DNA of 64,000 bases from Marinoscillum pacificum (GTDB taxonomy: Bacteria; Bacteroidota; Bacteroidia; Cytophagales; Cyclobacteriaceae), in assembly GCF_024714495.1 (NCBI RefSeq), contig NZ_JAMZMJ010000005.1:1-64000 (forward strand), read 5' to 3'. Shown piece by piece: positions 1 to 64,000 of this stretch. Each line of letters begins with the position of its first letter. The stretch's first letter is position 1. The notes under the pieces are model-generated. The model was not told where the DNA came from. It ran no database searches and saw only the letters and a list, made by a program, of their open reading frames with translations. The position numbers were made by a program, and so were the translations under genes.

Positions 1-3000
1 GATCTGCAACTATCGGTGCGGATATCACTATCCTTTCTGGTCTTGAATTTGGTACATACACCATATACATCAAGAAAGATGGTTTAACAGATCCGAATGC
101 TGGTTGTGAAGTAATCTCTACGTTCACTATCGTTAATGATCAGCCGACAATTTCAATCACTGATATAACAGCGAACGTTGACAAGTTCGATAATGAGAAC
201 TGTGACTCTCCTAATGGATACATTGAAATATTGAATGTGCTGGAAGATGGAGTTCAAGTTGGAGTTGCGAACTATGAGTTTACCTGGGAAAATAGCAACG
301 GTGACCCTGTTGCTCCATCCTCATTAAACGGCCCAAGAATTGAAACCTTGGAAGGTGATACTTATACTGTATCTGTTCTGAATACCATTACTGGTTGTAC
401 CAATGGCGCCCCTATCTCAATTACTATTGAAGATGTTTCTGAGAATCCATTGATCACATTGAAAGCGAAGAGTGCTGACAACTACTGTGACAATACAGGT
501 AATGTTGGAAACGGTGGACTTGCAATTACTATTGAGCACCCATTCCCTACTGAAATCACTCCTGTAGATGAGGATGAATACTATATTGAGTGGTATAGAG
601 GTACATTTACATCTGCTACAAGCCCTGGTACCGGACACGCTAGCTTCTTATTTGACAATGCATCCAACACGGGTACTGTTGCTAATATTGGGGATGCGAC
701 AATGGAAACAGTTGTTGGTGATACAATATCTGGACTTGCTGATGGTACGTACACTGTATATGTAACTAAAACAGGAGCTTCAGCAACAACTCCAAACCTT
801 GGTTGTATTGGTCACGCCACATTCACTATTATTAATGACGAAACGGTCATTACGATTCCGAATGTTGCGGCAAACATTACTGTTGAGGATAATGAGAACT
901 GTACTGATCCAAATGGTTCGATCGAAATCTTAAGAGTATTGGAAGATGGAGTTGATAACCCATTATACAACCTTACAGATTACACATTTACATGGACCTT
1001 CAATGGTGGGGCTTTACCTGCTGGAGTTGTGATTGCAGGTGGCTTAAGTAATGGTGATCTTGGTGCAAATGAAATCACAAACCTTGAGCAAGGAACATAT
1101 AACCTTACCGTAGCTAATGACATCACAGGTTGTACTAATTCTACGGTCATCGACATTTTTGTGGACGATGTTCATGTGGATCCAATCATTCAATTAGTAG
1201 CTAAAACCGCTGACACGTACTGTGACAATGGTGCTGGTTTCGATGGTGATGGAACTCTAGAAGTGGCATTCTTTGAAGATGGTAGTGCGGTGAACCTTGC
1301 TGACTACTCTATTGAGTGGTACAGAGGCAACACAGCATTAACTACTGCTGATAATGAATTCCTTGCAGATGATGAGTCAAACGCTGCAGGATCAGAATTA
1401 GGCACTGTTGTTGTAACTGGTGGTAACATTCTTACATTAGAGGGACTTATGACTGGTGAATACACTGTTCATATTATCAAGGATAATGTAACTGACCCTA
1501 ACAGAGGATGTGAGGCTACTAGAACATTCACGATTGAGCTTGATCAACCAGTATTAGAAGTTAGAGAAGTAAGTATCAGTACTACACCAGATACCAACTG
1601 TGATACAAACAACGCAAATGGTACAGTGTCAGTCAATGCCATTCATGTTGATGGAGTGGCAGTTTCGGGTGCTGAATTAGCCAACTACACTATCAACTGG
1701 CTAGACCTGAATGGAGGTGAGAATGTAACAACGGTTGATGTAACCAATGACAGAATCACTAATATTCTTCCAGGAACTTATACAGGGCAGTTAGAAAGAA
1801 TCAACACGAATCAGTGTATTTCTGCAATCTTTAGTGTGACGGTAGATCAGGAAGGCATTTCCCCTACTATAACTGGAACTGCTATATCAAATACCTTCTG
1901 CTCTGGAGGAAATGGTGAAGTTACTCTTGATGTAACAGCACCAGACACAGACGAATCACACTATCAATTTGACTGGTATGAAGGTCAAGGTACAAGTGGA
2001 GCTTACAGAGCTGATTTAAGTGGTGTTGGCAACTTTAGTGCAACTGGATTAGAGCCAATGTTCTACACCATTTTAGTAACTGCACAGTCAACAGCTTCAA
2101 ATGGCACTGGATGTATGGATCAGATCATCGTTGAGGTGAAAAACAACCCAGATGTATTGACTATTCCAGCTTCTGGAGTAGATCTTTCAACTGATGTTTC
2201 CAATTGTAGCCCTGACAATGGTCAAATTATCATCGATGGAATCAGACTTAATGGTGCTGATATCACAGATGAAGCGACCTTAGCAACATACACTTACGAG
2301 CTGTTTGATGCAGACGATAACTCATTGGGTGCATTGCCGAACCCTGGTTCTGCTGCACTTGGTGACTTCCCTAGTACCAATGCGGACATGAGCATCGGGA
2401 CTTACTTTGTAAGAGTGACGAACCCTACAACAGGTTGTGTAAGCAATCCAAGAGTGGTGGTTATCGACGATGTGTTTGAGAAGCCTGAGCTTAGCATTGT
2501 AGTGAACAGCTTAAACAGCACATGTGATGCTGCAACTGCAGATGGTGAACTAGAAGTAACCATTGCTGGTCCTGACAATGATTCGGACTACACAGTAGAC
2601 TGGTACTATGGTGTGATAACTTCAGGAACAGCCGAATTGCTTACTAGCGGAGCTGCTGCAGCTGATGGCTTCACTCCTACTATTGTAACCTCTGGAACTG
2701 CTCCAACCATGACATCAACTATTTCTGGTCTATTGGATGGCAGCTACTACGCAGTGGTGACAGATATTTCTGATCCAAACAATCAGTGTAGTTTCAACAT
2801 TGCTAAAACAGTCCTTCAGGATACTACCTATCAGATTGATATGTCACTTACAGTGACCTCAGAACAAACTGAATGTAATCCTAACGGAACTGTAGAGGTA
2901 ACTTCTGTTGATGAAACAAGACATAACACATTGACTTCAACTTCAGGTGTTGGTGATGTTACACCTGTCTTGGCTGTATATGATCTTCAATTATTGGATG

Positions 3001-6000
3001 CGGATCAGAACTTCATCAGAAACATTACTTCCAATGCTGAATTGACAGGATTGGCTGAGGGTAATTACTTTATTCAGGCAACACATCAAGGAACATCTTG
3101 TACTTCCGTTCCATTTGGATTCAGAATTGAAGAAGAGATCGTTTATCCAGTTGCTACAGCAGTAGTAAATGTGAATACAAGTTGTACAACAACTGGTGAC
3201 GGATCAATTGAAATGACGGTAACTACCGGTGGTATTGATAATGGATATACTGTAGACTGGAAAGCCGGTCCACTTCCAACTTCACCGAACTTTACTGGCA
3301 CTACCGTTGATGCTGGAAATGTATTCACCATTTCAGGATTGAGTGCTGGTTCTTACACTGCAGTTGTGACCGATGTAGCTTCAGGTTGTACAGCTAACTT
3401 TACTTATGAAATTGTTGACAATTTGGAATATCCAGTTATCAATGTTCCTAATGATCGTGTAACAGCTAACACTTCATGTGCTACACCTGGAGATGGAGAG
3501 ATTACGATCAATGCTAGTGACATTACAATCAGCGGAGTAGCCCAGACAGATTTGGGAGACTTTAGCTGGAGAATTTACTCTGAGAATGGATCACTAGTTG
3601 ATGGAGTTTCTGCTGATATCACACCTACACTAACTAGTTCTTCAGCAACCTTCTCTAACCTGAGCCCTGATGTCTATGTGTTTGAAATCACAACCATCAC
3701 TACTGGATGTGCGGCTACATCGTTTAGTATTGAGATATTCGATGAGAGTGTTAACCCTGATCTGGGATTAATCACAGTAACACCGAATGCTAACTGTGAT
3801 GGTGGAACGATAGCTCAAGGAGCAATAGAAATTGAGGAAATCAATGGAGCTGCACCTACTGCAGACTTCAGTTACAGATGGTTTACTGGAAACACAGTTA
3901 ATGCCGCCAATGAGATCTCAGACGAAACAAGCTCTATTTTGGCTGATGTAACTGATGGAAACTATACAGTAGAAGTGACTAATACCATCACTACTTGTAT
4001 CTCTACTCAGACGATCAATGTGACGAACGATCCAGTTATTCCATTAATCACATCTTATGAAGTGAATAACAACCTATTCTGTAACAACCCGAACGGTTCA
4101 TTCAGTTTAGTTCAAATAGGATATGATGGTTTGTTCTTGAATGTTGCAGATTCTACAGATTCAGCAACATTCGTAGCGAATTATGAAATCCAGGTTACAG
4201 ATGGAAGTGGAAATGTGGTAACTGATAGTGATCTATCTACTGCATTTGACATAGATGGTCTGGAAGAGGCTAACAATCCTTACACTGTAATTGTAGTTAG
4301 AACTTCAGATTCGAACTGTGAGTCAGATCCATTGTCATTCAACATCACAGACAATCCATTGAATCCGGTACTTCAGATTGTTCAGATAGAGGCGGACTCT
4401 ACTTGTTCACCAACAGCTTCAGCTAATGGTATCTTGAGAGTGATCGCTGATAATCAAAATAACAATGACAGTACCTACAACTTCACCTGGACAAATGATG
4501 CTGGAGTAGTCGTAGGAACGAACAACGATTCATTGATCAACGTAGCTGCAGGATTCTACTCAGTAGAAGTTGAGCACATTCTATCTGGTTGTATTAGCAA
4601 TGCGAACTTCACATTGACTAATGAGCCGGCTGAGCCAAGAATCATCGCATTTGATACTACACATTACCATACTTGTGTGCCTTCAGATGCTTTGTTCGAA
4701 GTAACTGCAATGAGCAATGGACCATTAAGTGACTTTACGTTTACCTTCTATGATGAGGATCCTACTGAAGGAACACCGACTCCAATACAAGACGGAACAA
4801 GTCCGGTATTGTCTGAAAGTGCAACACCATCTTACTCAGTAGCTCCGGGCGAGTATTGGGTTCAAGCAACTCAGACAGCTACAGGTTGTACTTCCAATAT
4901 CATCAATGTATTGATCGAAGACTTTAGCGTAAGACCAAATATTGCTCTTGCATCATTCTTAGAACAAACCAACTGTGATCCTTCCAACCCAAGTGGAAGC
5001 CTTACGGTGACAGCTGATGGTTCTCAGGATACTACGGTCTATCAGTTCGAGTGGGCTGATGCGAGTGGAACAGTTATAGAAACTAACAATCCTACAGCAG
5101 ACAGTTTAGCTTCAGGAGATTATACAGTGACAGTGACGGTAATAGCTACAGGGTGTACTATTTCTCAAACATTCACCATGATAGATAATTACCCAGATCC
5201 ACTTCAGATTTCAATCTCTTCTGAAGGAAACAGTAACTGTGTTGATCCAAATGGTCAGCTCGCTGCAACGGTAATCAACATACCAGCTGGCAAGGCACTA
5301 TCTGGATATCAGTTCTACTGGTTCGATGGAGATTTAACAGGTGGTCCAGTTGACCCGACAGATGCTGACTTCATTGGAACATCTTACACAGGACTTCAAG
5401 CTGGAGAATACACCTTGTATGTGGTAGATGGCACTGACTTGTTCTGTACTTCTGAGGTGCTTCTTGCCACAGTTAGAGATCTTAGAGATGCACCAGACTT
5501 CAGAGTGGATATTGTGAATCATATGACTATTTGTACTCCTGAACTTCCAAATGGTAGAGCTGCAATTGGATATACTGAAAACAATATTTCCCGATACACA
5601 TTTGAATGGTACTTAGGAACAGATACCACCAGTGCTGTGATTGGAACAGGTACTACGATCGATAGTCTGGCAGTTGGAGTTTACTCAGCAGTAGCTACAG
5701 ACCTGATTACAGGATGTACCAATGTTGCTCAATTCATTATCGAAGATGCAACTGAGCTACCTCCTGCACCATCGGTAACTATCCTGCAGCACAGAACTAA
5801 CTGTTCTGTTCCTGACGGTAGAGCGATCGCAAGAGTAAACGGAGAGTCTGAAGGTTATCTATTCGAATGGTTCGAGCAAAATAATCCTTCATCTCCAGTA
5901 TTCACTGGTAGCGAAGTAACAGAACTTGATTCGATCACATATCTGATTCAAGCAACTAACATTGAAACAGGCTGTGTCTCTCCAATGCAAACCATCACTA

Positions 6001-6557
6001 TCTTGAATGACATTGTAGATCCTATCTTCGACATCAGAACAAGTGCATCTCTTTGTTTAAGAAGTGATAATACTTCCATTCAATTATTCAATGGTACTGC
6101 ACAAATAGTATTCGAAGAGTTCCATACGATTGAAGACATTGAATGGCATGGACCAAATGGAACTGTTATCCAGGATGAAGTGAAACTTGTAAGTGCAGAA
6201 CCTGGTCTTTGGACGGTATACTTCACTCCAGACAATGGCTGTGAATACACCATGGACTTTGAGATCGATGCTACGTTGAAAGTTTACAACGGAGTATCAG
6301 CCAACGGTGATGGCAAGAACGACTTCTTCATCATAGATTGTATTGAGTACTTCCCTGATAACAAAGTAACGATTTACAACCGTGACGGTACGTTGGTATA
6401 TGAAGCGGAAAGGTACAACAACATTGATGTTCGATTTGAAGGAGCTTCGAATGTTGGTAGAAATGGTTTGAAACTTCCAGTAGGAACATACTTCTATTTC
6501 ATTGACAAAGGAGACGGTTCTGAAAAGATTCAAGGATATTTAGAGTTAGTTCGTTAA
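1..6557 (+). CDS. Giant SprB-like repeat adhesin, type IX secreted (5' truncated by window)
   Basis: The frame is open from base 3, so about 2184 residues are visible and the true start lies upstream. The protein is a chain of roughly 20 modules of about 100 residues, each with a first Cys in a Cys-x(n)-Asn-Gly setting and a second Cys in a Thr-Gly-Cys setting, as in SprB-type repeats of gliding bacteria. Thr, Asn and Asp are abundant and Lys is rare, typical of secreted surface proteins. The last ~95 residues, containing NGDGKNDFF and ending GYLELVR, match the type B sorting domain (gliding motility-associated C-terminal domain) that directs export by the type IX system and surface attachment. 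A PorP/SprF gene follows 18 bases later, the usual partner. The role in adhesion or gliding is inferred from the family. A fragment of a larger polymorphic adhesin is the only serious alternative. Confidence 0.9.
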   Translation, partial: SATIGADITILSGLEFGTYTIYIKKDGLTDPNAGCEVISTFTIVNDQPTISITDITANVDKFDNENCDSPNGYIEILNVLEDGVQVGVANYEFTWENSNGDPVAPSSLNGPRIETLEGDTYTVSVLNTITGCTNGAPISITIEDVSENPLITLKAKSADNYCDNTGNVGNGGLAITIEHPFPTEITPVDEDEYYIEWYRGTFTSATSPGTGHASFLFDNASNTGTVANIGDATMETVVGDTISGLADGTYTVYVTKTGASATTPNLGCIGHATFTIINDETVITIPNVAANITVEDNENCTDPNGSIEILRVLEDGVDNPLYNLTDYTFTWTFNGGALPAGVVIAGGLSNGDLGANEITNLEQGTYNLTVANDITGCTNSTVIDIFVDDVHVDPIIQLVAKTADTYCDNGAGFDGDGTLEVAFFEDGSAVNLADYSIEWYRGNTALTTADNEFLADDESNAAGSELGTVVVTGGNILTLEGLMTGEYTVHIIKDNVTDPNRGCEATRTFTIELDQPVLEVREVSISTTPDTNCDTNNANGTVSVNAIHVDGVAVSGAELANYTINWLDLNGGENVTTVDVTNDRITNILPGTYTGQLERINTNQCISAIFSVTVDQEGISPTITGTAISNTFCSGGNGEVTLDVTAPDTDESHYQFDWYEGQGTSGAYRADLSGVGNFSATGLEPMFYTILVTAQSTASNGTGCMDQIIVEVKNNPDVLTIPASGVDLSTDVSNCSPDNGQIIIDGIRLNGADITDEATLATYTYELFDADDNSLGALPNPGSAALGDFPSTNADMSIGTYFVRVTNPTTGCVSNPRVVVIDDVFEKPELSIVVNSLNSTCDAATADGELEVTIAGPDNDSDYTVDWYYGVITSGTAELLTSGAAAADGFTPTIVTSGTAPTMTSTISGLLDGSYYAVVTDISDPNNQCSFNIAKTVLQDTTYQIDMSLTVTSEQTECNPNGTVEVTSVDETRHNTLTSTSGVGDVTPVLAVYDLQLLDADQNFIRNITSNAELTGLAEGNYFIQATHQGTSCTSVPFGFRIEEEIVYPVATAVVNVNTSCTTTGDGSIEMTVTTGGIDNGYTVDWKAGPLPTSPNFTGTTVDAGNVFTISGLSAGSYTAVVTDVASGCTANFTYEIVDNLEYPVINVPNDRVTANTSCATPGDGEITINASDITISGVAQTDLGDFSWRIYSENGSLVDGVSADITPTLTSSSATFSNLSPDVYVFEITTITTGCAATSFSIEIFDESVNPDLGLITVTPNANCDGGTIAQGAIEIEEINGAAPTADFSYRWFTGNTVNAANEISDETSSILADVTDGNYTVEVTNTITTCISTQTINVTNDPVIPLITSYEVNNNLFCNNPNGSFSLVQIGYDGLFLNVADSTDSATFVANYEIQVTDGSGNVVTDSDLSTAFDIDGLEEANNPYTVIVVRTSDSNCESDPLSFNITDNPLNPVLQIVQIEADSTCSPTASANGILRVIADNQNNNDSTYNFTWTNDAGVVVGTNNDSLINVAAGFYSVEVEHILSGCISNANFTLTNEPAEPRIIAFDTTHYHTCVPSDALFEVTAMSNGPLSDFTFTFYDEDPTEGTPTPIQDGTSPVLSESATPSYSVAPGEYWVQATQTATGCTSNIINVLIEDFSVRPNIALASFLEQTNCDPSNPSGSLTVTADGSQDTTVYQFEWADASGTVIETNNPTADSLASGDYTVTVTVIATGCTISQTFTMIDNYPDPLQISISSEGNSNCVDPNGQLAATVINIPAGKALSGYQFYWFDGDLTGGPVDPTDADFIGTSYTGLQAGEYTLYVVDGTDLFCTSEVLLATVRDLRDAPDFRVDIVNHMTICTPELPNGRAAIGYTENNISRYTFEWYLGTDTTSAVIGTGTTIDSLAVGVYSAVATDLITGCTNVAQFIIEDATELPPAPSVTILQHRTNCSVPDGRAIARVNGESEGYLFEWFEQNNPSSPVFTGSEVTELDSITYLIQATNIETGCVSPMQTITILNDIVDPIFDIRTSASLCLRSDNTSIQLFNGTAQIVFEEFHTIEDIEWHGPNGTVIQDEVKLVSAEPGLWTVYFTPDNGCEYTMDFEIDATLKVYNGVSANGDGKNDFFIIDCIEYFPDNKVTIYNRDGTLVYEAERYNNIDVRFEGASNVGRNGLKLPVGTYFYFIDKGDGSEKIQGYLELVR

Positions 6558-6575
6558 TTTGCATCTAGACAGGTT

Positions 6576-7505
6576 ATGAAAAAGTTCTTAATTATTAGCA
6601 TACTCATAGGAATGACATCAATGGTTTCAGCTCAGCTGAGACCATTGACCTCTACCTATGCATTTAATGGATTGCTGCTCAACCCAGCGTACGCAGGAAG
6701 TTTGAATGTACTTTCCGTGACTGCTGTACATAGGAAACAGTGGGTGAATATTGAAGGTGCTCCTGAATTTCAAGCACTGACTGCTCATTCATCATTCAAC
6801 TCAAACAGAGTTGGAGTAGGTCTGCAAGCCACACGAGATGTCATCGGTAGCACGGAGACCATGTCCATGTATGGCAGTTATGCATATAAGATTAAGACGG
6901 GGTTTGGAATTTTAGCGATGGGATTACAGGGAGGTTTCGATAGCCGAACAGCAGACTATACCAAACTCACTGTCTTCGATCCAGAGGATCCGTTGCTAAG
7001 TGGAGTAAATAACAGAACCACTCCTAATTTTGGTACTGGACTTTATTTCGCTAACCCATTCATGTACGCAGGTATCTCAGTGCCATACATTTTAGAAAAT
7101 AAGACTTTAGTAATTGATGAATCAGACCTTGGATTGCAAGCTAATTCTAGGGAAAGCAGATATTACTACATTACCGGTGGAGTGATTTTCCCAATCAATG
7201 ACTTATTGAAATTGAGTCCTTCTATCCTTTTGAGAGCTCAAGAATCAAACCGATTTGCTTATGACTTTACAGGAATGGTGATCTTTGACAAGATTGCTTA
7301 TGTAGGCCTTAGTTATAGAAACTCTAAAGAGATTACGTTCATTGGTCAGGTTATTCTGAATGAGAACTTCAGAGTGGGCTATGCCTATGATGCCAATGCA
7401 AGTGAGATTACTACGGAAACGAGCGGATCCCACGAAGTTCTCCTTAATTACAGAATCAAGTTAAGAAACTACAAGAAGGATCCAGAATGTCCGGTATATT
7501 TCTAA
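6576..7505 (+). CDS. PorP/SprF family type IX secretion system membrane protein
   Basis: The 309-residue product has a cleavable signal peptide (hydrophobic core, then VSAQ) and begins its mature part with QLRPLTSTYAFNGLLLNPAYAG, of which the NPAYAG motif is the hallmark of the PorP/SprF family. The rest alternates amphipathic strands, consistent with an outer-membrane beta-barrel of 12 to 14 strands. Family members co-occur with type B sorting-domain adhesins and are needed for their export or anchoring, as SprF is for SprB. It lies 18 bases downstream of such an adhesin and ends before a strong terminator, so the two genes form one operon. Length is normal for the family. Confidence 0.93.
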   Translation: MKKFLIISILIGMTSMVSAQLRPLTSTYAFNGLLLNPAYAGSLNVLSVTAVHRKQWVNIEGAPEFQALTAHSSFNSNRVGVGLQATRDVIGSTETMSMYGSYAYKIKTGFGILAMGLQGGFDSRTADYTKLTVFDPEDPLLSGVNNRTTPNFGTGLYFANPFMYAGISVPYILENKTLVIDESDLGLQANSRESRYYYITGGVIFPINDLLKLSPSILLRAQESNRFAYDFTGMVIFDKIAYVGLSYRNSKEITFIGQVILNENFRVGYAYDANASEITTETSGSHEVLLNYRIKLRNYKKDPECPVYF

Positions 7506-7553
7506 AATTAAGTGCGGTGATTTAATCTCACTTAAATAAAAAAACATAAAAAA

Positions 7554-7586
7554 GCCTGTCTAAATGTGTTTAGACAGGCTTTTTTT
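7554..7586. terminator. Bidirectional Rho-independent terminator
   Basis: An 11-bp perfect stem (7554-7564 with 7569-7579), TGTG loop and seven T's follow the adhesin/PorP operon. A-rich sequence on the left side gives a T-run on the other strand, so it can also end the minus-strand operon that stops at 7632. Confidence 0.92.
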
Positions 7587-7631
7587 ATGATCTCCAATTA
7601 ACTATTTAGAGACAGCTTAACATAAGATCAA

Positions 7632-7991
7632 TTATTTACCTCTTTTGCGATCCTCACCACCGCTTAAATCGATTAGAAGCGAATTAACAAGTGACATAAC
7701 CAAGCTAAATATCAAAGCCCACCAAAAACCATCTACATAAAATCCCGGTACTATGGCGTCGGCCATCAAGATGATCAATGCATTGATGACAAGTAAAAAC
7801 AAGCCAAGCGTAAAGACGGTTAAAGGAATTGTTAAAACAACCAGAATTGGTTTAACCACAAAATTTAATAGTGCGATTACAAGCGCAATGATGATGGCAG
7901 CAAAAAATCCATCCACCCCCACGCCAGGCAATAAATAAGAGGCTATTACTACAGCCAAAGCTGAGAGTAAAATTCGAATAAAAAAGTTCAT
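7632..7991 (-). CDS. Phage-holin-family (YvlD-type) small membrane protein
   Basis: The 119-residue product has four hydrophobic segments (about residues 5-22, 28-48, 54-76 and 88-108) with short loops, a central motif NFVVKPILVVLTIPLTVFTL and a charged C-terminus. This pattern matches the four-helix family of YvlD (Pfam Phage_holin_4_2). Despite the family name these are ordinary chromosomal proteins of unknown function, some tied to envelope stress; there is no phage context here. It is the last gene of a minus-strand group, 4 bases after the DinB-like gene, so co-transcription with that gene and the carbonic anhydrase is likely. Confidence 0.85.
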   Translation of the reverse strand: MNFFIRILLSALAVVIASYLLPGVGVDGFFAAIIIALVIALLNFVVKPILVVLTIPLTVFTLGLFLLVINALIILMADAIVPGFYVDGFWWALIFSLVMSLVNSLLIDLSGGEDRKRGK

Positions 7992-7995
7992 TTAT

Positions 7996-8514
7996 TTATA
8001 GTTTATATCTTTCAACTAATATTCCCATATGATGTTGCAAATGACCCGCAAGAATGTAAATCAAAGCTCGTACAGAAGTGCTACTTCCATTTGATTCTCC
8101 CGACAAGGTCAGGTGATGTTCTTCCATCCTCCCTATCAATTCAAGATTAGCTTTTCTTAAGTAATTGAACTCTAACAACAACGATTCCGTGAGCTTGGGA
8201 CTATATTTACCAGAGATCACATAATCATTCTCTTCAAATCCAGGTAAGGCAGTTTTGTCACCTCTACAGAAACGTAGCATTCTGTACGACATAATCCGCT
8301 CCACATCGACCATATGGCCAAGCACTTCGACCACTGTCCACTTCCCTTCACCATAAGCATAAGAAAGAATTTCTTCAGAAAGACCACTGAACAATGATTC
8401 CAAATCTGACAATTGAGAATTCAGTACTTTAATTACATCCTGGTCACCTATTTTCTCAATATAACCACCATAGAACGGGTTGTATTCTGAAGCCAAAGGC
8501 TGACTAATCTTCAT
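7996..8514 (-). CDS. DinB-like (DinB_2 / YfiT-type) four-helix protein
   Basis: The 172-residue protein shows the DinB superfamily pattern: a His in the second helix (H67, in EVLGHMVDVERI) and a C-terminal H158-x3-H162 pair (GHLQHHMGIL), the three metal ligands of this fold. Members include metal-dependent thiol transferases (bacillithiol or mycothiol) and many uncharacterised enzymes; the substrate cannot be read from sequence. Its start overlaps the end of the carbonic anhydrase gene by 11 bases, implying translational coupling. Length is normal for the family. Confidence 0.85.
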   Translation of the reverse strand: MKISQPLASEYNPFYGGYIEKIGDQDVIKVLNSQLSDLESLFSGLSEEILSYAYGEGKWTVVEVLGHMVDVERIMSYRMLRFCRGDKTALPGFEENDYVISGKYSPKLTESLLLEFNYLRKANLELIGRMEEHHLTLSGESNGSSTSVRALIYILAGHLQHHMGILVERYKL

Positions 8515-9022
8515 CTTGAAACCATTTAGAGTACTTCAAATAATTACCAGCAATACGAAGTAACATCTCTCTGTTCTTCCCTTCTACTGTTTTCACCTTT
8601 TTCGCTGGTACCCCAGCATAGATTGTATTCTCCTCTACGATGGTTCCTTCCAAAACCACTGCTCCTGCTGCTACTATGGCTCCAGTTTTCACCACAGCTC
8701 CATCCATTACCATTGATCCCATACCTATCAGCACTTGATCTTCTAAAGTACAACCATGAACGATTGCATTGTGACCAATCGAAACATCACTACCTATAGT
8801 TGTTGGAAACTTTTCATAAGTGCAATGGATCGTCGCATTGTCCTGAATGTTCGTACGATTTCCAATCTTAATGTAATTTACATCTCCTCGGATCACTGCA
8901 TTGAACCAAACAGTGCATTGATCTCCCATGGTGACGTCACCTACGATGGTTGCATTTTCTGCAAACCAGCAATCTTTTCCTTGCTTTGGGCTACAGCCTC
9001 TTACCGATTTTATTAATGTCAT
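8504..9022 (-). CDS. Gamma carbonic anhydrase family protein
   Basis: The 172-residue product is a left-handed beta-helix with hexapeptide repeats (for example VVAAGAVVLEGTIV). The three zinc-binding histidines of the gamma class are present as H66 (NATIHC), H84 (SIGHNA) and H89 (IVHGC). The family hydrates CO2 in some members; many bacterial homologues (YrdA, PaaY-like) have weak or unknown activity, so the precise reaction is uncertain. It is the first gene of a three-gene minus-strand operon with a DinB-like protein and a membrane protein, divergent from the YceI gene across 112 bases. Confidence 0.9.
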   Translation of the reverse strand: MTLIKSVRGCSPKQGKDCWFAENATIVGDVTMGDQCTVWFNAVIRGDVNYIKIGNRTNIQDNATIHCTYEKFPTTIGSDVSIGHNAIVHGCTLEDQVLIGMGSMVMDGAVVKTGAIVAAGAVVLEGTIVEENTIYAGVPAKKVKTVEGKNREMLLRIAGNYLKYSKWFQDED

Positions 9023-9134
9023 TTATTATCAAAAATTAAACTCTATAAATTGCGGAGCGTTAACTCCTTTTTGTGCCTTCAAGCATAATTCGGGTTAAGG
9101 TAATGGTTTTACAACTTTAAGAATATATAATCAA

Positions 9135-9857
9135 ATGCAATTAAAAATAGCTTCACTCCTACTTGTAGTCATTTTAGCCTCTTGTACTCCATCTCAAGAA
9201 GGTACTAGTGTAGAAGCCAGCGAAGAAGAAACAGGCCTTGCGTTAAGTGATAGTGCTGAAATTAATTCGATTGACTCCTTAATGTCGATCATTACCTGGA
9301 TTGGAAGCAAGCCTATAGGAAAGCATAATGGCATCATAAACATTAGCCATGGTGAAGTTGCTATTCAAGGTGATTCCATAGCTGGAGGTTCTGTAGAGAT
9401 TGACCTTATGTCTATACAAGTGATGGATTTAGATACTGCGGGAAATGGTAAATTGACCAAGCACCTTCTTTCTGATGATTTCTTTGATGCTCAAAATCAC
9501 CCAACTGGTACTTTTGAGATAACTGGTTTGACTGATTATGACTCTACTCAAATAGTAACGAAAGAAGAGTTTATTACAGAAAACACCCCAGCACAATTGA
9601 AAGCGTTTATGGTAAAAAATCCAACGCACTTGATTTCAGGAAACCTGACCCTAAGAGGTGTGACCAAGAACATCACCTTCCCTGCTGAAGTTAAGATTAC
9701 ACCTTCTAAAATAAAGGTGGAAGCGAAGTTCAATATTGACAGAACTGATTGGAATCTTTCTTACAATAGTGAAGCAAAGGCTGTTGATAAGGCTAAAGAC
9801 AAGTTCATCTACAATACGGTAAATGTCGGTTTTCTAATCGAAGCTAACAGAAACTAA
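9135..9857 (+). CDS. YceI family lipoprotein
   Basis: The 240-residue product begins with a lipoprotein signal peptide (lipobox LAS-C, Cys17), followed by a Ser/Glu-rich linker and a YceI domain from about residue 50 to the end. Recognisable YceI features are the opening SIITWIGSKPIGKHNG, the block HLLSDDFFDAQNHPTGTFEI, the GNLTLRGVTKNITFP strand and FNIDRTDWNLSY. YceI domains are lipocalin-like barrels that bind isoprenoid chains in the periplasm. It appears to be a single-gene unit between divergent and downstream operons. The ligand is unknown. Confidence 0.9.
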   Translation: MQLKIASLLLVVILASCTPSQEGTSVEASEEETGLALSDSAEINSIDSLMSIITWIGSKPIGKHNGIINISHGEVAIQGDSIAGGSVEIDLMSIQVMDLDTAGNGKLTKHLLSDDFFDAQNHPTGTFEITGLTDYDSTQIVTKEEFITENTPAQLKAFMVKNPTHLISGNLTLRGVTKNITFPAEVKITPSKIKVEAKFNIDRTDWNLSYNSEAKAVDKAKDKFIYNTVNVGFLIEANRN

Positions 9858-9861
9858 AATT

Positions 9862-9915
9862 CGTCAGATAAATACTGACAGAATGTCATCATCTAAAATT
9901 GGAATCGTATCTTTG
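9862..9915 (+). promoter_or_regulatory. Promoter region of the miaB operon with TGTCAG-type boxes
   Basis: TATCTTTG (9908-9915) matches the Bacteroidota -7 element TANNTTTG exactly, 24 bases before the miaB start; no clear -33 TTTG is seen. Upstream lies an inverted repeat GTCAG-N7-CTGAC (9863-9879) and a further TGTCA (9884-9888), the same box found six times before groES. Binding by the operon's own sigma-54-type activator is a hypothesis. Confidence 0.5.
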
Positions 9916-9938
9916 CAGATTCAAAACAGATTATTACT

Positions 9939-11399
9939 ATGACAGAAGTGATTGCAGATTTGGAAATACTGGATCAGAAAAATGATCAGGATGAGAGCTG
10001 TGGCGTAAGAATTTCCAAGGAAGGCACTGACGACAAAGCCAGAAAACTGTACATCGAGAGCTATGGATGTCAAATGAATTTCTCTGATAGTGAGATTGTT
10101 ACATCCATTCTTGAGAAAGAAGGCTTTGATACTACCTCATCTTTTGAGAAAGCAGATGTTATCCTTTTGAATACCTGCTCTATCAGAGAGAAAGCTGAAA
10201 TAACGGTAAGAAAACGACTTACCCAATTCAATAAAATCAAGGAAGAGAAACCCGAAATCACCATTGGAGTATTGGGTTGTATGGCCGAACGATTGAAATC
10301 CAAACTTCTGGAAGAAGAGAAGATTGTTGACCTGGTAGTTGGTCCAGATGCTTACAGAGATCTTCCGAACCTGGTTAAAAAAGCAGAAGATGGTGAGAAG
10401 GGAGTAAATACTTTCTTATCAAGAGAAGAGACTTATGCAGACATCTCTCCTGTTCGATTGAACTCAAACGGTGTTACAGCTTTCATTTCAATCATGAGAG
10501 GATGCGACAACATGTGTTCTTTCTGCGTAGTGCCATTTACTAGAGGTAGAGAGCGTTCTCGTGATCCACTTTCTATCGTAAAAGAAGCACAAGACTTATT
10601 TGATCGTGGTTACAGAGAAGTGACGTTACTTGGACAAAATGTAGACTCCTACAAGTGGTCTGATGAAGAAAACAACAAAGCTCGCCTGGAAAAGCAAGGA
10701 ATTGCTGAGATTGTCAACTTTGCCAACCTCCTAGAAATGGTCGCTCAAGTGAGTCCTGAATTACGAGTTAGATTCTCTACTTCTCACCCGAAAGACATTA
10801 CAGATGAAGTACTTCATACTATGAAAAAGTATGAAAACATCTGCAAATACATTCACCTTCCTGCACAAAGTGGCAATACCCGAGTGTTGGAATTGATGAA
10901 CAGAACCTACGACAGAGATTGGTATATTAATCGTGTAGATGCGATTAGAAACATTCTGGGTCAGGAATGTGGAATTAGCTCGGATATGATTGCTGGATTC
11001 TGCACAGAGACTGAAGAAGAGCATCAAGACACTTTGAGCCTGATGGACTATGTGAAGTATGACTTCTCTTACATGTTCTTCTACTCGGAAAGACCAGGTA
11101 CGCTGGCCGCGAAAAAGTATGAAGATGATATTCCATTAGACACCAAGAAAAAACGTCTAACAGAAATCATCAATAAGCAACAAGAACACTCTTTGGAGAG
11201 AAACAAACTGGACATTGGAAAGACGTTCAAAGTCCTAATAGAAGGATATAGTAAGCGTTCTAAGGATGATGTTCAGGGAAGAAATAGTGCCAATAAGGTT
11301 GTAATCTTCAGAGATAACAATTATCAAAAAGGTCAATACGTAAACGTAAAAGTGAATGACTGTACTGCAGCCACACTTTTCGGTGAAGTAGTTGCATAA
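9939..11399 (+). CDS. miaB: tRNA-2-methylthio-N6-dimethylallyladenosine synthase
   Basis: MiaB is a radical-SAM enzyme that adds the 2-methylthio group to i6A37 of tRNAs reading UNN codons. The 486-residue protein has the N-terminal UPF0004 domain with its three cluster cysteines (C44 in SYGCQMN, C80 in [10 protein letters not shown]114 in LGCMAER), the radical-SAM CxxxCxxC at C189, C193 and C196 ([10 protein letters not shown]), and a C-terminal TRAM domain from about residue 418. The block FTRGRERSR after the cysteines is typical of MiaB rather than RimO or MtaB. It is the first gene of an operon and ends 3 bases before the sigma-54 activator gene. Confidence 0.96.
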
Positions 11400-11402
11400 T
11401 CG

Positions 11403-12701
11403 ATGGATTACAGAATAGATTCAGAAATACAGTCAGTCAAGCAGCGTTTTGAGATCATTGGTAATTCTTCCAAGCTCAACAATGCGATCAGGATAGCTAT
11501 GCAAGTAGCCCCTACCGATATGAGTGTGCTCATTCAAGGGGAAAGTGGTGTTGGTAAAGAGTCTTTCTCTAAGATCATCCACAGCTTATCACACAGAAAG
11601 CATGGTCAGTTCATAGCAATTAACTGCGGAGCCATTCCTGAAGGAACGATTGATTCTGAATTGTTTGGTCATGAGAAAGGCTCTTTTACAGGTGCTCATG
11701 AAGCACGTAAAGGATATTTCGAAGTAACAAACGGTGGCACCATCTTTCTAGACGAAATCGGAGAAATGCCAGTTGGCACTCAAGCACGATTACTCAGAGT
11801 ATTAGAAAATGGCGAATTCATCAAAGTAGGATCTTCTAAGGTTCAAAAAACAGACGTACGAGTAATTGCCGCAACGAATGTGGAGTTGCATGATGCTATC
11901 TCTAACAATAAATTTAGAGAAGACCTCTATTATCGTCTAAACACCGTTCCCATTCAGGTACCTTCTCTTCGAGAGCGTGGTGATGATGTATTGTTGCTGT
12001 TCAGAAAATTTGCGACAGACTTTTCAGAGAACTATAGCACCAAGCCAATCAAGCTAGATGATAATGCCAAAGAAGCACTCTTGAAATTCCGTTTCCCAGG
12101 CAATATTCGTCAATTAAAGAATCTGGTAGAGCAAATCAGTGTATTGGAAATGGAACGTGAAATTTCAGCAGAAACGCTGTTGAAATATTTACCAAAAACC
12201 ACCTCCTACCTACCAGCTCTAGCCAACCATATTGAGAATAAAGAGAATTTTTCTGAGCGAGACATTCTTTACAAGGTTCTCTTTGACATGAAGCGTGATA
12301 TGTCAGAAATGAAAACCTTGATTCATCAGATATTGTCAGAAGATGGCAATAGAAGTGAAATTTTATCTGAACATAAGCGTTTGTTCAATGACATGGAGTC
12401 ATTCCCTGCGGAAGCTCCTGCAGAATATTCCGAACCAGAGCCTGCTCCTTACAAAGCTCCTATCTTATTAGATTCTCACAGGGAGAACTTGGATGAAGAC
12501 GACTCTAGTTACGAGATCGAAGACATCACGCATGAAACGGAAGAAGATGAATCGCTCTCTTTAGAAAAAAAGGAGAAAGAAATGATCATCATGGCATTGA
12601 AAAAGAACAACAACAAGCGTAAATATGCGGCAAGGGATCTTGGCATTTCTGAAAGAACATTATACCGAAAGATTAAGCAGTATGAGATCGATAATATTTA
12701 G
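11403..12701 (+). CDS. Sigma-54-dependent transcriptional activator (AAA+ and Fis HTH, no sensor domain)
   Basis: The 432-residue protein starts almost directly with the AAA+ domain: Walker A GESGVGKE (46-53), sigma-54 contact loop GSFTGA (93-98, a tolerated variant of GAFTGA), Walker B GGTIFLDEIG (111-120) and a sensor II region near FPGNIRQLKN. An acidic, probably disordered linker (about 310-390) leads to a Fis-type helix-turn-helix at about 404-430. There is no receiver, PAS or GAF domain, so its control must come from expression level, a partner protein or the linker. It lies between miaB and lptE in an envelope-export operon, close to groESL, whose promoter has the sigma-54 form. Targets are unproven. 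Confidence 0.92.
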   Translation: MDYRIDSEIQSVKQRFEIIGNSSKLNNAIRIAMQVAPTDMSVLIQGESGVGKESFSKIIHSLSHRKHGQFIAINCGAIPEGTIDSELFGHEKGSFTGAHEARKGYFEVTNGGTIFLDEIGEMPVGTQARLLRVLENGEFIKVGSSKVQKTDVRVIAATNVELHDAISNNKFREDLYYRLNTVPIQVPSLRERGDDVLLLFRKFATDFSENYSTKPIKLDDNAKEALLKFRFPGNIRQLKNLVEQISVLEMEREISAETLLKYLPKTTSYLPALANHIENKENFSERDILYKVLFDMKRDMSEMKTLIHQILSEDGNRSEILSEHKRLFNDMESFPAEAPAEYSEPEPAPYKAPILLDSHRENLDEDDSSYEIEDITHETEEDESLSLEKKEKEMIIMALKKNNNKRKYAARDLGISERTLYRKIKQYEIDNI

Positions 12702-13206
12702 TTGCTGTATACTTGGAATTGCAGCTTTGGCCGGATGTGGAGTCTATGGCTTCACTGGTGCATCTATTTCTCCAGATGTGAAGACCATTTCCATTGGTAC
12801 GTTTTACAACAACGCTACCTTGGGTCCATCCAACATGAGTATTTTGTTTACCGAAGCGATTAAAGATTATTACCAACAAAATACAAGCTTAACCCTGGTG
12901 GACGATAATGGTGATTTGCAATTGGAAGGGTTTGTTGCAGATTATAAAATCACTCCAGTATCTGCTAGTGCTTCAGGGAATAACAGCAATGCGGACTTTT
13001 CCAGCACATCAAGAATTACTATTACTGTGTCGTGTAGTTATATAAATACAAAGGATGATGAGTTTGATTTTGATAAAAATTTCTCATTCTTTGTCGATTA
13101 CGACCAAAATTCAACCGACCTAGCCTCCGAAGAACAAGCATTTGTTGAAGAAATCTTTGATCAAATCATACTGGATATCTTCAATGCTTCTGTGGCAAAT
13201 TGGTAA
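12682..13206 (+). CDS. LptE-like lipoprotein (LPS assembly)
   Basis: The start chosen is ATG 12682, which gives a 174-residue protein with a good lipoprotein signal (lipobox LAGC) and overlaps the end of the activator gene by 20 bases; an upstream start at 12625 would put a hydrophilic extension before the signal and is unlikely. After the Cys the sequence GVYGFTGASISPDVKTISIG and a predicted alpha/beta fold match the LptE family of Bacteroidota. LptE plugs the LptD barrel in the outer membrane and helps insert LPS. Divergent family with low sequence identity, so the name is given from fold pattern and operon position next to secG rather than strong motifs. Confidence 0.8.
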   Translation: MRSIIFSCCILGIAALAGCGVYGFTGASISPDVKTISIGTFYNNATLGPSNMSILFTEAIKDYYQQNTSLTLVDDNGDLQLEGFVADYKITPVSASASGNNSNADFSSTSRITITVSCSYINTKDDEFDFDKNFSFFVDYDQNSTDLASEEQAFVEEIFDQIILDIFNASVANW

Positions 13207-13244
13207 TTTTTCTTAATTTAGACTATAATCAACGCTTGCCTCCT

Positions 13245-14693
13245 GTGAATAAACAGAAATTTGTTGAGTTTTTAAGACATCCATCATCGCTAGACAACCA
13301 ATCTGTAGCGGATTTGGAATCGGTGTTGGAAGAGTTTCCATACTTCCAAAATGCGAGAACTTTAATCGCCAAAGGAAGTAAACAACTCAAGTCTAAGAAA
13401 GCTGGCCTACACATCAACACTGCTGCTATCTATGCTACAGATAGAGCTTTATTGAAAAGATATATCAATGATCAACTAATCTTCTTGAGTCCTTTGGATG
13501 TTCATGAATCTCATGAAGCTGAACGCGAAAAGGAACTTGACGAATCGATAAAAACGTCGAAAGTTGTCAACGCGAAAGTCAAGCAAGCTGCAAGTGAAGA
13601 AAAAGCACCTCCGAAGAAGAAGGTGATCATGCGTCCTCAACCAGAAGAAACCAAAGCTGTAGAGCCAGAAGCGCTGATTGAAGATCCTGTACCTTCCGAT
13701 CTCGACAACATCATTGACGAGCTATACAAAGATCTAGAGGCATTAAAAGAAAACAGAGCTAAGCTTAACAAGATTGAGAACGATCTAGCCGAGCAAGAAG
13801 CCGTTGATGCTGCTGTCCAAAAAGCAACTAAGAAAGCTGACTCAAAACCTAAGGAAGAAGTAAAAGAAGAAGCCAAAGCAGAACCTACTCCTCAAGTTGA
13901 AGAACCTAAAGAGGAAAAGTCTACAGAAGTGGAGCCTGAGGAAGTAAAGGCTGAAACTAAAACAGAAGACGCTACCGTAGAGAAAGTCGAAAAACCAAAA
14001 TCTAAGGCTAAGCCTACCAAAGAAAAGGATAAGTCTGATGAGGAGTCAACTATAGATGAGTCTCCAGAAGAAATTAAATCTAAGGTTTCAAAAATCTCTG
14101 AAGAAATATCGGAGGAAATAGAAGCTGAAGAAAAAGAGAAACCAAAACGTGCATCACAATCAAGATCAGCACGTCGAACGGTAAAGCTCAAAAAAGATGA
14201 TGACGCTGAAACTTCTAAAAAAGCTGAATCGTCCAAAAAAGCAGCCGCTAAAGAAAAACCAGCTAAAGAGAGCAGTAAAGCCAAATCAAAAAAGAAGGAT
14301 AGTTCCACCAATAAAGGAACTACCAAGAAGGCTACGACTGCTAAAAAGTCATCTAATAAAGATGATTCCAAGGATGACTCTAAGTCAGACAAAGGTGAGG
14401 CCGGTGAGAAATCTAGAAAAGTAGATCAAGATTCGATCATTTCTAACTTCATCAAGACCAATCCATCGATTAGTCCCGCTGATGCTACTACATCCAAAGC
14501 ACCTAGTGGAGACTTATCAACCGGTAGTTCTGAACTTCATCCAGAGATCGCATCAGAATATTTAGCTGAAATTTACCTGGAGCAGGGAAGTTATGACCGT
14601 GCTATTCAAATATATGAAGCGCTTATAGTGCGTTTTCCTGAAAAATCAGTTTACTTTGCCGACATTATTAAAAAAGTAAACGAACAGAGATAG
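13245..14693 (+). CDS. Lys/Glu-rich protein with C-terminal TPR, Bacteroidota operon-conserved
   Basis: The frame is open from TTG 13200, but GTG 13245 (NKQKFVEFL...) is preferred because related proteins, as I recall them, begin with a short helical block like this one; the start is uncertain. An N-terminal folded region (to about residue 90, ending near ALLKRYI) is followed by some 300 residues very rich in Lys, Glu, Ala and Ser with no membrane segment, and a C-terminal segment ending in one TPR-like pair of helices (EIASEYLAEIYLEQGSYDRA onward). Function is unknown. Between lptE and secG, it may assist export or envelope assembly (inference from context only). Confidence 0.75.
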   Translation: MNKQKFVEFLRHPSSLDNQSVADLESVLEEFPYFQNARTLIAKGSKQLKSKKAGLHINTAAIYATDRALLKRYINDQLIFLSPLDVHESHEAEREKELDESIKTSKVVNAKVKQAASEEKAPPKKKVIMRPQPEETKAVEPEALIEDPVPSDLDNIIDELYKDLEALKENRAKLNKIENDLAEQEAVDAAVQKATKKADSKPKEEVKEEAKAEPTPQVEEPKEEKSTEVEPEEVKAETKTEDATVEKVEKPKSKAKPTKEKDKSDEESTIDESPEEIKSKVSKISEEISEEIEAEEKEKPKRASQSRSARRTVKLKKDDDAETSKKAESSKKAAAKEKPAKESSKAKSKKKDSSTNKGTTKKATTAKKSSNKDDSKDDSKSDKGEAGEKSRKVDQDSIISNFIKTNPSISPADATTSKAPSGDLSTGSSELHPEIASEYLAEIYLEQGSYDRAIQIYEALIVRFPEKSVYFADIIKKVNEQR

Positions 14694-14694
14694 A

Positions 14695-15063
14695 ATGTAC
14701 GCAGTAATCGTAAGTGTTATCATCCTTGTGGCTTTGTTATTGATTTTAGTAGTTCTTGCTCAGAACCCAAAAGGTGGAGGACTATCTAGCCAATTTGGTG
14801 GTGCTGGTACTCAGCAAATCATGGGTGTAAAGAAAACAGGTGATATCCTAGAGAAATTAACTTGGGGCTTTGCAATTGCTCTTCTAGTATTGACAATTAG
14901 CACCAACTTTGTAATCGAAGAAAATACACAAACAATCACCTCTCCTAACCTGGAAAACGCTCAGGAGTCTATTCTTCCACAGCAATCTATTCCAGTAGAA
15001 TCAGGTGAGGCAATTGATGATCTAGGATTAGAAGAAGAAGCTTCTTCTGACTCTACGAACTAA
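14695..15063 (+). CDS. secG: Preprotein translocase subunit SecG
   Basis: SecG is the small accessory subunit of the SecYEG channel in the inner membrane. The 122-residue product has two transmembrane helices (about 3-23 and 55-75) separated by the characteristic loop QNPKGGGLSSQFGGAGTQQI, followed by an acidic C-terminal tail typical of Bacteroidota SecG. It starts one base after the TPR protein gene and is the last gene of the miaB operon. Its last 11 bases overlap the 3' end of a converging gene, with no terminator hairpin visible between them. Confidence 0.93.
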   Translation: MYAVIVSVIILVALLLILVVLAQNPKGGGLSSQFGGAGTQQIMGVKKTGDILEKLTWGFAIALLVLTISTNFVIEENTQTITSPNLENAQESILPQQSIPVESGEAIDDLGLEEEASSDSTN

Positions 15064-15772
15064 TCTCAGTTAACTTCCTCACAAGTAGTCTTTTTGCTAC
15101 TGGAAGTACCGTTTGAGGTAAAGGAAATTTGATCTTACTGATCACCAGAAATGTAGCTGGATTTGGCAATTCCCAATAGCGTTTTGCCAAATCCAGCTTT
15201 ATTTTTTCATAGGACCTACTAAAATCCTTAAAGTCATCAAATAAGTAAGTCGTATTGATGGCACGATACCTTTCGTTGGATTGTTCCAAAACAGACATCT
15301 GGTATCGGTAGACCTTTACTTCCCGTTTGGCATCTTGATTGATCAACACATACCCCTCCTGGTTATACAAAGGCGTTAGTCCAACAGAGTCCATCTCCAT
15401 ATTTTCTTCCACCAAATCGAACAACTCCTTCCCCAGCCCAATGGCCTCTTCCAATCTTGGCAAGGCAAACGAAATTATTGACTCCAGTTCTTCCATGAGT
15501 TCATCATCTTTCACCATTCGCTTGTAAGTGAAGCTAAGCTTTTTGAAATCCGCCTTACTGATGGATTTGGGAAAGCTTTCATAAATCACTTCCTTGTTGT
15601 CTTTCACCTTTTGGAGGTTCTTGTAGTGAAGTATCAAATCTGACAAAAAAGGATATAACTCCGCTAAATCAAAACGCTCACGGATGTCTTTTAAATAGGC
15701 TAACAAGATGTACTTCTTGTACTCATAATCTATCATTCCTTCTGTCAGCCAATCATGTTTAAGATCTGTCAT
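15053..15772 (-). CDS. Conserved hypothetical cytoplasmic protein
   Basis: The 239-residue product is not one I can name. It has no signal peptide or membrane segment and is predicted mostly helical (many Leu/Lys/Glu heptads at 20-150), with a mixed C-terminal part ending in a basic PVAKRLLVRKLTEISS segment. It converges on secG with an 11-base overlap of coding ends, and its upstream region is shared back-to-back with groES. Codon use looks like that of its neighbours, so recent transfer is not indicated. The start ATG 15772 gives MTDLKHDWL, a plausible N-terminus. Confidence 0.75.
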   Translation of the reverse strand: MTDLKHDWLTEGMIDYEYKKYILLAYLKDIRERFDLAELYPFLSDLILHYKNLQKVKDNKEVIYESFPKSISKADFKKLSFTYKRMVKDDELMEELESIISFALPRLEEAIGLGKELFDLVEENMEMDSVGLTPLYNQEGYVLINQDAKREVKVYRYQMSVLEQSNERYRAINTTYLFDDFKDFSRSYEKIKLDLAKRYWELPNPATFLVISKIKFPLPQTVLPVAKRLLVRKLTEISS

Positions 15773-15830
15773 ATTGAGATAAGAATTTTAACCTATCTAA
15801 AATTTAAAACTCATTTTCCAAAATGGCAAG

Positions 15831-15920
15831 CTGTCAGTTACTGACAGGAATATTCTTTGACTGACAGATAGAAACCACAAACTGAACTTTTGTCAGTACA
15901 GCATGACAGAATTCATGACA
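15831..15920 (+). promoter_or_regulatory. Cluster of six TGTCAG/CTGACA boxes upstream of groES
   Basis: Boxes occur at 15831-15837, 15841-15847, 15861-15867, 15891-15897, 15904-15909 and 15916-15920. The first two form the 17-bp palindrome CTGTCAGTTACTGACAG; boxes four and five form TGTCA-N8-TGACA. The array sits 20 to 110 bases upstream of the sigma-54-type promoter, where an enhancer-binding activator would bind. Function is inferred. Confidence 0.6.
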
Positions 15921-15939
15921 AATTTGGCAGTAATTCACA

Positions 15940-15956
15940 TTGGCATACTCTATGCT
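15940..15956 (+). promoter_or_regulatory. Sigma-54 (-24/-12) promoter of groESL
   Basis: TTGGCATACTCTATGCT has GG at 15942-15943 and GC at 15954-15955, exactly ten bases apart, and keeps TTGGCA and TGCT of the sigma-54 consensus. Transcription would start near 15967, about 45 bases before groES. No CIRCE element and no TANNTTTG element were seen in this 239-base gap. Confidence 0.7.
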
Positions 15957-16011
15957 ACAATGCGATCAGATATAAAATCAAAAATTGACTAACAATAAAA
16001 TTCATTAAACA

Positions 16012-16290
16012 ATGTCAAAAGTTAATTTCAAACCACTAGCTGATAGAGTTCTGGTAGAACCTGCGGCAGCTGAAGAGAAAACTGCTTCTGGAATCATCAT
16101 TCCTGACACAGCGAAAGAGAAGCCTCAGAGAGGTGAGGTTGTTGCTATTGGTACTGGTAAGAAAGATGAGCCAATCAATGTAAAAGTTGGTGACAAAGTA
16201 CTTTATGGCAAATATTCTGGTACAGAGATCAGCATCGATGGCAAAGAGTATTTGATCATGAAGGAAGCTGACATTTACGGAATCGTTTAA
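16012..16290 (+). CDS. groES: Co-chaperonin GroES
   Basis: The 92-residue protein is the heptameric lid of the GroEL folding chamber. The GroES pattern is complete: [12 protein letters not shown] at the N-terminus, the mobile loop [15 protein letters not shown] that docks on GroEL, and the C-terminal [12 protein letters not shown]...[13 protein letters not shown]. It precedes groEL by 41 bases with no terminator between them, forming the classic operon. The upstream gap carries a sigma-54-type promoter and repeated boxes instead of the usual HrcA/CIRCE control. Confidence 0.98.
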
Positions 16291-16322
16291 TCATTACCCA
16301 TTAATTAGAACACATTAAATAG

Positions 16323-17969
<1,647 letters not shown>

Positions 17970-17997
17970 TCATACACTTGAAATATATAAACCAAAA

Positions 17998-18024
17998 AGC
18001 TCTCCAAATCGGAGAGCTTTTTTT
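17998..18024 (+). terminator. Rho-independent terminator of groESL
   Basis: Stem AGCTCTCC (17998-18005) with GGAGAGCT (18011-18018), five-base loop and a run of seven T's (18018-18024). Confidence 0.92.
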
Positions 18025-18034
18025 GTACAACAGT

Positions 18035-18067
18035 AAAAAATAAGTAGCGAACAAGATCCACTACTTA
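18035..18067 (-). terminator. Weak terminator for the minus-strand peptidase gene
   Basis: On the minus strand the 7-bp stem TAAGTAG/CTACTTA (18061-18067 with 18041-18047), separated by a 13-base loop, is followed by six T's (A-run at 18035-18040). It lies 24 bases after the stop at 18091. Confidence 0.5.
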
Positions 18068-18090
18068 ATATGAAGAAAACTACTAATTCA

Positions 18091-20814
18091 CTATTTCTTG
18101 AGGAGTTTCTTAAATACTACCTCGCCATCATTAGGGTGTATTTTGATTAAATAAATCCCATTCATTAAGGATGAAACATCGATCGACTCATTTGAGTCTA
18201 CACTTCTTCTAAGCACTTCTCTCCCATCGAGTTCCATTATGCTAATCTCCGCTGGTGATTGAAGGCCTAATACCTGCAATTGATCTTTTGTAGGGTTTGG
18301 AGTAATGACTAACTTAAAATCTTCAGGCAACTCTGGTCTGGACAACATCCCTGAGCACTCCAATGTGGATCCAGCGACACCTCCTAGTGTTCTAGCTCCA
18401 CTAAGTGATGCCTGATACTGATTCCACAATGACTGTACAGATTCTCCCAATATTTCCTGACATGCAGCATCCCAGGACCATGTTCCGTATGTCCTTGCTG
18501 TATGATTAAACTTCTTTGCAAAATCTGGGTCTTTATTGTCAGCTAACCAATCAATGAAAAATCCAGATGTAGTGTAACCACTAGTCCAGTTTCCTCCTGT
18601 AGATGGATATCTTGGAGGTGAAAAACCCCGTGTATTGATTCTCACATAGTCTGCGAGACCTTCTATGAAACCATAAAAGTCCGTACCGCCACTATACCCG
18701 CCGGCATTTTTAGGCTCATACTGATACGCGTGTGTTCCTTCATGTGATAGTATTCCTAATATCTCTTGTCTTACTGCATTGAGATCACCTCCATTATTAT
18801 TGTAGACATTTTCAATGTGACGTACACTCACCTGTATACTAATTTCTGGTGGTGCTCCCCATTTACTTGCTACACCATCATAATCTTCCAGGTAAAAATT
18901 AAGCCGATTAAAGGTTAGAATATTATCAGCATCGTTGTAATAAACCTGTTTCGCTACATCGAGCAGTTGCTCCTGCATATCTGCCACTGGATCGGGGATC
19001 GCTGAGTTAAAAATAGTACTGCCGTTGTGCGATGGTGCATTGTTAACAAAGTTGATTTGTGGGTATGGAAAGCTATCCCAGTCACCATCTCCACCAGTAC
19101 CTACTTGCTCTCCATAGATCTCTAGTTCTGCAAGTTGCAGCACAGTTCCACTATTATTAGTCATTTGAAGCCGATACTGACTATACGCAGTGTTATTGGA
19201 GAATGTAAACACTCGCCTTTGGAAACGATTTGCAAAATCCTCGCCATTACGACTATCTATCGTGGCCCATGATGACCCGTCGTTAGATCCCTGTAGTGTC
19301 CAGTTTAGCGGATCACGAGTAGCTGCGTCATTTGCAGAGGTCAATGCATAACTAGTGGCTATATAACTATTCGAAGAAGCAAATTGAACCCAGGCAGAAC
19401 TGTGGAATGTGAGATACTTAGTATTGGCACTGTTATCTACCAAATTGCCAATACCTTCATTGGCTGGAGAATCCGCATACTGCGCTGACACAGAACCACC
19501 CTGATCAGTGATATCTACTATTTCAACATACTCTTCTCCATATATCTCTAGCTCTGCTAGCTGCAAAATATTACCACTGTTATTGGTCATTTGCAAACGA
19601 TAAGATTTATAAGGAGTACTGTTATTGAAACTAAATTCTCTACGCTGATACCTAGAAGGAAAATCCTGTCCAGATCTTGAGTCAATAGTAGTCCATGAGC
19701 TACCATTATTAGATCCTTGCAGTGTCCATATCAAAGGATCTCTTGCTGAAGCATCGTTTGCTGAAGTGAGCGCATAACTAGTTACTATGTAGCTGTCTGA
19801 TGCAGAATATTGTACCCAACCAGCATTCTGAAAAGTGAGATACTTTGTGCTAGAATTGTTATCTACAAGATTACCTATACCCTCACCAGATGGCGAATCA
19901 CTATATTGAGCACTTATGCTCCCTGGCTGATCAGTAATATCAACCACATTCGCCGCGGCATGATAAGAAAGTGGGAAATCAAGTTGTGCCTGAGCAAATT
20001 CAGCCTGTCTGGCAGAAGTCCAATCAAAGGCATTTTCTGCCAGAGAACTGAGATCCTCTCCTGCTGCTTCACTCCAAAAATGGACGAATTCTCCCCAATT
20101 CATATTTCGGGAATAGGTGTTTCCATTTTTGGGGAAATGTTGAGATAACACTATGAAGAAGTCACTTAGCACTTCTCCATTGCCATAATTATTCCAGATT
20201 GGGTAAAACCACTCTGCAAACCAGGGGTCATTGACCTGAGAATTGTACCAACGAGTAGCTTCACTAGTCCACCCTAGCTCCACATAAACATCATATTGGT
20301 AAATAACAGCCCATTTACTATCACCCCAAATTGGAAAGGCCGGTGAACCATTACTACTATTGGTAACAGATTCAACTATATGTGCTATTTCATGTATCGA
20401 GGCATCCAAGGCCCAACCAGTTGGCTGTGTCCATGAACCATTTTGTCCCAGATCTATGACATTTCTATAATCATGACCTGCATCAAAATAATAACCCGGA
20501 TGACCTCCTCCATACTTATCTTGATGAAAGATTGCCCAAAGAACACCATCACCAGTACCTCCACTCATATCTCCATAAAGTTGCTTGGTATATCTCCATG
20601 CATCTCCAATATAGGTATTGATCCAGGTAATAGATGGGTCCATTTCAGCGTCATAGTAGACGTTGAGATCACTGTCATTATAGACCAGTGATACGTTTTG
20701 CTGATGCTCAAACCAATGCTCCTGCCATGTAGCGGGAGGCGACTGAGCTACTAATGTAAATCCTGCCATCAGGAGTAGTCCTGTACAGAATTGTTTTAAA
20801 CTGAGCTTTTCCAT
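18091..20814 (-). CDS. Secreted double-metallopeptidase with two discoidin domains and T9SS type A sorting domain
   Basis: The 907-residue protein starts with a signal peptide (cleavage near VAQ-SPP). Residues ~30-285 form a gluzincin-like domain with HEIAH at 141-145. Two F5/8 type C (discoidin) repeats, about 290-427 and 433-568, are near copies offset by 141 residues. Residues ~575-820 match the basic secretory protein (BSP) peptidase family, with HEGTH at 691-695. Residues ~833-907 (ITPNPTKDQLQVLG... to the end) form a type A type IX sorting domain. It is thus probably secreted or surface-anchored, binding a glycan or matrix by the discoidin domains and cutting protein. It follows susD by 267 bases, beyond a terminator, with two palindromes in its own upstream region. 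Substrates are unknown; whether both zinc sites are active cannot be told. Confidence 0.88.
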   Translation of the reverse strand: MEKLSLKQFCTGLLLMAGFTLVAQSPPATWQEHWFEHQQNVSLVYNDSDLNVYYDAEMDPSITWINTYIGDAWRYTKQLYGDMSGGTGDGVLWAIFHQDKYGGGHPGYYFDAGHDYRNVIDLGQNGSWTQPTGWALDASIHEIAHIVESVTNSSNGSPAFPIWGDSKWAVIYQYDVYVELGWTSEATRWYNSQVNDPWFAEWFYPIWNNYGNGEVLSDFFIVLSQHFPKNGNTYSRNMNWGEFVHFWSEAAGEDLSSLAENAFDWTSARQAEFAQAQLDFPLSYHAAANVVDITDQPGSISAQYSDSPSGEGIGNLVDNNSSTKYLTFQNAGWVQYSASDSYIVTSYALTSANDASARDPLIWTLQGSNNGSSWTTIDSRSGQDFPSRYQRREFSFNNSTPYKSYRLQMTNNSGNILQLAELEIYGEEYVEIVDITDQGGSVSAQYADSPANEGIGNLVDNSANTKYLTFHSSAWVQFASSNSYIATSYALTSANDAATRDPLNWTLQGSNDGSSWATIDSRNGEDFANRFQRRVFTFSNNTAYSQYRLQMTNNSGTVLQLAELEIYGEQVGTGGDGDWDSFPYPQINFVNNAPSHNGSTIFNSAIPDPVADMQEQLLDVAKQVYYNDADNILTFNRLNFYLEDYDGVASKWGAPPEISIQVSVRHIENVYNNNGGDLNAVRQEILGILSHEGTHAYQYEPKNAGGYSGGTDFYGFIEGLADYVRINTRGFSPPRYPSTGGNWTSGYTTSGFFIDWLADNKDPDFAKKFNHTARTYGTWSWDAACQEILGESVQSLWNQYQASLSGARTLGGVAGSTLECSGMLSRPELPEDFKLVITPNPTKDQLQVLGLQSPAEISIMELDGREVLRRSVDSNESIDVSSLMNGIYLIKIHPNDGEVVFKKLLKK

Positions 20815-20876
20815 AGTTAGCTTATTTATGTGAGTAATTAGGTTACAAGTCTATTTTACAGAGCATAATTCTTACG

Positions 20877-20903
20877 TTGTATGCAATGATGATATGCATA
20901 CAA
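20877..20903. promoter_or_regulatory. Perfect 9-9-9 palindrome upstream of the peptidase gene
   Basis: Arms TTGTATGCA (20877-20885) and TGCATACAA (20895-20903) are perfectly complementary across a 9-base spacer. The site lies 63-89 bases before the start at 20814, a normal place for an operator. The binding protein is unknown. Confidence 0.55.
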
Positions 20904-20947
20904 GCACATTATTTGATTTATCTGCAAAATCAATTCATAAGCTGATC

Positions 20948-20964
20948 TCATCCACGATGGATGA
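20948..20964. promoter_or_regulatory. Second palindrome (7-3-7) upstream of the peptidase gene
   Basis: TCATCCA (20948-20954) and TGGATGA (20958-20964) flank CGA. It is unrelated in sequence to the 20877 palindrome and lies about 45 bases further upstream. It could be an operator or a chance repeat. Confidence 0.35.
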
Positions 20965-21038
20965 CTTCTGAAAACTGTTAAGAATTAGAAAAGCGGGGGA
21001 AAAATGGCATTATAAAAAAAGACCCAAATCCTAAGGTT

Positions 21039-21067
21039 AAAAAAGCGATGGGTCCAGGACCCATCGC
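21039..21067 (-). terminator. Terminator of the susCD operon
   Basis: On the minus strand a 10-bp perfect stem (21058-21067 with 21045-21054) and three-base loop are followed by six T's (A-run at 21039-21044). It starts 14 bases after the susD stop and separates susCD from the peptidase gene. Confidence 0.88.
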
Positions 21068-21081
21068 CAGATAGTGAGTGA

Positions 21082-22716
21082 TTATTCAGAAACGTAACCT
21101 GGATTCTGCTTTAGATTCGGGTTAATCGCAATTTGTCTTGCTGGAATTGGGAATAACTCCTTATTAGGATCACTATGAGCTGAATGATCCCACCAGTCTG
21201 TTGTAATAAACTTATCAAAACGGATCATATCAGTTCTTCTCTTTCCTTCAAATACAAATTCACGCCCACGCTCTCTGTAAAGCTCATCCAGTGTCAATGT
21301 AGCCACGGAATATGCCTCAGCAGGCCAATCAGCAGCATCAAATGCTCTTTGTCTACATGAATTAATCAGATCAACTGCCTCTGGAGTAGCAACCCCACCA
21401 TTTTGACGCATGATAGCCTCTGCTTTATTGAAGTAGATTTCAGTTAAACGATAGATAATGTAATGGTTTTCTCTATAGCTTTCTTCATCCACTGTACCAG
21501 AACGATACTTATGGAATCTCGCCCCACTGTTCTCTTCGCCTTCTGCCATTCCTCCTTCAGAAGTAAAGTCGCCTTCACTTTCTCTACGGATAGCATTCAC
21601 ATACACTAATGGTTGATCAGCATATTCCTCAGTTCCTAAAATTGGATCTTCTGTACCGTATACATACTGAGGTCCAGACAAGAACCACTCTTGCTTACGT
21701 AGATCATTGTCATCGAATAAATCAAATCCAGTTGGAGTAACAACTACCGCGTTCCAGCCACTGTAACTTACGTTCAAGGCTGCAGACATATTGCCATATC
21801 CTGAAAACAAGTATTGCCAGATAAATTCGAATCCACCTTTTCTGCTATAAGCAAACTGGAATAAGTTTTCTCTCGCCGTTTGGTTGGTATTTCCAAAGGA
21901 TTCAAAAATATCAGGTGCTAAACTTGGTCCGCCATTTAGACCCCCAGCTTCTCCGTCGATAATTTTGTTGCAAGCTTGAATACACTTATCGTACATAGGT
22001 TCTCCTGCCCACACTTCTGCATTCAAATAAAGCTCAGCTAGCATTGCATATCCTGCAGTAGCTGAAACTCTACCAATCAATTCCTCAGAATATGGAAGTA
22101 GATCAGGCACATAAGTGGTCAATTCTTCTTCAATAAATGCAAAAACCTCTGCACTTGGCTTAGTCTCTGGATTCAATGGATCAGCCACTTTGGTTACAAT
22201 TGGAATATTACCCCATAGATCCATCAACTTGATGTAATGGAATGCTCGCAACACATGAAGTTCAGCGATAATCGCATTCATTTCCTCATCTGTGATACCC
22301 ATTGATTGGTATTCTACTCCAGACAAATCTTCAATAGCCGAGTTGATCAAGCCAACTCCACTCCACATCAATGCCCAGGTATCAGCAAGTCTTCCTTCTT
22401 CTGGTGTCCAGGTATGGTAGTGCATTCTAAAGTGATCTCCACCATCATAACCATGTTTTCCTTTTTGTGGCCAAGCCTGCTGATCACCTGATAACTCATT
22501 GTGATACCAGTAATTACCTCTCCAGGTAGGAACCAACCAAGCTTGCATGTGCGTAAACGGTCTTAGCGCACCCTGCATCACTTCCAATCTATTGTTATAG
22601 AAGTTTTGCTTATTTAATTCACTATATATCGTTTCGTCGAGATCTGTACATCCGGCTAAGATTAATAGACAGATGCTCATCAAAAACGTTGTTGTGCTTT
22701 TTATATACTTTCTCAT
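21082..22716 (-). CDS. SusD/RagB family nutrient-binding outer-membrane lipoprotein
   Basis: The 544-residue lipoprotein (lipobox LAGC followed by TDLDE) is the surface lid of a SusC-SusD uptake complex. Typical SusD traits are the N-terminal DLDETIYSELN region, a TPR-like helical core (ELHVLRAFHYIKLMDLWGNI), and the C-terminal block RRTDMIRFDKF and FPIPARQIAINPNLKQNPGY. It follows the susC gene by 12 bases, so both are co-expressed. The ligand could be a glycan or peptide; the next gene is a peptidase, which mildly favours a peptide or glycoprotein. A strong terminator follows. Confidence 0.95.
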   Translation of the reverse strand: MRKYIKSTTTFLMSICLLILAGCTDLDETIYSELNKQNFYNNRLEVMQGALRPFTHMQAWLVPTWRGNYWYHNELSGDQQAWPQKGKHGYDGGDHFRMHYHTWTPEEGRLADTWALMWSGVGLINSAIEDLSGVEYQSMGITDEEMNAIIAELHVLRAFHYIKLMDLWGNIPIVTKVADPLNPETKPSAEVFAFIEEELTTYVPDLLPYSEELIGRVSATAGYAMLAELYLNAEVWAGEPMYDKCIQACNKIIDGEAGGLNGGPSLAPDIFESFGNTNQTARENLFQFAYSRKGGFEFIWQYLFSGYGNMSAALNVSYSGWNAVVVTPTGFDLFDDNDLRKQEWFLSGPQYVYGTEDPILGTEEYADQPLVYVNAIRRESEGDFTSEGGMAEGEENSGARFHKYRSGTVDEESYRENHYIIYRLTEIYFNKAEAIMRQNGGVATPEAVDLINSCRQRAFDAADWPAEAYSVATLTLDELYRERGREFVFEGKRRTDMIRFDKFITTDWWDHSAHSDPNKELFPIPARQIAINPNLKQNPGYVSE

Positions 22717-22728
22717 CAGTCTCTAATT

Positions 22729-25700
22729 TTAAAATCCAAAATTCAACCCAACAGTAAATGATTTGGTGCGTGGGTAAAATCCTCTACCATCGATACCTGT
22801 GGTAAAACCAGTATTCTGCAACTCTGGATCAATACCGCTGTATTTGGTAAATGTGAGGATGTTTCTACCTGTCACATACAATCTTAGGTTTCTCACTAGA
22901 TCGGTATTGAAGTCGAAGTTGTAGCCGATAGTTACGTTATCAAGCTTTACAAAACCTCCATCTTCCAGATAGTAATCAGAGTATTGTGGATTATCATCCA
23001 ACTCACTATGTGTGGTGATTGCAGACTTCAAGATGTTGTTTGGCAACCATCTTTTGTTACCAAAATACATTTCTTTGGTATTCAAAATATCGTATCCGAA
23101 CTTACCTCTCAAAAATACAGTAGCATCCCAGTTTTTATAAGTTAAACGATTAGTTAAGGCCAAATTGAACTTAGGAACACCATTACCAATGATGGTCAAA
23201 TCTTCTGGCACCATTTCACCTGCTGTTCCTGTAGTACCATCTTGTTTATAGAACAACCATTGTCCATCTTCAGTGAACCCTGCGAAACGCTTACCATAGA
23301 AGTTTCCTACTCTACCACCTTCTTCTAGTCTGATAGCATTACCCAATGCGCCAGGAGAAGGAAGTCCACCATATTCCAAACGCTCCGCTTTGAAAGTCTC
23401 GTTAGACAATTTCTCTAACTTGTTTTCTTGCCAGCTTCCAGTCAAATCAATATTCCACTGAAGATCAGTTTTAGAGATCGGAATACCAGAAATCAAGAAT
23501 TCAACCCCTTTATTTCTCATTGATCCCACGTTGTACCAAATTCTATCCCACACATAGGCAGGTTGCTGTGCAGTGTACTCATTTAGGATATCTGTTGTTA
23601 GGCGATTGTAGATATCAATTGATCCACCTAGTCTACCACCAAGTATGGCATAATCAAGACCAAAGTTCCACTCTCCTTTTTTCTCCCATTTAAGATCTGG
23701 GTTAGGGTTTTTACCAACACCGTATGTTTGGAAGAAAACTCCATCCTGAGGATAAACTCCACCAGTCCCTAAGGTTACCAATGACTGGTAATTGGCAAAC
23801 TCCTGGTTACCTGTAACACCGTATCCAATACGAGCTTTCAAGTTGTCAATAAGCGGAACAGCACTCATGAATGCTTCATCACTTAACGTCCAACCAACAG
23901 AAGCTGCAGGGAACATACCCCACTTGTTGTTTGCACCAAACCTTGATGAACCTTCTCTTCTCAAGATTGCTTGTGCGAAGTACTTTTCTTTGAAAGCATA
24001 ATTCACTCTACCAAAGAAGGCAATCAAGGTATTATCACCTTTACTGCTTCCCATTCCAGGTCGTGGCAATTGATCATTATTGATAGCAGTTCCACTACCG
24101 AAGTTCCAATCCAAGAAAGCATCAGTTGTAAAACCATTATTGTTCATATTATATGACTCGATGGTTCTGTACTGATAACTATACCCTCCTAAGATTCCGA
24201 ATGAGTGCGAGCTTATAACCTTCTTATAATCAACTGTTGATTCAAATGTCTTGGACCACTCCAGGCGATTACTCTTTGAAGCATAACCAAATCCCTGGTA
24301 CTGAGCATCTGGTCTTTGATCCCAATCTTCAGTAGATCTGTAATATCTATCATTCCAGTCATCACGCAGATAAGAACCAAAGGCAGAAACATGAAGACCA
24401 TCAATCACTTCATAGGTCAATCGCGCATCACCTGAAAGTGTCATTTGCTTTCTTTCGCTGATTCTGTGCTCCAACCTTGAAAGCGGGTTGTAGTTATTGT
24501 ATCCTTGAGTTTCAAAGAAAGTACCATCAGGATTTATCAATGGAGCCGTCGGGTTTCTTTGGATGGCTTGCTCAAAGTCTCCACCTCCTCCACCAAGAAG
24601 GTTACTATTGTTCACATTGACCGCAAGGTTCATTTGAAGATCTAATCGTTCATTGAATCCAGTTTGATTCACGTTCATTCTACCTCCAACTTGCTTTCTA
24701 CCGTTCTCCTTAGCGATACCATTGGCCTCATTGAAGTAAATTGACGCTCTATAGTTGGATTTATAGGATCCTCCTGAAGCAGAGAAATTATGGTATTGAC
24801 TTAGATTCTTTTTATCAATCAATTCATCATACAAATCAGTGGAACTACCAAAGTCCTGTGCCGCATCAATTTCTCCAGCAGCAATCAAGCCTCTGAATTC
24901 ACTGGCAGTTAAGAAATCTGGCTTACGATCTACAACCTCTCTCTGAAGGTAAGTTGAGTATGAATATTTCGGATCTCCAGCTTTTCCTTTTTTAGTTGTG
25001 ATCAGGATTACTCCTGCATTACCTCTAGTTCCGTAGATTGCAGCAGCAGATCCATCTTTCAACACATCTATTGATTCAATATCATCTTGCTGAAGAAGAT
25101 CCAGATTGGCACCTGGGATACCGTCAATAACGATAAGTGGCTCTATTCCACCTCTTAGAGAGTTTACACCTCTTAGCTGAATACTAGCGCTGGTATTGGG
25201 GTTATTACCAGATGTCCTTGTAATGTTAAGTCCTGCTACTTTTCCCTGAATCAAATCCAAAGGAGAACGAACACCACCAGAATTAAACTCTTCTTCTTTA
25301 ACAGATGCAACAGCAGAGGTCACTTCCTTTTTCTTTTGTGTACCGTAGCCTACTACCACTACTTCTTCTAGCGCAGTAACATCTTCTTTCAGTTCTACAT
25401 TAATTGTTGTTCTGCCATCTACCATCACTTCCTGTGTGGCATAACCTACCGAACTCACCACTAGAATAGATTGTTCAGAAGGAGCGGTAAGTCTGAAATT
25501 TCCATCAATGTCAGTAATGGTACCAATGGATGTTCCTTTCACCACAATAGAAACACCAGGAAGTCCACCCTCTTTAGCCGAACTTACCTTTCCGGATACG
25601 GTTACTTCCTTCACATATACTTCAACTTCCGGTTGAGCTGCTTGCTCTTTCTTACCTACGTGAATTACGTCATTCACTTGTTTGAATTTAAGATTAGCTT

Positions 25701-26013
25701 CAGCAGATAGCTCTAAAAGTATAGCAGCTACAGTAGCGTTCTTAAACTCTTTGCTCAGCTGAACACCAGAATTGATATCCTCCTTGTTGAAGGAGAAATG
25801 GTAATCAGTTTTGCGCTCGATCTGATCGAACGCCTCATCGATTGCACTGTCTTTCAATTTTAATGATATCACTGCCTCTCGAACACTGGCAACTCCCTGA
25901 GCACTAGACACTCCGGTTGCGAAGAGTGTCCCAGTTAGGAAGGCATGAATCACAAGACCATAAAAGGTTAGTTTCGACAACATTACTATCCGTCTTAGTA
26001 GTTTTTTGTCCAT
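22729..26013 (-). CDS. SusC/RagA family TonB-dependent transporter with STN signalling domain
   Basis: The 1094-residue outer-membrane protein has a signal sequence, an STN domain (about 50-105, DSAIDEAFDQIERKTDYHFS), a carboxypeptidase-like regulatory domain (about 132-215, with VSSVGYATQEVMVDG), the SusC linker and TonB-box region EEVVVVGYGTQKK, a plug with GVNSLRGG and TRGNAGVILITTKKGK, and a C-terminal barrel ending GLNFGF. The STN domain is the part that contacts a FecR anti-sigma factor, and such genes lie directly upstream here. The leader between FecR and this gene (110 bases) can fold a hairpin (26053-26061 with 26081-26089) of unknown role. Confidence 0.95.
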   Translation of the reverse strand: MDKKLLRRIVMLSKLTFYGLVIHAFLTGTLFATGVSSAQGVASVREAVISLKLKDSAIDEAFDQIERKTDYHFSFNKEDINSGVQLSKEFKNATVAAILLELSAEANLKFKQVNDVIHVGKKEQAAQPEVEVYVKEVTVSGKVSSAKEGGLPGVSIVVKGTSIGTITDIDGNFRLTAPSEQSILVVSSVGYATQEVMVDGRTTINVELKEDVTALEEVVVVGYGTQKKKEVTSAVASVKEEEFNSGGVRSPLDLIQGKVAGLNITRTSGNNPNTSASIQLRGVNSLRGGIEPLIVIDGIPGANLDLLQQDDIESIDVLKDGSAAAIYGTRGNAGVILITTKKGKAGDPKYSYSTYLQREVVDRKPDFLTASEFRGLIAAGEIDAAQDFGSSTDLYDELIDKKNLSQYHNFSASGGSYKSNYRASIYFNEANGIAKENGRKQVGGRMNVNQTGFNERLDLQMNLAVNVNNSNLLGGGGGDFEQAIQRNPTAPLINPDGTFFETQGYNNYNPLSRLEHRISERKQMTLSGDARLTYEVIDGLHVSAFGSYLRDDWNDRYYRSTEDWDQRPDAQYQGFGYASKSNRLEWSKTFESTVDYKKVISSHSFGILGGYSYQYRTIESYNMNNNGFTTDAFLDWNFGSGTAINNDQLPRPGMGSSKGDNTLIAFFGRVNYAFKEKYFAQAILRREGSSRFGANNKWGMFPAASVGWTLSDEAFMSAVPLIDNLKARIGYGVTGNQEFANYQSLVTLGTGGVYPQDGVFFQTYGVGKNPNPDLKWEKKGEWNFGLDYAILGGRLGGSIDIYNRLTTDILNEYTAQQPAYVWDRIWYNVGSMRNKGVEFLISGIPISKTDLQWNIDLTGSWQENKLEKLSNETFKAERLEYGGLPSPGALGNAIRLEEGGRVGNFYGKRFAGFTEDGQWLFYKQDGTTGTAGEMVPEDLTIIGNGVPKFNLALTNRLTYKNWDATVFLRGKFGYDILNTKEMYFGNKRWLPNNILKSAITTHSELDDNPQYSDYYLEDGGFVKLDNVTIGYNFDFNTDLVRNLRLYVTGRNILTFTKYSGIDPELQNTGFTTGIDGRGFYPRTKSFTVGLNFGF

Positions 26014-26123
26014 ATTTGTACGGTTAATTAAGTTTTTAATTAATGCATCTGGAGGTTCCTGTTAAGGCTTCCAATCTTGTGCAGGACCTTCAGATTAGTT
26101 AAGTTTAGTTTGTTAGATTTTGG

Positions 26124-27155
26124 TTATTCAAATTGTATCATCACTTTCTTGTTATTTATTGAGTAATCGAATTTGTTTATAAAGCTTAATCCCTCTAATA
26201 CGTTTTCCAGGTTTTCATTTTCAAAGTGCCCGGAGTATTTCTTATTGGTAGATGGCATATTTTCAACGGTAATAAATACTCCATACCAACGCTCCAGTCT
26301 GTCCACCACCTCATCGAAACTTACTTCCTGAAAATACAATATCCCTTTGGTCCAACCGAAGTACTCCATATCATCAAAGGTTGATTTTGCAATGATTGAA
26401 TTATCCAGATCGATATTCACTTTCTCCCCTGGCACGAGTACTTCTGAAGCTCCATTTCCGGTTACCTGAACTTTTCCGGTACGAAGTGCAACTTCTAAAT
26501 CGTTGAGGACATAATTTCTTTTCACTACGAAACTTGTACCCAATACGCGAGTAGCATACCCACCACTCTCTACCACAAACGGTCTGTTGACATCCTCTAC
26601 CACTTCGAAGTATGCTTCTCCACTAAGAGACACATCTCTTCTTTCTGCACTAAAGTTGTTGGGAAATACAAGACTTGAATTAGCGTTTAAAACGACTTTA
26701 CTTCCATCTGGTAGGTAAAAGGACATTTTTTGTCCATTTTCAGTGGTTTTGGTGTTATAAACGATTCTTACCTCAGAAGCCTGCTCCGATTTAGGAATTG
26801 AAAAATAGGTTATGATTGAGGTAAGGATTAGGACTAAAGATGCTACTCGCCAATAAGTCCCGTAGTTGTGCATACGTCTAGACTTAGCTTCATATTCCTG
26901 AACTTCGTCTGTCCAATGCTTTCTATTAATGCTGATTACTTTCGAAGGATCCTCATCTGCTATTCTTTCTCGAAGCTTCTCCAACACAGGCTCATCATCC
27001 CAAATGATATTCTGATCTAATCCTTGAGTGAAATATTCCGATATGTATTCATCAACTTCTGAATCACAGGAATCAATCCACTCTAGCAACTGATCTCTTT
27101 CAGCCTGGGTAGCCTCTCCTCTCTTTACTTTCTCAAATAATTCTCTTTGCTGCAT
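26124..27155 (-). CDS. FecR family anti-sigma factor
   Basis: The 343-residue protein has a cytoplasmic N-terminal helical part (1-90) expected to bind the sigma factor, one membrane helix (about 102-120), a periplasmic FecR domain (about 130-230, with GEAYFEVVEDVNRPFVVESG and LGTSFVV) and a C-terminal DUF4974 domain (about 265-343, DEVVDRLERWYGV). It would hold the ECF sigma factor at the membrane until the STN domain of the loaded SusC transporter signals. It sits 71 bases after the sigma gene and 110 before susC, all on the minus strand. Confidence 0.94.
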   Translation of the reverse strand: MQQRELFEKVKRGEATQAERDQLLEWIDSCDSEVDEYISEYFTQGLDQNIIWDDEPVLEKLRERIADEDPSKVISINRKHWTDEVQEYEAKSRRMHNYGTYWRVASLVLILTSIITYFSIPKSEQASEVRIVYNTKTTENGQKMSFYLPDGSKVVLNANSSLVFPNNFSAERRDVSLSGEAYFEVVEDVNRPFVVESGGYATRVLGTSFVVKRNYVLNDLEVALRTGKVQVTGNGASEVLVPGEKVNIDLDNSIIAKSTFDDMEYFGWTKGILYFQEVSFDEVVDRLERWYGVFITVENMPSTNKKYSGHFENENLENVLEGLSFINKFDYSINNKKVMIQFE

Positions 27156-27226
27156 GCAGTCATTTAGCGTTTACAAAAGGATATACCCGCATGCTGAAAC
27201 AATTACGTAATTAAAATTTAAAATTT

Positions 27227-27823
27227 TTATAAAACCTGATAGAATACCAGTGCCACCACAACAGAAAGGCTAAGATGATTCTTTACAAATTTGGTGGCGT
27301 GAAATAAGTGATGCTCCACTGTACGTTTAGAAAGTCCCATCATCTCTGCTACTTCATCAATTTTCACACCATCCAACTTCACCATTTGAAACACCTTCTT
27401 CCTTTGTGGGGACAATTCATCCATAACCGCAGATAATTTGTTTTGCAGCTCGTGGAACTCATAAGATGTCTCTGTGGAATTTTCACCTGGTTCGGAAGAA
27501 ACAATGAGTTCATTTACGTAGTTGGAGCGAACTGTTTGAGATCTTAAAAATTTAAGAACAGTATTTCTAGAGATCGTAATAATGTAGGATTGTATGGAAA
27601 GGTCAGACCTTAGGTTGCTCCTGTTTTTCCATAATTTGAAGAAGACTTCCTGGACCATTTCTTCCGCATCTGCATGGTCCAAATAGAAACTTTTTGCTAC
27701 TCCATAGACTCTTTTAGCATACATATGATATATATGCTCGAAGCAGCCAGCATCACCCGATCTTATCCCTTCGACTAATTCTAACAACTCCTCATCCATA
27801 GCTGAAAAAGAATCGTATTTCAT
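27227..27823 (-). CDS. ECF RNA polymerase sigma-70 factor (Bacteroidetes FecI-like)
   Basis: The 198-residue protein has sigma region 2 (about 25-95, with AKRVYGVAKSFYLDHADAEE and EVFFKLWKNRSNL) and region 4 (about 135-185, LSPQRKKVFQMVKLDG and MGLSKRTVEHHL). It ends in a very hydrophobic tail (SLSVVVALVFYQVL), seen in some sigma factors of this group and perhaps holding it near the membrane. Paired with FecR and an STN-containing SusC, it likely drives the susCD genes and possibly the peptidase. Its -10/-35 targets are not evident. A perfect inverted repeat lies 26 bases upstream of the start. Confidence 0.93.
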   Translation of the reverse strand: MKYDSFSAMDEELLELVEGIRSGDAGCFEHIYHMYAKRVYGVAKSFYLDHADAEEMVQEVFFKLWKNRSNLRSDLSIQSYIITISRNTVLKFLRSQTVRSNYVNELIVSSEPGENSTETSYEFHELQNKLSAVMDELSPQRKKVFQMVKLDGVKIDEVAEMMGLSKRTVEHHLFHATKFVKNHLSLSVVVALVFYQVL

Positions 27824-28174
27824 GAAATGAGCTTCCTCAATTGACTATGCTTATTAAAAAGTAATAAGCGATTTAATTCCTAAAAGTACAATTAGTTCCC
27901 ATATAATGAAGAAATTTTTAAGGAATTAATAAATGTTCGTTATACAAATAAAGGCCTGAAAATTTTATAGCTCATAGCGTTATTATGCCATACGCTTTTA
28001 ATCGAACACAATAGTTTCCAAGTCGAAAAACCATAATTCCCCTTGGATCAAATAAGATTATATTGTTCCAAACATTCATTCTTCTTAAAAATCAGAACTC
28101 GATTTTTTGCTAACTCATTGCCATGAATTATATTAAGTTTTGATCACCAACTCTTTGATTTTAACATCTCCAAT
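27824..28174. other. 351-base gap between divergent sigma-factor gene and 28175 gene
   Basis: AT-rich, no coding frame. It holds the inverted repeat at 27849-27869 and, further right, a six-base inverted pair TCCAAG/CTTGGA 20 bases apart near 28018-28049. No exact TANNTTTG promoter with a matching -33 element was found. Confidence 0.6.
27849..27869. promoter_or_regulatory. Inverted repeat upstream of the ECF sigma gene
   Basis: GCTTATTA (27849-27856) and TAATAAGC (27862-27869) are perfectly complementary around a five-base spacer. Either an operator or a leader hairpin of the sigma-factor transcript. Confidence 0.4.
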
Positions 28175-28369
28175 ATGGCTCTATTATTTTTTATCCTATT
28201 CGGCTTCTTCTTATTCGCAATATGGGTTTGGACAATTATCGATATCATTAAAAGTGAATTTAAAGACAACAACGAAAAGATCCTATGGGTGGTGCTAGTC
28301 ATACTCTTACCTTTTATTGGTACTGTTCTCTATTTTGCCATTGGTAGTAAAAACAGGGTCCCTTCATGA
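28175..28369 (+). CDS. Small PLDc_N-type membrane protein
   Basis: The 64-residue product has two membrane helices (about 3-25 and 36-57) with the conserved pattern WTIIDIIKSEF before the loop and LPFIGTVLYFAIG in the second helix. This matches the short PLDc_N domain (phospholipase D nuclease N-terminal), which in stand-alone form has no catalytic residues and unknown function. Its stop codon overlaps the next start by four bases (ATGA), so the two genes are translationally coupled. Confidence 0.8.
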   Translation: MALLFFILFGFFLFAIWVWTIIDIIKSEFKDNNEKILWVVLVILLPFIGTVLYFAIGSKNRVPS

Positions 28370-28938
28370 AAATGAAAAATATTCCCTTTGGTCAACTTGC
28401 TATGGAGTTTGTCTCTGTAGTATTTGCTGTGATTTTAGCCTTAGGGTTAAACTCATACAAGCAAGCCCTAGATGCAGAAAGTGAAGCGATAGTTCTCAAA
28501 AACTCCATAATTAAAGAGTGTCAGGAGAACCTGATCAAAGTAGACTCCATGTTGATTAAAAATCAAGATTACGCCAATTATCTAGATTCACTCGTATCAT
28601 TAGACCCTGATGATGTTCACGGTGTCAAATTTATCTATGAAATAGAACTGTTGACAGACGCAGCATGGGTTATCGCTCAAAACAATGCAGCTATCAATAA
28701 ATTGGATCAGGATTTTTTGATTAGTAGTGCGGAGATCTATCAGACTCAAGTATTTTTCACAGAATTCTCTAGATCCTTCTTCCAGAATCTTGGCATCATG
28801 GCGACTCAGCAGGATGAAACTCCGCCATACTCTACCGCCATATCTTTGTATTTCAATATATCCGTAATTAATAACGGAGCGAATGATCTCAAACAATCAT
28901 ATCAGGAATTAATAACCAAATATGCCGCTGAAGAATAA
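28366..28938 (+). CDS. Membrane-anchored hypothetical protein (DUF6090-like layout)
   Basis: The 190-residue product has one N-terminal membrane helix (about 12-27, FVSVVFAVILALGLNSYK) and a largely helical remainder expected outside the membrane. The layout, with an Asn right after the helix and paired charged helices, resembles the Bacteroidota DUF6090-type proteins, but I cannot confirm membership. It overlaps both neighbours (4 bases upstream, 17 downstream), so it belongs to a three-gene unit. Function unknown. Confidence 0.65.
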   Translation: MKMKNIPFGQLAMEFVSVVFAVILALGLNSYKQALDAESEAIVLKNSIIKECQENLIKVDSMLIKNQDYANYLDSLVSLDPDDVHGVKFIYEIELLTDAAWVIAQNNAAINKLDQDFLISSAEIYQTQVFFTEFSRSFFQNLGIMATQQDETPPYSTAISLYFNISVINNGANDLKQSYQELITKYAAEE

Positions 28939-29611
28939 AATTTTCTTAGTCGTTCTCTACCTTAACTTGTTTTCTATTTGGTCTGCAAGATCTCAGGGAG
29001 TTTCATTCTCCTATTTGATTCCCAAAAACGGATACATCACAGCCCCGATTAGCCCGTTCTCAATACGCGGCATTGGAGTTGGTGAAGTGCTCGGCATTGA
29101 GTCAGGATTCTCGCTATATAATATCCCTGGATTAGCAATGGAAAATCTTCCATTTTCCTATGACAAACCATTGACAGGACCTCACTTTGCCTTGATGATT
29201 CCTGCAGATATCTATGTAAAATTCCCAATAGAGAAAATGAGTTTGAAATTCATGATTGGGGGCTTTGGCTGGTGGAATATTGGTCAAAGAATCAATGAAG
29301 GAAATATGGACAGAGCATGGCGATCTTTTGAAGGCTGGGAAGTATTAAATACTGACTTTCAATTGAAAAATAAACTTGGATATGGGTGGCTTGGTGGATT
29401 TGAGTTTCAATTTCCATTTAGTCGAGAAGTGAAATTAAGCATAGAAGCCAATTATTTAAGAGGTAGCAGTAAGACAATGCTAAAAGGGAGCTATTCAGGA
29501 GTAAAAGACAGCAATTCTCAACTTATCACTAAAGAAGTGGATATAAATAATGCCTCCACTGTTATTGAGGGCTTAGAATTATCGTTTGGAGCAATCTTTT
29601 CTATGAGATAG
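28922..29611 (+). CDS. Probable small outer-membrane beta-barrel protein, unknown function
   Basis: The 229-residue product has a signal peptide (cleavage probably after ARSQ) and about eight amphipathic strands rich in aromatic and Gly residues, for example KFMIGGFGWWNIG and LGYGWLGGFEFQFPF, ending in a Phe/Arg-containing strand (LSFGAIFSMR). This suggests an eight-stranded barrel. No family could be recognised. It overlaps the preceding gene by 17 bases and is the last of the three-gene group. Confidence 0.65.
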   Translation: MPLKNKIFLVVLYLNLFSIWSARSQGVSFSYLIPKNGYITAPISPFSIRGIGVGEVLGIESGFSLYNIPGLAMENLPFSYDKPLTGPHFALMIPADIYVKFPIEKMSLKFMIGGFGWWNIGQRINEGNMDRAWRSFEGWEVLNTDFQLKNKLGYGWLGGFEFQFPFSREVKLSIEANYLRGSSKTMLKGSYSGVKDSNSQLITKEVDINNASTVIEGLELSFGAIFSMR

Positions 29612-29671
29612 AGGAGTCAGGGATTTTCCAATAAATGACTATCTTCGAGCCGCAAAACTCAAAAAGTCTTT

Positions 29672-31168
29672 ATGATCTACATAGTTGTCACCCTTACTTA
29701 CATTCTCATTCTCACAGGTATCATTATCTATAAGAGTAGAACCGTAAAAAATGAAGACGATTTTGTGGTGGCAGGTAGAAATGTACCTATTTACCTATTA
29801 GTTGGAACCCTGATCACCACCTGGATAGGTTCGGGAAGTTTATTTGGAACTGCTGGTCTTACTTTCAGAACAGGCTTTTCAGAGTTATGGTTTTCTATGG
29901 GTGCATGGATTGGAATCATTGTGGTTTACTTCATAGCTGCAAGAGTTCGAAAAATAGCCCAGTATACACTAACTGATATATTAGAAAAGCGATATTCTCC
30001 ATTAGCGAGATTATTAGGAACTACCACCATTATTCTTGCCTACTTGATTATTGCAGGTTATCAATTTAAAGGTGGAGGAAGATTCCTGAATATTTTAACC
30101 GAAGGAGCTATATCTCCCGAGTTAGGTACTGTTATTACCTTCTTCTTAATAGTTGCATTTACAGCACTCGCAGGTATGGTTTCCATCGTCTCGATAGACA
30201 TATTTAATGGAATCATCATGATAAGTGCTATCGTATTGACCCTTCCAATCCTACTATCACAAGAAGGTGGTTGGTCAGAAGTAGCAGCAACTATCAATGA
30301 AGTAAGTCCAGATCACTTGTCAATGACAGAAGGACATAGTTTTACCTGGTATTTAGGTATTTTATTACCTACTCTTTTATTACTTCTAAGTGAGAGTAGC
30401 ATGTACCAAAAATTCTCCTCTGCAAAAGATGCCTCAAGTGCTAAAAAAGCAGTTTTTGGAATGTTTGTTGGTGTCGTATTAATTGAAGTATTGATGTGTG
30501 CAATATCTGTAATTGGATTTGCTATCTATTCAGATGATCCAAGATTTTTCCTGGAGAACGGAGACATCAACCAGGCTATGTCTGAAGAGATTATCCTTAG
30601 AATCGGTTTCGAACAACTTCCACCAGTATTAGGTTCACTGTTGTTTGCCGGTGGTGTAGCGATCATTCTATCTACTGGTAACACCTTCTTGATGGTGGCT
30701 TCAACTAACCTTTCAAGAGACTTAATTGAGAAATATGGATTCAAAGGCAAGACTTTAGAGTCTAAAAAGAAATTGATGATTCAGCGTGTTTCTATCGTCA
30801 TTTTAGGCTTGCTAGCCTACTTGATGGTAACGCAGTTTACTACCATTCTGGAAATGTCGCTCATCTCCTACACCATGATTGGTGCTTCTCTTGCTCCTCC
30901 TTTGTTAGCCGCTTTCTTCTGGAAACGCGTTACTAAACAAGGTGGAATTGCAGCTATCAGTGGAGGAATGGTTACTGTTTTAATTATTTCTGTTCTTAAT
31001 AAAGTATACGCAGAGTCAGGACTTGATTTAGGAATCTTGAAATTCCCATTTGATACAGACTATATAGCAATTCCGGCACTTATTGTATCAGTGACATTTT
31101 TGGTTACGTTTAGTTTATTAAGCAAGCCATCTCCAGAAGAACAAAGCGCTCCTTTCTTCGAGAAGTAG
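29672..31168 (+). CDS. Sodium:solute symporter (SSS family)
   Basis: The 498-residue inner-membrane protein has about 13 hydrophobic helices and SSS hallmarks: an N-terminal helix followed by the DDFVVAGRNVP loop, GTLITTWIGSGSLFG at helix 2, and a helix with STGNTFLMVASTNLSRDL. Members couple Na+ influx to uptake of sugars, amino acids, urea or carboxylates; the substrate cannot be told. It lies 168 bases upstream of the first pckA gene, on the same strand, so supply of a gluconeogenic carbon source is an attractive but unproven idea. Confidence 0.92.
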   Translation: MIYIVVTLTYILILTGIIIYKSRTVKNEDDFVVAGRNVPIYLLVGTLITTWIGSGSLFGTAGLTFRTGFSELWFSMGAWIGIIVVYFIAARVRKIAQYTLTDILEKRYSPLARLLGTTTIILAYLIIAGYQFKGGGRFLNILTEGAISPELGTVITFFLIVAFTALAGMVSIVSIDIFNGIIMISAIVLTLPILLSQEGGWSEVAATINEVSPDHLSMTEGHSFTWYLGILLPTLLLLLSESSMYQKFSSAKDASSAKKAVFGMFVGVVLIEVLMCAISVIGFAIYSDDPRFFLENGDINQAMSEEIILRIGFEQLPPVLGSLLFAGGVAIILSTGNTFLMVASTNLSRDLIEKYGFKGKTLESKKKLMIQRVSIVILGLLAYLMVTQFTTILEMSLISYTMIGASLAPPLLAAFFWKRVTKQGGIAAISGGMVTVLIISVLNKVYAESGLDLGILKFPFDTDYIAIPALIVSVTFLVTFSLLSKPSPEEQSAPFFEK

Positions 31169-31336
31169 TTCACTTATTCTTGCAAAAGTCCACACGGGCT
31201 AAATACAAACTTTGAATAAGGTTTGTTTGGATTCGTTTAGAATTGATGGAAATCTATTCTAACTTCGCTTGCAAACGTTTTCATTTACGAAAAACGCTGA
31301 ATTAAGCAATTTCCAAATTAACCCTTAGTTTAAAAA
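31169..31336 (+). promoter_or_regulatory. Upstream region of the first pckA with candidate operator
   Basis: Contains inverted pair ACAAAC/GTTTGT (31205-31226), a near-match -7 element TAGAATTG (31238-31245), and then the LacI-type palindrome annotated separately. The symporter has no clear terminator, so some read-through is possible. Confidence 0.45.
31270..31283. promoter_or_regulatory. LacI-family-type operator upstream of pckA
   Basis: TGCAAACGTTTTCA is palindromic at 12 of 14 positions around a central CG, the form used by LacI/GalR/CcpA-type regulators. It lies about 25-38 bases downstream of a candidate -7 element and 54 bases before the start codon, fitting a repressor roadblock. 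The regulator is not in the window. Confidence 0.45.
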
Positions 31337-33001
31337 ATGGATGTTTTGAACCCCACGGTACAAAGTCAAACTAAAACCGTAACCATGCAAGAATTCGGAC
31401 TAAAGTCAAAAAAAAGTGACCTATCCACCCTAGGTCTTACCGTAAAGGAAGCCCATTGGAATCTGAGTCAAGCACAGCTAATTGAAGAAGCTGTACAGAA
31501 CCAAGAGGGTCATCTTACCGACACAGGTGCATTGATGTGTGATACCGGCGTATTTACTGGAAGATCACCGAAAGACAGATTCATCGTAAAAGATGAAAAA
31601 ACACAAGAATCTGTTTGGTGGGGAGATATCAACATCCCACTGAGCACAGAAAAATTTGATCAGCTATATACCAAAATGGTAGACTTCTTAGCTGATAAGA
31701 AAGTTTATGTACGTGACGCTTACGCTGGAGCTGACAAAACGCATAGACTTCGTATCCGAGTGATAAACACACTTGCATGGCATAATCTATTCTGTTTCAA
31801 CATGTTTTTGAGACCGGAGAAATACAAATTGGAAAGCTTTGACCCCAACTTTACCATTTTGTGTGTTCCTGAGTTTGAAGCAGATCCTGAAGTGGATGGC
31901 ACAAGACAAAAGAACTTTGCAGCTGTCAATTTTTCTAAACGTATGATCCTTATTGGAGGAACAGGTTACTCAGGAGAAATGAAAAAGGGCATTTTCTCTG
32001 TTCTTAACTATATCCTTCCACACGAGGAAAATGTATTATCCATGCACTGCTCTGCCAATATGGGTATTGAGGAACGTGACACGGCTATCTTCTTTGGTTT
32101 ATCAGGTACAGGAAAAACCACTCTATCAGCTGATCCAAATCGTTTGTTGATTGGCGATGATGAGCATGGCTGGACGGAGAAGAATGTCTTTAACTTCGAA
32201 GGAGGGTGCTACGCCAAAGTAATTGACCTGAGTGAAGAAAAAGAGCCAGATATCTGGAACGCTATTAAATATGGTGCAATCTTAGAAAACACTCGATTCA
32301 AAGATGAGTCAAGAGAAGTAGACTTTGAAAACTGTGAAGTCACTGAAAACACACGGGTTTCTTACCCAATCTACCACATTAGAAATGCTGTGGACCCATC
32401 TATTGGAGGAATCCCAAAAAACATCTTCTTCCTTACTTGTGATGCTTTTGGAGTGATCCCTCCTATCCAGCGATTATCTAAAGGTCAGGCAATGTATCAC
32501 TTCATTTCTGGTTACACTTCCAAAGTAGCTGGTACCGAAGCTGGAGTGACTGAACCACAGCCTGTATTCTCAGCTTGCTTTGGCTCTCCATTCTTACCTC
32601 TTCACCCAACTAAGTACGCTGAGTTGTTGGGGCAAAAAATGGAGCAGCATGAAACCAACGTATGGTTAATTAATACTGGATGGACAGGTGGTCCTTACGG
32701 AGTAGGAAAACGTATTAGCTTAAAATATACCCGAGCCATGATTTCAGCAGCTCTTAGTGGTGTATTAAATAATGTAGGGTACAGAACACACTCCATCTTT
32801 GGTGCAGAAATGCCTTTAACATGTCCTAATGTACCAAATGAAATTCTCTCACCGAGAGAAACCTGGAAAAATGACGATGCTTTCTACAAGAAGGCAAATG
32901 ACCTTGCTCGTAAGTTCAATGCAAACTTTACCAAGTTTGAAGAATTCGCGAATGAGGAGATCATGGCCGGACAGCCAAAACCAAATCTAAACTACGAGTG
33001 A
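31337..33001 (+). CDS. pckA: ATP-dependent phosphoenolpyruvate carboxykinase (copy 1)
   Basis: This 554-residue enzyme converts oxaloacetate and ATP to PEP, ADP and CO2, the entry to gluconeogenesis, in the cytoplasm. The kinase P-loop GLSGTGKTTLSAD, the PEPCK-specific HCSANMG, the metal-binding IGDDEHGW and FEGGCYAK motifs, and the adenine-site ENTRVSYP are all intact. The start ATG 31337 follows an A-rich leader; ATG 31385 (MQEFGLKS) would align with copy 2 and is possible. A closely related gene lies just downstream behind a terminator. Typical length is about 530-540, so the shorter start is slightly favoured by size alone. Confidence 0.95.
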   Translation: MDVLNPTVQSQTKTVTMQEFGLKSKKSDLSTLGLTVKEAHWNLSQAQLIEEAVQNQEGHLTDTGALMCDTGVFTGRSPKDRFIVKDEKTQESVWWGDINIPLSTEKFDQLYTKMVDFLADKKVYVRDAYAGADKTHRLRIRVINTLAWHNLFCFNMFLRPEKYKLESFDPNFTILCVPEFEADPEVDGTRQKNFAAVNFSKRMILIGGTGYSGEMKKGIFSVLNYILPHEENVLSMHCSANMGIEERDTAIFFGLSGTGKTTLSADPNRLLIGDDEHGWTEKNVFNFEGGCYAKVIDLSEEKEPDIWNAIKYGAILENTRFKDESREVDFENCEVTENTRVSYPIYHIRNAVDPSIGGIPKNIFFLTCDAFGVIPPIQRLSKGQAMYHFISGYTSKVAGTEAGVTEPQPVFSACFGSPFLPLHPTKYAELLGQKMEQHETNVWLINTGWTGGPYGVGKRISLKYTRAMISAALSGVLNNVGYRTHSIFGAEMPLTCPNVPNEILSPRETWKNDDAFYKKANDLARKFNANFTKFEEFANEEIMAGQPKPNLNYE

Positions 33002-33024
33002 TTCATTTCACATTCTAACCTAGA

Positions 33025-33055
33025 AGCTCAGTCAGTTATTGACTGAGCTTTTTTT
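33025..33055 (+). terminator. Rho-independent terminator between the two pckA genes
   Basis: Perfect 10-bp stem (33025-33034 with 33040-33049), five-base loop and seven T's to 33055. Confidence 0.93.
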
Positions 33056-33168
33056 GATTTATGACAGCCACTGGAATGTCACAGATCACTCCTGGTGATG
33101 ATGGACGTCATTACCCACGCTTATTGGTATACCGATCTTCGTGTAGTCCTAAATCAACAACGAGAATT
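33056..33168 (+). promoter_or_regulatory. Leader/promoter interval of the second pckA
   Basis: It lies between the terminator T-run and the preferred ATG 33169. It is in frame and open from ATG 33061, but that start leaves no room for a promoter. It contains TGACA-N10-TGTCA (33062-33081). No consensus promoter was identified. Confidence 0.45.
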
Positions 33169-34803
33169 ATGGAAGAATTCGGTCTAAAATCTACAAAAAG
33201 CGGCTTAGAAGCTGCAGGTGTAAAAAAGGTAAAAGAAGCATTCTGGAACCTAACTGCCACGGAACTAACAGAAATAGCTGTTAGAAACAATGAAGGTCAC
33301 CTTACCGACACAGGTGCACTGATGTGCGACACTGGCAAATTCACCGGAAGATCACCACAAGACAGATTTATTGTTAAAGACTCACTTACCGAAAAAGAAG
33401 TATGGTGGGGAAATATCAATAAACCTGTATCTGAAGAAAGTTTTGAGCGCATCTACGCTAAAATGCTGGGTTACTTAGAAGATAAAACAGTTTATGTGAG
33501 AGATGCATATGCAGGTGCAGACACTGCACACCAACTCAAACTGAGAGTAATCAACACCATGGCGTGGCACAACCTCTTCTGCTACAATATGTTCATTACT
33601 CCTCCAGACTACAAACTAGAAGACTTTGATCCAAACTTCACCATCATAGCGTGTCCTGAGTTTGAAGCAGACCCTGACACTGATGGAGTAAGACAATCTA
33701 ACTTCGCCATCATCAACATGACTAAGCGAATGATCCTTGTAGGAGGAACAGCTTACTCTGGCGAAATGAAAAAAGGCATCTTCTCTGTATTGAACTTCCT
33801 GTTACCTACTAAAGAGAACGTATTGCCAATGCACTGTTCTGCCAATATGGGTATAGAAGATCATGACACTGCTATCTTCTTCGGACTAAGTGGAACAGGA
33901 AAAACAACTCTCTCTGCTGATCCAAATAGACTATTGATTGGTGATGACGAACACGGATGGACTAAAACCAATGTATTCAACTTTGAAGGAGGATGCTACG
34001 CGAAGGTTATTGACTTATCCGAAGAGAATGAACCAGACATCTGGAACGCTATTAAGTACGGAGCTATTCTTGAAAACACCCGATTCATTCCGAATACAAG
34101 AACTGTTGACTATACCAACACAGAAGTAACTGAAAATACACGGGTATCTTATCCAATTGATCACATCAAGAACATCGTAAAACCTTCTATTGGCGGTGTA
34201 CCTAAGAATATTTTCTTCTTGACTTGTGATGCATCAGGTGTTATGCCTCCAATCATGAGATTAACAAAAGGCCAGGCGATGTACCATTTCATTTCAGGCT
34301 ACACCTCTAAGGTAGCAGGAACCGAAGCTGGTGTTACTGAACCTCAACCAGTATTCTCTGCATGTTTCGGAGCTCCTTTCATGCCTTTGCACCCAACCCG
34401 ATATGCGGAGTTGCTAGGCCAAAAAATGGAAGAAAATGAAGTAAGTGTATGGTTGGTTAATACTGGCTGGACTGGTGGTGCATACGGCATAGGAAGCAGA
34501 ATTAAGCTTCGCTACACCAGAGCCATGATCACTGCAGCATTGTCTGGAGTATTGGACAACGTTGGATACCGTAAACACAGCATCTTCGGCGCAGAAATGC
34601 CAACTACTTGTCCTGGTGTTCCAAATGAAATCTTGAGTCCTAAGGAAACATGGCAGAACGACAAGGCCTTCTATCAAAAAGCAAATGAACTAGCTGAGAA
34701 ATTCAGAGTGAACTTTGACAAGTTCAGAGAGTTTGCTAATGATGAAATCCTTGGAGGTGAACCTAAACCTAACCTTGAGTTCGTTGAGGAATCTACCCTC
34801 TGA
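33169..34803 (+). CDS. pckA: ATP-dependent phosphoenolpyruvate carboxykinase (copy 2)
   Basis: A second complete ATP-type PEPCK of 544 residues from ATG 33169 (MEEFGLKSTKSG), chosen because it aligns with copy 1 and with the family; the frame extends back to ATG 33061, only six bases after a terminator and with a sequence unlike PEPCK. All active-site motifs are intact: HCSANMG, GLSGTGKTTLSAD, IGDDEHGW, FEGGCYAK and ENTRVSYP. By eye about three quarters of residues match copy 1. Separate terminators flank each copy, so they are independently expressed. Tandem retention suggests different regulation or kinetics; a recent duplication is unlikely given the divergence. Confidence 0.94.
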   Translation: MEEFGLKSTKSGLEAAGVKKVKEAFWNLTATELTEIAVRNNEGHLTDTGALMCDTGKFTGRSPQDRFIVKDSLTEKEVWWGNINKPVSEESFERIYAKMLGYLEDKTVYVRDAYAGADTAHQLKLRVINTMAWHNLFCYNMFITPPDYKLEDFDPNFTIIACPEFEADPDTDGVRQSNFAIINMTKRMILVGGTAYSGEMKKGIFSVLNFLLPTKENVLPMHCSANMGIEDHDTAIFFGLSGTGKTTLSADPNRLLIGDDEHGWTKTNVFNFEGGCYAKVIDLSEENEPDIWNAIKYGAILENTRFIPNTRTVDYTNTEVTENTRVSYPIDHIKNIVKPSIGGVPKNIFFLTCDASGVMPPIMRLTKGQAMYHFISGYTSKVAGTEAGVTEPQPVFSACFGAPFMPLHPTRYAELLGQKMEENEVSVWLVNTGWTGGAYGIGSRIKLRYTRAMITAALSGVLDNVGYRKHSIFGAEMPTTCPGVPNEILSPKETWQNDKAFYQKANELAEKFRVNFDKFREFANDEILGGEPKPNLEFVEESTL

Positions 34804-34832
34804 AAACTTTCATAGCAGATTAATAGAGCAAA

Positions 34833-34867
34833 TAAGGGCACCCAGTATCGGGTGTCCTTATTTTTTT
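34833..34867 (+). terminator. Rho-independent terminator after second pckA
   Basis: Eleven-bp stem (34833-34843 with 34850-34860, one G-T pair), six-base loop and seven T's. It lies just before methylglyoxal synthase. Confidence 0.92.
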
Positions 34868-34882
34868 AGTTAAACTTACCAC

Positions 34883-35254
34883 ATGAAAATTGCGATCATA
34901 GCTCACGATGGTAAAAAGGCCGATATGGTGGCTTTTTTACTTAATTATAAAGAACAATTGAACCAGGTAGATTTGATTTCTACAGGCACAACAGGTTCAC
35001 ACGCCGAGAAAGCTGGACTTAAAGTTCATAAGTATCTATCCGGACCACTCGGAGGTGACGCTCAAATAGCTGCAGAAGCTGCTGAGAAGAAACTTGATCT
35101 TGTGATCTTTTTTAGAGACCCTATGGACAAGCATCCACATGAACCTGACGTCCAAATGCTAATGAGACTTTGTGACGTGCACAATATTCCTTTAGCTACT
35201 AATCCGGCTGGAGCAAGATTGATGATGGACAGCATGTTCAAAATACAGTCTTAA
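34883..35254 (+). CDS. mgsA: Methylglyoxal synthase
   Basis: The 123-residue enzyme converts dihydroxyacetone phosphate to methylglyoxal and phosphate, a bypass used when phosphate is short or sugar phosphates build up. Recognisable signatures are the N-terminal IAIIAHDGKKADMV, phosphate-binding STGTTG, the catalytic-Asp segment GPLGGDAQIA, and FFRDPMDKHPHEPDVQ followed by IPLATNPAGA. It lacks the C-terminal extension of the E. coli protein (152 residues) but the core is whole. Its stop and the next start share a base (TAATG), so it is coupled to the phosphoesterase. Placed after two PEPCK genes, it fits a gluconeogenic/triose-phosphate node. Confidence 0.95.
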   Translation: MKIAIIAHDGKKADMVAFLLNYKEQLNQVDLISTGTTGSHAEKAGLKVHKYLSGPLGGDAQIAAEAAEKKLDLVIFFRDPMDKHPHEPDVQMLMRLCDVHNIPLATNPAGARLMMDSMFKIQS

Positions 35255-36162
35255 TGAGCTGGACGATTAATCGTAGACGGTTTCTGATTTCCAGTGCTGC
35301 TATGGCAACATTATCAGCCATAGCTCCATTGGAGTTATTAGGTTCTAGGAAGAAATCTGTTCGCTTTGGGTTATTAACAGATTCACATTATGCAGATCGA
35401 GAGCCGTCAGGAACTCGATATTATAAACAGTCGCTTCAAAAAATGGCCGAAGCGGTGGAAGTCTTGAATAAGGAAAAAGTTGATTTCGCTATTCATCTTG
35501 GAGACTTCAAAGATGAACATCCAACCAAAGTGGAAGCTGATACTATCAAGTTCTTACAGGATATCGAAGCAGAATATAGTAAGTTCAAAGGACCTAGATA
35601 TCATTGCATTGGAAACCATGACCTGGATAGCATCTCCAAGGATCAGTTTCAAGAGAATATTACCAATACAGGAATAAACCAGTCCGAGACCTATTTCTCA
35701 TTTGATCATCAAGGCGTTCATTTTATCGTATTGGATCCAAATTTCCATGCGGATGAGCGTCCACATCACAAAGGAGATTATGAGTGGTTTGATGCTCATT
35801 TACCAGGAGCTGAATGGAAATGGTTTGAAGAAGATCTTGCGAAAACCAAACTTCCAACGATAGTTTTCTCACACTTCACCTTATACCACTTTGTAAAAGG
35901 TGACGCAGTATTTCATATGACTGATTATGAGCGAGCACAGAAGATTATGGAAGACTCTGGTAAAGTAATTGCTTCCTTTCATGGACATACGCACGAAGAA
36001 AATTATACAGAAGTCAACGGAATCCACTATTGTACTCACCTGGGTATGGTAGATTATGAAGGCTTAGAAAATAATTCTTTTGCTATTGTAGAGGTTAATG
36101 AAGTTGAAATTACCATCACTGGCTACAAACGCACTTCCAACAAGACATTAAAAAAGGGTTAG
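35254..36162 (+). CDS. Tat-exported calcineurin-like metallophosphoesterase
   Basis: The 302-residue product has a twin-arginine signal (NRRRFLISSAAMATL, then a hydrophobic run) and a calcineurin-type fold with the metal-site motifs LLTDSHYAD, HLGDFKD, GNHDLD, a late His in FSHFTLYH and FHGHTHEE. These coordinate two metals and hydrolyse phosphate mono- or diesters in the periplasm. Substrate unknown. Translation is coupled to mgsA through the shared TAATG. The stop codon lies inside the stem of a bidirectional terminator. Confidence 0.9.
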   Translation: MSWTINRRRFLISSAAMATLSAIAPLELLGSRKKSVRFGLLTDSHYADREPSGTRYYKQSLQKMAEAVEVLNKEKVDFAIHLGDFKDEHPTKVEADTIKFLQDIEAEYSKFKGPRYHCIGNHDLDSISKDQFQENITNTGINQSETYFSFDHQGVHFIVLDPNFHADERPHHKGDYEWFDAHLPGAEWKWFEEDLAKTKLPTIVFSHFTLYHFVKGDAVFHMTDYERAQKIMEDSGKVIASFHGHTHEENYTEVNGIHYCTHLGMVDYEGLENNSFAIVEVNEVEITITGYKRTSNKTLKKG

Positions 36163-36180
36163 CCACGGCTAACCCTTTTT
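36151..36180. terminator. Bidirectional terminator (phosphoesterase / nupC)
   Basis: The 14-bp perfect inverted repeat AAAAAGGGTTAGCC / GGCTAACCCTTTTT (36151-36164 with 36167-36180) has T-runs on both strands and ends converging genes. Its left arm contains the TAG stop of the phosphoesterase. Confidence 0.92.
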
Positions 36181-36201
36181 AGTTTCAATATTTTCTAATG
36201 A

Positions 36202-37488
36202 TTACGCCATTAATGCGCCTGCAATCGCAGCAGTCATCATGGTAGCTAAGGTAGCCGCTACTAAAGCTCTCATTCCAAGCTTAGAGATATTTCCTTGTTG
36301 CGTTGGAGCCATTCCTCCGATCCCTCCTATTTGGATTGCAATTGAACTGAAGTTCGCAAATCCACATAAAGCGTATGTGGCGATGACAACAGACTTAGCG
36401 TTAAGAACTCCTTCAGCAACAAACTCAGACAAACCTAAATAAGCCACAAATTCGTTTACAACCACTTTCTGCCCGAGCAAACTTCCTACCTGGAGTGACT
36501 GATCCCAATCAACACCAATCATGAATGCAAATACTCTAAAGATCTGTCCAAGCAAATACTCTAATGAGAAGCCATCAAAACTACCATCGGTTGAAGATAC
36601 GATGAGTGCATTCAAGCCAGTTACATCTCCAATAGCCATCAGCACATAGTTCACAGCAGCAATTAGCGCAATAAATGCCAATAACATGGCCCCAATGTTT
36701 AGTGCCAATTTCAATCCTTCAGAAGCACCTCTTGCCAATGCATCTACAAGATTTACTCCCATTTGATCCGTTGATACGGTAAGATCAGTGTTGATTTGAT
36801 CTTTATAAAGCTCAGGTAACATGATTTTGGACATCACGATTGCAGCAGGTGCATTCATAATAGAAGCACTTAACAAATAGGCAGCGAATTTCTCCTGAGC
36901 TGCCGGATCGCCTCCTCCGAGAAAAGCTACATATCCTGCTAGCACACCACCTGCTATTGTCGCCATCCCTCCTGTCATCAAACACATCAATTCCGACTTA
37001 GTCATGTTTGGAACAAAAGGTCTTACCAACAATGGAGCTTCAGTCTGACCTAAAAAGATATTTCCTGCAGCAGAAAGTGACTCAGCCCCAGATAATTTCA
37101 TGGTACGAGCCATAATCCAGGCAATTCCCTTTACCACCCACTGCAATACCCCAAGATAATACAGACCGGACGTCAGAGTGGAGAAAAAGATCACGGTCGG
37201 AAGTACCTTAAGAGCAAAAATAAAGCCCAAACTATCGGTATCCATCAGACCTCCAAAAAGGAAGTTTGAGCCTTCATCAGCAAAACTGAGTAATACTACA
37301 AACTTGTTACTCAACCAGCTAAATGCCGCTCTAACAAAACTGATTTGTGTGATTAACAGTCCGAAAATAACTTGCAATCCAACTCCCGTACCTACAAGTC
37401 TCCAATCAATGGATCGTCTGTTAAATGAAAAAGCAAATGCAACCCCAATGATGAATATGAGGCCGATTGCAGCCCTGAAAATGTCCAT
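36202..37488 (-). CDS. NupC-type concentrative nucleoside transporter (CNT family)
   Basis: The 428-residue inner-membrane protein has about ten hydrophobic segments and the CNT signatures GQTEAPLLVRPF in the nucleoside-binding hairpin and SASIMNAPAAIVMSKIM further on. It would import nucleosides with Na+ or H+. It lies nine bases after the bifunctional nuclease gene, as last gene of an etfB-etfA-nuclease-nupC unit, and its 3' end faces a strong terminator. Pairing a nuclease-like protein with nucleoside uptake is suggestive but may be chance. Confidence 0.93.
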   Translation of the reverse strand: MDIFRAAIGLIFIIGVAFAFSFNRRSIDWRLVGTGVGLQVIFGLLITQISFVRAAFSWLSNKFVVLLSFADEGSNFLFGGLMDTDSLGFIFALKVLPTVIFFSTLTSGLYYLGVLQWVVKGIAWIMARTMKLSGAESLSAAGNIFLGQTEAPLLVRPFVPNMTKSELMCLMTGGMATIAGGVLAGYVAFLGGGDPAAQEKFAAYLLSASIMNAPAAIVMSKIMLPELYKDQINTDLTVSTDQMGVNLVDALARGASEGLKLALNIGAMLLAFIALIAAVNYVLMAIGDVTGLNALIVSSTDGSFDGFSLEYLLGQIFRVFAFMIGVDWDQSLQVGSLLGQKVVVNEFVAYLGLSEFVAEGVLNAKSVVIATYALCGFANFSSIAIQIGGIGGMAPTQQGNISKLGMRALVAATLATMMTAAIAGALMA

Positions 37489-37497
37489 TAACTAACT

Positions 37498-38094
37498 TTA
37501 ATTTCGCTTATTGATTTCGTCACGGATTTTGGCTGCTCTTTCATAATCCTCTTGTGCCAATGCATCATCAAGCATTTTATTCAGTTGATCGGAAGGCAGA
37601 TCCTCCATCTTTTTAGCAACCGGTTCCGGTCTGCTAGATTCACTAGACTTTTGCTTCACATCTGTGATCTCCTCCTCTTCGTCCGACAGCACAATACCTG
37701 CCTCGGTGAGTATAGGTTCATTTGTATAAATGTCGACATTGAATCGAAGACCTATGGCGATTGCATCAGAAGGCCTTGCGTCTATTTCGAAGGACTTACC
37801 GTTGCTTTCACATATTATTTTTGCGAAGAATACTCCTTCCTTCAAGTCAGAGATATAGATCTCCTTAATATCGTATCCAAGATTGAATGCGAAGGACTTA
37901 AAAAGATCATGAGTCATAGGTCTATTGGGAGTAATCTTTTCAATCTCTATGGCTATTGCCTGAGCTTCAAACATCCCAATAATAATAGGCAATCTCCTAT
38001 TGGAGCCTACCTCTCCTAATACAAGGGCAAAAGAGCCCGACTGTGACTGACTTGAAGAAAGTCCGAGTATTTCTAGTTTAATCTTATCTGCCAT
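37498..38094 (-). CDS. Bifunctional nuclease (BFN) domain protein with UVR motif
   Basis: The 198-residue protein carries a BFN/DUF151 domain (about 5-135; RRLPIIIGMFEAQAIAIEI and ARPSDAIAIGLRF are typical) and a C-terminal UvrB/UvrC-type helical hairpin (about 165-197, QLNKMLDDALAQEDYERAA). The family name comes from a plant member with DNase/RNase activity; bacterial functions are poorly known. Its start shares one base with the etfA stop (TAATG), so it is translationally coupled to etfA. Confidence 0.9.
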   Translation of the reverse strand: MADKIKLEILGLSSSQSQSGSFALVLGEVGSNRRLPIIIGMFEAQAIAIEIEKITPNRPMTHDLFKSFAFNLGYDIKEIYISDLKEGVFFAKIICESNGKSFEIDARPSDAIAIGLRFNVDIYTNEPILTEAGIVLSDEEEEITDVKQKSSESSRPEPVAKKMEDLPSDQLNKMLDDALAQEDYERAAKIRDEINKRN

Positions 38095-39050
38095 TAACCT
38101 TGCTGTGCTTTAATAGCTTCAGTTAGTTTAGGTACCACCTCAAACGCATCACCAACTACTCCATAGTCAGCTGCTTTAAAAAATGGTGCTTCAGGGTCTT
38201 TGTTGATTACTAAAATATATTTGGAAGAGTTTACTCCAGCTAAGTGCTGAATAGCTCCCGAAATCCCTACTGCAATGTATAAAGAAGGACTCACTTTAAC
38301 ACCTGTTTGTCCAACATGTTCGTGGTGAGGTCTCCAGTCCATGTCTGATACAGGCTTACTACATCCTGTTGCAGCTCCGATTGTCTTCGCTAGCTCTTCG
38401 ATCATTCCCCAGTTTTCAGGACCTTTCAATCCTCTACCACCAGAAACGACCAAATCAGCCTCTGGCAAAAGAATTTCCCCGGTAGCCTTCTCTGTGTTGG
38501 TAACTTTCACTTTGAAATCACCATCATTTTTAGTTGGAGCGAAAGCCTCTACTGATGCTGATCCACCGTCTTCTTTTACTGCTACGGCATTCTTTTTAAG
38601 ACCTAATATCTTTTTATCTCCAGAAAGTGTATTGATTGCAAACGCCTTACCTGTATAAATGCTACACTTCACCTTAAATCCAGATGAAGTATCTGGCAAA
38701 TCAACAACGTTTGTTGCTAATGAAGCACCAGTTTTGATAGCTACTCTTGCTGATACCGGATCTCCTAATGAAGATTTGGCCAAAACCAACAAGTTACTTC
38801 CTTCTTTGTCCATCGCTTCAGCAATCGCTGACGCATAGGCCATAATATTTGGTTGAGCTAAAGAATCATCAGCAACATGAAGCACTTTATTTGCTCCAGC
38901 TGCTCCTATTTTATCAGCTTCACCATCATTCATCGCTCCAAACACGATAGCAGTCACATCACTCTCTACCGATGATGCATAACTAACTGCCTCAAGAGAC
39001 GACTTCTTTACTAATCCTTCTTCTAATTCTACAAATGCTAATGCTGACAT
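38094..39050 (-). CDS. etfA: Electron transfer flavoprotein alpha subunit
   Basis: The 318-residue subunit binds FAD and passes electrons from acyl-CoA and other dehydrogenases to the quinone pool. The C-terminal FAD domain is clear: VVSGGRGLKGPENW, IGAATGCSKPVSDMDW (near residues 225-240), GQTGVKVSPSLYIAVGISGA and a final block with NKDPEAPFFKAADYGVVGD. Its start follows etfB by one base. The pair belongs with fatty-acid or amino-acid oxidation. Confidence 0.97.
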   Translation of the reverse strand: MSALAFVELEEGLVKKSSLEAVSYASSVESDVTAIVFGAMNDGEADKIGAAGANKVLHVADDSLAQPNIMAYASAIAEAMDKEGSNLLVLAKSSLGDPVSARVAIKTGASLATNVVDLPDTSSGFKVKCSIYTGKAFAINTLSGDKKILGLKKNAVAVKEDGGSASVEAFAPTKNDGDFKVKVTNTEKATGEILLPEADLVVSGGRGLKGPENWGMIEELAKTIGAATGCSKPVSDMDWRPHHEHVGQTGVKVSPSLYIAVGISGAIQHLAGVNSSKYILVINKDPEAPFFKAADYGVVGDAFEVVPKLTEAIKAQQG

Positions 39051-39051
39051 C

Positions 39052-39789
39052 TTACAATACTTTTGCTTCGTTCTTCAATAGGTTTACTAGTTCACCCAGG
39101 TTATCTGGATCGATGAGTTTCACATCTCCTTTTGCTGGAGGCATTTCAAACACTTCCACTTTTACAGGAGCTTCGTCGCCAGTTGGCTCTACTACGTTTA
39201 GGGGTTTTGTACGTGCAGACATGATTCCTCTCATATTAGGAATTTTCCATTCAGCGATAGGTTCCTGACATCCAGCAACGAATGGCAAATCAAGCTCCAT
39301 GAACTCTTTACCACCTTCTATTTCTCTTTGAATTCTAGCTGTAGATCCTTCTATATCTAAAACCATCACAGGAGAAACAGATGGCAAGCCCATCAACTCA
39401 CCAACCATACTGTGAACCTGACCTCCGTTGAAGTCAATTGACTCTCGTCCCATCAAGATCAAATCATATGACCCCTCTTGAGCAACTTTAGCAATTTGTT
39501 TTGCTACAAAGAATGCATCTGTCGGAAATGCATTTACACGGATAGCGTCATCAGCACCAATTGCCAATGCTTTTCTGATTGTTGGTTCAGTTTCAGCTTC
39601 ACCTACATTCAATACCGTGATTGATCCACCATTTACTTCTTTTAATTCAACTGCTCTGGCTAGCGCATAATCATCGTATGGTCCGATGATGTATTGCACT
39701 CCAGTTTTGTCAAATTTGGTGTTGTTATCCGTAAAGGAAATCTTTGACGTTGTATCCGGAACGTGCGTTATACAAACAAGTATTTTCAT
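39052..39789 (-). CDS. etfB: Electron transfer flavoprotein beta subunit
   Basis: The 245-residue beta subunit holds AMP and forms the ETF heterodimer with the alpha chain. Family traits are the N-terminal MKILVCITHVPDTTSKISF, the NPYDEYAVE-like block here as GPYDDYALARAVELKE, the RESIDFNGGQVHSMVGELMG signature and the C-terminal extension. It is the first gene of a minus-strand operon of four and is divergent from the small TPR gene across 77 bases. Confidence 0.97.
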   Translation of the reverse strand: MKILVCITHVPDTTSKISFTDNNTKFDKTGVQYIIGPYDDYALARAVELKEVNGGSITVLNVGEAETEPTIRKALAIGADDAIRVNAFPTDAFFVAKQIAKVAQEGSYDLILMGRESIDFNGGQVHSMVGELMGLPSVSPVMVLDIEGSTARIQREIEGGKEFMELDLPFVAGCQEPIAEWKIPNMRGIMSARTKPLNVVEPTGDEAPVKVEVFEMPPAKGDVKLIDPDNLGELVNLLKNEAKVL

Positions 39790-39866
39790 AAAATTTATGG
39801 GAAAATATGGCTTATTAAATTTGCTTTCGAAGTTAGCTAAATATACACTAAATAAAAACCAGTGAA

Positions 39867-40190
39867 ATGAATCCAGATAGAGTAAAACAACTCGAAAAGT
39901 TTCTTCAGGAAGATCCTAACGACGCTTTCTCCAAATATGCCCTTGCACTGGAATACCTTCCTACTAATAAACTGAAAACAGAAGAATTGTTTGATGATCT
40001 TCTCAAAAATCATCCAGATTATATCGGGACCTATTACCATGCTGCAGCTCTTCATGCAGAGCTAGGCAATTTGGAAAAGGCAGAGGCAATCTATCAGACC
40101 GGCATAGAAAAAGCACAAGTCTTGAAGGAATCACATGCTCTCAGGGAGCTTCAAACGGCTTTTACCAACTTCCAATTTGAGAACGATTAG
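39867..40190 (+). CDS. Small TPR protein
   Basis: The 107-residue protein consists of about two tetratricopeptide repeats (residues 1-35 with PNDAFSKYALALEYL, and 45-85 with YIGTYYHAAALHAELGNLEK) and a C-terminal helix. It has no signal or membrane segment. TPRs mediate protein contacts; the partner is unknown. It starts 77 bases from the divergent etfB and precedes the histidine kinase gene by 115 bases. Confidence 0.8.
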   Translation: MNPDRVKQLEKFLQEDPNDAFSKYALALEYLPTNKLKTEELFDDLLKNHPDYIGTYYHAAALHAELGNLEKAEAIYQTGIEKAQVLKESHALRELQTAFTNFQFEND

Positions 40191-40305
40191 GCATTTCCCC
40201 TATAATGCTACGGGATTCGCCACTTTTTAGAATAGCGGACTATACTCATGTATGGCAACAGTTGACTTACGACATTTGTAACTGTAACGTCTAATTAAAG
40301 CTCAC

Positions 40306-41607
40306 ATGGAACTAACTATTAAGTCGCTTGAAATTAACTGGGTACAAATTTTCCTATTGGCAGGAGGGTTATCATTTATCGCATTCATGATCGGTCGTGC
40401 TACTGAATACATTAGCAATCGTAATGAAATCAAAAGTGCAAAAGACAGCCTGAAATATTCGCAGCTCAAAACCAAACGTGATATCGAAGAAAAGGACAAT
40501 TTCTTATCCAAGATGAGTCATGAAATCAGAACTCCCATGAACGGAATCATTGGTTTAATCTCTCAAATCTTAGACACAGAACTGGATGAAAAACAAAGAA
40601 AGTTCTTAGAAGCTGCCAATTATTCAGCAAATACACTACATGCACTAATCAATCAAATTCTTGATTTAAGTAAGATCAATGCTGGCAAGTTGACTTTGGA
40701 AAATATTGAGTTTAACCCAATAGAAACTATTGAAGCTGCCGTAAATACTTTCCAACCAAACGCACAGAAAAAGGGAATTAGTGTCAAATCCTTTATTCAT
40801 ATGAACTTCCCAAAAACAGTTAAGGGAGACCCTGTAAGGCTGACTCAAATATTAATGAATCTGATCAGTAATGCAGTAAAATTCACTAACGAAGGTGGAG
40901 TAGATGTAGTCGCCAAATCTGTAAAAAATGATGATGGCTATCGATTGGCTATTGAAGTGAATGATACGGGAAGAGGAATTCCTCAAGACAAGATAAAAGA
41001 CATCTTTACGCCATATGATCAGGGAGGAACGGAGACAGCTCGACTATATGGTGGCACCGGTTTAGGCCTTAATATTTCAAAACAGCTGGTTGAAATGTAC
41101 GGAGGATCACTAGAAGTAAGCAGTAAACTTGGTGAAGGAACTAGCTTCAAATTTGAAGTACAATTAAACAAATCTCCTAACGACAACTATCAACTAATTA
41201 AGCCGTCTAGTCCTAAAGTCAATCTTTCAAAAATGAGAATTCTTCTGGCAGAAGATAACTACATCAATCAAATGGTAGTAAAGTCAATTCTAGACAATTA
41301 TGAAGTGGAGTTGGATGTAGTGGAAAATGGCCAGGAAGTAATTGACGCCATTTATAAAAAGAACTATGATGTTATTCTGATGGATATTCAAATGCCTATC
41401 ATGAATGGTTTAGATGCTGCCAGCTTTATTCGCAACAACAATGACGGACCGAATAAAAGCGTAAGAATCATTGCATTAACAGCATCTGTCCTTAAAGAAG
41501 ATATAGATTCTTGTGTTCAGGCAGGGATGGACGAATACCTGGCTAAACCATTTAAGCCTAATGAGCTACTTGAAAAAATTACTGGAGATATCAGGTTAAC
41601 TGCTTAG
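40306..41607 (+). CDS. Hybrid histidine kinase without sensor domain
   Basis: The 433-residue protein has one N-terminal membrane helix (about 12-31), a HisKA domain with the phosphoacceptor H72 (FLSKMSHEIRTPMNGI), a HATPase domain (N-box NLISNAVKF, G1 NDTGRGIP, G2 GGTGLGLNISK) and a C-terminal receiver with D360 (ILMDIQMPIMNG) and K414 (EYLAKPF). No periplasmic, PAS or HAMP sensor is present, so the signal may come through the membrane helix or a partner. The output is also unclear, as no DNA-binding domain or separate regulator is adjacent. Its last four bases overlap the converging dehydrogenase gene. Confidence 0.94.
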   Translation: MELTIKSLEINWVQIFLLAGGLSFIAFMIGRATEYISNRNEIKSAKDSLKYSQLKTKRDIEEKDNFLSKMSHEIRTPMNGIIGLISQILDTELDEKQRKFLEAANYSANTLHALINQILDLSKINAGKLTLENIEFNPIETIEAAVNTFQPNAQKKGISVKSFIHMNFPKTVKGDPVRLTQILMNLISNAVKFTNEGGVDVVAKSVKNDDGYRLAIEVNDTGRGIPQDKIKDIFTPYDQGGTETARLYGGTGLGLNISKQLVEMYGGSLEVSSKLGEGTSFKFEVQLNKSPNDNYQLIKPSSPKVNLSKMRILLAEDNYINQMVVKSILDNYEVELDVVENGQEVIDAIYKKNYDVILMDIQMPIMNGLDAASFIRNNNDGPNKSVRIIALTASVLKEDIDSCVQAGMDEYLAKPFKPNELLEKITGDIRLTA

Positions 41608-42593
41608 AACTTAAGCACAGTTTTACCAAACTGCTCGGTATTGACCATAGACTTAATTGCATCAATACCTTCGGTAAAACCATAAACCTTATCAACAGAA
41701 GGAATTATCTCATGGTTGGAAACGAACTCGATCATTTGTTTGAATTCAGAATCATTGCCCATGGTTGACCCTTCTAAGGTAATCTGTGACCAGAAAAGTC
41801 TAAATAAATCCAGGCCGTCGGTTTTACCAGTAGTACTACCATAAACAACGATTTTACCACCAGGTTTAACCAATCGCAAGTAATCATTGATGGCATTTCC
41901 ACCAGCACTATCTATAACCGCATCGAATTTACCAACAACTTGAGCAGCCTGTTTTACCCAATCAGCGTCACCATAGTTAAATAAACCAGCAGCTCCCAGG
42001 GATTGTGCTTTGTCCAGCTTTTCCTGGCTACTGCTGTTCACATATACTTCTGCACCGGCCGATACCGCAAACATTAAAGCAAAATGTGACACTCCTCCTC
42101 CTATACCAGTAACTAAAACTTTATCCCCTTTTTTAACTTTAGCTTTCGTAAATACTGCTCTAAAGGCAGTGAGACCAGCTAAAGGAATTGCTGCTCCTTC
42201 CTCATCTGATAGATGCTCTGGCTTAAGAATAAGTCTATCCTCCGGAACCACAAGATATTCCGCCATTGTACCATCCAAAGGTGTCCCCAGTATTGTGTAA
42301 GCACTTGACTGAACCGCAGGATTATCACCCCAATTCTGATTTGGGTTGAGCAACACTGTTTTACCTTTCCAATCAGCACTTCCTTCAACTACTTCGCCAC
42401 ATCCATCAGAACCCAAAGTAGTCTGATGTTGTATACCTGGATATTTTCCTACAGAAATCCAGTAATCACGACGATTTAGTGCTGCTGCTTTCATCTTGAC
42501 AAGACAATAGCCATCCCTGATTTCAGGAATGGCCTTATTGATCATTTCAAGAGAGAACATGCCATCTATGGCATTAACAACAAGAGCTTTCAT
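41604..42593 (-). CDS. Zinc-binding-type dehydrogenase / quinone oxidoreductase (MDR family)
   Basis: The 329-residue protein has a GroES-like N-terminal domain (about 22-130) and a Rossmann domain with VLVTGIGGGVSHFALMFA (about residues 157-174) binding NAD(P)H. Structural-zinc cysteines are absent, which places it nearer the quinone-reductase side of the medium-chain family. The substrate is unknown. It follows dnaB by 35 bases on the same strand and may be co-transcribed. Confidence 0.88.
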   Translation of the reverse strand: MKALVVNAIDGMFSLEMINKAIPEIRDGYCLVKMKAAALNRRDYWISVGKYPGIQHQTTLGSDGCGEVVEGSADWKGKTVLLNPNQNWGDNPAVQSSAYTILGTPLDGTMAEYLVVPEDRLILKPEHLSDEEGAAIPLAGLTAFRAVFTKAKVKKGDKVLVTGIGGGVSHFALMFAVSAGAEVYVNSSSQEKLDKAQSLGAAGLFNYGDADWVKQAAQVVGKFDAVIDSAGGNAINDYLRLVKPGGKIVVYGSTTGKTDGLDLFRLFWSQITLEGSTMGNDSEFKQMIEFVSNHEIIPSVDKVYGFTEGIDAIKSMVNTEQFGKTVLKF

Positions 42594-42628
42594 ATTGGGG
42601 TGTTTTGAATGTTGTTTAATTTCAGATT

Positions 42629-44182
42629 TTAGAATGGCATTCCATCACCACCTCCGCCACCGCCATCGTTACCGTTGGCCTTACTTGGTAGTGTAATAGT
42701 AAAGTCAGAATTACCTCCACCACCTGATGGGAATGAGTGACCATATGTATCACCGCCTCCACCTGACATTGGAGCATCCAAATCCTCAAATTTGGTGTAT
42801 TTACCAATGAATTTAAGCGGCACATCCTCCAACTTACCGTGACGGTTTTTAGCGATGATAACGATACCCTGACCTTGAAGCGGCATACCATTTTCATCCT
42901 GAGTGATACCGTAGTATTCCGGACGATACAGGAACATTACCATATCGGCATCCTGCTCAATAGAACCTGATTCCCTCAAATCCGAAAGCTGCGGACGCTT
43001 ATCTCCTCCTCTAGTCTCCACAGCCCGGCTCAACTGGGACAGGGCAATCACCGGAACATTCAGCTCCTTGGCAATCATTTTCAAGGATCGAGATATCTGC
43101 GCGATCTCTTGCTCACGGTTACCGCCTGCACTCGAATCACCAGACATCAACTGCAAGTAGTCAATTACAAGAATTGAAACTCCATGCTGAGCTACCAATC
43201 GTCTAGCTTTTGCCCGAAGTTCCAGTATACTCAAACCTGGTGTATCATCAATAAAGATTGGTGCTTGTGACAACTTACTAGTCTTACTGATCAACTGCTG
43301 CCACTCATAACCTTCCAGATTTCCTTTTCTTAGCTTATCAGATTCTAATTCAGCTTCCCCGGAAACCATCCTGTGAACCAACTGAACAGAGGACATCTCC
43401 AAAGAGAAAATAGCTACCGGAATATTGAAATCCACTGCTGCATTTCGCAATGCGGATACTACGAAAGCGGTCTTACCCATACCTGGACGAGCCGCGATAA
43501 TAATTAAATCCGAACGCTGGAATCCTGATGTGTTTCTATCCAGAGCTGTAAACCCTGAAGGAATACCTGTTAAACCATCAGATTGATTTTTACGCTCCTC
43601 AATCTCCTGAATGGCCTGATGCATTAAGGCACTCATGTTATCGAAGTTCTTCCGAATGTTTGATTCAGATACATCGAAAAGAGATTGCTGTGCTTTATCT
43701 AGTAAATCGAAAACATCTTTAGTGTCTTCATAGGCATCACTGGTGATCTCAGTAGATATCTGGATCAACTGACGCTTGATAGATTGCTCGGAGATAATAC
43801 GAGCATGATATTCAATATTGGCTGCTGAGTTAACTTTTGTAGTCAACTCCGAAACGTAATACGCCCCTCCTACCAATTCTAATTTTCCAAGCTTTCGAAG
43901 CTGATGAACTACAGTTTTAATGTCAACTGGTTCACTATTGTTGAATAGGTGAACAATAGCTTCGAAAATGAACCTGTTGGCATCTTTGTAAAAGCTTTCA
44001 GGCTTTAAGATCTCAATCACATCGGTCAGGGCGTCACGCTCCAACATCAATGCACCTAACACTGCCTCCTCTAACTCAATGGCCTGAGGTGGCATTTTAC
44101 CGAGTTGTCTGGACAAATCGGTGCCTGCATTACGTCTGGTTTTCGTATTGCCTTTAAAAGTTGATGGGTTATTTCCTTCCAT
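42629..44182 (-). CDS. dnaB: Replicative DNA helicase DnaB
   Basis: The 517-residue hexameric helicase unwinds DNA at the replication fork. It has the N-terminal primase-contact domain (about 28-130, with PPQAIELEEAVLGALM), a linker and a RecA-type C-domain with Walker A ARPGMGKTAF, Walker B ILVIDYLQLM and the DnaB motif FSLEMSSVQLVHRM. It carries an extra tail of about 45 residues of mostly Gly, Ser and Asp beyond the helicase core. There is no intein. It is the first gene of its unit, with a good promoter 20 bases upstream. Confidence 0.97.
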   Translation of the reverse strand: MEGNNPSTFKGNTKTRRNAGTDLSRQLGKMPPQAIELEEAVLGALMLERDALTDVIEILKPESFYKDANRFIFEAIVHLFNNSEPVDIKTVVHQLRKLGKLELVGGAYYVSELTTKVNSAANIEYHARIISEQSIKRQLIQISTEITSDAYEDTKDVFDLLDKAQQSLFDVSESNIRKNFDNMSALMHQAIQEIEERKNQSDGLTGIPSGFTALDRNTSGFQRSDLIIIAARPGMGKTAFVVSALRNAAVDFNIPVAIFSLEMSSVQLVHRMVSGEAELESDKLRKGNLEGYEWQQLISKTSKLSQAPIFIDDTPGLSILELRAKARRLVAQHGVSILVIDYLQLMSGDSSAGGNREQEIAQISRSLKMIAKELNVPVIALSQLSRAVETRGGDKRPQLSDLRESGSIEQDADMVMFLYRPEYYGITQDENGMPLQGQGIVIIAKNRHGKLEDVPLKFIGKYTKFEDLDAPMSGGGGDTYGHSFPSGGGGNSDFTITLPSKANGNDGGGGGGDGMPF

Positions 44183-44201
44183 GTGAAAAGTATATCGAAA
44201 G

Positions 44202-44233
44202 CAAACCTAGCATAACTAATTATGATGTCTAAA
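44202..44233 (-). promoter_or_regulatory. Promoter of dnaB
   Basis: On the minus strand TAGGTTTG (44209-44202) matches the -7 element TANNTTTG exactly, with TTTA (44233-44230) 20 bases upstream as -33. The predicted start is about 12 bases before the ATG at 44182. Confidence 0.55.
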
Positions 44234-44323
44234 GAACTAATCACCAACTTTTAAACACATATAATGTGGATAAATTTTTGTGATGATTACCTTGTTTTTA
44301 AACGCGTCATAATGGTCTAAAAG

Positions 44324-44354
44324 TTTGGCTCCCCCTCAAATTCTTTTATTTTTG
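44324..44354 (+). promoter_or_regulatory. Promoter of the Mpl-like/exonuclease pair
   Basis: A full match to the Bacteroidota promoter: TTTG (44324-44327), 19-base spacer, TATTTTTG (44347-44354), about 18 bases before the start at 44373. Confidence 0.65.
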
Positions 44355-44372
44355 AGCTATACGTAACAACCC

Positions 44373-44975
44373 ATGCAAATAAACACTGATCTCTTAAAGA
44401 ATAAACAGAGAATATATATAGGTGGCAATCACGGAGTTAAGAAGATTTACAATCTCACTAAACACGTTTTGACCGCTATTGGCAAACCTGCAGACTTCTT
44501 TGCTGTTGGCGAAGAAAACGAATTAACAGATGCTCCAATCGTAATAATCAAAGGTGGAGATGAGTTAGAAAATGGAAAAGCCGTTTTTCATCAATTAGAT
44601 ATTCATATTCTTTTAATTCATCGCATAGACGAAGATGTTCCTGAGCCTTACAAGTCTTTTGAAGAATACATCAGCCAATTCGAATCACTAGCTGACAATT
44701 TACCTAAAGCAGGCACTTTCCTATTTTTTGAAGGAGATAATGTGGCTACATTGATGGGTAAAAAGGAGCGTGAAGATGTTCGAAACATCGAATATACTGC
44801 TCTTCCGGTAGACACCCTGGAGGATGGCTACAACTTCCTTTTCGGCTCTGAAAGAATAAAAGTAGCAAGTACAAGCAAACGATTCCCGGCACATGCAGCT
44901 GGAGCCAAAGCACTTCTTAACAGAATTGGAGTGTCTGATGCTAAGTTTTATGATGCTTTAAAAACCTTTTCATGA
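44373..44975 (+). CDS. Degenerate Mur-ligase (Mpl)-like central-domain protein
   Basis: The 200-residue product resembles only the central domain of Mpl, the ligase that recycles muropeptides. Order of similarity: IYIGGNHG (ligase GGxHGKTT), PADFFAVGE, APIVIIKGGDEL (ligase EGDEY), SFEEYISQFESLADNLPKAG, and GAKALLNRIGVSDAKFYDA near the end. The P-loop Lys-Thr is replaced (GNHGVKK), the catalytic Glu of EGDEY is shifted to KGGDE, and the N-terminal UDP-binding and C-terminal domains are missing. It is therefore probably not a ligase; it may bind a ligand or regulate Mpl. The gene is intact, has a good promoter, and overlaps the exonuclease gene by four bases. The assignment is from remembered Mpl patterns, not from a search. 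Confidence 0.7.
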   Translation: MQINTDLLKNKQRIYIGGNHGVKKIYNLTKHVLTAIGKPADFFAVGEENELTDAPIVIIKGGDELENGKAVFHQLDIHILLIHRIDEDVPEPYKSFEEYISQFESLADNLPKAGTFLFFEGDNVATLMGKKEREDVRNIEYTALPVDTLEDGYNFLFGSERIKVASTSKRFPAHAAGAKALLNRIGVSDAKFYDALKTFS

Positions 44976-45775
44976 AACTCCATTTAAAAAACCCATTGGT
45001 GGTTTTCGATTTAGAAACCACTGGCACCAACATTTCTCAAGATCGAATTGTAGAAATGGCATTGTTAAAAGTGATGCCAGATGGAACGATCGAAGAAAAA
45101 TGTAGAAAAATCAACCCAACCATCCCCATTCCATTAGAGACCAGTTTGATTCATGGGATTTATGATGAGGATGTGAAGGATGAAGCGACATTTAAGCAAG
45201 TCGGAAAATCTCTGGCAACCTGGCTGGAAGGCTGTGATCTTGCAGGGTTCAACATTCTCAAATTTGATGTACCCATGTTGGTAGAAGAATTTCTTCGTGC
45301 CAATGTAGATTTTGACGTGGACAACAGAAAATTAGTAGACGCACAAAAGATCTTTCATTTGATGGAAAAAAGAAACCTTAGTGCTGCTTACAATTTCTAT
45401 TGTGGTAAAACACTAGAGAATGCACACAGTGCTCTAGCTGACACTCAGGCTACTTATGAGGTCCTTGTATCCCAAATTGAGAAATACAATGGTGAAACCG
45501 TCCAAAATCTCCTGGGTGAAGATATAGGTGTCATTGAAAATGACATGGGTAAACTTCATGAACTAACCAACCAAAAAATGGTGGATCTTGCAGGCCGAAT
45601 TGTTTACAATTCTGATGATGTGGAAGTCTTCAACTTTGGAAAACACAGAGGCAAACCTGTCAGTGAGGTATTGCAAAGAGAACCAAGCTTTTACGACTGG
45701 ATGATGAAGGGAGATTTCCCTTTAGACACTAAAAGAAAATTAACTCAGATCAGACTGAGAAACACCTTTGGGTAA
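44972..45775 (+). CDS. 3'-5' exonuclease (DnaQ-type) with C-terminal DUF3820 domain
   Basis: The 267-residue protein has a DEDDh exonuclease domain (about 7-170): ExoI VFDLETTGTN, ExoII GFNILKFDVPML and ExoIII HSALADTQATYEVL with the His/Asp pair. A C-terminal DUF3820-like segment (about 215-262, FNFGKHRGKPVSEVLQ and DYPLDTK-like FPLDTKRKL) follows, a common fusion in Bacteroidota. It could act as a proofreading subunit or a stand-alone repair/RNA exonuclease. It starts inside the preceding gene's stop (ATGA), so the two products are co-produced. Confidence 0.9.
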   Translation: MKLHLKNPLVVFDLETTGTNISQDRIVEMALLKVMPDGTIEEKCRKINPTIPIPLETSLIHGIYDEDVKDEATFKQVGKSLATWLEGCDLAGFNILKFDVPMLVEEFLRANVDFDVDNRKLVDAQKIFHLMEKRNLSAAYNFYCGKTLENAHSALADTQATYEVLVSQIEKYNGETVQNLLGEDIGVIENDMGKLHELTNQKMVDLAGRIVYNSDDVEVFNFGKHRGKPVSEVLQREPSFYDWMMKGDFPLDTKRKLTQIRLRNTFG

Positions 45776-45810
45776 GCCCCGGCCCGATCAAAAGACATAA
45801 TAACTTAAAG

Positions 45811-45841
45811 CAACCCATCAAACAAAAATGTTTTTGGGTTG
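45811..45841. repeat. Inverted repeat before otsAB
   Basis: CAACCCA (45811-45817) and TGGGTTG (45835-45841) are complementary, with an inner A/T-rich pairable loop. It lies 25 bases before the otsAB start. It could be a weak end for the exonuclease transcript, although no T-run follows, or an operator. Confidence 0.4.
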
Positions 45842-45865
45842 TATATTTATTGTAAACCTTTCATT

Positions 45866-48040
45866 ATGGCCAAAACGATCATTGTATCTAACCGACTACC
45901 AGTTAAAATCTCACAAGAAGATGGAAAATTCCAGTATAAGCCTAGCGAAGGCGGCTTAGCAACGGGGTTGGGATCCATCTATAAAGAAGGAGATAATATC
46001 TGGATAGGCTGGCCTGGGATGCCCGTATCGAAATCAGAACATCAAAAAGAAATAGCTAAGAACCTAAAAAAGGAAAGCATGAAACCAGTTTTCCTAACTG
46101 CTTCTGAAATAGAAGAGTTTTATGAAGGGTTCAGTAACGAAACACTTTGGCCAAATTTCCACTACTTCAATCAATACATTGTATTTGATGATGATATGTG
46201 GAAGGCTTACCAAAAAGTAAATAAGAAGTTTGCGAAAGCAATTGAAGAGGTATTGGAGCCAGAAGACACAATCTGGATTCATGACTACCAATTACTACTT
46301 CTTCCTCAACTTTTAAGACAATCAGCTCCTAAAGCGAGCATTGGTTTCTTCTTACATATTCCTTTCCCTTCTTATGAGTCTTTTAGACTTCTTCCTTGGA
46401 GAAGAGAATTATTAAACGGAATGCTTGGCGCTGATTTCCTTGGTTTCCATACTTATGACGACATGCGTCACTTCTTGTCATCAGTGAACAGACTGGCTGG
46501 ACTTGGAAATAGCAATGGACAAATCAATGTTGATAATAGAAAAGTAATGGTCGATGCCTTACCAATGGGTATTGATTATGACAAATACGCTCAGTCTGCA
46601 GCTTCTCCGGAAACGCTAGCCAGAGAAGTACGATATAGAACTTCAGTTGGAGATCAACGACTGATTTTATCAATAGACAGACTCGATTACTCGAAGGGAA
46701 TTCCTCAACGCCTAAAGGCATTTGAATTATTCCTGGAAGAGAATGAAGAATACAGAGGAAAAGTATCGCTCTTGATGGTTGTAGTACCTTCTCGAGACTC
46801 AGTAGGCAAATACAAAGAACTCAAAGAAGAAGTTGATTTATTGGTTGGTAGAATCAATGGTAAACATGCCCGACTAAACTGGACACCTATTCATTACTTC
46901 TATCGCTCATTCCCTCTTCATGCTTTGTCAGCATTTTACAGAATGGCTGATGTAGCATTGGTTACCCCTATGAGAGACGGGATGAATCTGGTTTGTAAAG
47001 AATTCATTGCCAGTAAGTTAGACAAGAAGGGAGTACTCATATTGAGTGAAATGGCCGGCGCTTCTAAGGAATTGTCAGACGCTATTTTGATCAACCCAAA
47101 TGACATGCATCAGTTGGTAGCTGCGTTGAAACGTGCGTTAACAATGCCTGTCAAAAAGCAAATTGCAGCCATGACAACCATGCAGCGCTCTCTACAGCGC
47201 TACAATATCCATCACTGGGTGAACCTGTTCATGGAGCGTCTGAATTACATTAAAAACGAACAAAAAGCTTTGGAGACCCAAATAGTAGATCAAGACATTA
47301 GAACAGAAATCAAAACCAACTATAAAAACGCCAAGGAGCGCCTCATCTTCCTGGATTACGATGGTACTTTGGTTGGGTTCTTCAGTGATCCAAATGACTC
47401 CAAACCAGATAAAGAGCTAAAAACCATCTTAAAGAAACTATCAGACGATCCTAAAAATCGAGTGGTAGTTATCAGTGGTAGAGGAAGAGAAACATTAGCT
47501 GAATGGCTCAAAGATTACAACATAGAGATTATCGCAGAGCATGGCGTATGGCTAAAAGAGCGAGGTAAAGATTTCAGAACCATTACCAATCTTAACGATA
47601 AGTGGAAAGAAGCTATTCAAAAAGTATTGGATGGATATGTAGATAGAACTCCTGGTAGTTTTATTGAGAAAAAAGATTATTCTTTGGTGTGGCACTACAG
47701 AAAAGTAGAGACCGGACTTGGAGAAGCCAGAACCAGAGAGCTTACAAGTCACTTGAAGTACATCACTATTGACAGAAACCTTAAAGTATTGGAAGGCAAC
47801 AAAGTAGTGGAGATCAAGAATTCAGAAATTGACAAAGGAAGAGCAGCTTCTGTTTGGCTGAACAATTATCCTTCAGACTTTGTCATGGCCTGTGGTGATG
47901 ACTGGACAGACGAAGACACCTTCAAAGCAATGCCTGGCAGTGCTTACTCCATTAAAGTAGGTAGCACTTCATCTGCAGCAAGATATCGTGTTGCTGATCA
48001 TCAAGAAATTAGAGACATCCTGAAAAGCTTAATTAATTAA
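45866..48040 (+). CDS. otsAB: Bifunctional trehalose-6-phosphate synthase/phosphatase
   Basis: The start is ATG 45866 ([15 protein letters not shown]), giving 724 residues; an upstream TTG at 45839 is unlikely. The first ~465 residues are a GT20 synthase (GGLATGL loop, [43 protein letters not shown]) that makes trehalose-6-phosphate from UDP-glucose and glucose-6-phosphate. The rest is a HAD-type phosphatase with nucleophile motif [10 protein letters not shown] near residue 497, SGRGRETL, and DDWTDEDTF. Trehalose protects against osmotic and drying stress. It converges with a GH15 gene. Confidence 0.96.
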
Positions 48041-48062
48041 GCTTTTCATCATAACAAATAAC

Positions 48063-48097
48063 AAAAGCCCGAATACATTACTGCATTTGGGCTTTTT
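48063..48097. terminator. Bidirectional terminator between otsAB and GH15
   Basis: A 12-bp stem with one G-T pair (48063-48074 with 48085-48096) has A-run on the left and T-run on the right. It ends both converging genes. Confidence 0.85.
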
Positions 48098-48117
48098 ATT
48101 TCCATTAGATCCAGACC

Positions 48118-49899
48118 TTACAAGAAATCTGGTTTATCCAATTTTCTTGCGATTCGAGTAGCGGCATTCAACAGTCCAACATGACTGTATGCCTGAGGGA
48201 AATTACCCCACATACTTCCATCGCTTTCTTTTACATCCTCACTTAACAACCCAACATGGTTGGAGTAAGAAATCAAGTTTTCGAAGTATTTAATGGCTTC
48301 ATCCAGACGCCCAACACAAGCTAAGGCTTCTACATACCAGAAAGCACAAATTAGGAATGTTGTTTCCGGCTCACCAAAGTCATCCTGATGTTTGTATCTG
48401 TAGAATAAGCCATCTTTAGCATGTAATTCTTTCTCCAAACCAATCAAGTGATCTTTAGCAGCTTGAGGATTGTCTCCGAAGTAGTTCATCATGATCAACT
48501 GCAACGTACTAGCATCCATCCGATCAACCCCAACCGCTTGAGCATATGCTTTTTTACCAGGCACATAGCTCTTCTCAATCATCTTGATAGAACGCTCCTT
48601 CAATCTAGCAGCCTTCTCTCCCATTTTACTATCGCCAATAACTTTGGCAATCTTAACAGCAGCACTACTTCCAGCCCAATGGAACAAATAGGTATAAGTA
48701 TGATGTTGACTGAGATTTCTAAACTCCCAAAGACCAGCATCCGTCTCATCAAACGTCTTCTCAATCATATCCAGTGTCTTGATCACCAGCTCTGATGAAT
48801 CAAAACGCTCTGTAAAGATGATTCGCTTGTCTTCATAAAGTGGCAACAACGAAATCAGCACCTGGCCATACACATCATTTTGAATGTGCGTATAAGCATC
48901 ATTTCCAATACGTACTGGCTGATTTCCCTGATATCCACTAAGCGCTATTTCCTTTTCAGTTAATTGCTTCTGACCACTGATACCGTATAGCGGCTGGTAA
49001 CGATCCTTTTCTTCTATAGTGGTATTGAGGATGTAGTGGAAGTATTTCTCCGACTCCTCAAAGTGTCCTATATTATTGAATGCGTTCAAGGTATAGAACG
49101 TATCTCGCATCCAGCAGTATCGGTAATCCCAGTTTCGTGTACTACCTGGGGATTCTGGCAAACTAGTCGTGGCGGCAGCTATAATAGCACCTGTATCTTC
49201 ATACTGATGAATCTTAAGAATCAACGCTGAACGGATCGCTTCTCTTTGGTAGAAGTTTACGATTGCCGCTGTTTTAACCCAGTTTCTCCAGTAGTTCTTG
49301 GTCTTAGTTAAAAATACCTCAGCAGTCTCTTCCAGAGATGCCTCCAATGGCGGCCCATAAGTCATTACCAAATACTTCGATTCATTCAACACGAAGCTCT
49401 CCTCTCCTAACACATAGTTTAAAGAGATATTGGTAGTCAAGCGACAATGAGCTTCTAAGCCTAGAAAACGAATGTGATTGCTTCCCATTGATGATTGTGG
49501 CGTAACGTTACCATAATCACCTTTTGGCTGACATTTTACGATAATTCGAGGATTACCATCAATGCGCTCAATTTTCCTCACTAACATAAGTGGGCGATAA
49601 TATCGATCTGTCTGATAAAACCTTGGAGCAAAGTCAGTAATACGGTACTTACCTGTCTCAGAAGTCACCTCCGTGCAAAGAATGTTGGTGTTCTCTACAT
49701 AGTACTGTTTGGTTTCAAATTTTGGCTCTAAAGGCTTAATAGAGAATTCGCCACCCTTATCCTTATCAAGGAGGCTACCAAAAATGAAGCTGCTATCGAA
49801 CCGTGGCCAACACATCCAGGATATGTTGGTGTCTTTATGAATGTGCGCTGTGTAAGCACAATTACCGATCACACCAAAATCGTACGTATGTCTCTGCAT
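48118..49899 (-). CDS. Glycoside hydrolase family 15 protein (glucoamylase/trehalase-like)
   Basis: ATG 49899 (MQRHTYDFGVIGNCAYTAHI) is preferred over an upstream ATG at 49953 because GH15 proteins of this type begin this way; it gives 593 residues. The N-terminal beta-sandwich (to about 220) carries CWPRFDSSFIFGSLLD; the (alpha/alpha)6 barrel follows with SPGSTRNWDYRYCWMRDTFY and a C-terminal YRYKHQDDFGEPETTFLICA, where the Glu lies in a conserved acid region. Such proteins hydrolyse starch-type glucans or trehalose. Convergence with otsAB makes trehalose or glycogen turnover the likely role, though the substrate is not fixed by sequence. Confidence 0.92.
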   Translation of the reverse strand: MQRHTYDFGVIGNCAYTAHIHKDTNISWMCWPRFDSSFIFGSLLDKDKGGEFSIKPLEPKFETKQYYVENTNILCTEVTSETGKYRITDFAPRFYQTDRYYRPLMLVRKIERIDGNPRIIVKCQPKGDYGNVTPQSSMGSNHIRFLGLEAHCRLTTNISLNYVLGEESFVLNESKYLVMTYGPPLEASLEETAEVFLTKTKNYWRNWVKTAAIVNFYQREAIRSALILKIHQYEDTGAIIAAATTSLPESPGSTRNWDYRYCWMRDTFYTLNAFNNIGHFEESEKYFHYILNTTIEEKDRYQPLYGISGQKQLTEKEIALSGYQGNQPVRIGNDAYTHIQNDVYGQVLISLLPLYEDKRIIFTERFDSSELVIKTLDMIEKTFDETDAGLWEFRNLSQHHTYTYLFHWAGSSAAVKIAKVIGDSKMGEKAARLKERSIKMIEKSYVPGKKAYAQAVGVDRMDASTLQLIMMNYFGDNPQAAKDHLIGLEKELHAKDGLFYRYKHQDDFGEPETTFLICAFWYVEALACVGRLDEAIKYFENLISYSNHVGLLSEDVKESDGSMWGNFPQAYSHVGLLNAATRIARKLDKPDFL

Positions 49900-50201
49900 A
49901 TATGGAGTATTTATTTTTTTTGAACCGTAATGAATTGTCAACTTTTTTAACAATTCATAAAATAAAGGGAATATGTTTTATAATAAAAGCAAATACACAA
50001 TCTCTTTTTCGAAAATTTCACAAATAATATTTCCTTTCAAGCAAGAGATTAAAAATCAAATAGATGTACTCACTTCAGATAGGTTTTCTATTGTAATACT
50101 TTGAAGCATTAATTGTTCACATTCTTTTTATAATCTGTTGTTATGGTTTGTTAACACATCTATTGCTTTTTCTTATATTTGATTTTCACCGGACTTAACA
50201 A
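49900..50201. other. 302-base AT-rich divergent gap (GH15 / K+ channel)
   Basis: No coding frame is convincing. An imperfect hairpin (49932-49941 with 49947-49956, one mismatch) lies just upstream of GH15, and the K+ channel promoter is at 50147-50181. Confidence 0.6.
50147..50181 (+). promoter_or_regulatory. Promoter of the K+ channel gene
   Basis: TATATTTG (50174-50181) matches TANNTTTG; TTTG (50147-50150) is 23 bases upstream, slightly longer than the usual 19-21 spacer. It lies 21 bases before the start codon. Confidence 0.5.
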
Positions 50202-51290
50202 ATGTTAAAAGACCTTTTTAAGAGTAAAACGATAAAAATCAGCCTGGAAATATGTGCTGGTTTTCTTGTATTCTTCGCGCTGGTTTATCTGTTAGTTTAT
50301 GTAGAGAAAGATAGTTCTCAGGCTAGTATTAAAGATTTTCAAAATGCTCTTTGGTATGCACTTGTCACGCTAACCACCGTTGGTTATGGAGATGTATTCC
50401 CTGCCACCTTGTATGGAAGAGGCATTGCATATATTTTTATCCTTATGAGTATCGGTATTTACGGTATTCTGATAGGTCAATTCACATCACTTATGGCTAC
50501 AATCAAAGAAAACAAAAAGCTAGGGTACAATGGAACCAGCTTTGAAGGTCATGCAATCATTATTGGTTGGAATGAATTCGGCAAAATGGTTCTGGATCAA
50601 TTGATTGGTGTAGGGAAGCAAGTCGCCATTGTAACTAACAAGAGAGATGATATTGATTTGATCAATGATCAATACCCTAACTCAAAGCACATATTTATTC
50701 TCTATGCTGACTTCAATGGATATGAACTGTTGAAGAAAACCAATATCGAACAATCTTCCATTGTATTTGTCAACCTGGATGATGATACGGAGAAACTTGT
50801 TTACATATTGAATCTAAAGAAGGTATTTCCTAATCTGGAATATGTAGTAACACTTGAAAATGGAGATTTGAAAAACACCTTCATCAGTGCAGGTGTTACC
50901 AATACCATATCAAAGCATGAACTATCTTCCAAACTTCTAGCATCCTATATGTTTGAACCAGATGTAGCCGCATACAGTGAAGACATCATGTCTTTCGCAA
51001 GGGCTGACTCTGATTATGACATCAAACAGTTTCTGGTGACATCTAACAACCCTTACGTTGGGAAACCATACCAGGAAGCATTTTTTGAGTTAAAAAGCAA
51101 ATACAACAGTGTGCTCATCGGAATTACCAAACGTGACAAGTTTGGCAACAAGAAACTGATTAAAAACCCACTGGGTGATCTCAAAATAGCTCCTGGAGAT
51201 TATCTGATCATTATCTTAAATGGAAAAGCATTCAAGCTTATCAGAAGAGCATTCCATGTAAATGAAGGATACATCAGAGATAAACATTAA
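50202..51290 (+). CDS. Two-TM potassium channel with RCK regulatory domains
   Basis: The 362-residue protein has two membrane helices (about 14-33 and 70-95) around a pore loop with the K+ filter TTVGYGD (58-64). A cytoplasmic RCK-N Rossmann domain (about 115-235, GHAIIIGWNEFGKMVLDQL) and RCK-C/TrkA-C domain (about 265-350, with GDYLIIILNG) follow, as in MthK-type channels gated by ions or nucleotides. It would release or conduct K+ across the inner membrane. It is followed six bases later by a lipoprotein gene. Confidence 0.94.
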   Translation: MLKDLFKSKTIKISLEICAGFLVFFALVYLLVYVEKDSSQASIKDFQNALWYALVTLTTVGYGDVFPATLYGRGIAYIFILMSIGIYGILIGQFTSLMATIKENKKLGYNGTSFEGHAIIIGWNEFGKMVLDQLIGVGKQVAIVTNKRDDIDLINDQYPNSKHIFILYADFNGYELLKKTNIEQSSIVFVNLDDDTEKLVYILNLKKVFPNLEYVVTLENGDLKNTFISAGVTNTISKHELSSKLLASYMFEPDVAAYSEDIMSFARADSDYDIKQFLVTSNNPYVGKPYQEAFFELKSKYNSVLIGITKRDKFGNKKLIKNPLGDLKIAPGDYLIIILNGKAFKLIRRAFHVNEGYIRDKH

Positions 51291-51296
51291 ACACTT

Positions 51297-51755
51297 ATGA
51301 AAAGTATCAAGTTATTCTCAAGTTTAGTTCTTGCTGGAGTTTTGGTTGTTTCTGGTTGTAAAAACAGAGACATCAATGCGGGTGAAGCCTTTCAACCTCG
51401 TGAAATACATGAAAACATCAGTTTTCACTTTGATAAGATTACCGTAGATGGGATTGAATATTTGATCCTGGAAAAAGACAATAACAACCCACATGAAGGT
51501 TTTGGTTTCATGGCATTTAGAGCAAACAAGCTAGTAGCTAAACAAGACACCTTACTTGCTTACATCAAAACGTTAACAGACCTTCAAACAAAAACTTACG
51601 CAGCTGTGACTGGAAAAAGTTTGGAAGAAGCTTCACTAGAAACCAATGAACTACTTCAAATCCACCTGGAGGAAGAAATTAGTGAGATAACCAGACTTGA
51701 GTCAAGCAATCTTCAATCAGACAATAGAAAAACAAAGGAGGAAACTGAAGAATAA
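51297..51755 (+). CDS. Small hypothetical lipoprotein
   Basis: The 152-residue product begins with a lipoprotein signal (lipobox VSGC, Cys21). The mature part shows a beta-rich segment (about 40-75, HFDKITVDGIEYLILEKDNN) and an acidic helical C-terminal tail rich in Glu, Thr and Asn. No family is recognised. It is six bases after the K+ channel gene and likely co-transcribed. Its stop abuts the stop of the converging GPP34 gene with no gap, so no terminator lies between them. Confidence 0.7.
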   Translation: MKSIKLFSSLVLAGVLVVSGCKNRDINAGEAFQPREIHENISFHFDKITVDGIEYLILEKDNNNPHEGFGFMAFRANKLVAKQDTLLAYIKTLTDLQTKTYAAVTGKSLEEASLETNELLQIHLEEEISEITRLESSNLQSDNRKTKEETEE

Positions 51756-52385
51756 TCAGTTTCCAAAAAATCCTTTTAATGTCTTCAACGACTTTGACAG
51801 CTCTTCAGTAATCACTGGAGAATCAACGATATCCTTTGCCACTTTCACAGCGTCGATCAATTCGTCTTTGTCTTTAAAAACTTCGTTCAGTATGTGACAG
51901 TCATAAATCAATGACATAAGCACCACAAAGCCTGGTGTAGGTTTTGCACTCTTAAACACAATAGTGAACATCGAATCTCTAATCTGCTGTTCAAATGCGT
52001 AATTGGCATTATCCATTCGCTCAGATAAAGGAATCCACATCAACTTGGTTGCTTCTTTTCTAAGTATGCCTCGTTGTATCAATAATTGATTAAGATCCTC
52101 TTGAATATCTTTAAACTGATGAGATAAGTGCTCGATTGTTTCCAATAGCTCACTGCCACTTTTCAATTTTTTAAGAACATTATCCAAAATAACATTTCCA
52201 GTTCCAGTCAGATCTATGACAGTAATTATATTGTCATTCAGATCTAATTTCTTCTGTAGATGCAACTCAAGAATACAAGCACTGATAAGACCAGGAACTA
52301 TCGATTTCTCCGCAGCCGCCAGCAATCTTCCTTCTTCATCATCTAAAGCTATCAGGTAAAGCCCTTCAGCAATGCTAATTTTCAT
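51756..52385 (-). CDS. GPP34 (GOLPH3/Vps74-like) family protein
   Basis: The 209-residue cytoplasmic protein opens with ISIAEGLYLIALDDEEGRL, followed by a helical block (SIVPGLISACILELHLQKKL), the hallmarks of the GPP34 family. In eukaryotes Golgi phosphoprotein 3 binds phosphoinositide and sorts membrane enzymes; bacterial homologues are widespread but mostly unstudied. It is the second gene of a minus-strand pair, 21 bases after a Na+/H+ antiporter gene, so a membrane-associated role near that transporter is possible. The lipid-binding site cannot be verified by eye. Confidence 0.85.
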   Translation of the reverse strand: MKISIAEGLYLIALDDEEGRLLAAAEKSIVPGLISACILELHLQKKLDLNDNIITVIDLTGTGNVILDNVLKKLKSGSELLETIEHLSHQFKDIQEDLNQLLIQRGILRKEATKLMWIPLSERMDNANYAFEQQIRDSMFTIVFKSAKPTPGFVVLMSLIYDCHILNEVFKDKDELIDAVKVAKDIVDSPVITEELSKSLKTLKGFFGN

Positions 52386-52406
52386 ATTTATAAGATAGTT
52401 GGGTAT

Positions 52407-53699
52407 TTAGCTTTTCTTTAACAATAATCCCATTGTTAAACCTTGCACCAAAATTGAGAAAACTACACAACAATAGGTAACAAATAGTATAGTTTCTTTA
52501 ACAGAACCTTCAATCCATGTGAATTCTGATAATGAAAGGGCTAATGCAACCGATATTCCACCACGTAATCCACCCCAAGTCAAAATTGCAATAGTCTTCG
52601 GTTCGAACTTCCGGTAAGTGGACATAATACCTATAGGTATAGATACTCCCAGTAGTCTTGCCATCAGCACGATTAGGATACCTACAACTCCCACCAAAAT
52701 ACTTGCTGGAGAGAAGGAATTGGCAATAACAATCACTTCCAATCCTACCAAAATGAACAATATGGCATTAAGAGCTTCATCCAGAAGGTGCCAAAACTTA
52801 AACACGTACTCTCCCGTAGCATTCGCTAATTTCTCGTCTCTACCCTCATTACCGATGAAAAGTCCCATTACCACCATTCCTAATGGCCCAGATACATGAA
52901 GAAACTCTGCAATTCTTCCTCCTACCATAACTAGTGTAAGTGTTACAAGAACTTCCAACTCAACGTGATCATTATCTATAAAATTCAGTAATCTAAAGCC
53001 CAAGAATCCGAAGATTGCTCCAAGTAATACACCACCGATTACCTCTTGTCCAAAAAGAAGTGCAACACCACCTACAGTAACTTCACCACCACCATGGGCT
53101 CCATGAGCACCTTCAGCGCCACCATGCATAGACATAGCAATATTCAAAATAGTTAAGAACACTACTACCCCTACTCCATCATTGAAAAGTGACTCACCAG
53201 CAATTTTTATTTCGAGGTTTTTAGACAAACCAAATTTCTTGATCAAGGCCAAAACGGCAATAGGATCCGTTGGTGAAATTAAAGCACCAAAAAGCAAACA
53301 ATAGATGTAATCAATTTCGACTCCAAGGACTGGGAAAATGTAGAATACAAGTGTTCCAACAATAAATGTAGAAAGAAGTGTACCGACAGTAGCTAAAATG
53401 ATAACAGCTACTCGCTCCTCTAAAAGCTTCCGTAAATCCACCGAAAGTGCTCCTGCAAAAAGAAGGAAGTTTAGCATAACTCCCATGAGTACTTCCTTAA
53501 AATCAAACTCCTCAACAATGTGTTCAGCACCTCTTGCTACAGATGGAAAAACATATCCCATAATCAATATAAAAAGTGACATCATTAAGGCGATCGCCAT
53601 CAATCCAATAGTACTTGGCAGCTTCAAAACAGTAATGTTTATGAGCGTAAATACTGCTGCAAGAAAAATTAATAGCGTAATTAGATCTAATATACTCAT
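52407..53699 (-). CDS. Na+/H+ antiporter, CPA1 (NhaP-like) family
   Basis: The 430-residue protein has about 12 hydrophobic segments and the CPA1 core: SPTDPIAVLALIKKFG (142 onward) and ESLFNDGVGVVVF with the ion-binding Asn-Asp pair at 173-174. An unusual Gly/His/Ala-rich loop (about 190-206, three His residues) lies after that helix. It exchanges Na+ or K+ for protons in pH and salt homeostasis. It is shorter than members with a C-terminal cytoplasmic domain. The start ATG 53699 precedes the PBP4 gene divergently by 157 bases. Confidence 0.93.
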   Translation of the reverse strand: MSILDLITLLIFLAAVFTLINITVLKLPSTIGLMAIALMMSLFILIMGYVFPSVARGAEHIVEEFDFKEVLMGVMLNFLLFAGALSVDLRKLLEERVAVIILATVGTLLSTFIVGTLVFYIFPVLGVEIDYIYCLLFGALISPTDPIAVLALIKKFGLSKNLEIKIAGESLFNDGVGVVVFLTILNIAMSMHGGAEGAHGAHGGGEVTVGGVALLFGQEVIGGVLLGAIFGFLGFRLLNFIDNDHVELEVLVTLTLVMVGGRIAEFLHVSGPLGMVVMGLFIGNEGRDEKLANATGEYVFKFWHLLDEALNAILFILVGLEVIVIANSFSPASILVGVVGILIVLMARLLGVSIPIGIMSTYRKFEPKTIAILTWGGLRGGISVALALSLSEFTWIEGSVKETILFVTYCCVVFSILVQGLTMGLLLKKS

Positions 53700-53856
53700 G
53701 CGATGAATGAAATAATGGAAGAAATAGTGTCCATATTGGTTGAGGCAAAATAAGTACTATAATATTACAAAAAAAATACTGACTAACTTTTATTCTTAAA
53801 TGAATTAGAGTTAAATCTTGGCATATTTTGAATAAAAGGGGATTTTTGCTTTCAAT

Positions 53857-55155
53857 ATGAAAATTACAGCAAACAGAATTATTGCAATATTTTGGGTTTT
53901 CCTATGCATTAGCGGTTGCACGCCGCTCAGGCAAACAACTGGCTCTGTGAAGGTCAAGAAATCACTTAAGAAATCAGTAATTTTCGCTAATCAATTCACC
54001 GGATTTTTACTCTTTGACCCACAGTCTAAAGAGTATTTATTGGAGCATAATGCGGACCTTCATTTCACCCCAGCGTCTAACACTAAAATTTTCACTACAG
54101 CAGCTTGTCTTAGTATTTTTAATGACTCCATTCCCTCCTTCAAAGTAAAGTACGACAGTTTACTTCATTTGTATCCTCTAGGAGACCCTACCTTTCTACA
54201 TCCTGACTTTCCAAGTCAGCCGGCCATTTCCAAAATCCAAGGCAAGTCAGTAACTGTACACCTTCCTTACACAGAACTTACTGCTTTTGGACCAGGATGG
54301 GCGTGGGACGATTACCAATATAGCTTTCAGTCAGAAAGGTCCTGGCTCCCAATATATGGCAATGAAGTGAGGATTTTCAATTCAGACACACTTCATGTAA
54401 TCCCTTCGTTCTTCGAAGATTACATCGACCTTTATATTGGAGAGCGTCCCGGCAGTTTTGTCCATCGATCCCGTGATTATAACCTATTCAATATCTGGAT
54501 GGAACACGATTCCAGCCAGTTTGAACGCAAGATACCCTTCCAGTACAGTGACGAACTGCTAGCAACTCTGCTTGAAGACACAATCAATGCTCCCATAACT
54601 ATTTCAAATGAAGACTTTTCAGGTCCAGGATATGACATTATCTACAATCAATCGACTATACCGACTCTGGCAGTCATGATGCAACGAAGTGATAACTTCA
54701 TGGCAGAACAACTTTTGATTACAGCTGCCCGACTATCCGGTCATAACAACTTGAATGCTTTTAGAGCAAAGATTCTTGATCTGTGGGGATTAACCAATGA
54801 TATACAATGGGTGGATGGATCTGGACTTTCAAGATACAACCTATTTACACCAAGAGCACTTGTGAAAACGCTCAATCAGATCTATTTAGCTACAGATTGG
54901 AAAAACATTGAATACATATTCCCGAATGGAGGCAAATCAGGAACTATTAAAAACTGGTACTCAGGTGTTAACCAACCATACGTATTCGCGAAAACTGGAA
55001 CATTAAGTAACAATCACTGTTTGAGCGGATTTATCGTTACTAATTCGGGTAGGAAATTGATCTTCTCCTTTATGAACAACAATTACCTCACTCCAGTGAG
55101 TGAGGTAAAAGCTGAAATGCAAAAAGTTCTGGAAATCATAAGAGATTCCTATTAA
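53857..55155 (+). CDS. D-alanyl-D-alanine carboxypeptidase/endopeptidase (PBP4, peptidase S13)
   Basis: The 432-residue lipoprotein (lipobox ISGC, Cys21) carries the three penicillin-binding motifs: SNTK at 74-77 with the catalytic Ser and Lys, SDN in MQRSDNFMAEQL, and KTG in FAKTGTLSNN. The S13 layout, with an inserted domain between the first two motifs, is retained in shortened form. PBP4/DacB trims or opens peptidoglycan cross-links in the periplasm. Its end overlaps the converging TolC gene by four bases. It may help shape the cell wall; it is not tied to the efflux operon. Confidence 0.93.
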   Translation: MKITANRIIAIFWVFLCISGCTPLRQTTGSVKVKKSLKKSVIFANQFTGFLLFDPQSKEYLLEHNADLHFTPASNTKIFTTAACLSIFNDSIPSFKVKYDSLLHLYPLGDPTFLHPDFPSQPAISKIQGKSVTVHLPYTELTAFGPGWAWDDYQYSFQSERSWLPIYGNEVRIFNSDTLHVIPSFFEDYIDLYIGERPGSFVHRSRDYNLFNIWMEHDSSQFERKIPFQYSDELLATLLEDTINAPITISNEDFSGPGYDIIYNQSTIPTLAVMMQRSDNFMAEQLLITAARLSGHNNLNAFRAKILDLWGLTNDIQWVDGSGLSRYNLFTPRALVKTLNQIYLATDWKNIEYIFPNGGKSGTIKNWYSGVNQPYVFAKTGTLSNNHCLSGFIVTNSGRKLIFSFMNNNYLTPVSEVKAEMQKVLEIIRDSY

Positions 55156-56531
55156 TCTCCATAGTTACCAATTAAACCGCCAGACAATCTCATCAATTCT
55201 ACTTTGGAATCCATCAGATTATACAATGCCTGAAGTTTTTGAACAGAGGCCGTTAAGTAGTTATTCTGAACAACTCTAAAGTCAAATGAGTTAATCGTAC
55301 CACCCTTGAATTTCTCTTCGGAAATCGAATAGTTGATTCGTGCAGCTTCTTCGCTTCTATTACTAATTCCGTAGAGTTGTCTTCTAACCTGATATCTTTC
55401 ATAAGCTTGGTACAAATCCCTATCTAAAGTCGTTTCTAGCTTTTCTATTCTGAGGTTACCAATATCCTCTGCAACTACTGCATTGCGAATGGCTCTATTG
55501 ACTTTACCTCCATTAAACAAGTTAAAGCTTAGTGTAAAATTCGCAAAATAGGTTCCCGTTTTGGAGACCAAAGGCTCTGGAGGGTTTTGATATTCTGGAT
55601 TTGGTCCTGTATAAGAAGCGTTGGTTAAGTCAGAAACATTCCTATTCCAGTTATAACCACCGTTGAAACTCAAAGTTGGATATAAATCCGCCTTGTTTTG
55701 CCTCACCTGAGTTTCTAAAATGGATTGGGATATGTAGATCTTCTTCATGTCTACATTTTCGGAATACATGGTCTTTTTCAACTCATCAAAATCATACAAC
55801 TCCACTTCGAATATCAATTCATCAGTAAATTCATAATCCTGATTAATATCTTCACTTACCAGAAGGACATTTAATGTTCTTACAGCATTTCTGTAGATCA
55901 AACCTTGATTAATCAAGTTGGTCGAATCCGTCAGGTAGTTATTCTCTTCAAGTAGTACATCGCTTGTTACGGCACTTCCCATTTGATATTTGGTATCCGT
56001 ATACCTAAAGCGATCTCTGCTCAATTCAAGCTGGGTTTGGTATGCTTCGAATCTATCTTTCTCTAGAACTGCATTGTAATATGCAAGAATGATAGCTTGA
56101 AGCGTATTAGCAATGACAACATCCGCATTCTGCATCGATTCTGCTTCCAGTTGCTCCAGGCGTCTTTTGCTTATGATCGCTTTATTTCCTTGAAAAATGG
56201 TCCAGTTGATGTTCAATGATGGAGTCAATCCATAGGTTCTTTGATCATCCAATTCAAACCCGGGAAACAACTGACCTCCAAAGAATTGATTATCTGACTG
56301 CTGATTTCGAATATTGTTTTGACTAGCTACATCCAATCGAACTGAAGGCAAAATCCCAGCCTCTCCCCAACTATTGTTGTTTTGTGAGGTAATTACATTC
56401 TTTTGCTCAATTTGAATATCATAATTTCTTTCCAGACCAATTTGAATGGCATCTGACAAAGAAAGAGGCTGCTGAGCCCATGCAGACCCAGCACCTATCA
56501 ATAGGGTTATTAATAAAGTGTAATACTTCAT
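55152..56531 (-). CDS. TolC-like outer-membrane efflux protein
   Basis: ATG 56531 (MKYYTLLITLLIGAG...) is preferred over TTG 56537. The 459-residue protein has a signal peptide ending near AWAQ and two TolC repeats made of long helices (for example LSLSDAIQIGLERNYDIQIE) and barrel strands. It is the outer-membrane duct of a tripartite efflux system and is the last gene of the operon, 24 bases after the RND pump gene. Substrates are unknown. Confidence 0.93.
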   Translation of the reverse strand: MKYYTLLITLLIGAGSAWAQQPLSLSDAIQIGLERNYDIQIEQKNVITSQNNNSWGEAGILPSVRLDVASQNNIRNQQSDNQFFGGQLFPGFELDDQRTYGLTPSLNINWTIFQGNKAIISKRRLEQLEAESMQNADVVIANTLQAIILAYYNAVLEKDRFEAYQTQLELSRDRFRYTDTKYQMGSAVTSDVLLEENNYLTDSTNLINQGLIYRNAVRTLNVLLVSEDINQDYEFTDELIFEVELYDFDELKKTMYSENVDMKKIYISQSILETQVRQNKADLYPTLSFNGGYNWNRNVSDLTNASYTGPNPEYQNPPEPLVSKTGTYFANFTLSFNLFNGGKVNRAIRNAVVAEDIGNLRIEKLETTLDRDLYQAYERYQVRRQLYGISNRSEEAARINYSISEEKFKGGTINSFDFRVVQNNYLTASVQKLQALYNLMDSKVELMRLSGGLIGNYGD

Positions 56532-56555
56532 TATCAATTTCTTAGATTAAAATAA

Positions 56556-59500
56556 TTAAGCTGATTCTCTGTATTCTTCAAGTCGTTCTTCATCCATAAG
56601 AACTCTCTCTACTTCTTCTCTGGTTGGCTTCTTACCTGTCCACAACCACTTGAATGCACGACGCACATCATTGAAGAAAAGAATAAGTACTGGGAAGAAC
56701 ACCAGAATGATGAATGTTCCAATCAACACACCATATGCTACGGAAATGGCCATAGGTATTAAGAACTGAGCTTGAAAACTAGTTTCTTTGATCAAAGGAT
56801 ACAATCCCAACACCGTGGTTAAAGATGTCAGCATGATGGCTCGGAATCTGGACAATCCAGCTTCATACGCCGCTTCATAAACAGTGTATCCATCATCTTT
56901 CACGAGAGAATTGAACTTAGAAAGGAATACCACCGCATCATTAATGATTACCCCTGACAGGGCAACCATACCCCAAACAGACAAAAGTGATACCGGCAGA
57001 TCTCTTCCACTGATCCAAGACTCTACTCCATGACCAAACATAGCTCCAAACCAACCTAAAGGGATCATCAAAGTAATCAAAAGCGCTTGATAGAATGATC
57101 GGAATGTAATCATCAGAATAAAGAAGATTAACAAAAATGCTCCACCAAAGAACATTCCAATTTCCTTACCTGCTCTGGCACTTTCTTTGGACTGTCCACC
57201 GTAATCAACAGTTACAGTTGGAAACTGTGCTTGCAATTGAGGTATGATCGTATTCTGAATTTTCTCCAAAATTGGTGGCACCTCAGCGAAAGGATCTTGC
57301 ATGTCCGCTTCTACAGTAACTGCTCGGGAAGAATTAAAGTGCTTGATTCCACTAACCCCTCTTTCAATACGGTAATCAGCAACTTGATTTAGAGGAAACT
57401 CCTGACCAGAGGTTGTCTTCACTTTGATATCCTCCACCTGACTGATGCTTTGACGATCACTCTTAGGATATCGCACCCAAACACGTAATTCATCATCACC
57501 TTTCATGAATCTTTGAGCTTCTTCACCGAAAAATCCTTGACGAAGCTGATTGGTAATATCATTATGAGTCAATCCCAGGAAATATGCTTCAGGACGTAAG
57601 TCGAAAAGCATTTCGCGACGACCAATCGGAACATTGTCTTGAATCTCTTTCAAGTCAGGGATGTTCGCCAACTCTCTTTTCAAGAATTCCTTAGCTTCAC
57701 CTAGCTCCTGATAGTTCTTCCCTAGAAGCATAACGGAGACTGGCTTACCCCATCTATTCCCTCCTCCTATACTGAATTTCTCAGCCTCTGGAACAGGTCC
57801 TATTTCTTTTCGGATTTTGCCAATGAGATCAAATTGATTGATTCCATAAGGATCTAGCTCGTCATACATGACGTTCACATTACCCGCATGCGAACCGCTT
57901 TCACCATCTCCTGAGAAACCTACATTTGTGAATGTATATGTAATGATATCATTATCTACCTTGAACTCCTGCTTCAATTCATCATTGACCTTCCAAACAG
58001 CATCATTGAATCGCTCCAGGTATGCTTCTACTTTTTGCTCACGCTCACCTGGCTTAAAGCTGATATTGATATTAAAGCTATTGAATGGTATTTGAGGGAA
58101 GAATGTCGCTTTGATCTGACCTCCCATGAGCAACCCAATAATGACCATCAGGAAACCAACCAATACCGCCATAGAAACCAGGCGATATTGCATTGCATTT
58201 CTTAGTAGGCGCCCATACACTTTGATACGCATGTAATCAATAAAGCCATTGAGCACCTTCCTGATTTTGTAACTTCTAGTATCCTCCTTTTTGACACTTA
58301 AAACTTTCTTACTCGCTAAGTGAGCAGGGAGAATGAAGAATGCTTCCAATAATGAAAATGCCAAACTAAAAATCACCACATAGGCCATGTCCTTTAGGAA
58401 CTCAAAGCCTCCTGTAAGTAATAACAATGGCAAGAACGCAACAATAGTTGTTAATACTGAGGTAAATACCGCCGGTACCACTTCCAAAGTTCCTCTTACC
58501 GCCGCCTGAATTGGATTCTTACTCTTCTCAAAATGCGTGTAGATATTTTCTGCAATTACGATTCCGTCATCTACGAGAATACCAATCACCAAGATCATCC
58601 CAAATAAGGAGATCATATTCACTGTTAATCCAACAAATGAACCAAGAATAAACATACCCAGGAAGGATGAAGGAATACCCCATGCTACCCAGAACGAAAG
58701 TCTAAGACTCAAAAACAGTCCGAGAGATATCAATACTAAAATCAACCCAACCACACCATTGGATGTCAATAGGTCCAAACGCTGGTTTAGCATGTTATTG
58801 AAATCCCAGGTAGTTGTCAACTGTACAGCATCATGCTCTTCATTGAACTTAGTTACATATTCACTAACCGCCTGTGAAATCTGAGTTAAGTCTTCTGACT
58901 CTAATTTTCTAACCTCAAGAAAAACCGCTTCCTTACCATTTAGCAAGCCTTTATTTGGTTCATCTGCGAATTGCTCTCTGATGGTTGCAATATCTCTTAA
59001 TCGGAGCTTGGTGCCATCTGTATTACTTCTGACAACTATTTCAGAAATCTCATCGGCTTCTGTTTGCTTAGCTTTAGATCGAATAAGAATCTCTTCTTTA
59101 TTTCCCTTGATGGAACCGGCCGAAATATCTCGGTTATTCAACCGAACTGCACTGACTACCTGATCAAACGTTAGATTATATCTTCTAAGTGTCTCTTCAG
59201 ACACTTCAATAGATATTTCTAATGCCGGAAAGCCCGTAATATTAATTTGACTTATTACACCAGTAGCCATGAGTTCATCCTCAATCTGCTCAGCATAATC
59301 TTTCAGTGTCTTCAAACTAACATCACCTGTAAGTCCTAACCACTGCGCTGTTGATCGCTGACGCTGCTTGAAGATAATAGGCTTTTCAGCTCCGGCAGGG
59401 AAAGAAGATATACCATCTACTGCATTCTTAACTTCAGTATAGATTTCATCAATATCATAATTATCCAGTGTAAGAATGCTAATACTCGCCACATTCTCAG

Positions 59501-59765
59501 AAGATGTAGAAGTTAACTCGTCAATTCCAGCAGTGGACTTTAGTGCTTCTTCAATCTTAGTTGTTACTCCCTCTTCCATTTCCTCTGGAGAGGCTCCGGG
59601 ATAAGCAACCGTTATATTGATCACTCGATCCTTTGCCGTCGGGAAAAACGACATCTTGGTATTCAAGAAACTTACCACACCTCCGATTACCGTTAGCGCA
59701 ATTAGAATATTGGCTAGAATCGGATATTTTACAAAATAGGCTACTAAACCTTTTATTGAATTCAT
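56556..59765 (-). CDS. RND efflux pump, inner-membrane subunit (AcrB-like)
   Basis: The 1069-residue protein has the RND architecture: helix 1 at ~11-35, large periplasmic domains after helices 1 and 7, and about 12 helices in total. The proton-relay Asp pair sits in GILVDDGIVIAENIY, and PLGWFGAMFGHGVESWISG and the conserved VALSGVIINDAVVFLSKF are present. It exports drugs, lipids or other hydrophobic compounds using the proton gradient. It is the middle gene of an adaptor-pump-TolC operon, with 12 bases to the adaptor. The substrate class (multidrug or metal) is not certain, but there are no CusA-like Met-rich features. Confidence 0.95.
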   Translation of the reverse strand: MNSIKGLVAYFVKYPILANILIALTVIGGVVSFLNTKMSFFPTAKDRVINITVAYPGASPEEMEEGVTTKIEEALKSTAGIDELTSTSSENVASISILTLDNYDIDEIYTEVKNAVDGISSFPAGAEKPIIFKQRQRSTAQWLGLTGDVSLKTLKDYAEQIEDELMATGVISQINITGFPALEISIEVSEETLRRYNLTFDQVVSAVRLNNRDISAGSIKGNKEEILIRSKAKQTEADEISEIVVRSNTDGTKLRLRDIATIREQFADEPNKGLLNGKEAVFLEVRKLESEDLTQISQAVSEYVTKFNEEHDAVQLTTTWDFNNMLNQRLDLLTSNGVVGLILVLISLGLFLSLRLSFWVAWGIPSSFLGMFILGSFVGLTVNMISLFGMILVIGILVDDGIVIAENIYTHFEKSKNPIQAAVRGTLEVVPAVFTSVLTTIVAFLPLLLLTGGFEFLKDMAYVVIFSLAFSLLEAFFILPAHLASKKVLSVKKEDTRSYKIRKVLNGFIDYMRIKVYGRLLRNAMQYRLVSMAVLVGFLMVIIGLLMGGQIKATFFPQIPFNSFNINISFKPGEREQKVEAYLERFNDAVWKVNDELKQEFKVDNDIITYTFTNVGFSGDGESGSHAGNVNVMYDELDPYGINQFDLIGKIRKEIGPVPEAEKFSIGGGNRWGKPVSVMLLGKNYQELGEAKEFLKRELANIPDLKEIQDNVPIGRREMLFDLRPEAYFLGLTHNDITNQLRQGFFGEEAQRFMKGDDELRVWVRYPKSDRQSISQVEDIKVKTTSGQEFPLNQVADYRIERGVSGIKHFNSSRAVTVEADMQDPFAEVPPILEKIQNTIIPQLQAQFPTVTVDYGGQSKESARAGKEIGMFFGGAFLLIFFILMITFRSFYQALLITLMIPLGWFGAMFGHGVESWISGRDLPVSLLSVWGMVALSGVIINDAVVFLSKFNSLVKDDGYTVYEAAYEAGLSRFRAIMLTSLTTVLGLYPLIKETSFQAQFLIPMAISVAYGVLIGTFIILVFFPVLILFFNDVRRAFKWLWTGKKPTREEVERVLMDEERLEEYRESA

Positions 59766-59777
59766 TTACAAATGGGT

Positions 59778-60944
59778 TTAGTTAGATCCTGCACTAGTAC
59801 TCAACTCCATGTCGATATCCTTCTTTTCAGACTTGAAGACCACCATATTGTTGTGCGCATTGACCAAAGGTTCTACTACCAGGCTTTCACCCTCTTTCAA
59901 TCCACTGATCACCACGTTTTCATCCATGGTTCGGTGCACAAATACTTTCTTTACTTTTAGCAATGTGTCTTCCACTACAAATACTTCATTCGAGTTATAA
60001 AGTACATTTCGAGGGATTAGCATACCGTCTTTCACTGTACTAGCAGGAATTGCCGATTGTAAGAACTGGCCGTCATAAATCTTTTGCTTACCCGTATTGA
60101 TTGTCAAATAAACGTCAACAGACTGTGTGTTCTGATTTACAAAATCACTGATTCGTGCTACTTCTCCAGTCCATTTTTGCTGTGTTTCGCTAGAATAAAT
60201 TTCTGCTGGAGAACCTACTTGTACCCAGGGAATGTCTCTGGTTTCAACTGCAACTTTCAGTTCGTGCAGTCCGGTTCGGATGATCGTTCCAATCTTAGTT
60301 CCTGGATTGATAAAGGCTCCAGACTCCATGTTAACTTCAGAAATACTACCATCAAACGGCGCATAATATCTATGTTTTCTTAATCGCTCCTCTGCACTTT
60401 TGATGGTATAGTAAGTAGAGTAAATTCCTCTTGTAGCTAGGAATGTCTTTTCCTTATCCGATTTCGCTTCTGGAAGCTCTGGCAGATTCTTCTCTATATC
60501 TATGGTTGAAAAATAGCTCTCCCATGACGAGAAGTTATCACTGTAATCGATCTTCATATCTGGAAGAATCGCAGCGATATCTCTAAGAAAATTACTCTTT
60601 TGGGATTTTAATGTTAAAGAAGATTCAGTATCATCAATATAGAACAGTAGCGTTCCTTTTTTGAAGTTCTGCCCTTCTTTCAATCTTACATTTCCTTGAT
60701 ACATTCTTCCTGACACTTCAGAAAGCAAGTCAAGTGATTGAGCAGTTTCTACTCTTCCAAATGCACTGATGAACGTTTCTATGTCATCATAATTCACCTG
60801 CTTGGTTTCTACATACTTTTTAGAAACAGGTGCTTTCTTTACTTCCGGCGCTTCTTTTTGCCCGGCGAAAAAATAGGCCAACGCAAATGCCAACAACAAC
60901 ACCCCGGCGGTTGAACCGAGGATAATCAATTGCCTTTTGTTCAT
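59778..60944 (-). CDS. RND efflux periplasmic adaptor (HlyD/MFP family)
   Basis: The 388-residue protein has one N-terminal membrane anchor (about 8-27), a lipoyl/barrel-sandwich hybrid domain (around LLSEVSGRMYQGNVRLKEGQ), a helical hairpin, and a beta-barrel part with IPWVQVGSPAEIYSSE. It links the RND pump to TolC in the periplasm. It is the first gene of the three-gene operon, so its upstream region (60945 onward) should hold the promoter; no consensus element was found there. Confidence 0.94.
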   Translation of the reverse strand: MNKRQLIILGSTAGVLLLAFALAYFFAGQKEAPEVKKAPVSKKYVETKQVNYDDIETFISAFGRVETAQSLDLLSEVSGRMYQGNVRLKEGQNFKKGTLLFYIDDTESSLTLKSQKSNFLRDIAAILPDMKIDYSDNFSSWESYFSTIDIEKNLPELPEAKSDKEKTFLATRGIYSTYYTIKSAEERLRKHRYYAPFDGSISEVNMESGAFINPGTKIGTIIRTGLHELKVAVETRDIPWVQVGSPAEIYSSETQQKWTGEVARISDFVNQNTQSVDVYLTINTGKQKIYDGQFLQSAIPASTVKDGMLIPRNVLYNSNEVFVVEDTLLKVKKVFVHRTMDENVVISGLKEGESLVVEPLVNAHNNMVVFKSEKKDIDMELSTSAGSN

Positions 60945-61100
60945 ACAGATTAGTTAGAATTAGTGAATTTTCAAAAAGTCATGTGATTTAAAGGATTTTG
61001 GAATCTTTTGTTGCGAAAAAATGTACATTATTGATAAACGGGCAATATCCTGTTGCGAACTGTTAATTAACCTTGCATAAGGTGACCTAGATTTACACGT
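60945..61100. other. 156-base divergent gap (efflux adaptor / msrB)
   Basis: It contains a direct repeat TGTTGCGAA at 61009-61017 and 61051-61059, exactly 42 bases apart. No coding frame. Confidence 0.5.
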
Positions 61101-61505
61101 ATGGAAAAGATCAATAAGACCGAAGAGGAATGGAAACAGGAATTAACTCCTGAGCAATTCCACATATTACGACAAAAAGGAACAGAGCGTCCATGGACTG
61201 GAGAATTGTTGAATAATAAGGATTATGGCAAGTACACATGTGCTGCCTGTGGAAATGAGCTTTTTATATCAGACACTAAATTTGATTCGGGATGTGGCTG
61301 GCCAAGTTTCTTTGCGCCCATTGAAAAAAATGCTGTAGAATACCACATGGATAAATCTTTCGGCATGATCCGAACTGAAGTAACATGCGGCAAATGCGAA
61401 GGACATTTAGGCCATGTATTCCATGATGGACCACCTCCCACCGGCGAGCGTTTCTGTATGAACAGTGGAGCATTGAAGTTTACGCCGATTTCTGACCGTT
61501 CGTAA
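61101..61505 (+). CDS. msrB: Peptide-methionine (R)-S-oxide reductase
   Basis: The 134-residue enzyme reduces methionine-R-sulfoxide in proteins, repairing oxidative damage. It has the structural zinc pairs CAACGNEL and CGKCEGH, the substrate block [26 protein letters not shown] with the catalytic Cys in [11 protein letters not shown], and no signal peptide, so it acts in the cytoplasm. The resolving Cys may be another residue or supplied by thioredoxin. It precedes the BNR-repeat gene by 66 bases. Confidence 0.96.
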
Positions 61506-61511
61506 AAGTTA

Positions 61512-61544
61512 TTTTCACATACGGCAAAAAGATGAATACTTTTA
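61512..61544 (+). promoter_or_regulatory. Candidate promoter of the BNR-repeat gene
   Basis: TTTT (61512-61515), 21-base spacer and TACTTTTA (61537-61544, one mismatch to TANNTTTG) lie 27 bases before the start at 61572. Confidence 0.35.
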
Positions 61545-61571
61545 GTGGTAACACATCCAATGTTAACCATC

Positions 61572-64000
61572 ATGAAAATAAAAGTATTCTTACTTGCTGT
61601 TTTAAGCTTATTCATCAATTTCAATAATCAGGCTCAAAAAAAGAAAAAGTCTGAAGCTGGCAAATCCTATCCGGAAGAATTTTACGGAGGTTTAGAGTGG
61701 CGAAATATCGGTCCTTTTAGAGGGGGCAGATCTGCAGCGGTAACTGGTGTACCAGGAAAACCGAACCTTTACTATTTTGGATCTACAGGTGGTGGGGTCT
61801 GGAGAACAACAGATGCCGGAAGTACTTTTGAGAACATCTCTGATGGATATTTTGGAGGATCTATTGGTGCAGTTGCTGTAAGTGATTGGGATCCAAATGT
61901 CATCTATGTGGGTGGCGGAGAAAAAACAGTCCGTGGTAATGTATCCTACGGATACGGCATGTGGAAGTCTGTTGATGCAGGAAAAACCTGGTCAGAAATT
62001 GGATTAAAGAATTCGAGACATATCCCTAGAATCAAAATTCATCCTAAAAACCCTGATTTGGTTTATGCTGCGGTGCTAGGAGACCTGTTCAAACCAACAT
62101 CAGAAAGAGGAATATACCGATCTAAAGACGGTGGTCAATCCTGGGAACAAGTTCTCTTTGTCAATGAAAATGCTGGATTTGTAGACTTAGTGCTGGATCC
62201 TGCCAATCCTAGAATTCTTTATGCTTCTAGTTGGAGAATCCGAAGAACACCATACAGCTTGGAAAGTGGAGGTGAAGGATCCGCAATATGGAAAAGTACA
62301 GATGGTGGAGACACCTGGACTAACATTTCCAAAAATGAAGGTCTTCCTGGGGGAATCTGGGGGATTTCGGGAATTACTGTTTCCCCTGTCAATAATGAAA
62401 GAGTCTGGGCACTCATTGAAAACCAGAATGGCGGAGTTTATAGATCTGATGATGGTGGCAAAACCTGGAAAAAGACTAATAGCAGCAGATCTTTGAGACA
62501 AAGAGCATGGTATTACACCAGAATTTATGCGGATACTCAAGATGAAGATAAAGTCTATGTATTAAATGTAAACTATCATGTCTCAACAGATGGAGGCAGA
62601 ACCTTCGAATCAAGCAATGCTCCACACGGAGATCATCATGACTTATGGATTGATCCAGAGAATAATGAGCGAATGATCATTGGTGATGATGGAGGTGCAC
62701 AGATCTCATTTGATGCAGGTGAAAATTGGTCGACTTACCACAATCAACCTACATCACAGTTTTACAGAGTAGTAACAGACAATGCCTTCCCATACAGAAT
62801 CTATGGAGCACAGCAAGACAACTCAACAGTAAGAATTGCTCACAGAACATCGGGAAGATTTATTGGTGAATCTGATTGGGAATCTACTGCTGGTGGTGAA
62901 AGTGCTCACATTGCTGTAGATCCTACTAATGATGAAATTGTATATGGAGGAAGTTATGATGGCTATTTGACACGTTACAACCACGACACTGAGGAAATAC
63001 AAGCTGTAAATGTATGGCCAGATAACCCAATGGGTTGGGGTGCAGAAGGAATGAAATATCGTTTCCAGTGGAACTTCCCAATATTCTTCTCCCCTCACAA
63101 TCCAAAGAAAATCTACACTGCATCCAATCACTTGCACGCTTCTACCAACGGAGGACAATCATGGGATTTGATCAGTCCAGACTTAACGACCAACGACACA
63201 ACCAAATTAGGATCATCCGGTGGACCAATTACAAAAGACAATACATCTGTAGAATATTACTGTACCATTTTCGCTGCCGCAGAATCCCAGCACGAAGAAG
63301 GAGTTATTTACACCGGATCAGATGATGGGTTAATCCACATCACCAAAGATGGCGGTAAGAATTGGAAAAACATCACGCCTCCTGGCATGCCTAAATGGAC
63401 GATGATCAATAGCATTGAAATTGATCCATTCAACAAAGGAGGAATGCTATTCGCTGGCACCAGATACAAGTTTGGAGACTATCAGCCATACCTTTATAAG
63501 ACTTCAGATTATGGAGCTACCTGGACCAAAATCACTACAGGAATAGCTAATGATCACTTTACAAGAGTACTCCGTGCTGACCCAGAACGTCAAGGATTAC
63601 TCTATGCAGGTACTGAAACAGGAATGTATATTTCGTTTGACAGTGGACTTTCATGGAAACCTTTCCAAATGAATCTACCTATCGTTCCAATTACAGACTT
63701 GACGATTAAGAACAACAACCTTATTGCGGCTACACAGGGACGCGGATTCTGGATCATCGATGACCTCACTCCTCTTCATCAGTTGAATGACCAAGTAGTA
63801 CAATCCTCTGCTTACCTCTTTAAACCAATGGAGACATACCGAATGGGTGGCGGAAATGGCAGGACATCTAAAACGGCTGGAACTAACCATCCAGGAGGTG
63901 TACTTACCTATTTCTTCCTAAAGGATACTGCAGCGGTTGACACTGTTTCACTTTCTTATAAAGAAGCCAATGGATCGGTCATCAAAACCTTCAGCAATTA
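61572..64000 (+). CDS. Secreted BNR/sortilin-like beta-propeller protein (3' truncated by window)
   Basis: A coding frame runs from ATG 61572 to the window edge without a stop (809 codons). A signal peptide (MKIKVFLLAVLSLF...) is followed by LEWRNIGPFRGGRSAAVTGV and repeated Asp-box/BNR motifs such as STGGGVWRTTDAGSTF, YRSKDGGQSWEQ, WKSTDGGDTWTN and YRSDDGGKTWKK. This fits the VPS10/sortilin-like glycosyl-hydrolase-annotated proteins that are common in Bacteroidota, with a propeller fold. The true activity is unknown; many family members are annotated as hydrolases without proof. The C-terminus, possibly with a sorting domain, is beyond the window. Confidence 0.88.
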   Translation, partial: MKIKVFLLAVLSLFINFNNQAQKKKKSEAGKSYPEEFYGGLEWRNIGPFRGGRSAAVTGVPGKPNLYYFGSTGGGVWRTTDAGSTFENISDGYFGGSIGAVAVSDWDPNVIYVGGGEKTVRGNVSYGYGMWKSVDAGKTWSEIGLKNSRHIPRIKIHPKNPDLVYAAVLGDLFKPTSERGIYRSKDGGQSWEQVLFVNENAGFVDLVLDPANPRILYASSWRIRRTPYSLESGGEGSAIWKSTDGGDTWTNISKNEGLPGGIWGISGITVSPVNNERVWALIENQNGGVYRSDDGGKTWKKTNSSRSLRQRAWYYTRIYADTQDEDKVYVLNVNYHVSTDGGRTFESSNAPHGDHHDLWIDPENNERMIIGDDGGAQISFDAGENWSTYHNQPTSQFYRVVTDNAFPYRIYGAQQDNSTVRIAHRTSGRFIGESDWESTAGGESAHIAVDPTNDEIVYGGSYDGYLTRYNHDTEEIQAVNVWPDNPMGWGAEGMKYRFQWNFPIFFSPHNPKKIYTASNHLHASTNGGQSWDLISPDLTTNDTTKLGSSGGPITKDNTSVEYYCTIFAAAESQHEEGVIYTGSDDGLIHITKDGGKNWKNITPPGMPKWTMINSIEIDPFNKGGMLFAGTRYKFGDYQPYLYKTSDYGATWTKITTGIANDHFTRVLRADPERQGLLYAGTETGMYISFDSGLSWKPFQMNLPIVPITDLTIKNNNLIAATQGRGFWIIDDLTPLHQLNDQVVQSSAYLFKPMETYRMGGGNGRTSKTAGTNHPGGVLTYFFLKDTAAVDTVSLSYKEANGSVIKTFSN

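Follow-up and report, generated by a model that had tools for sequence, protein, structure and literature searches.

The window analyzed here is a whole stretch of 64,000 nucleotides from Marinoscillum pacificum (Bacteroidota; Bacteroidia; Cytophagales; Cyclobacteriaceae), in which groES and groEL are preceded by a -24/-12 element, two copies of a 15-bp palindrome and, further upstream, a gene for a putative enhancer-binding protein (EBP), here called EBP1 (Table 1). The gene directly upstream of EBP1 is presumably miaB (named from its sequence and not by a family search), and a small membrane protein between lptE and groES is likewise taken to be secG-like from its sequence.

Table 1 Features of the groESL and EBP1 region in the window
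Feature	Positions	Strand	Remarks
Palindrome CTGACAGAATGTCAT before the miaB-EBP1 operon	9875..9889	+	16.5 bits, best in the window; predicted autoregulatory site
TAnnTTTG element (housekeeping -7-like), reads TATCTTTG	9908..9915	+	
miaB-like gene (presumed)	9939..11399	+	3-nt gap to the downstream EBP1
EBP1, PspF-like enhancer-binding protein	11403..12701	+	PF00158 1.8e-68, PF02954 1.1e-11 (Pfam)
lptE	12625..13206	+	PF04390; listed ORF overlaps EBP1, true start probably further downstream
secG-like small membrane protein (presumed), 122 aa	14695..15063	+	
Conserved ORF, 239 aa, divergent from groES	15053..15772	-	Pfam: no match
Distal enhancer-like palindrome ATGGCAAGCTGTCAG	15823..15837	+	PWM 12.8 bits
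Proximal enhancer-like palindrome CTGAACTTTTGTCAG	15882..15896	+	PWM 12.6 bits
Sigma-54 (-24/-12) promoter of groESL, TTGGCATACTCTATGCT	15940..15956	+	Start ∼15967 predicted by the -24/-12 rule
groES, 92 aa	16012..16290	+	
groEL, 545 aa	16332..17969	+	Name from its sequence

A preliminary description of this DNA had proposed that groESL is transcribed from a sigma-54 promoter with GG-N10-GC spacing, placed some 45-55 bases before groES. Both the spacing and the position agreed with the sequence: GG lies at 15942-15943 and GC at 15954-15955 with 10 nt between them, and 55 nt separate the end of the element (15956) from the groES ATG at 16012. The element has one mismatch to TGGCAYNNNNNTTGCW and contains the TGGCAC/T-N5-TTGC context of sigma-54 promoters. 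In the window, GG-N10-GC occurred 245 times on both strands, and TGGCAYNNNNNTTGCW with up to two mismatches gave 75 matches vs 61.5 in shuffles; in the 6.4-Mb genome, TTGGCAYNNNNNNTGC was found at 20 places vs 12 for the reversed pattern. No exact TTGGCAY-N6-TGC other than the groES element was present in the window. Judged by this single sequence alone, the evidence for the element is weak and near chance, and conservation was therefore used as evidence instead. The earlier failure to see TAnnTTTG or CIRCE here was confirmed in that no TAnnTTTG was present in the 239 nt between 15773 and 16011 and the best match to CIRCE (TTAGCACTC-N9-GAGTGCTAA) before groES mismatched 7 of its 18 arm positions. 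HrcA gave no match in this genome, and rpoN was identified by a PF00309 match.

A genome scan with the strict TTGGCAY-N6-TGC pattern was rejected as a regulon list, most of the 20 places lying within ORFs. Outside ORFs of at least 120 aa, it was found before groES, before a gene which we take to be katG-like, before a small ORF preceding a PspC-like ORF, and at two other loci (L066 and L078). One of these matches, TTGGCACACGTCATGC (L072:1501-1516, minus strand), lies 84 nt upstream of the katG-like ORF of the same genome and is a possible sigma-54 promoter, and another, TTGGCACACCAGTTGC (L062:1501-1516, plus strand), lies 16 nt ahead of the small ORF.

Conservation was examined across the family (60 genomes, ∼57 other genera), and 58 of the genomes gave a groES match; 57 other loci and the window were aligned by the ATG (n=58), and motifs were scored within 130 nt of it. 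TGGCA[CT] was present at all 58 loci (shuffle mean 4.3), TGGCA[CT]-N6-TG at 55 (shuffle mean 0.34, maximum 3) and the strict TTGGCA[CT]-N6-TGC at 25 (0.045 in shuffles). Upstream of groES, TAnnTTTG was found at 5 of the 58 loci, a level like that of shuffles (mean 4.1). It is this conservation in 55-58 of 58 loci that makes the groES element significant. The -12 GC did not always keep its C: the dinucleotide was GC at 32 loci, GA at 13, GT at 12 and GG at 1, so that 26 of the 58 lacked it. The clpB promoters fitted the -24/-12 rule more poorly. Lack of conservation in related genomes had been named beforehand as a refutation; the element proved to be conserved throughout the family and, in varied form, in the class.

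In Flavobacterium psychrophilum, a fish pathogen from a different order of the same class, 5'-end RNA-Seq mapped sigma-54 (SM4) starts with -24/-12 motifs, and such starts precede groES-groEL, lon, dnaK, grpE-dnaJ, htpG, skp and clpB (accessible part of PMC9723704). With these mapped starts and the conservation across family and class, we regard the use of the groESL promoter by sigma-54 as almost certain. A computed survey of sigma-54 regulons published in 2025 also found GroEL, GroES, DnaK, DnaJ and GrpE to be enriched behind sigma-54 promoters in Bacteroidota (Flavobacteriia, Bacteroidia and Cytophagia) and Planctomycetota (accessible part of PMC12316311). Control of chaperones by sigma-54 in this phylum is already known, and what is newly proposed here is a candidate activator and its DNA site. 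As far as the accessible parts of these sources go, the survey offers promoter matrices only, with neither activator nor enhancer site (PMC12316311), and the F. psychrophilum study left the activators open, with three PF00158 proteins, and gave no enhancer site (PMC9723704). No paper naming the chaperone activator was found in open-access PMC (subscription papers were not covered), and groES and GroEL are not mentioned in the accessible part of PMC3162934.

The 58 groES upstream regions were rich in the half-sites TGTCA and TGACA (112 and 100 occurrences vs 20.6 and 16.2 in shuffles; 212 vs ∼37 when summed). The best palindromic layout was CTGACA-N3-TGTCAG (consensus CTGMCA-N3-TGKCAG, 15 bp), with a log-likelihood of 558.6, compared with 546.2 for a layout centred on one half-site and up to 532.7 for a single half-site. 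Because the 15-bp model was only slightly ahead of the half-site models, the true binding unit is uncertain. The PWM was trained on groES upstream regions only, yet at the cut-off of 9 bits used for other genes it detected sites before grpE in 19, dnaK in 20 and clpB in 20 of 20 genomes (1.4-1.6 of 20 in shuffles), the one grpE miss (L086) being a misread gene start; of 543 windows of 160 nt drawn at random from these loci, 8.8% reached this score. The exact palindrome CTGNCANNNTGNCAG occurs at four places in the M. pacificum genome, three of them inside ORFs, and the only copy outside a long ORF lies 62 nt upstream of grpE. At the groES locus of the window, both palindromes lie upstream of the -24 GG, the proximal one with its centre at a distance of 53 nt (∼-78 relative to the predicted start) and the distal one at 112 nt (∼-137); the distal copy overlaps the start of CTGTCAGTTACTGACAG at 15831-15847. 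At L184, L185 and some flavobacterial loci (for example, L289 and L313), the groES half-sites were located in a hairpin with a T run after it, as though the terminator of the preceding gene also served in an enhancer.

The palindrome sites were helically phased to the -24 box. Their centres fell at about -20, -30, -41, -52, -62, -72, -82, -93 and -104 relative to the -24 GG. For the 149 sites of the groES set, the Rayleigh nR2 was 72.2 and 10.5 bp was the best period among 5-25, vs a maximum of 9.6 in 500 trials with uniform positions; when only the highest-scoring site of each promoter was kept (122 sites), R was 0.90 and nR2 98.3 at 10.5 bp, again the best period of 5-25. When phasing was measured from the ATG, nR2 of the groES set dropped to 9.2 and the signal was mostly gone. 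Comparable values were obtained in class families outside the training family (28 sites, R 0.93, nR2 24.0; 0.5 from the ATG), at a set of named loci (34 sites, R 0.82; at least one genome, L293/G084, shared with the sample) and in HrcA-less genomes of other classes (8 sites, R 0.80). It should be noted that these statistics are inflated by the relatedness of the genomes, but one common phase was kept for many distances and genes alike. Of the two groES sites of the window, the proximal one was about in the family phase, and the distal one was not, being ∼2.4 nt off.

The preliminary description had inferred that chaperonin synthesis would depend on an enhancer-binding protein, a suggestion that remained general, naming neither an EBP nor enhancer sites; a candidate, EBP1, could be identified in the same window, 4.6 kb upstream of groES. 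EBP1 meets the criteria for a bacterial enhancer-binding protein, having a Sigma54_activat AAA+ domain (residues 18-185), a GAFTGA-type loop (GSFTGA) and a DNA-binding domain, a Fis-type HTH (387-427) whose recognition helix, GISERTLYRKIKQY, is nearly invariant. A lid and a variable linker of ∼120 residues lie between the two domains, the linker containing a conserved helix near 285-311 according to the alignment and an AlphaFold model; the model (mean pLDDT 62, shallow alignment of 12) was used for this helix only. There is no N-terminal regulatory domain, as the AAA+ domain begins at residue 18.

Of the 60 family genomes, 59 had an EBP1 ortholog with at least 61% identity, in some cases fragmented at a contig end or by a frameshift. 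The single exception (G005) also lacked a groES match, and a gap is therefore likely. All 22 class genomes in a 90-genome sample of the phylum contained EBP1 (54-72% identity excluding the M. pacificum genome, one partial). At 42 of 58 family loci, EBP1 was located on the same strand 3.4-7.2 kb upstream of groES; the remaining 16 had no EBP1 within 8 kb, including 5 with <1.4 kb of upstream sequence, and thus the linkage is not universal. Among the 80 named loci, 26 contained both genes, those of Dyadobacter, Pedobacter, Flavobacterium and Tenacibaculum included; in all 26, EBP1 shared the strand of groES and lay 2.9-5.7 kb upstream of it. In F. psychrophilum, an EBP gene followed by lptE (locus tags 0733-0732) is found near groES (0729; accessible part of PMC9723704). 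EBP1 at L009 (G028) is split over two frames by a frameshift or an assembly error, and EBP1-like proteins with 35-41% identity were seen in KSB1 and Gemmatimonadota records (L350, L354 and L356-L359). In the absence of binding, expression or mutant data, we consider it likely that EBP1 is the activator of the groESL promoter.

The palindrome was also observed before the operon of EBP1 itself. A palindrome of at least 11 bits preceded miaB-EBP1 at 66 of 75 loci (0.5% of shuffles), and at 60 of those 66 a TAnnTTTG-like element started 22-35 nt after it; in the window, TATCTTTG lies 33 nt from the palindrome, start to start. Thus, the palindrome covers the -33 region. The -7 pattern TAATTTCG was added after these upstream regions had first been viewed, and one of an original 76 rows was dropped (27% identity to miaB). 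PspF, whose binding site overlaps its own sigma-70 promoter, represses itself. The arrangement links the palindrome with the operon of EBP1 and, by analogy, suggests autorepression of the PspF kind; repression is itself inferred, and we somewhat favour the view that EBP1 represses its own operon. At 16 Bacteroidales loci miaB was not adjacent, and a site of at least 12 bits within 60 nt upstream of EBP1 was found at only 3. As a candidate feature, the palindrome near EBP1 was weak or absent in Bacteroidales, Balneolales, KSB1 and Gemmatimonadota.

The distribution of HrcA and CIRCE was compared with that of the sigma-54 element in the phylum sample. HrcA was found in none of the 22 class genomes and in 50 of the 68 other genomes. 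Upstream regions of groES were read in 59 of the 89 genomes having the gene (61 places); the cut-off for the sigma-54 score (6.5) was chosen, and T allowed as the fourth base (TTGGT), after the sequences had been viewed. Within the class, 20 of 23 upstream regions passed the sigma-54 score, none had CIRCE and 21 had the palindrome. The corresponding numbers in other classes were 0, 26 and 6 of 27 where HrcA was present, and 9, 0 and 7 of 11 where it was absent. CIRCE/HrcA and the sigma-54 element are mutually exclusive among the sampled genomes. However, EBP1-like proteins were also found in genomes with HrcA and CIRCE (for example, 45-47% full-length identity in family f11), which speaks against a simple account. 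Some HrcA-less genomes outside the class have TTGGTACGG...TTGCA or TTGGCAC...CTTTG before groES (L218, L220, L223, L224, L232 and L242 in family f21; L206, L212 and L213 in f10), and the groES promoters of these two families perhaps represent a separate or older sigma-54 takeover.

On this basis we propose that sigma-54 RNA polymerase would wait at the -24/-12 promoter of groESL (15940-15956) and that EBP1, sitting on the upstream 15-bp palindromes, would open it with ATP. The same activator and site would drive dnaK, grpE(-dnaJ) and clpB, making EBP1 a general chaperone (proteostasis) activator that may stand in place of the HrcA/CIRCE of the phylum's other classes, and through the palindrome over the miaB-EBP1 housekeeping promoter EBP1 may limit its own synthesis. 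Binding of EBP1 to the palindrome is inferred; we hold the whole model, in which EBP1 at palindromes drives these four targets from sigma-54 promoters, to be likely.

The proposed system resembles several known ones in part. HrcA-CIRCE also controls groESL, fills the same regulatory role in the phylum's other classes and controls dnaK elsewhere; in contrast, HrcA is a repressor of a housekeeping promoter and is missing from all 22 sampled class genomes. Like PspF, EBP1 consists of an AAA+ domain and a Fis HTH without an N-terminal regulatory domain. It differs in having ∼120 extra residues with a conserved helix between the AAA+ lid and the HTH, in its score of 255 bits (below the NCBIfam TIGR02974 cut-off of 443.55) and in its predicted targets, which are chaperones, no linkage to psp being seen. 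Activators of the NtrC/NifA type are likewise Fis-HTH AAA+ proteins that act on sigma-54 from palindromic sites upstream, but their enhancers usually lie ∼100-150 bp upstream and act by DNA looping (accessible part of a review, PMC7057263), whereas the centres of the chaperone sites come as close as ∼45 nt to the predicted start and are helically phased. According to the same source, PspF is restrained in trans (PMC7057263). Lacking a sensor domain of its own, EBP1 would have to be restrained by a partner protein. A response to heat or misfolded protein is inferred, and we lean towards an EBP1 activity that answers a proteotoxic signal, no sensor having been identified. Our most far-reaching reading, which remains tentative and which we would not yet back as a whole, is that EBP1 acts as the class's master activator of proteostasis, an AAA+ protein without a sensor that replaced HrcA/CIRCE, drives groESL, dnaK, grpE and clpB from near, phased palindromes with little or no looping, represses its own operon and is checked through the conserved linker helix, on which a signal from a chaperone or from misfolded protein acts.

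GroEL is normally essential, and a second, weak housekeeping promoter could provide basal groESL expression, leaving sigma-54 for stress only. Two promoters are indeed described for remFG-spr of F. psychrophilum (accessible part of PMC9723704), but the 239 nt upstream of groES contain no TAnnTTTG. A promoter further upstream or of another type is not excluded, and this arrangement, although unlikely, is the alternative that survives best.

It is also conceivable that another EBP, such as the receiver-domain protein EBP2, or several EBPs activate the sigma-54 promoter of groESL and that EBP1 is a mere neighbour. EBP2 is a receiver-AAA+ protein of ∼385-402 aa (L276:5063-6220 in the M. pacificum genome; also L277:3306-4472 and others) that was no less widespread than EBP1 among the 13 genomes inspected; moreover, 16 of 58 groES loci are not linked to EBP1, and distinct activators were suggested for co-expression clusters in F. 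psychrophilum (accessible part of PMC9723704). However, among 12 EBP2 proteins read (G051 excluded), 11 lacked an HTH and 11 had GAFTSA or GSFTSA in the loop, the exceptions being G061, which keeps the HTH, and G088, which keeps an intact GSFTGA; every residue of GAFTGA is required for open complexes (PMC7057263, as far as accessible). Judging from these sequences, EBP2 is possibly an inactive or DNA-free EBP. A census of EBPs in 15 genomes (cut-off 100 bits) revealed exactly two above the cut-off in G041, G088, G100 and G112, which are near-complete, and in G051 (82% complete). EBP2 ends without an HTH in all of the four near-complete genomes (loop GAFTSA in three, GSFTGA in G088), while their groES upstream regions retain the promoter and palindrome sites. 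Thus, EBP1 is the only EBP found there with its own HTH for enhancer binding. G061 was considered as a genome without EBP2 and rejected, its 482-aa ORF being an EBP2 relative with an HTH; the elimination argument therefore rests on EBP2 without HTH instead. The palindrome before EBP1's own operon also counts against a different activator, which we consider improbable.

Equally improbable, in our opinion, is that a protein other than an EBP, either a repressor or a co-activator, binds the palindrome and governs the miaB-EBP1 operon as well as the chaperones. The site before miaB has the position expected for repression of a housekeeping promoter, and there are no binding data, but sigma-54 promoters require an EBP, the phased positions 20-115 nt upstream of -24 fit an activator, and the recognition helix of EBP1 hardly varies. 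Finally, a chance match at groES, with groESL on a housekeeping promoter, would accord with the near-chance statistics of the single sequence but can practically be dismissed in view of the family-wide conservation, the shuffle-level occurrence of TAnnTTTG and the mapped sigma-54 starts in F. psychrophilum (PMC9723704).

Guts, soils and seas are rich in Bacteroidota, and for their HrcA-less control of chaperones a sigma-54 outline was available with no activator in searchable papers. If EBP1 acts from the palindromes as proposed, its close and phased sites would be unusual for sigma-54 activation, which is usually looped from 100-150 bp (accessible part of PMC7057263). Once an activator gene is named and its proposed DNA site and phasing are defined, the question of chaperone control in these bacteria becomes directly testable.
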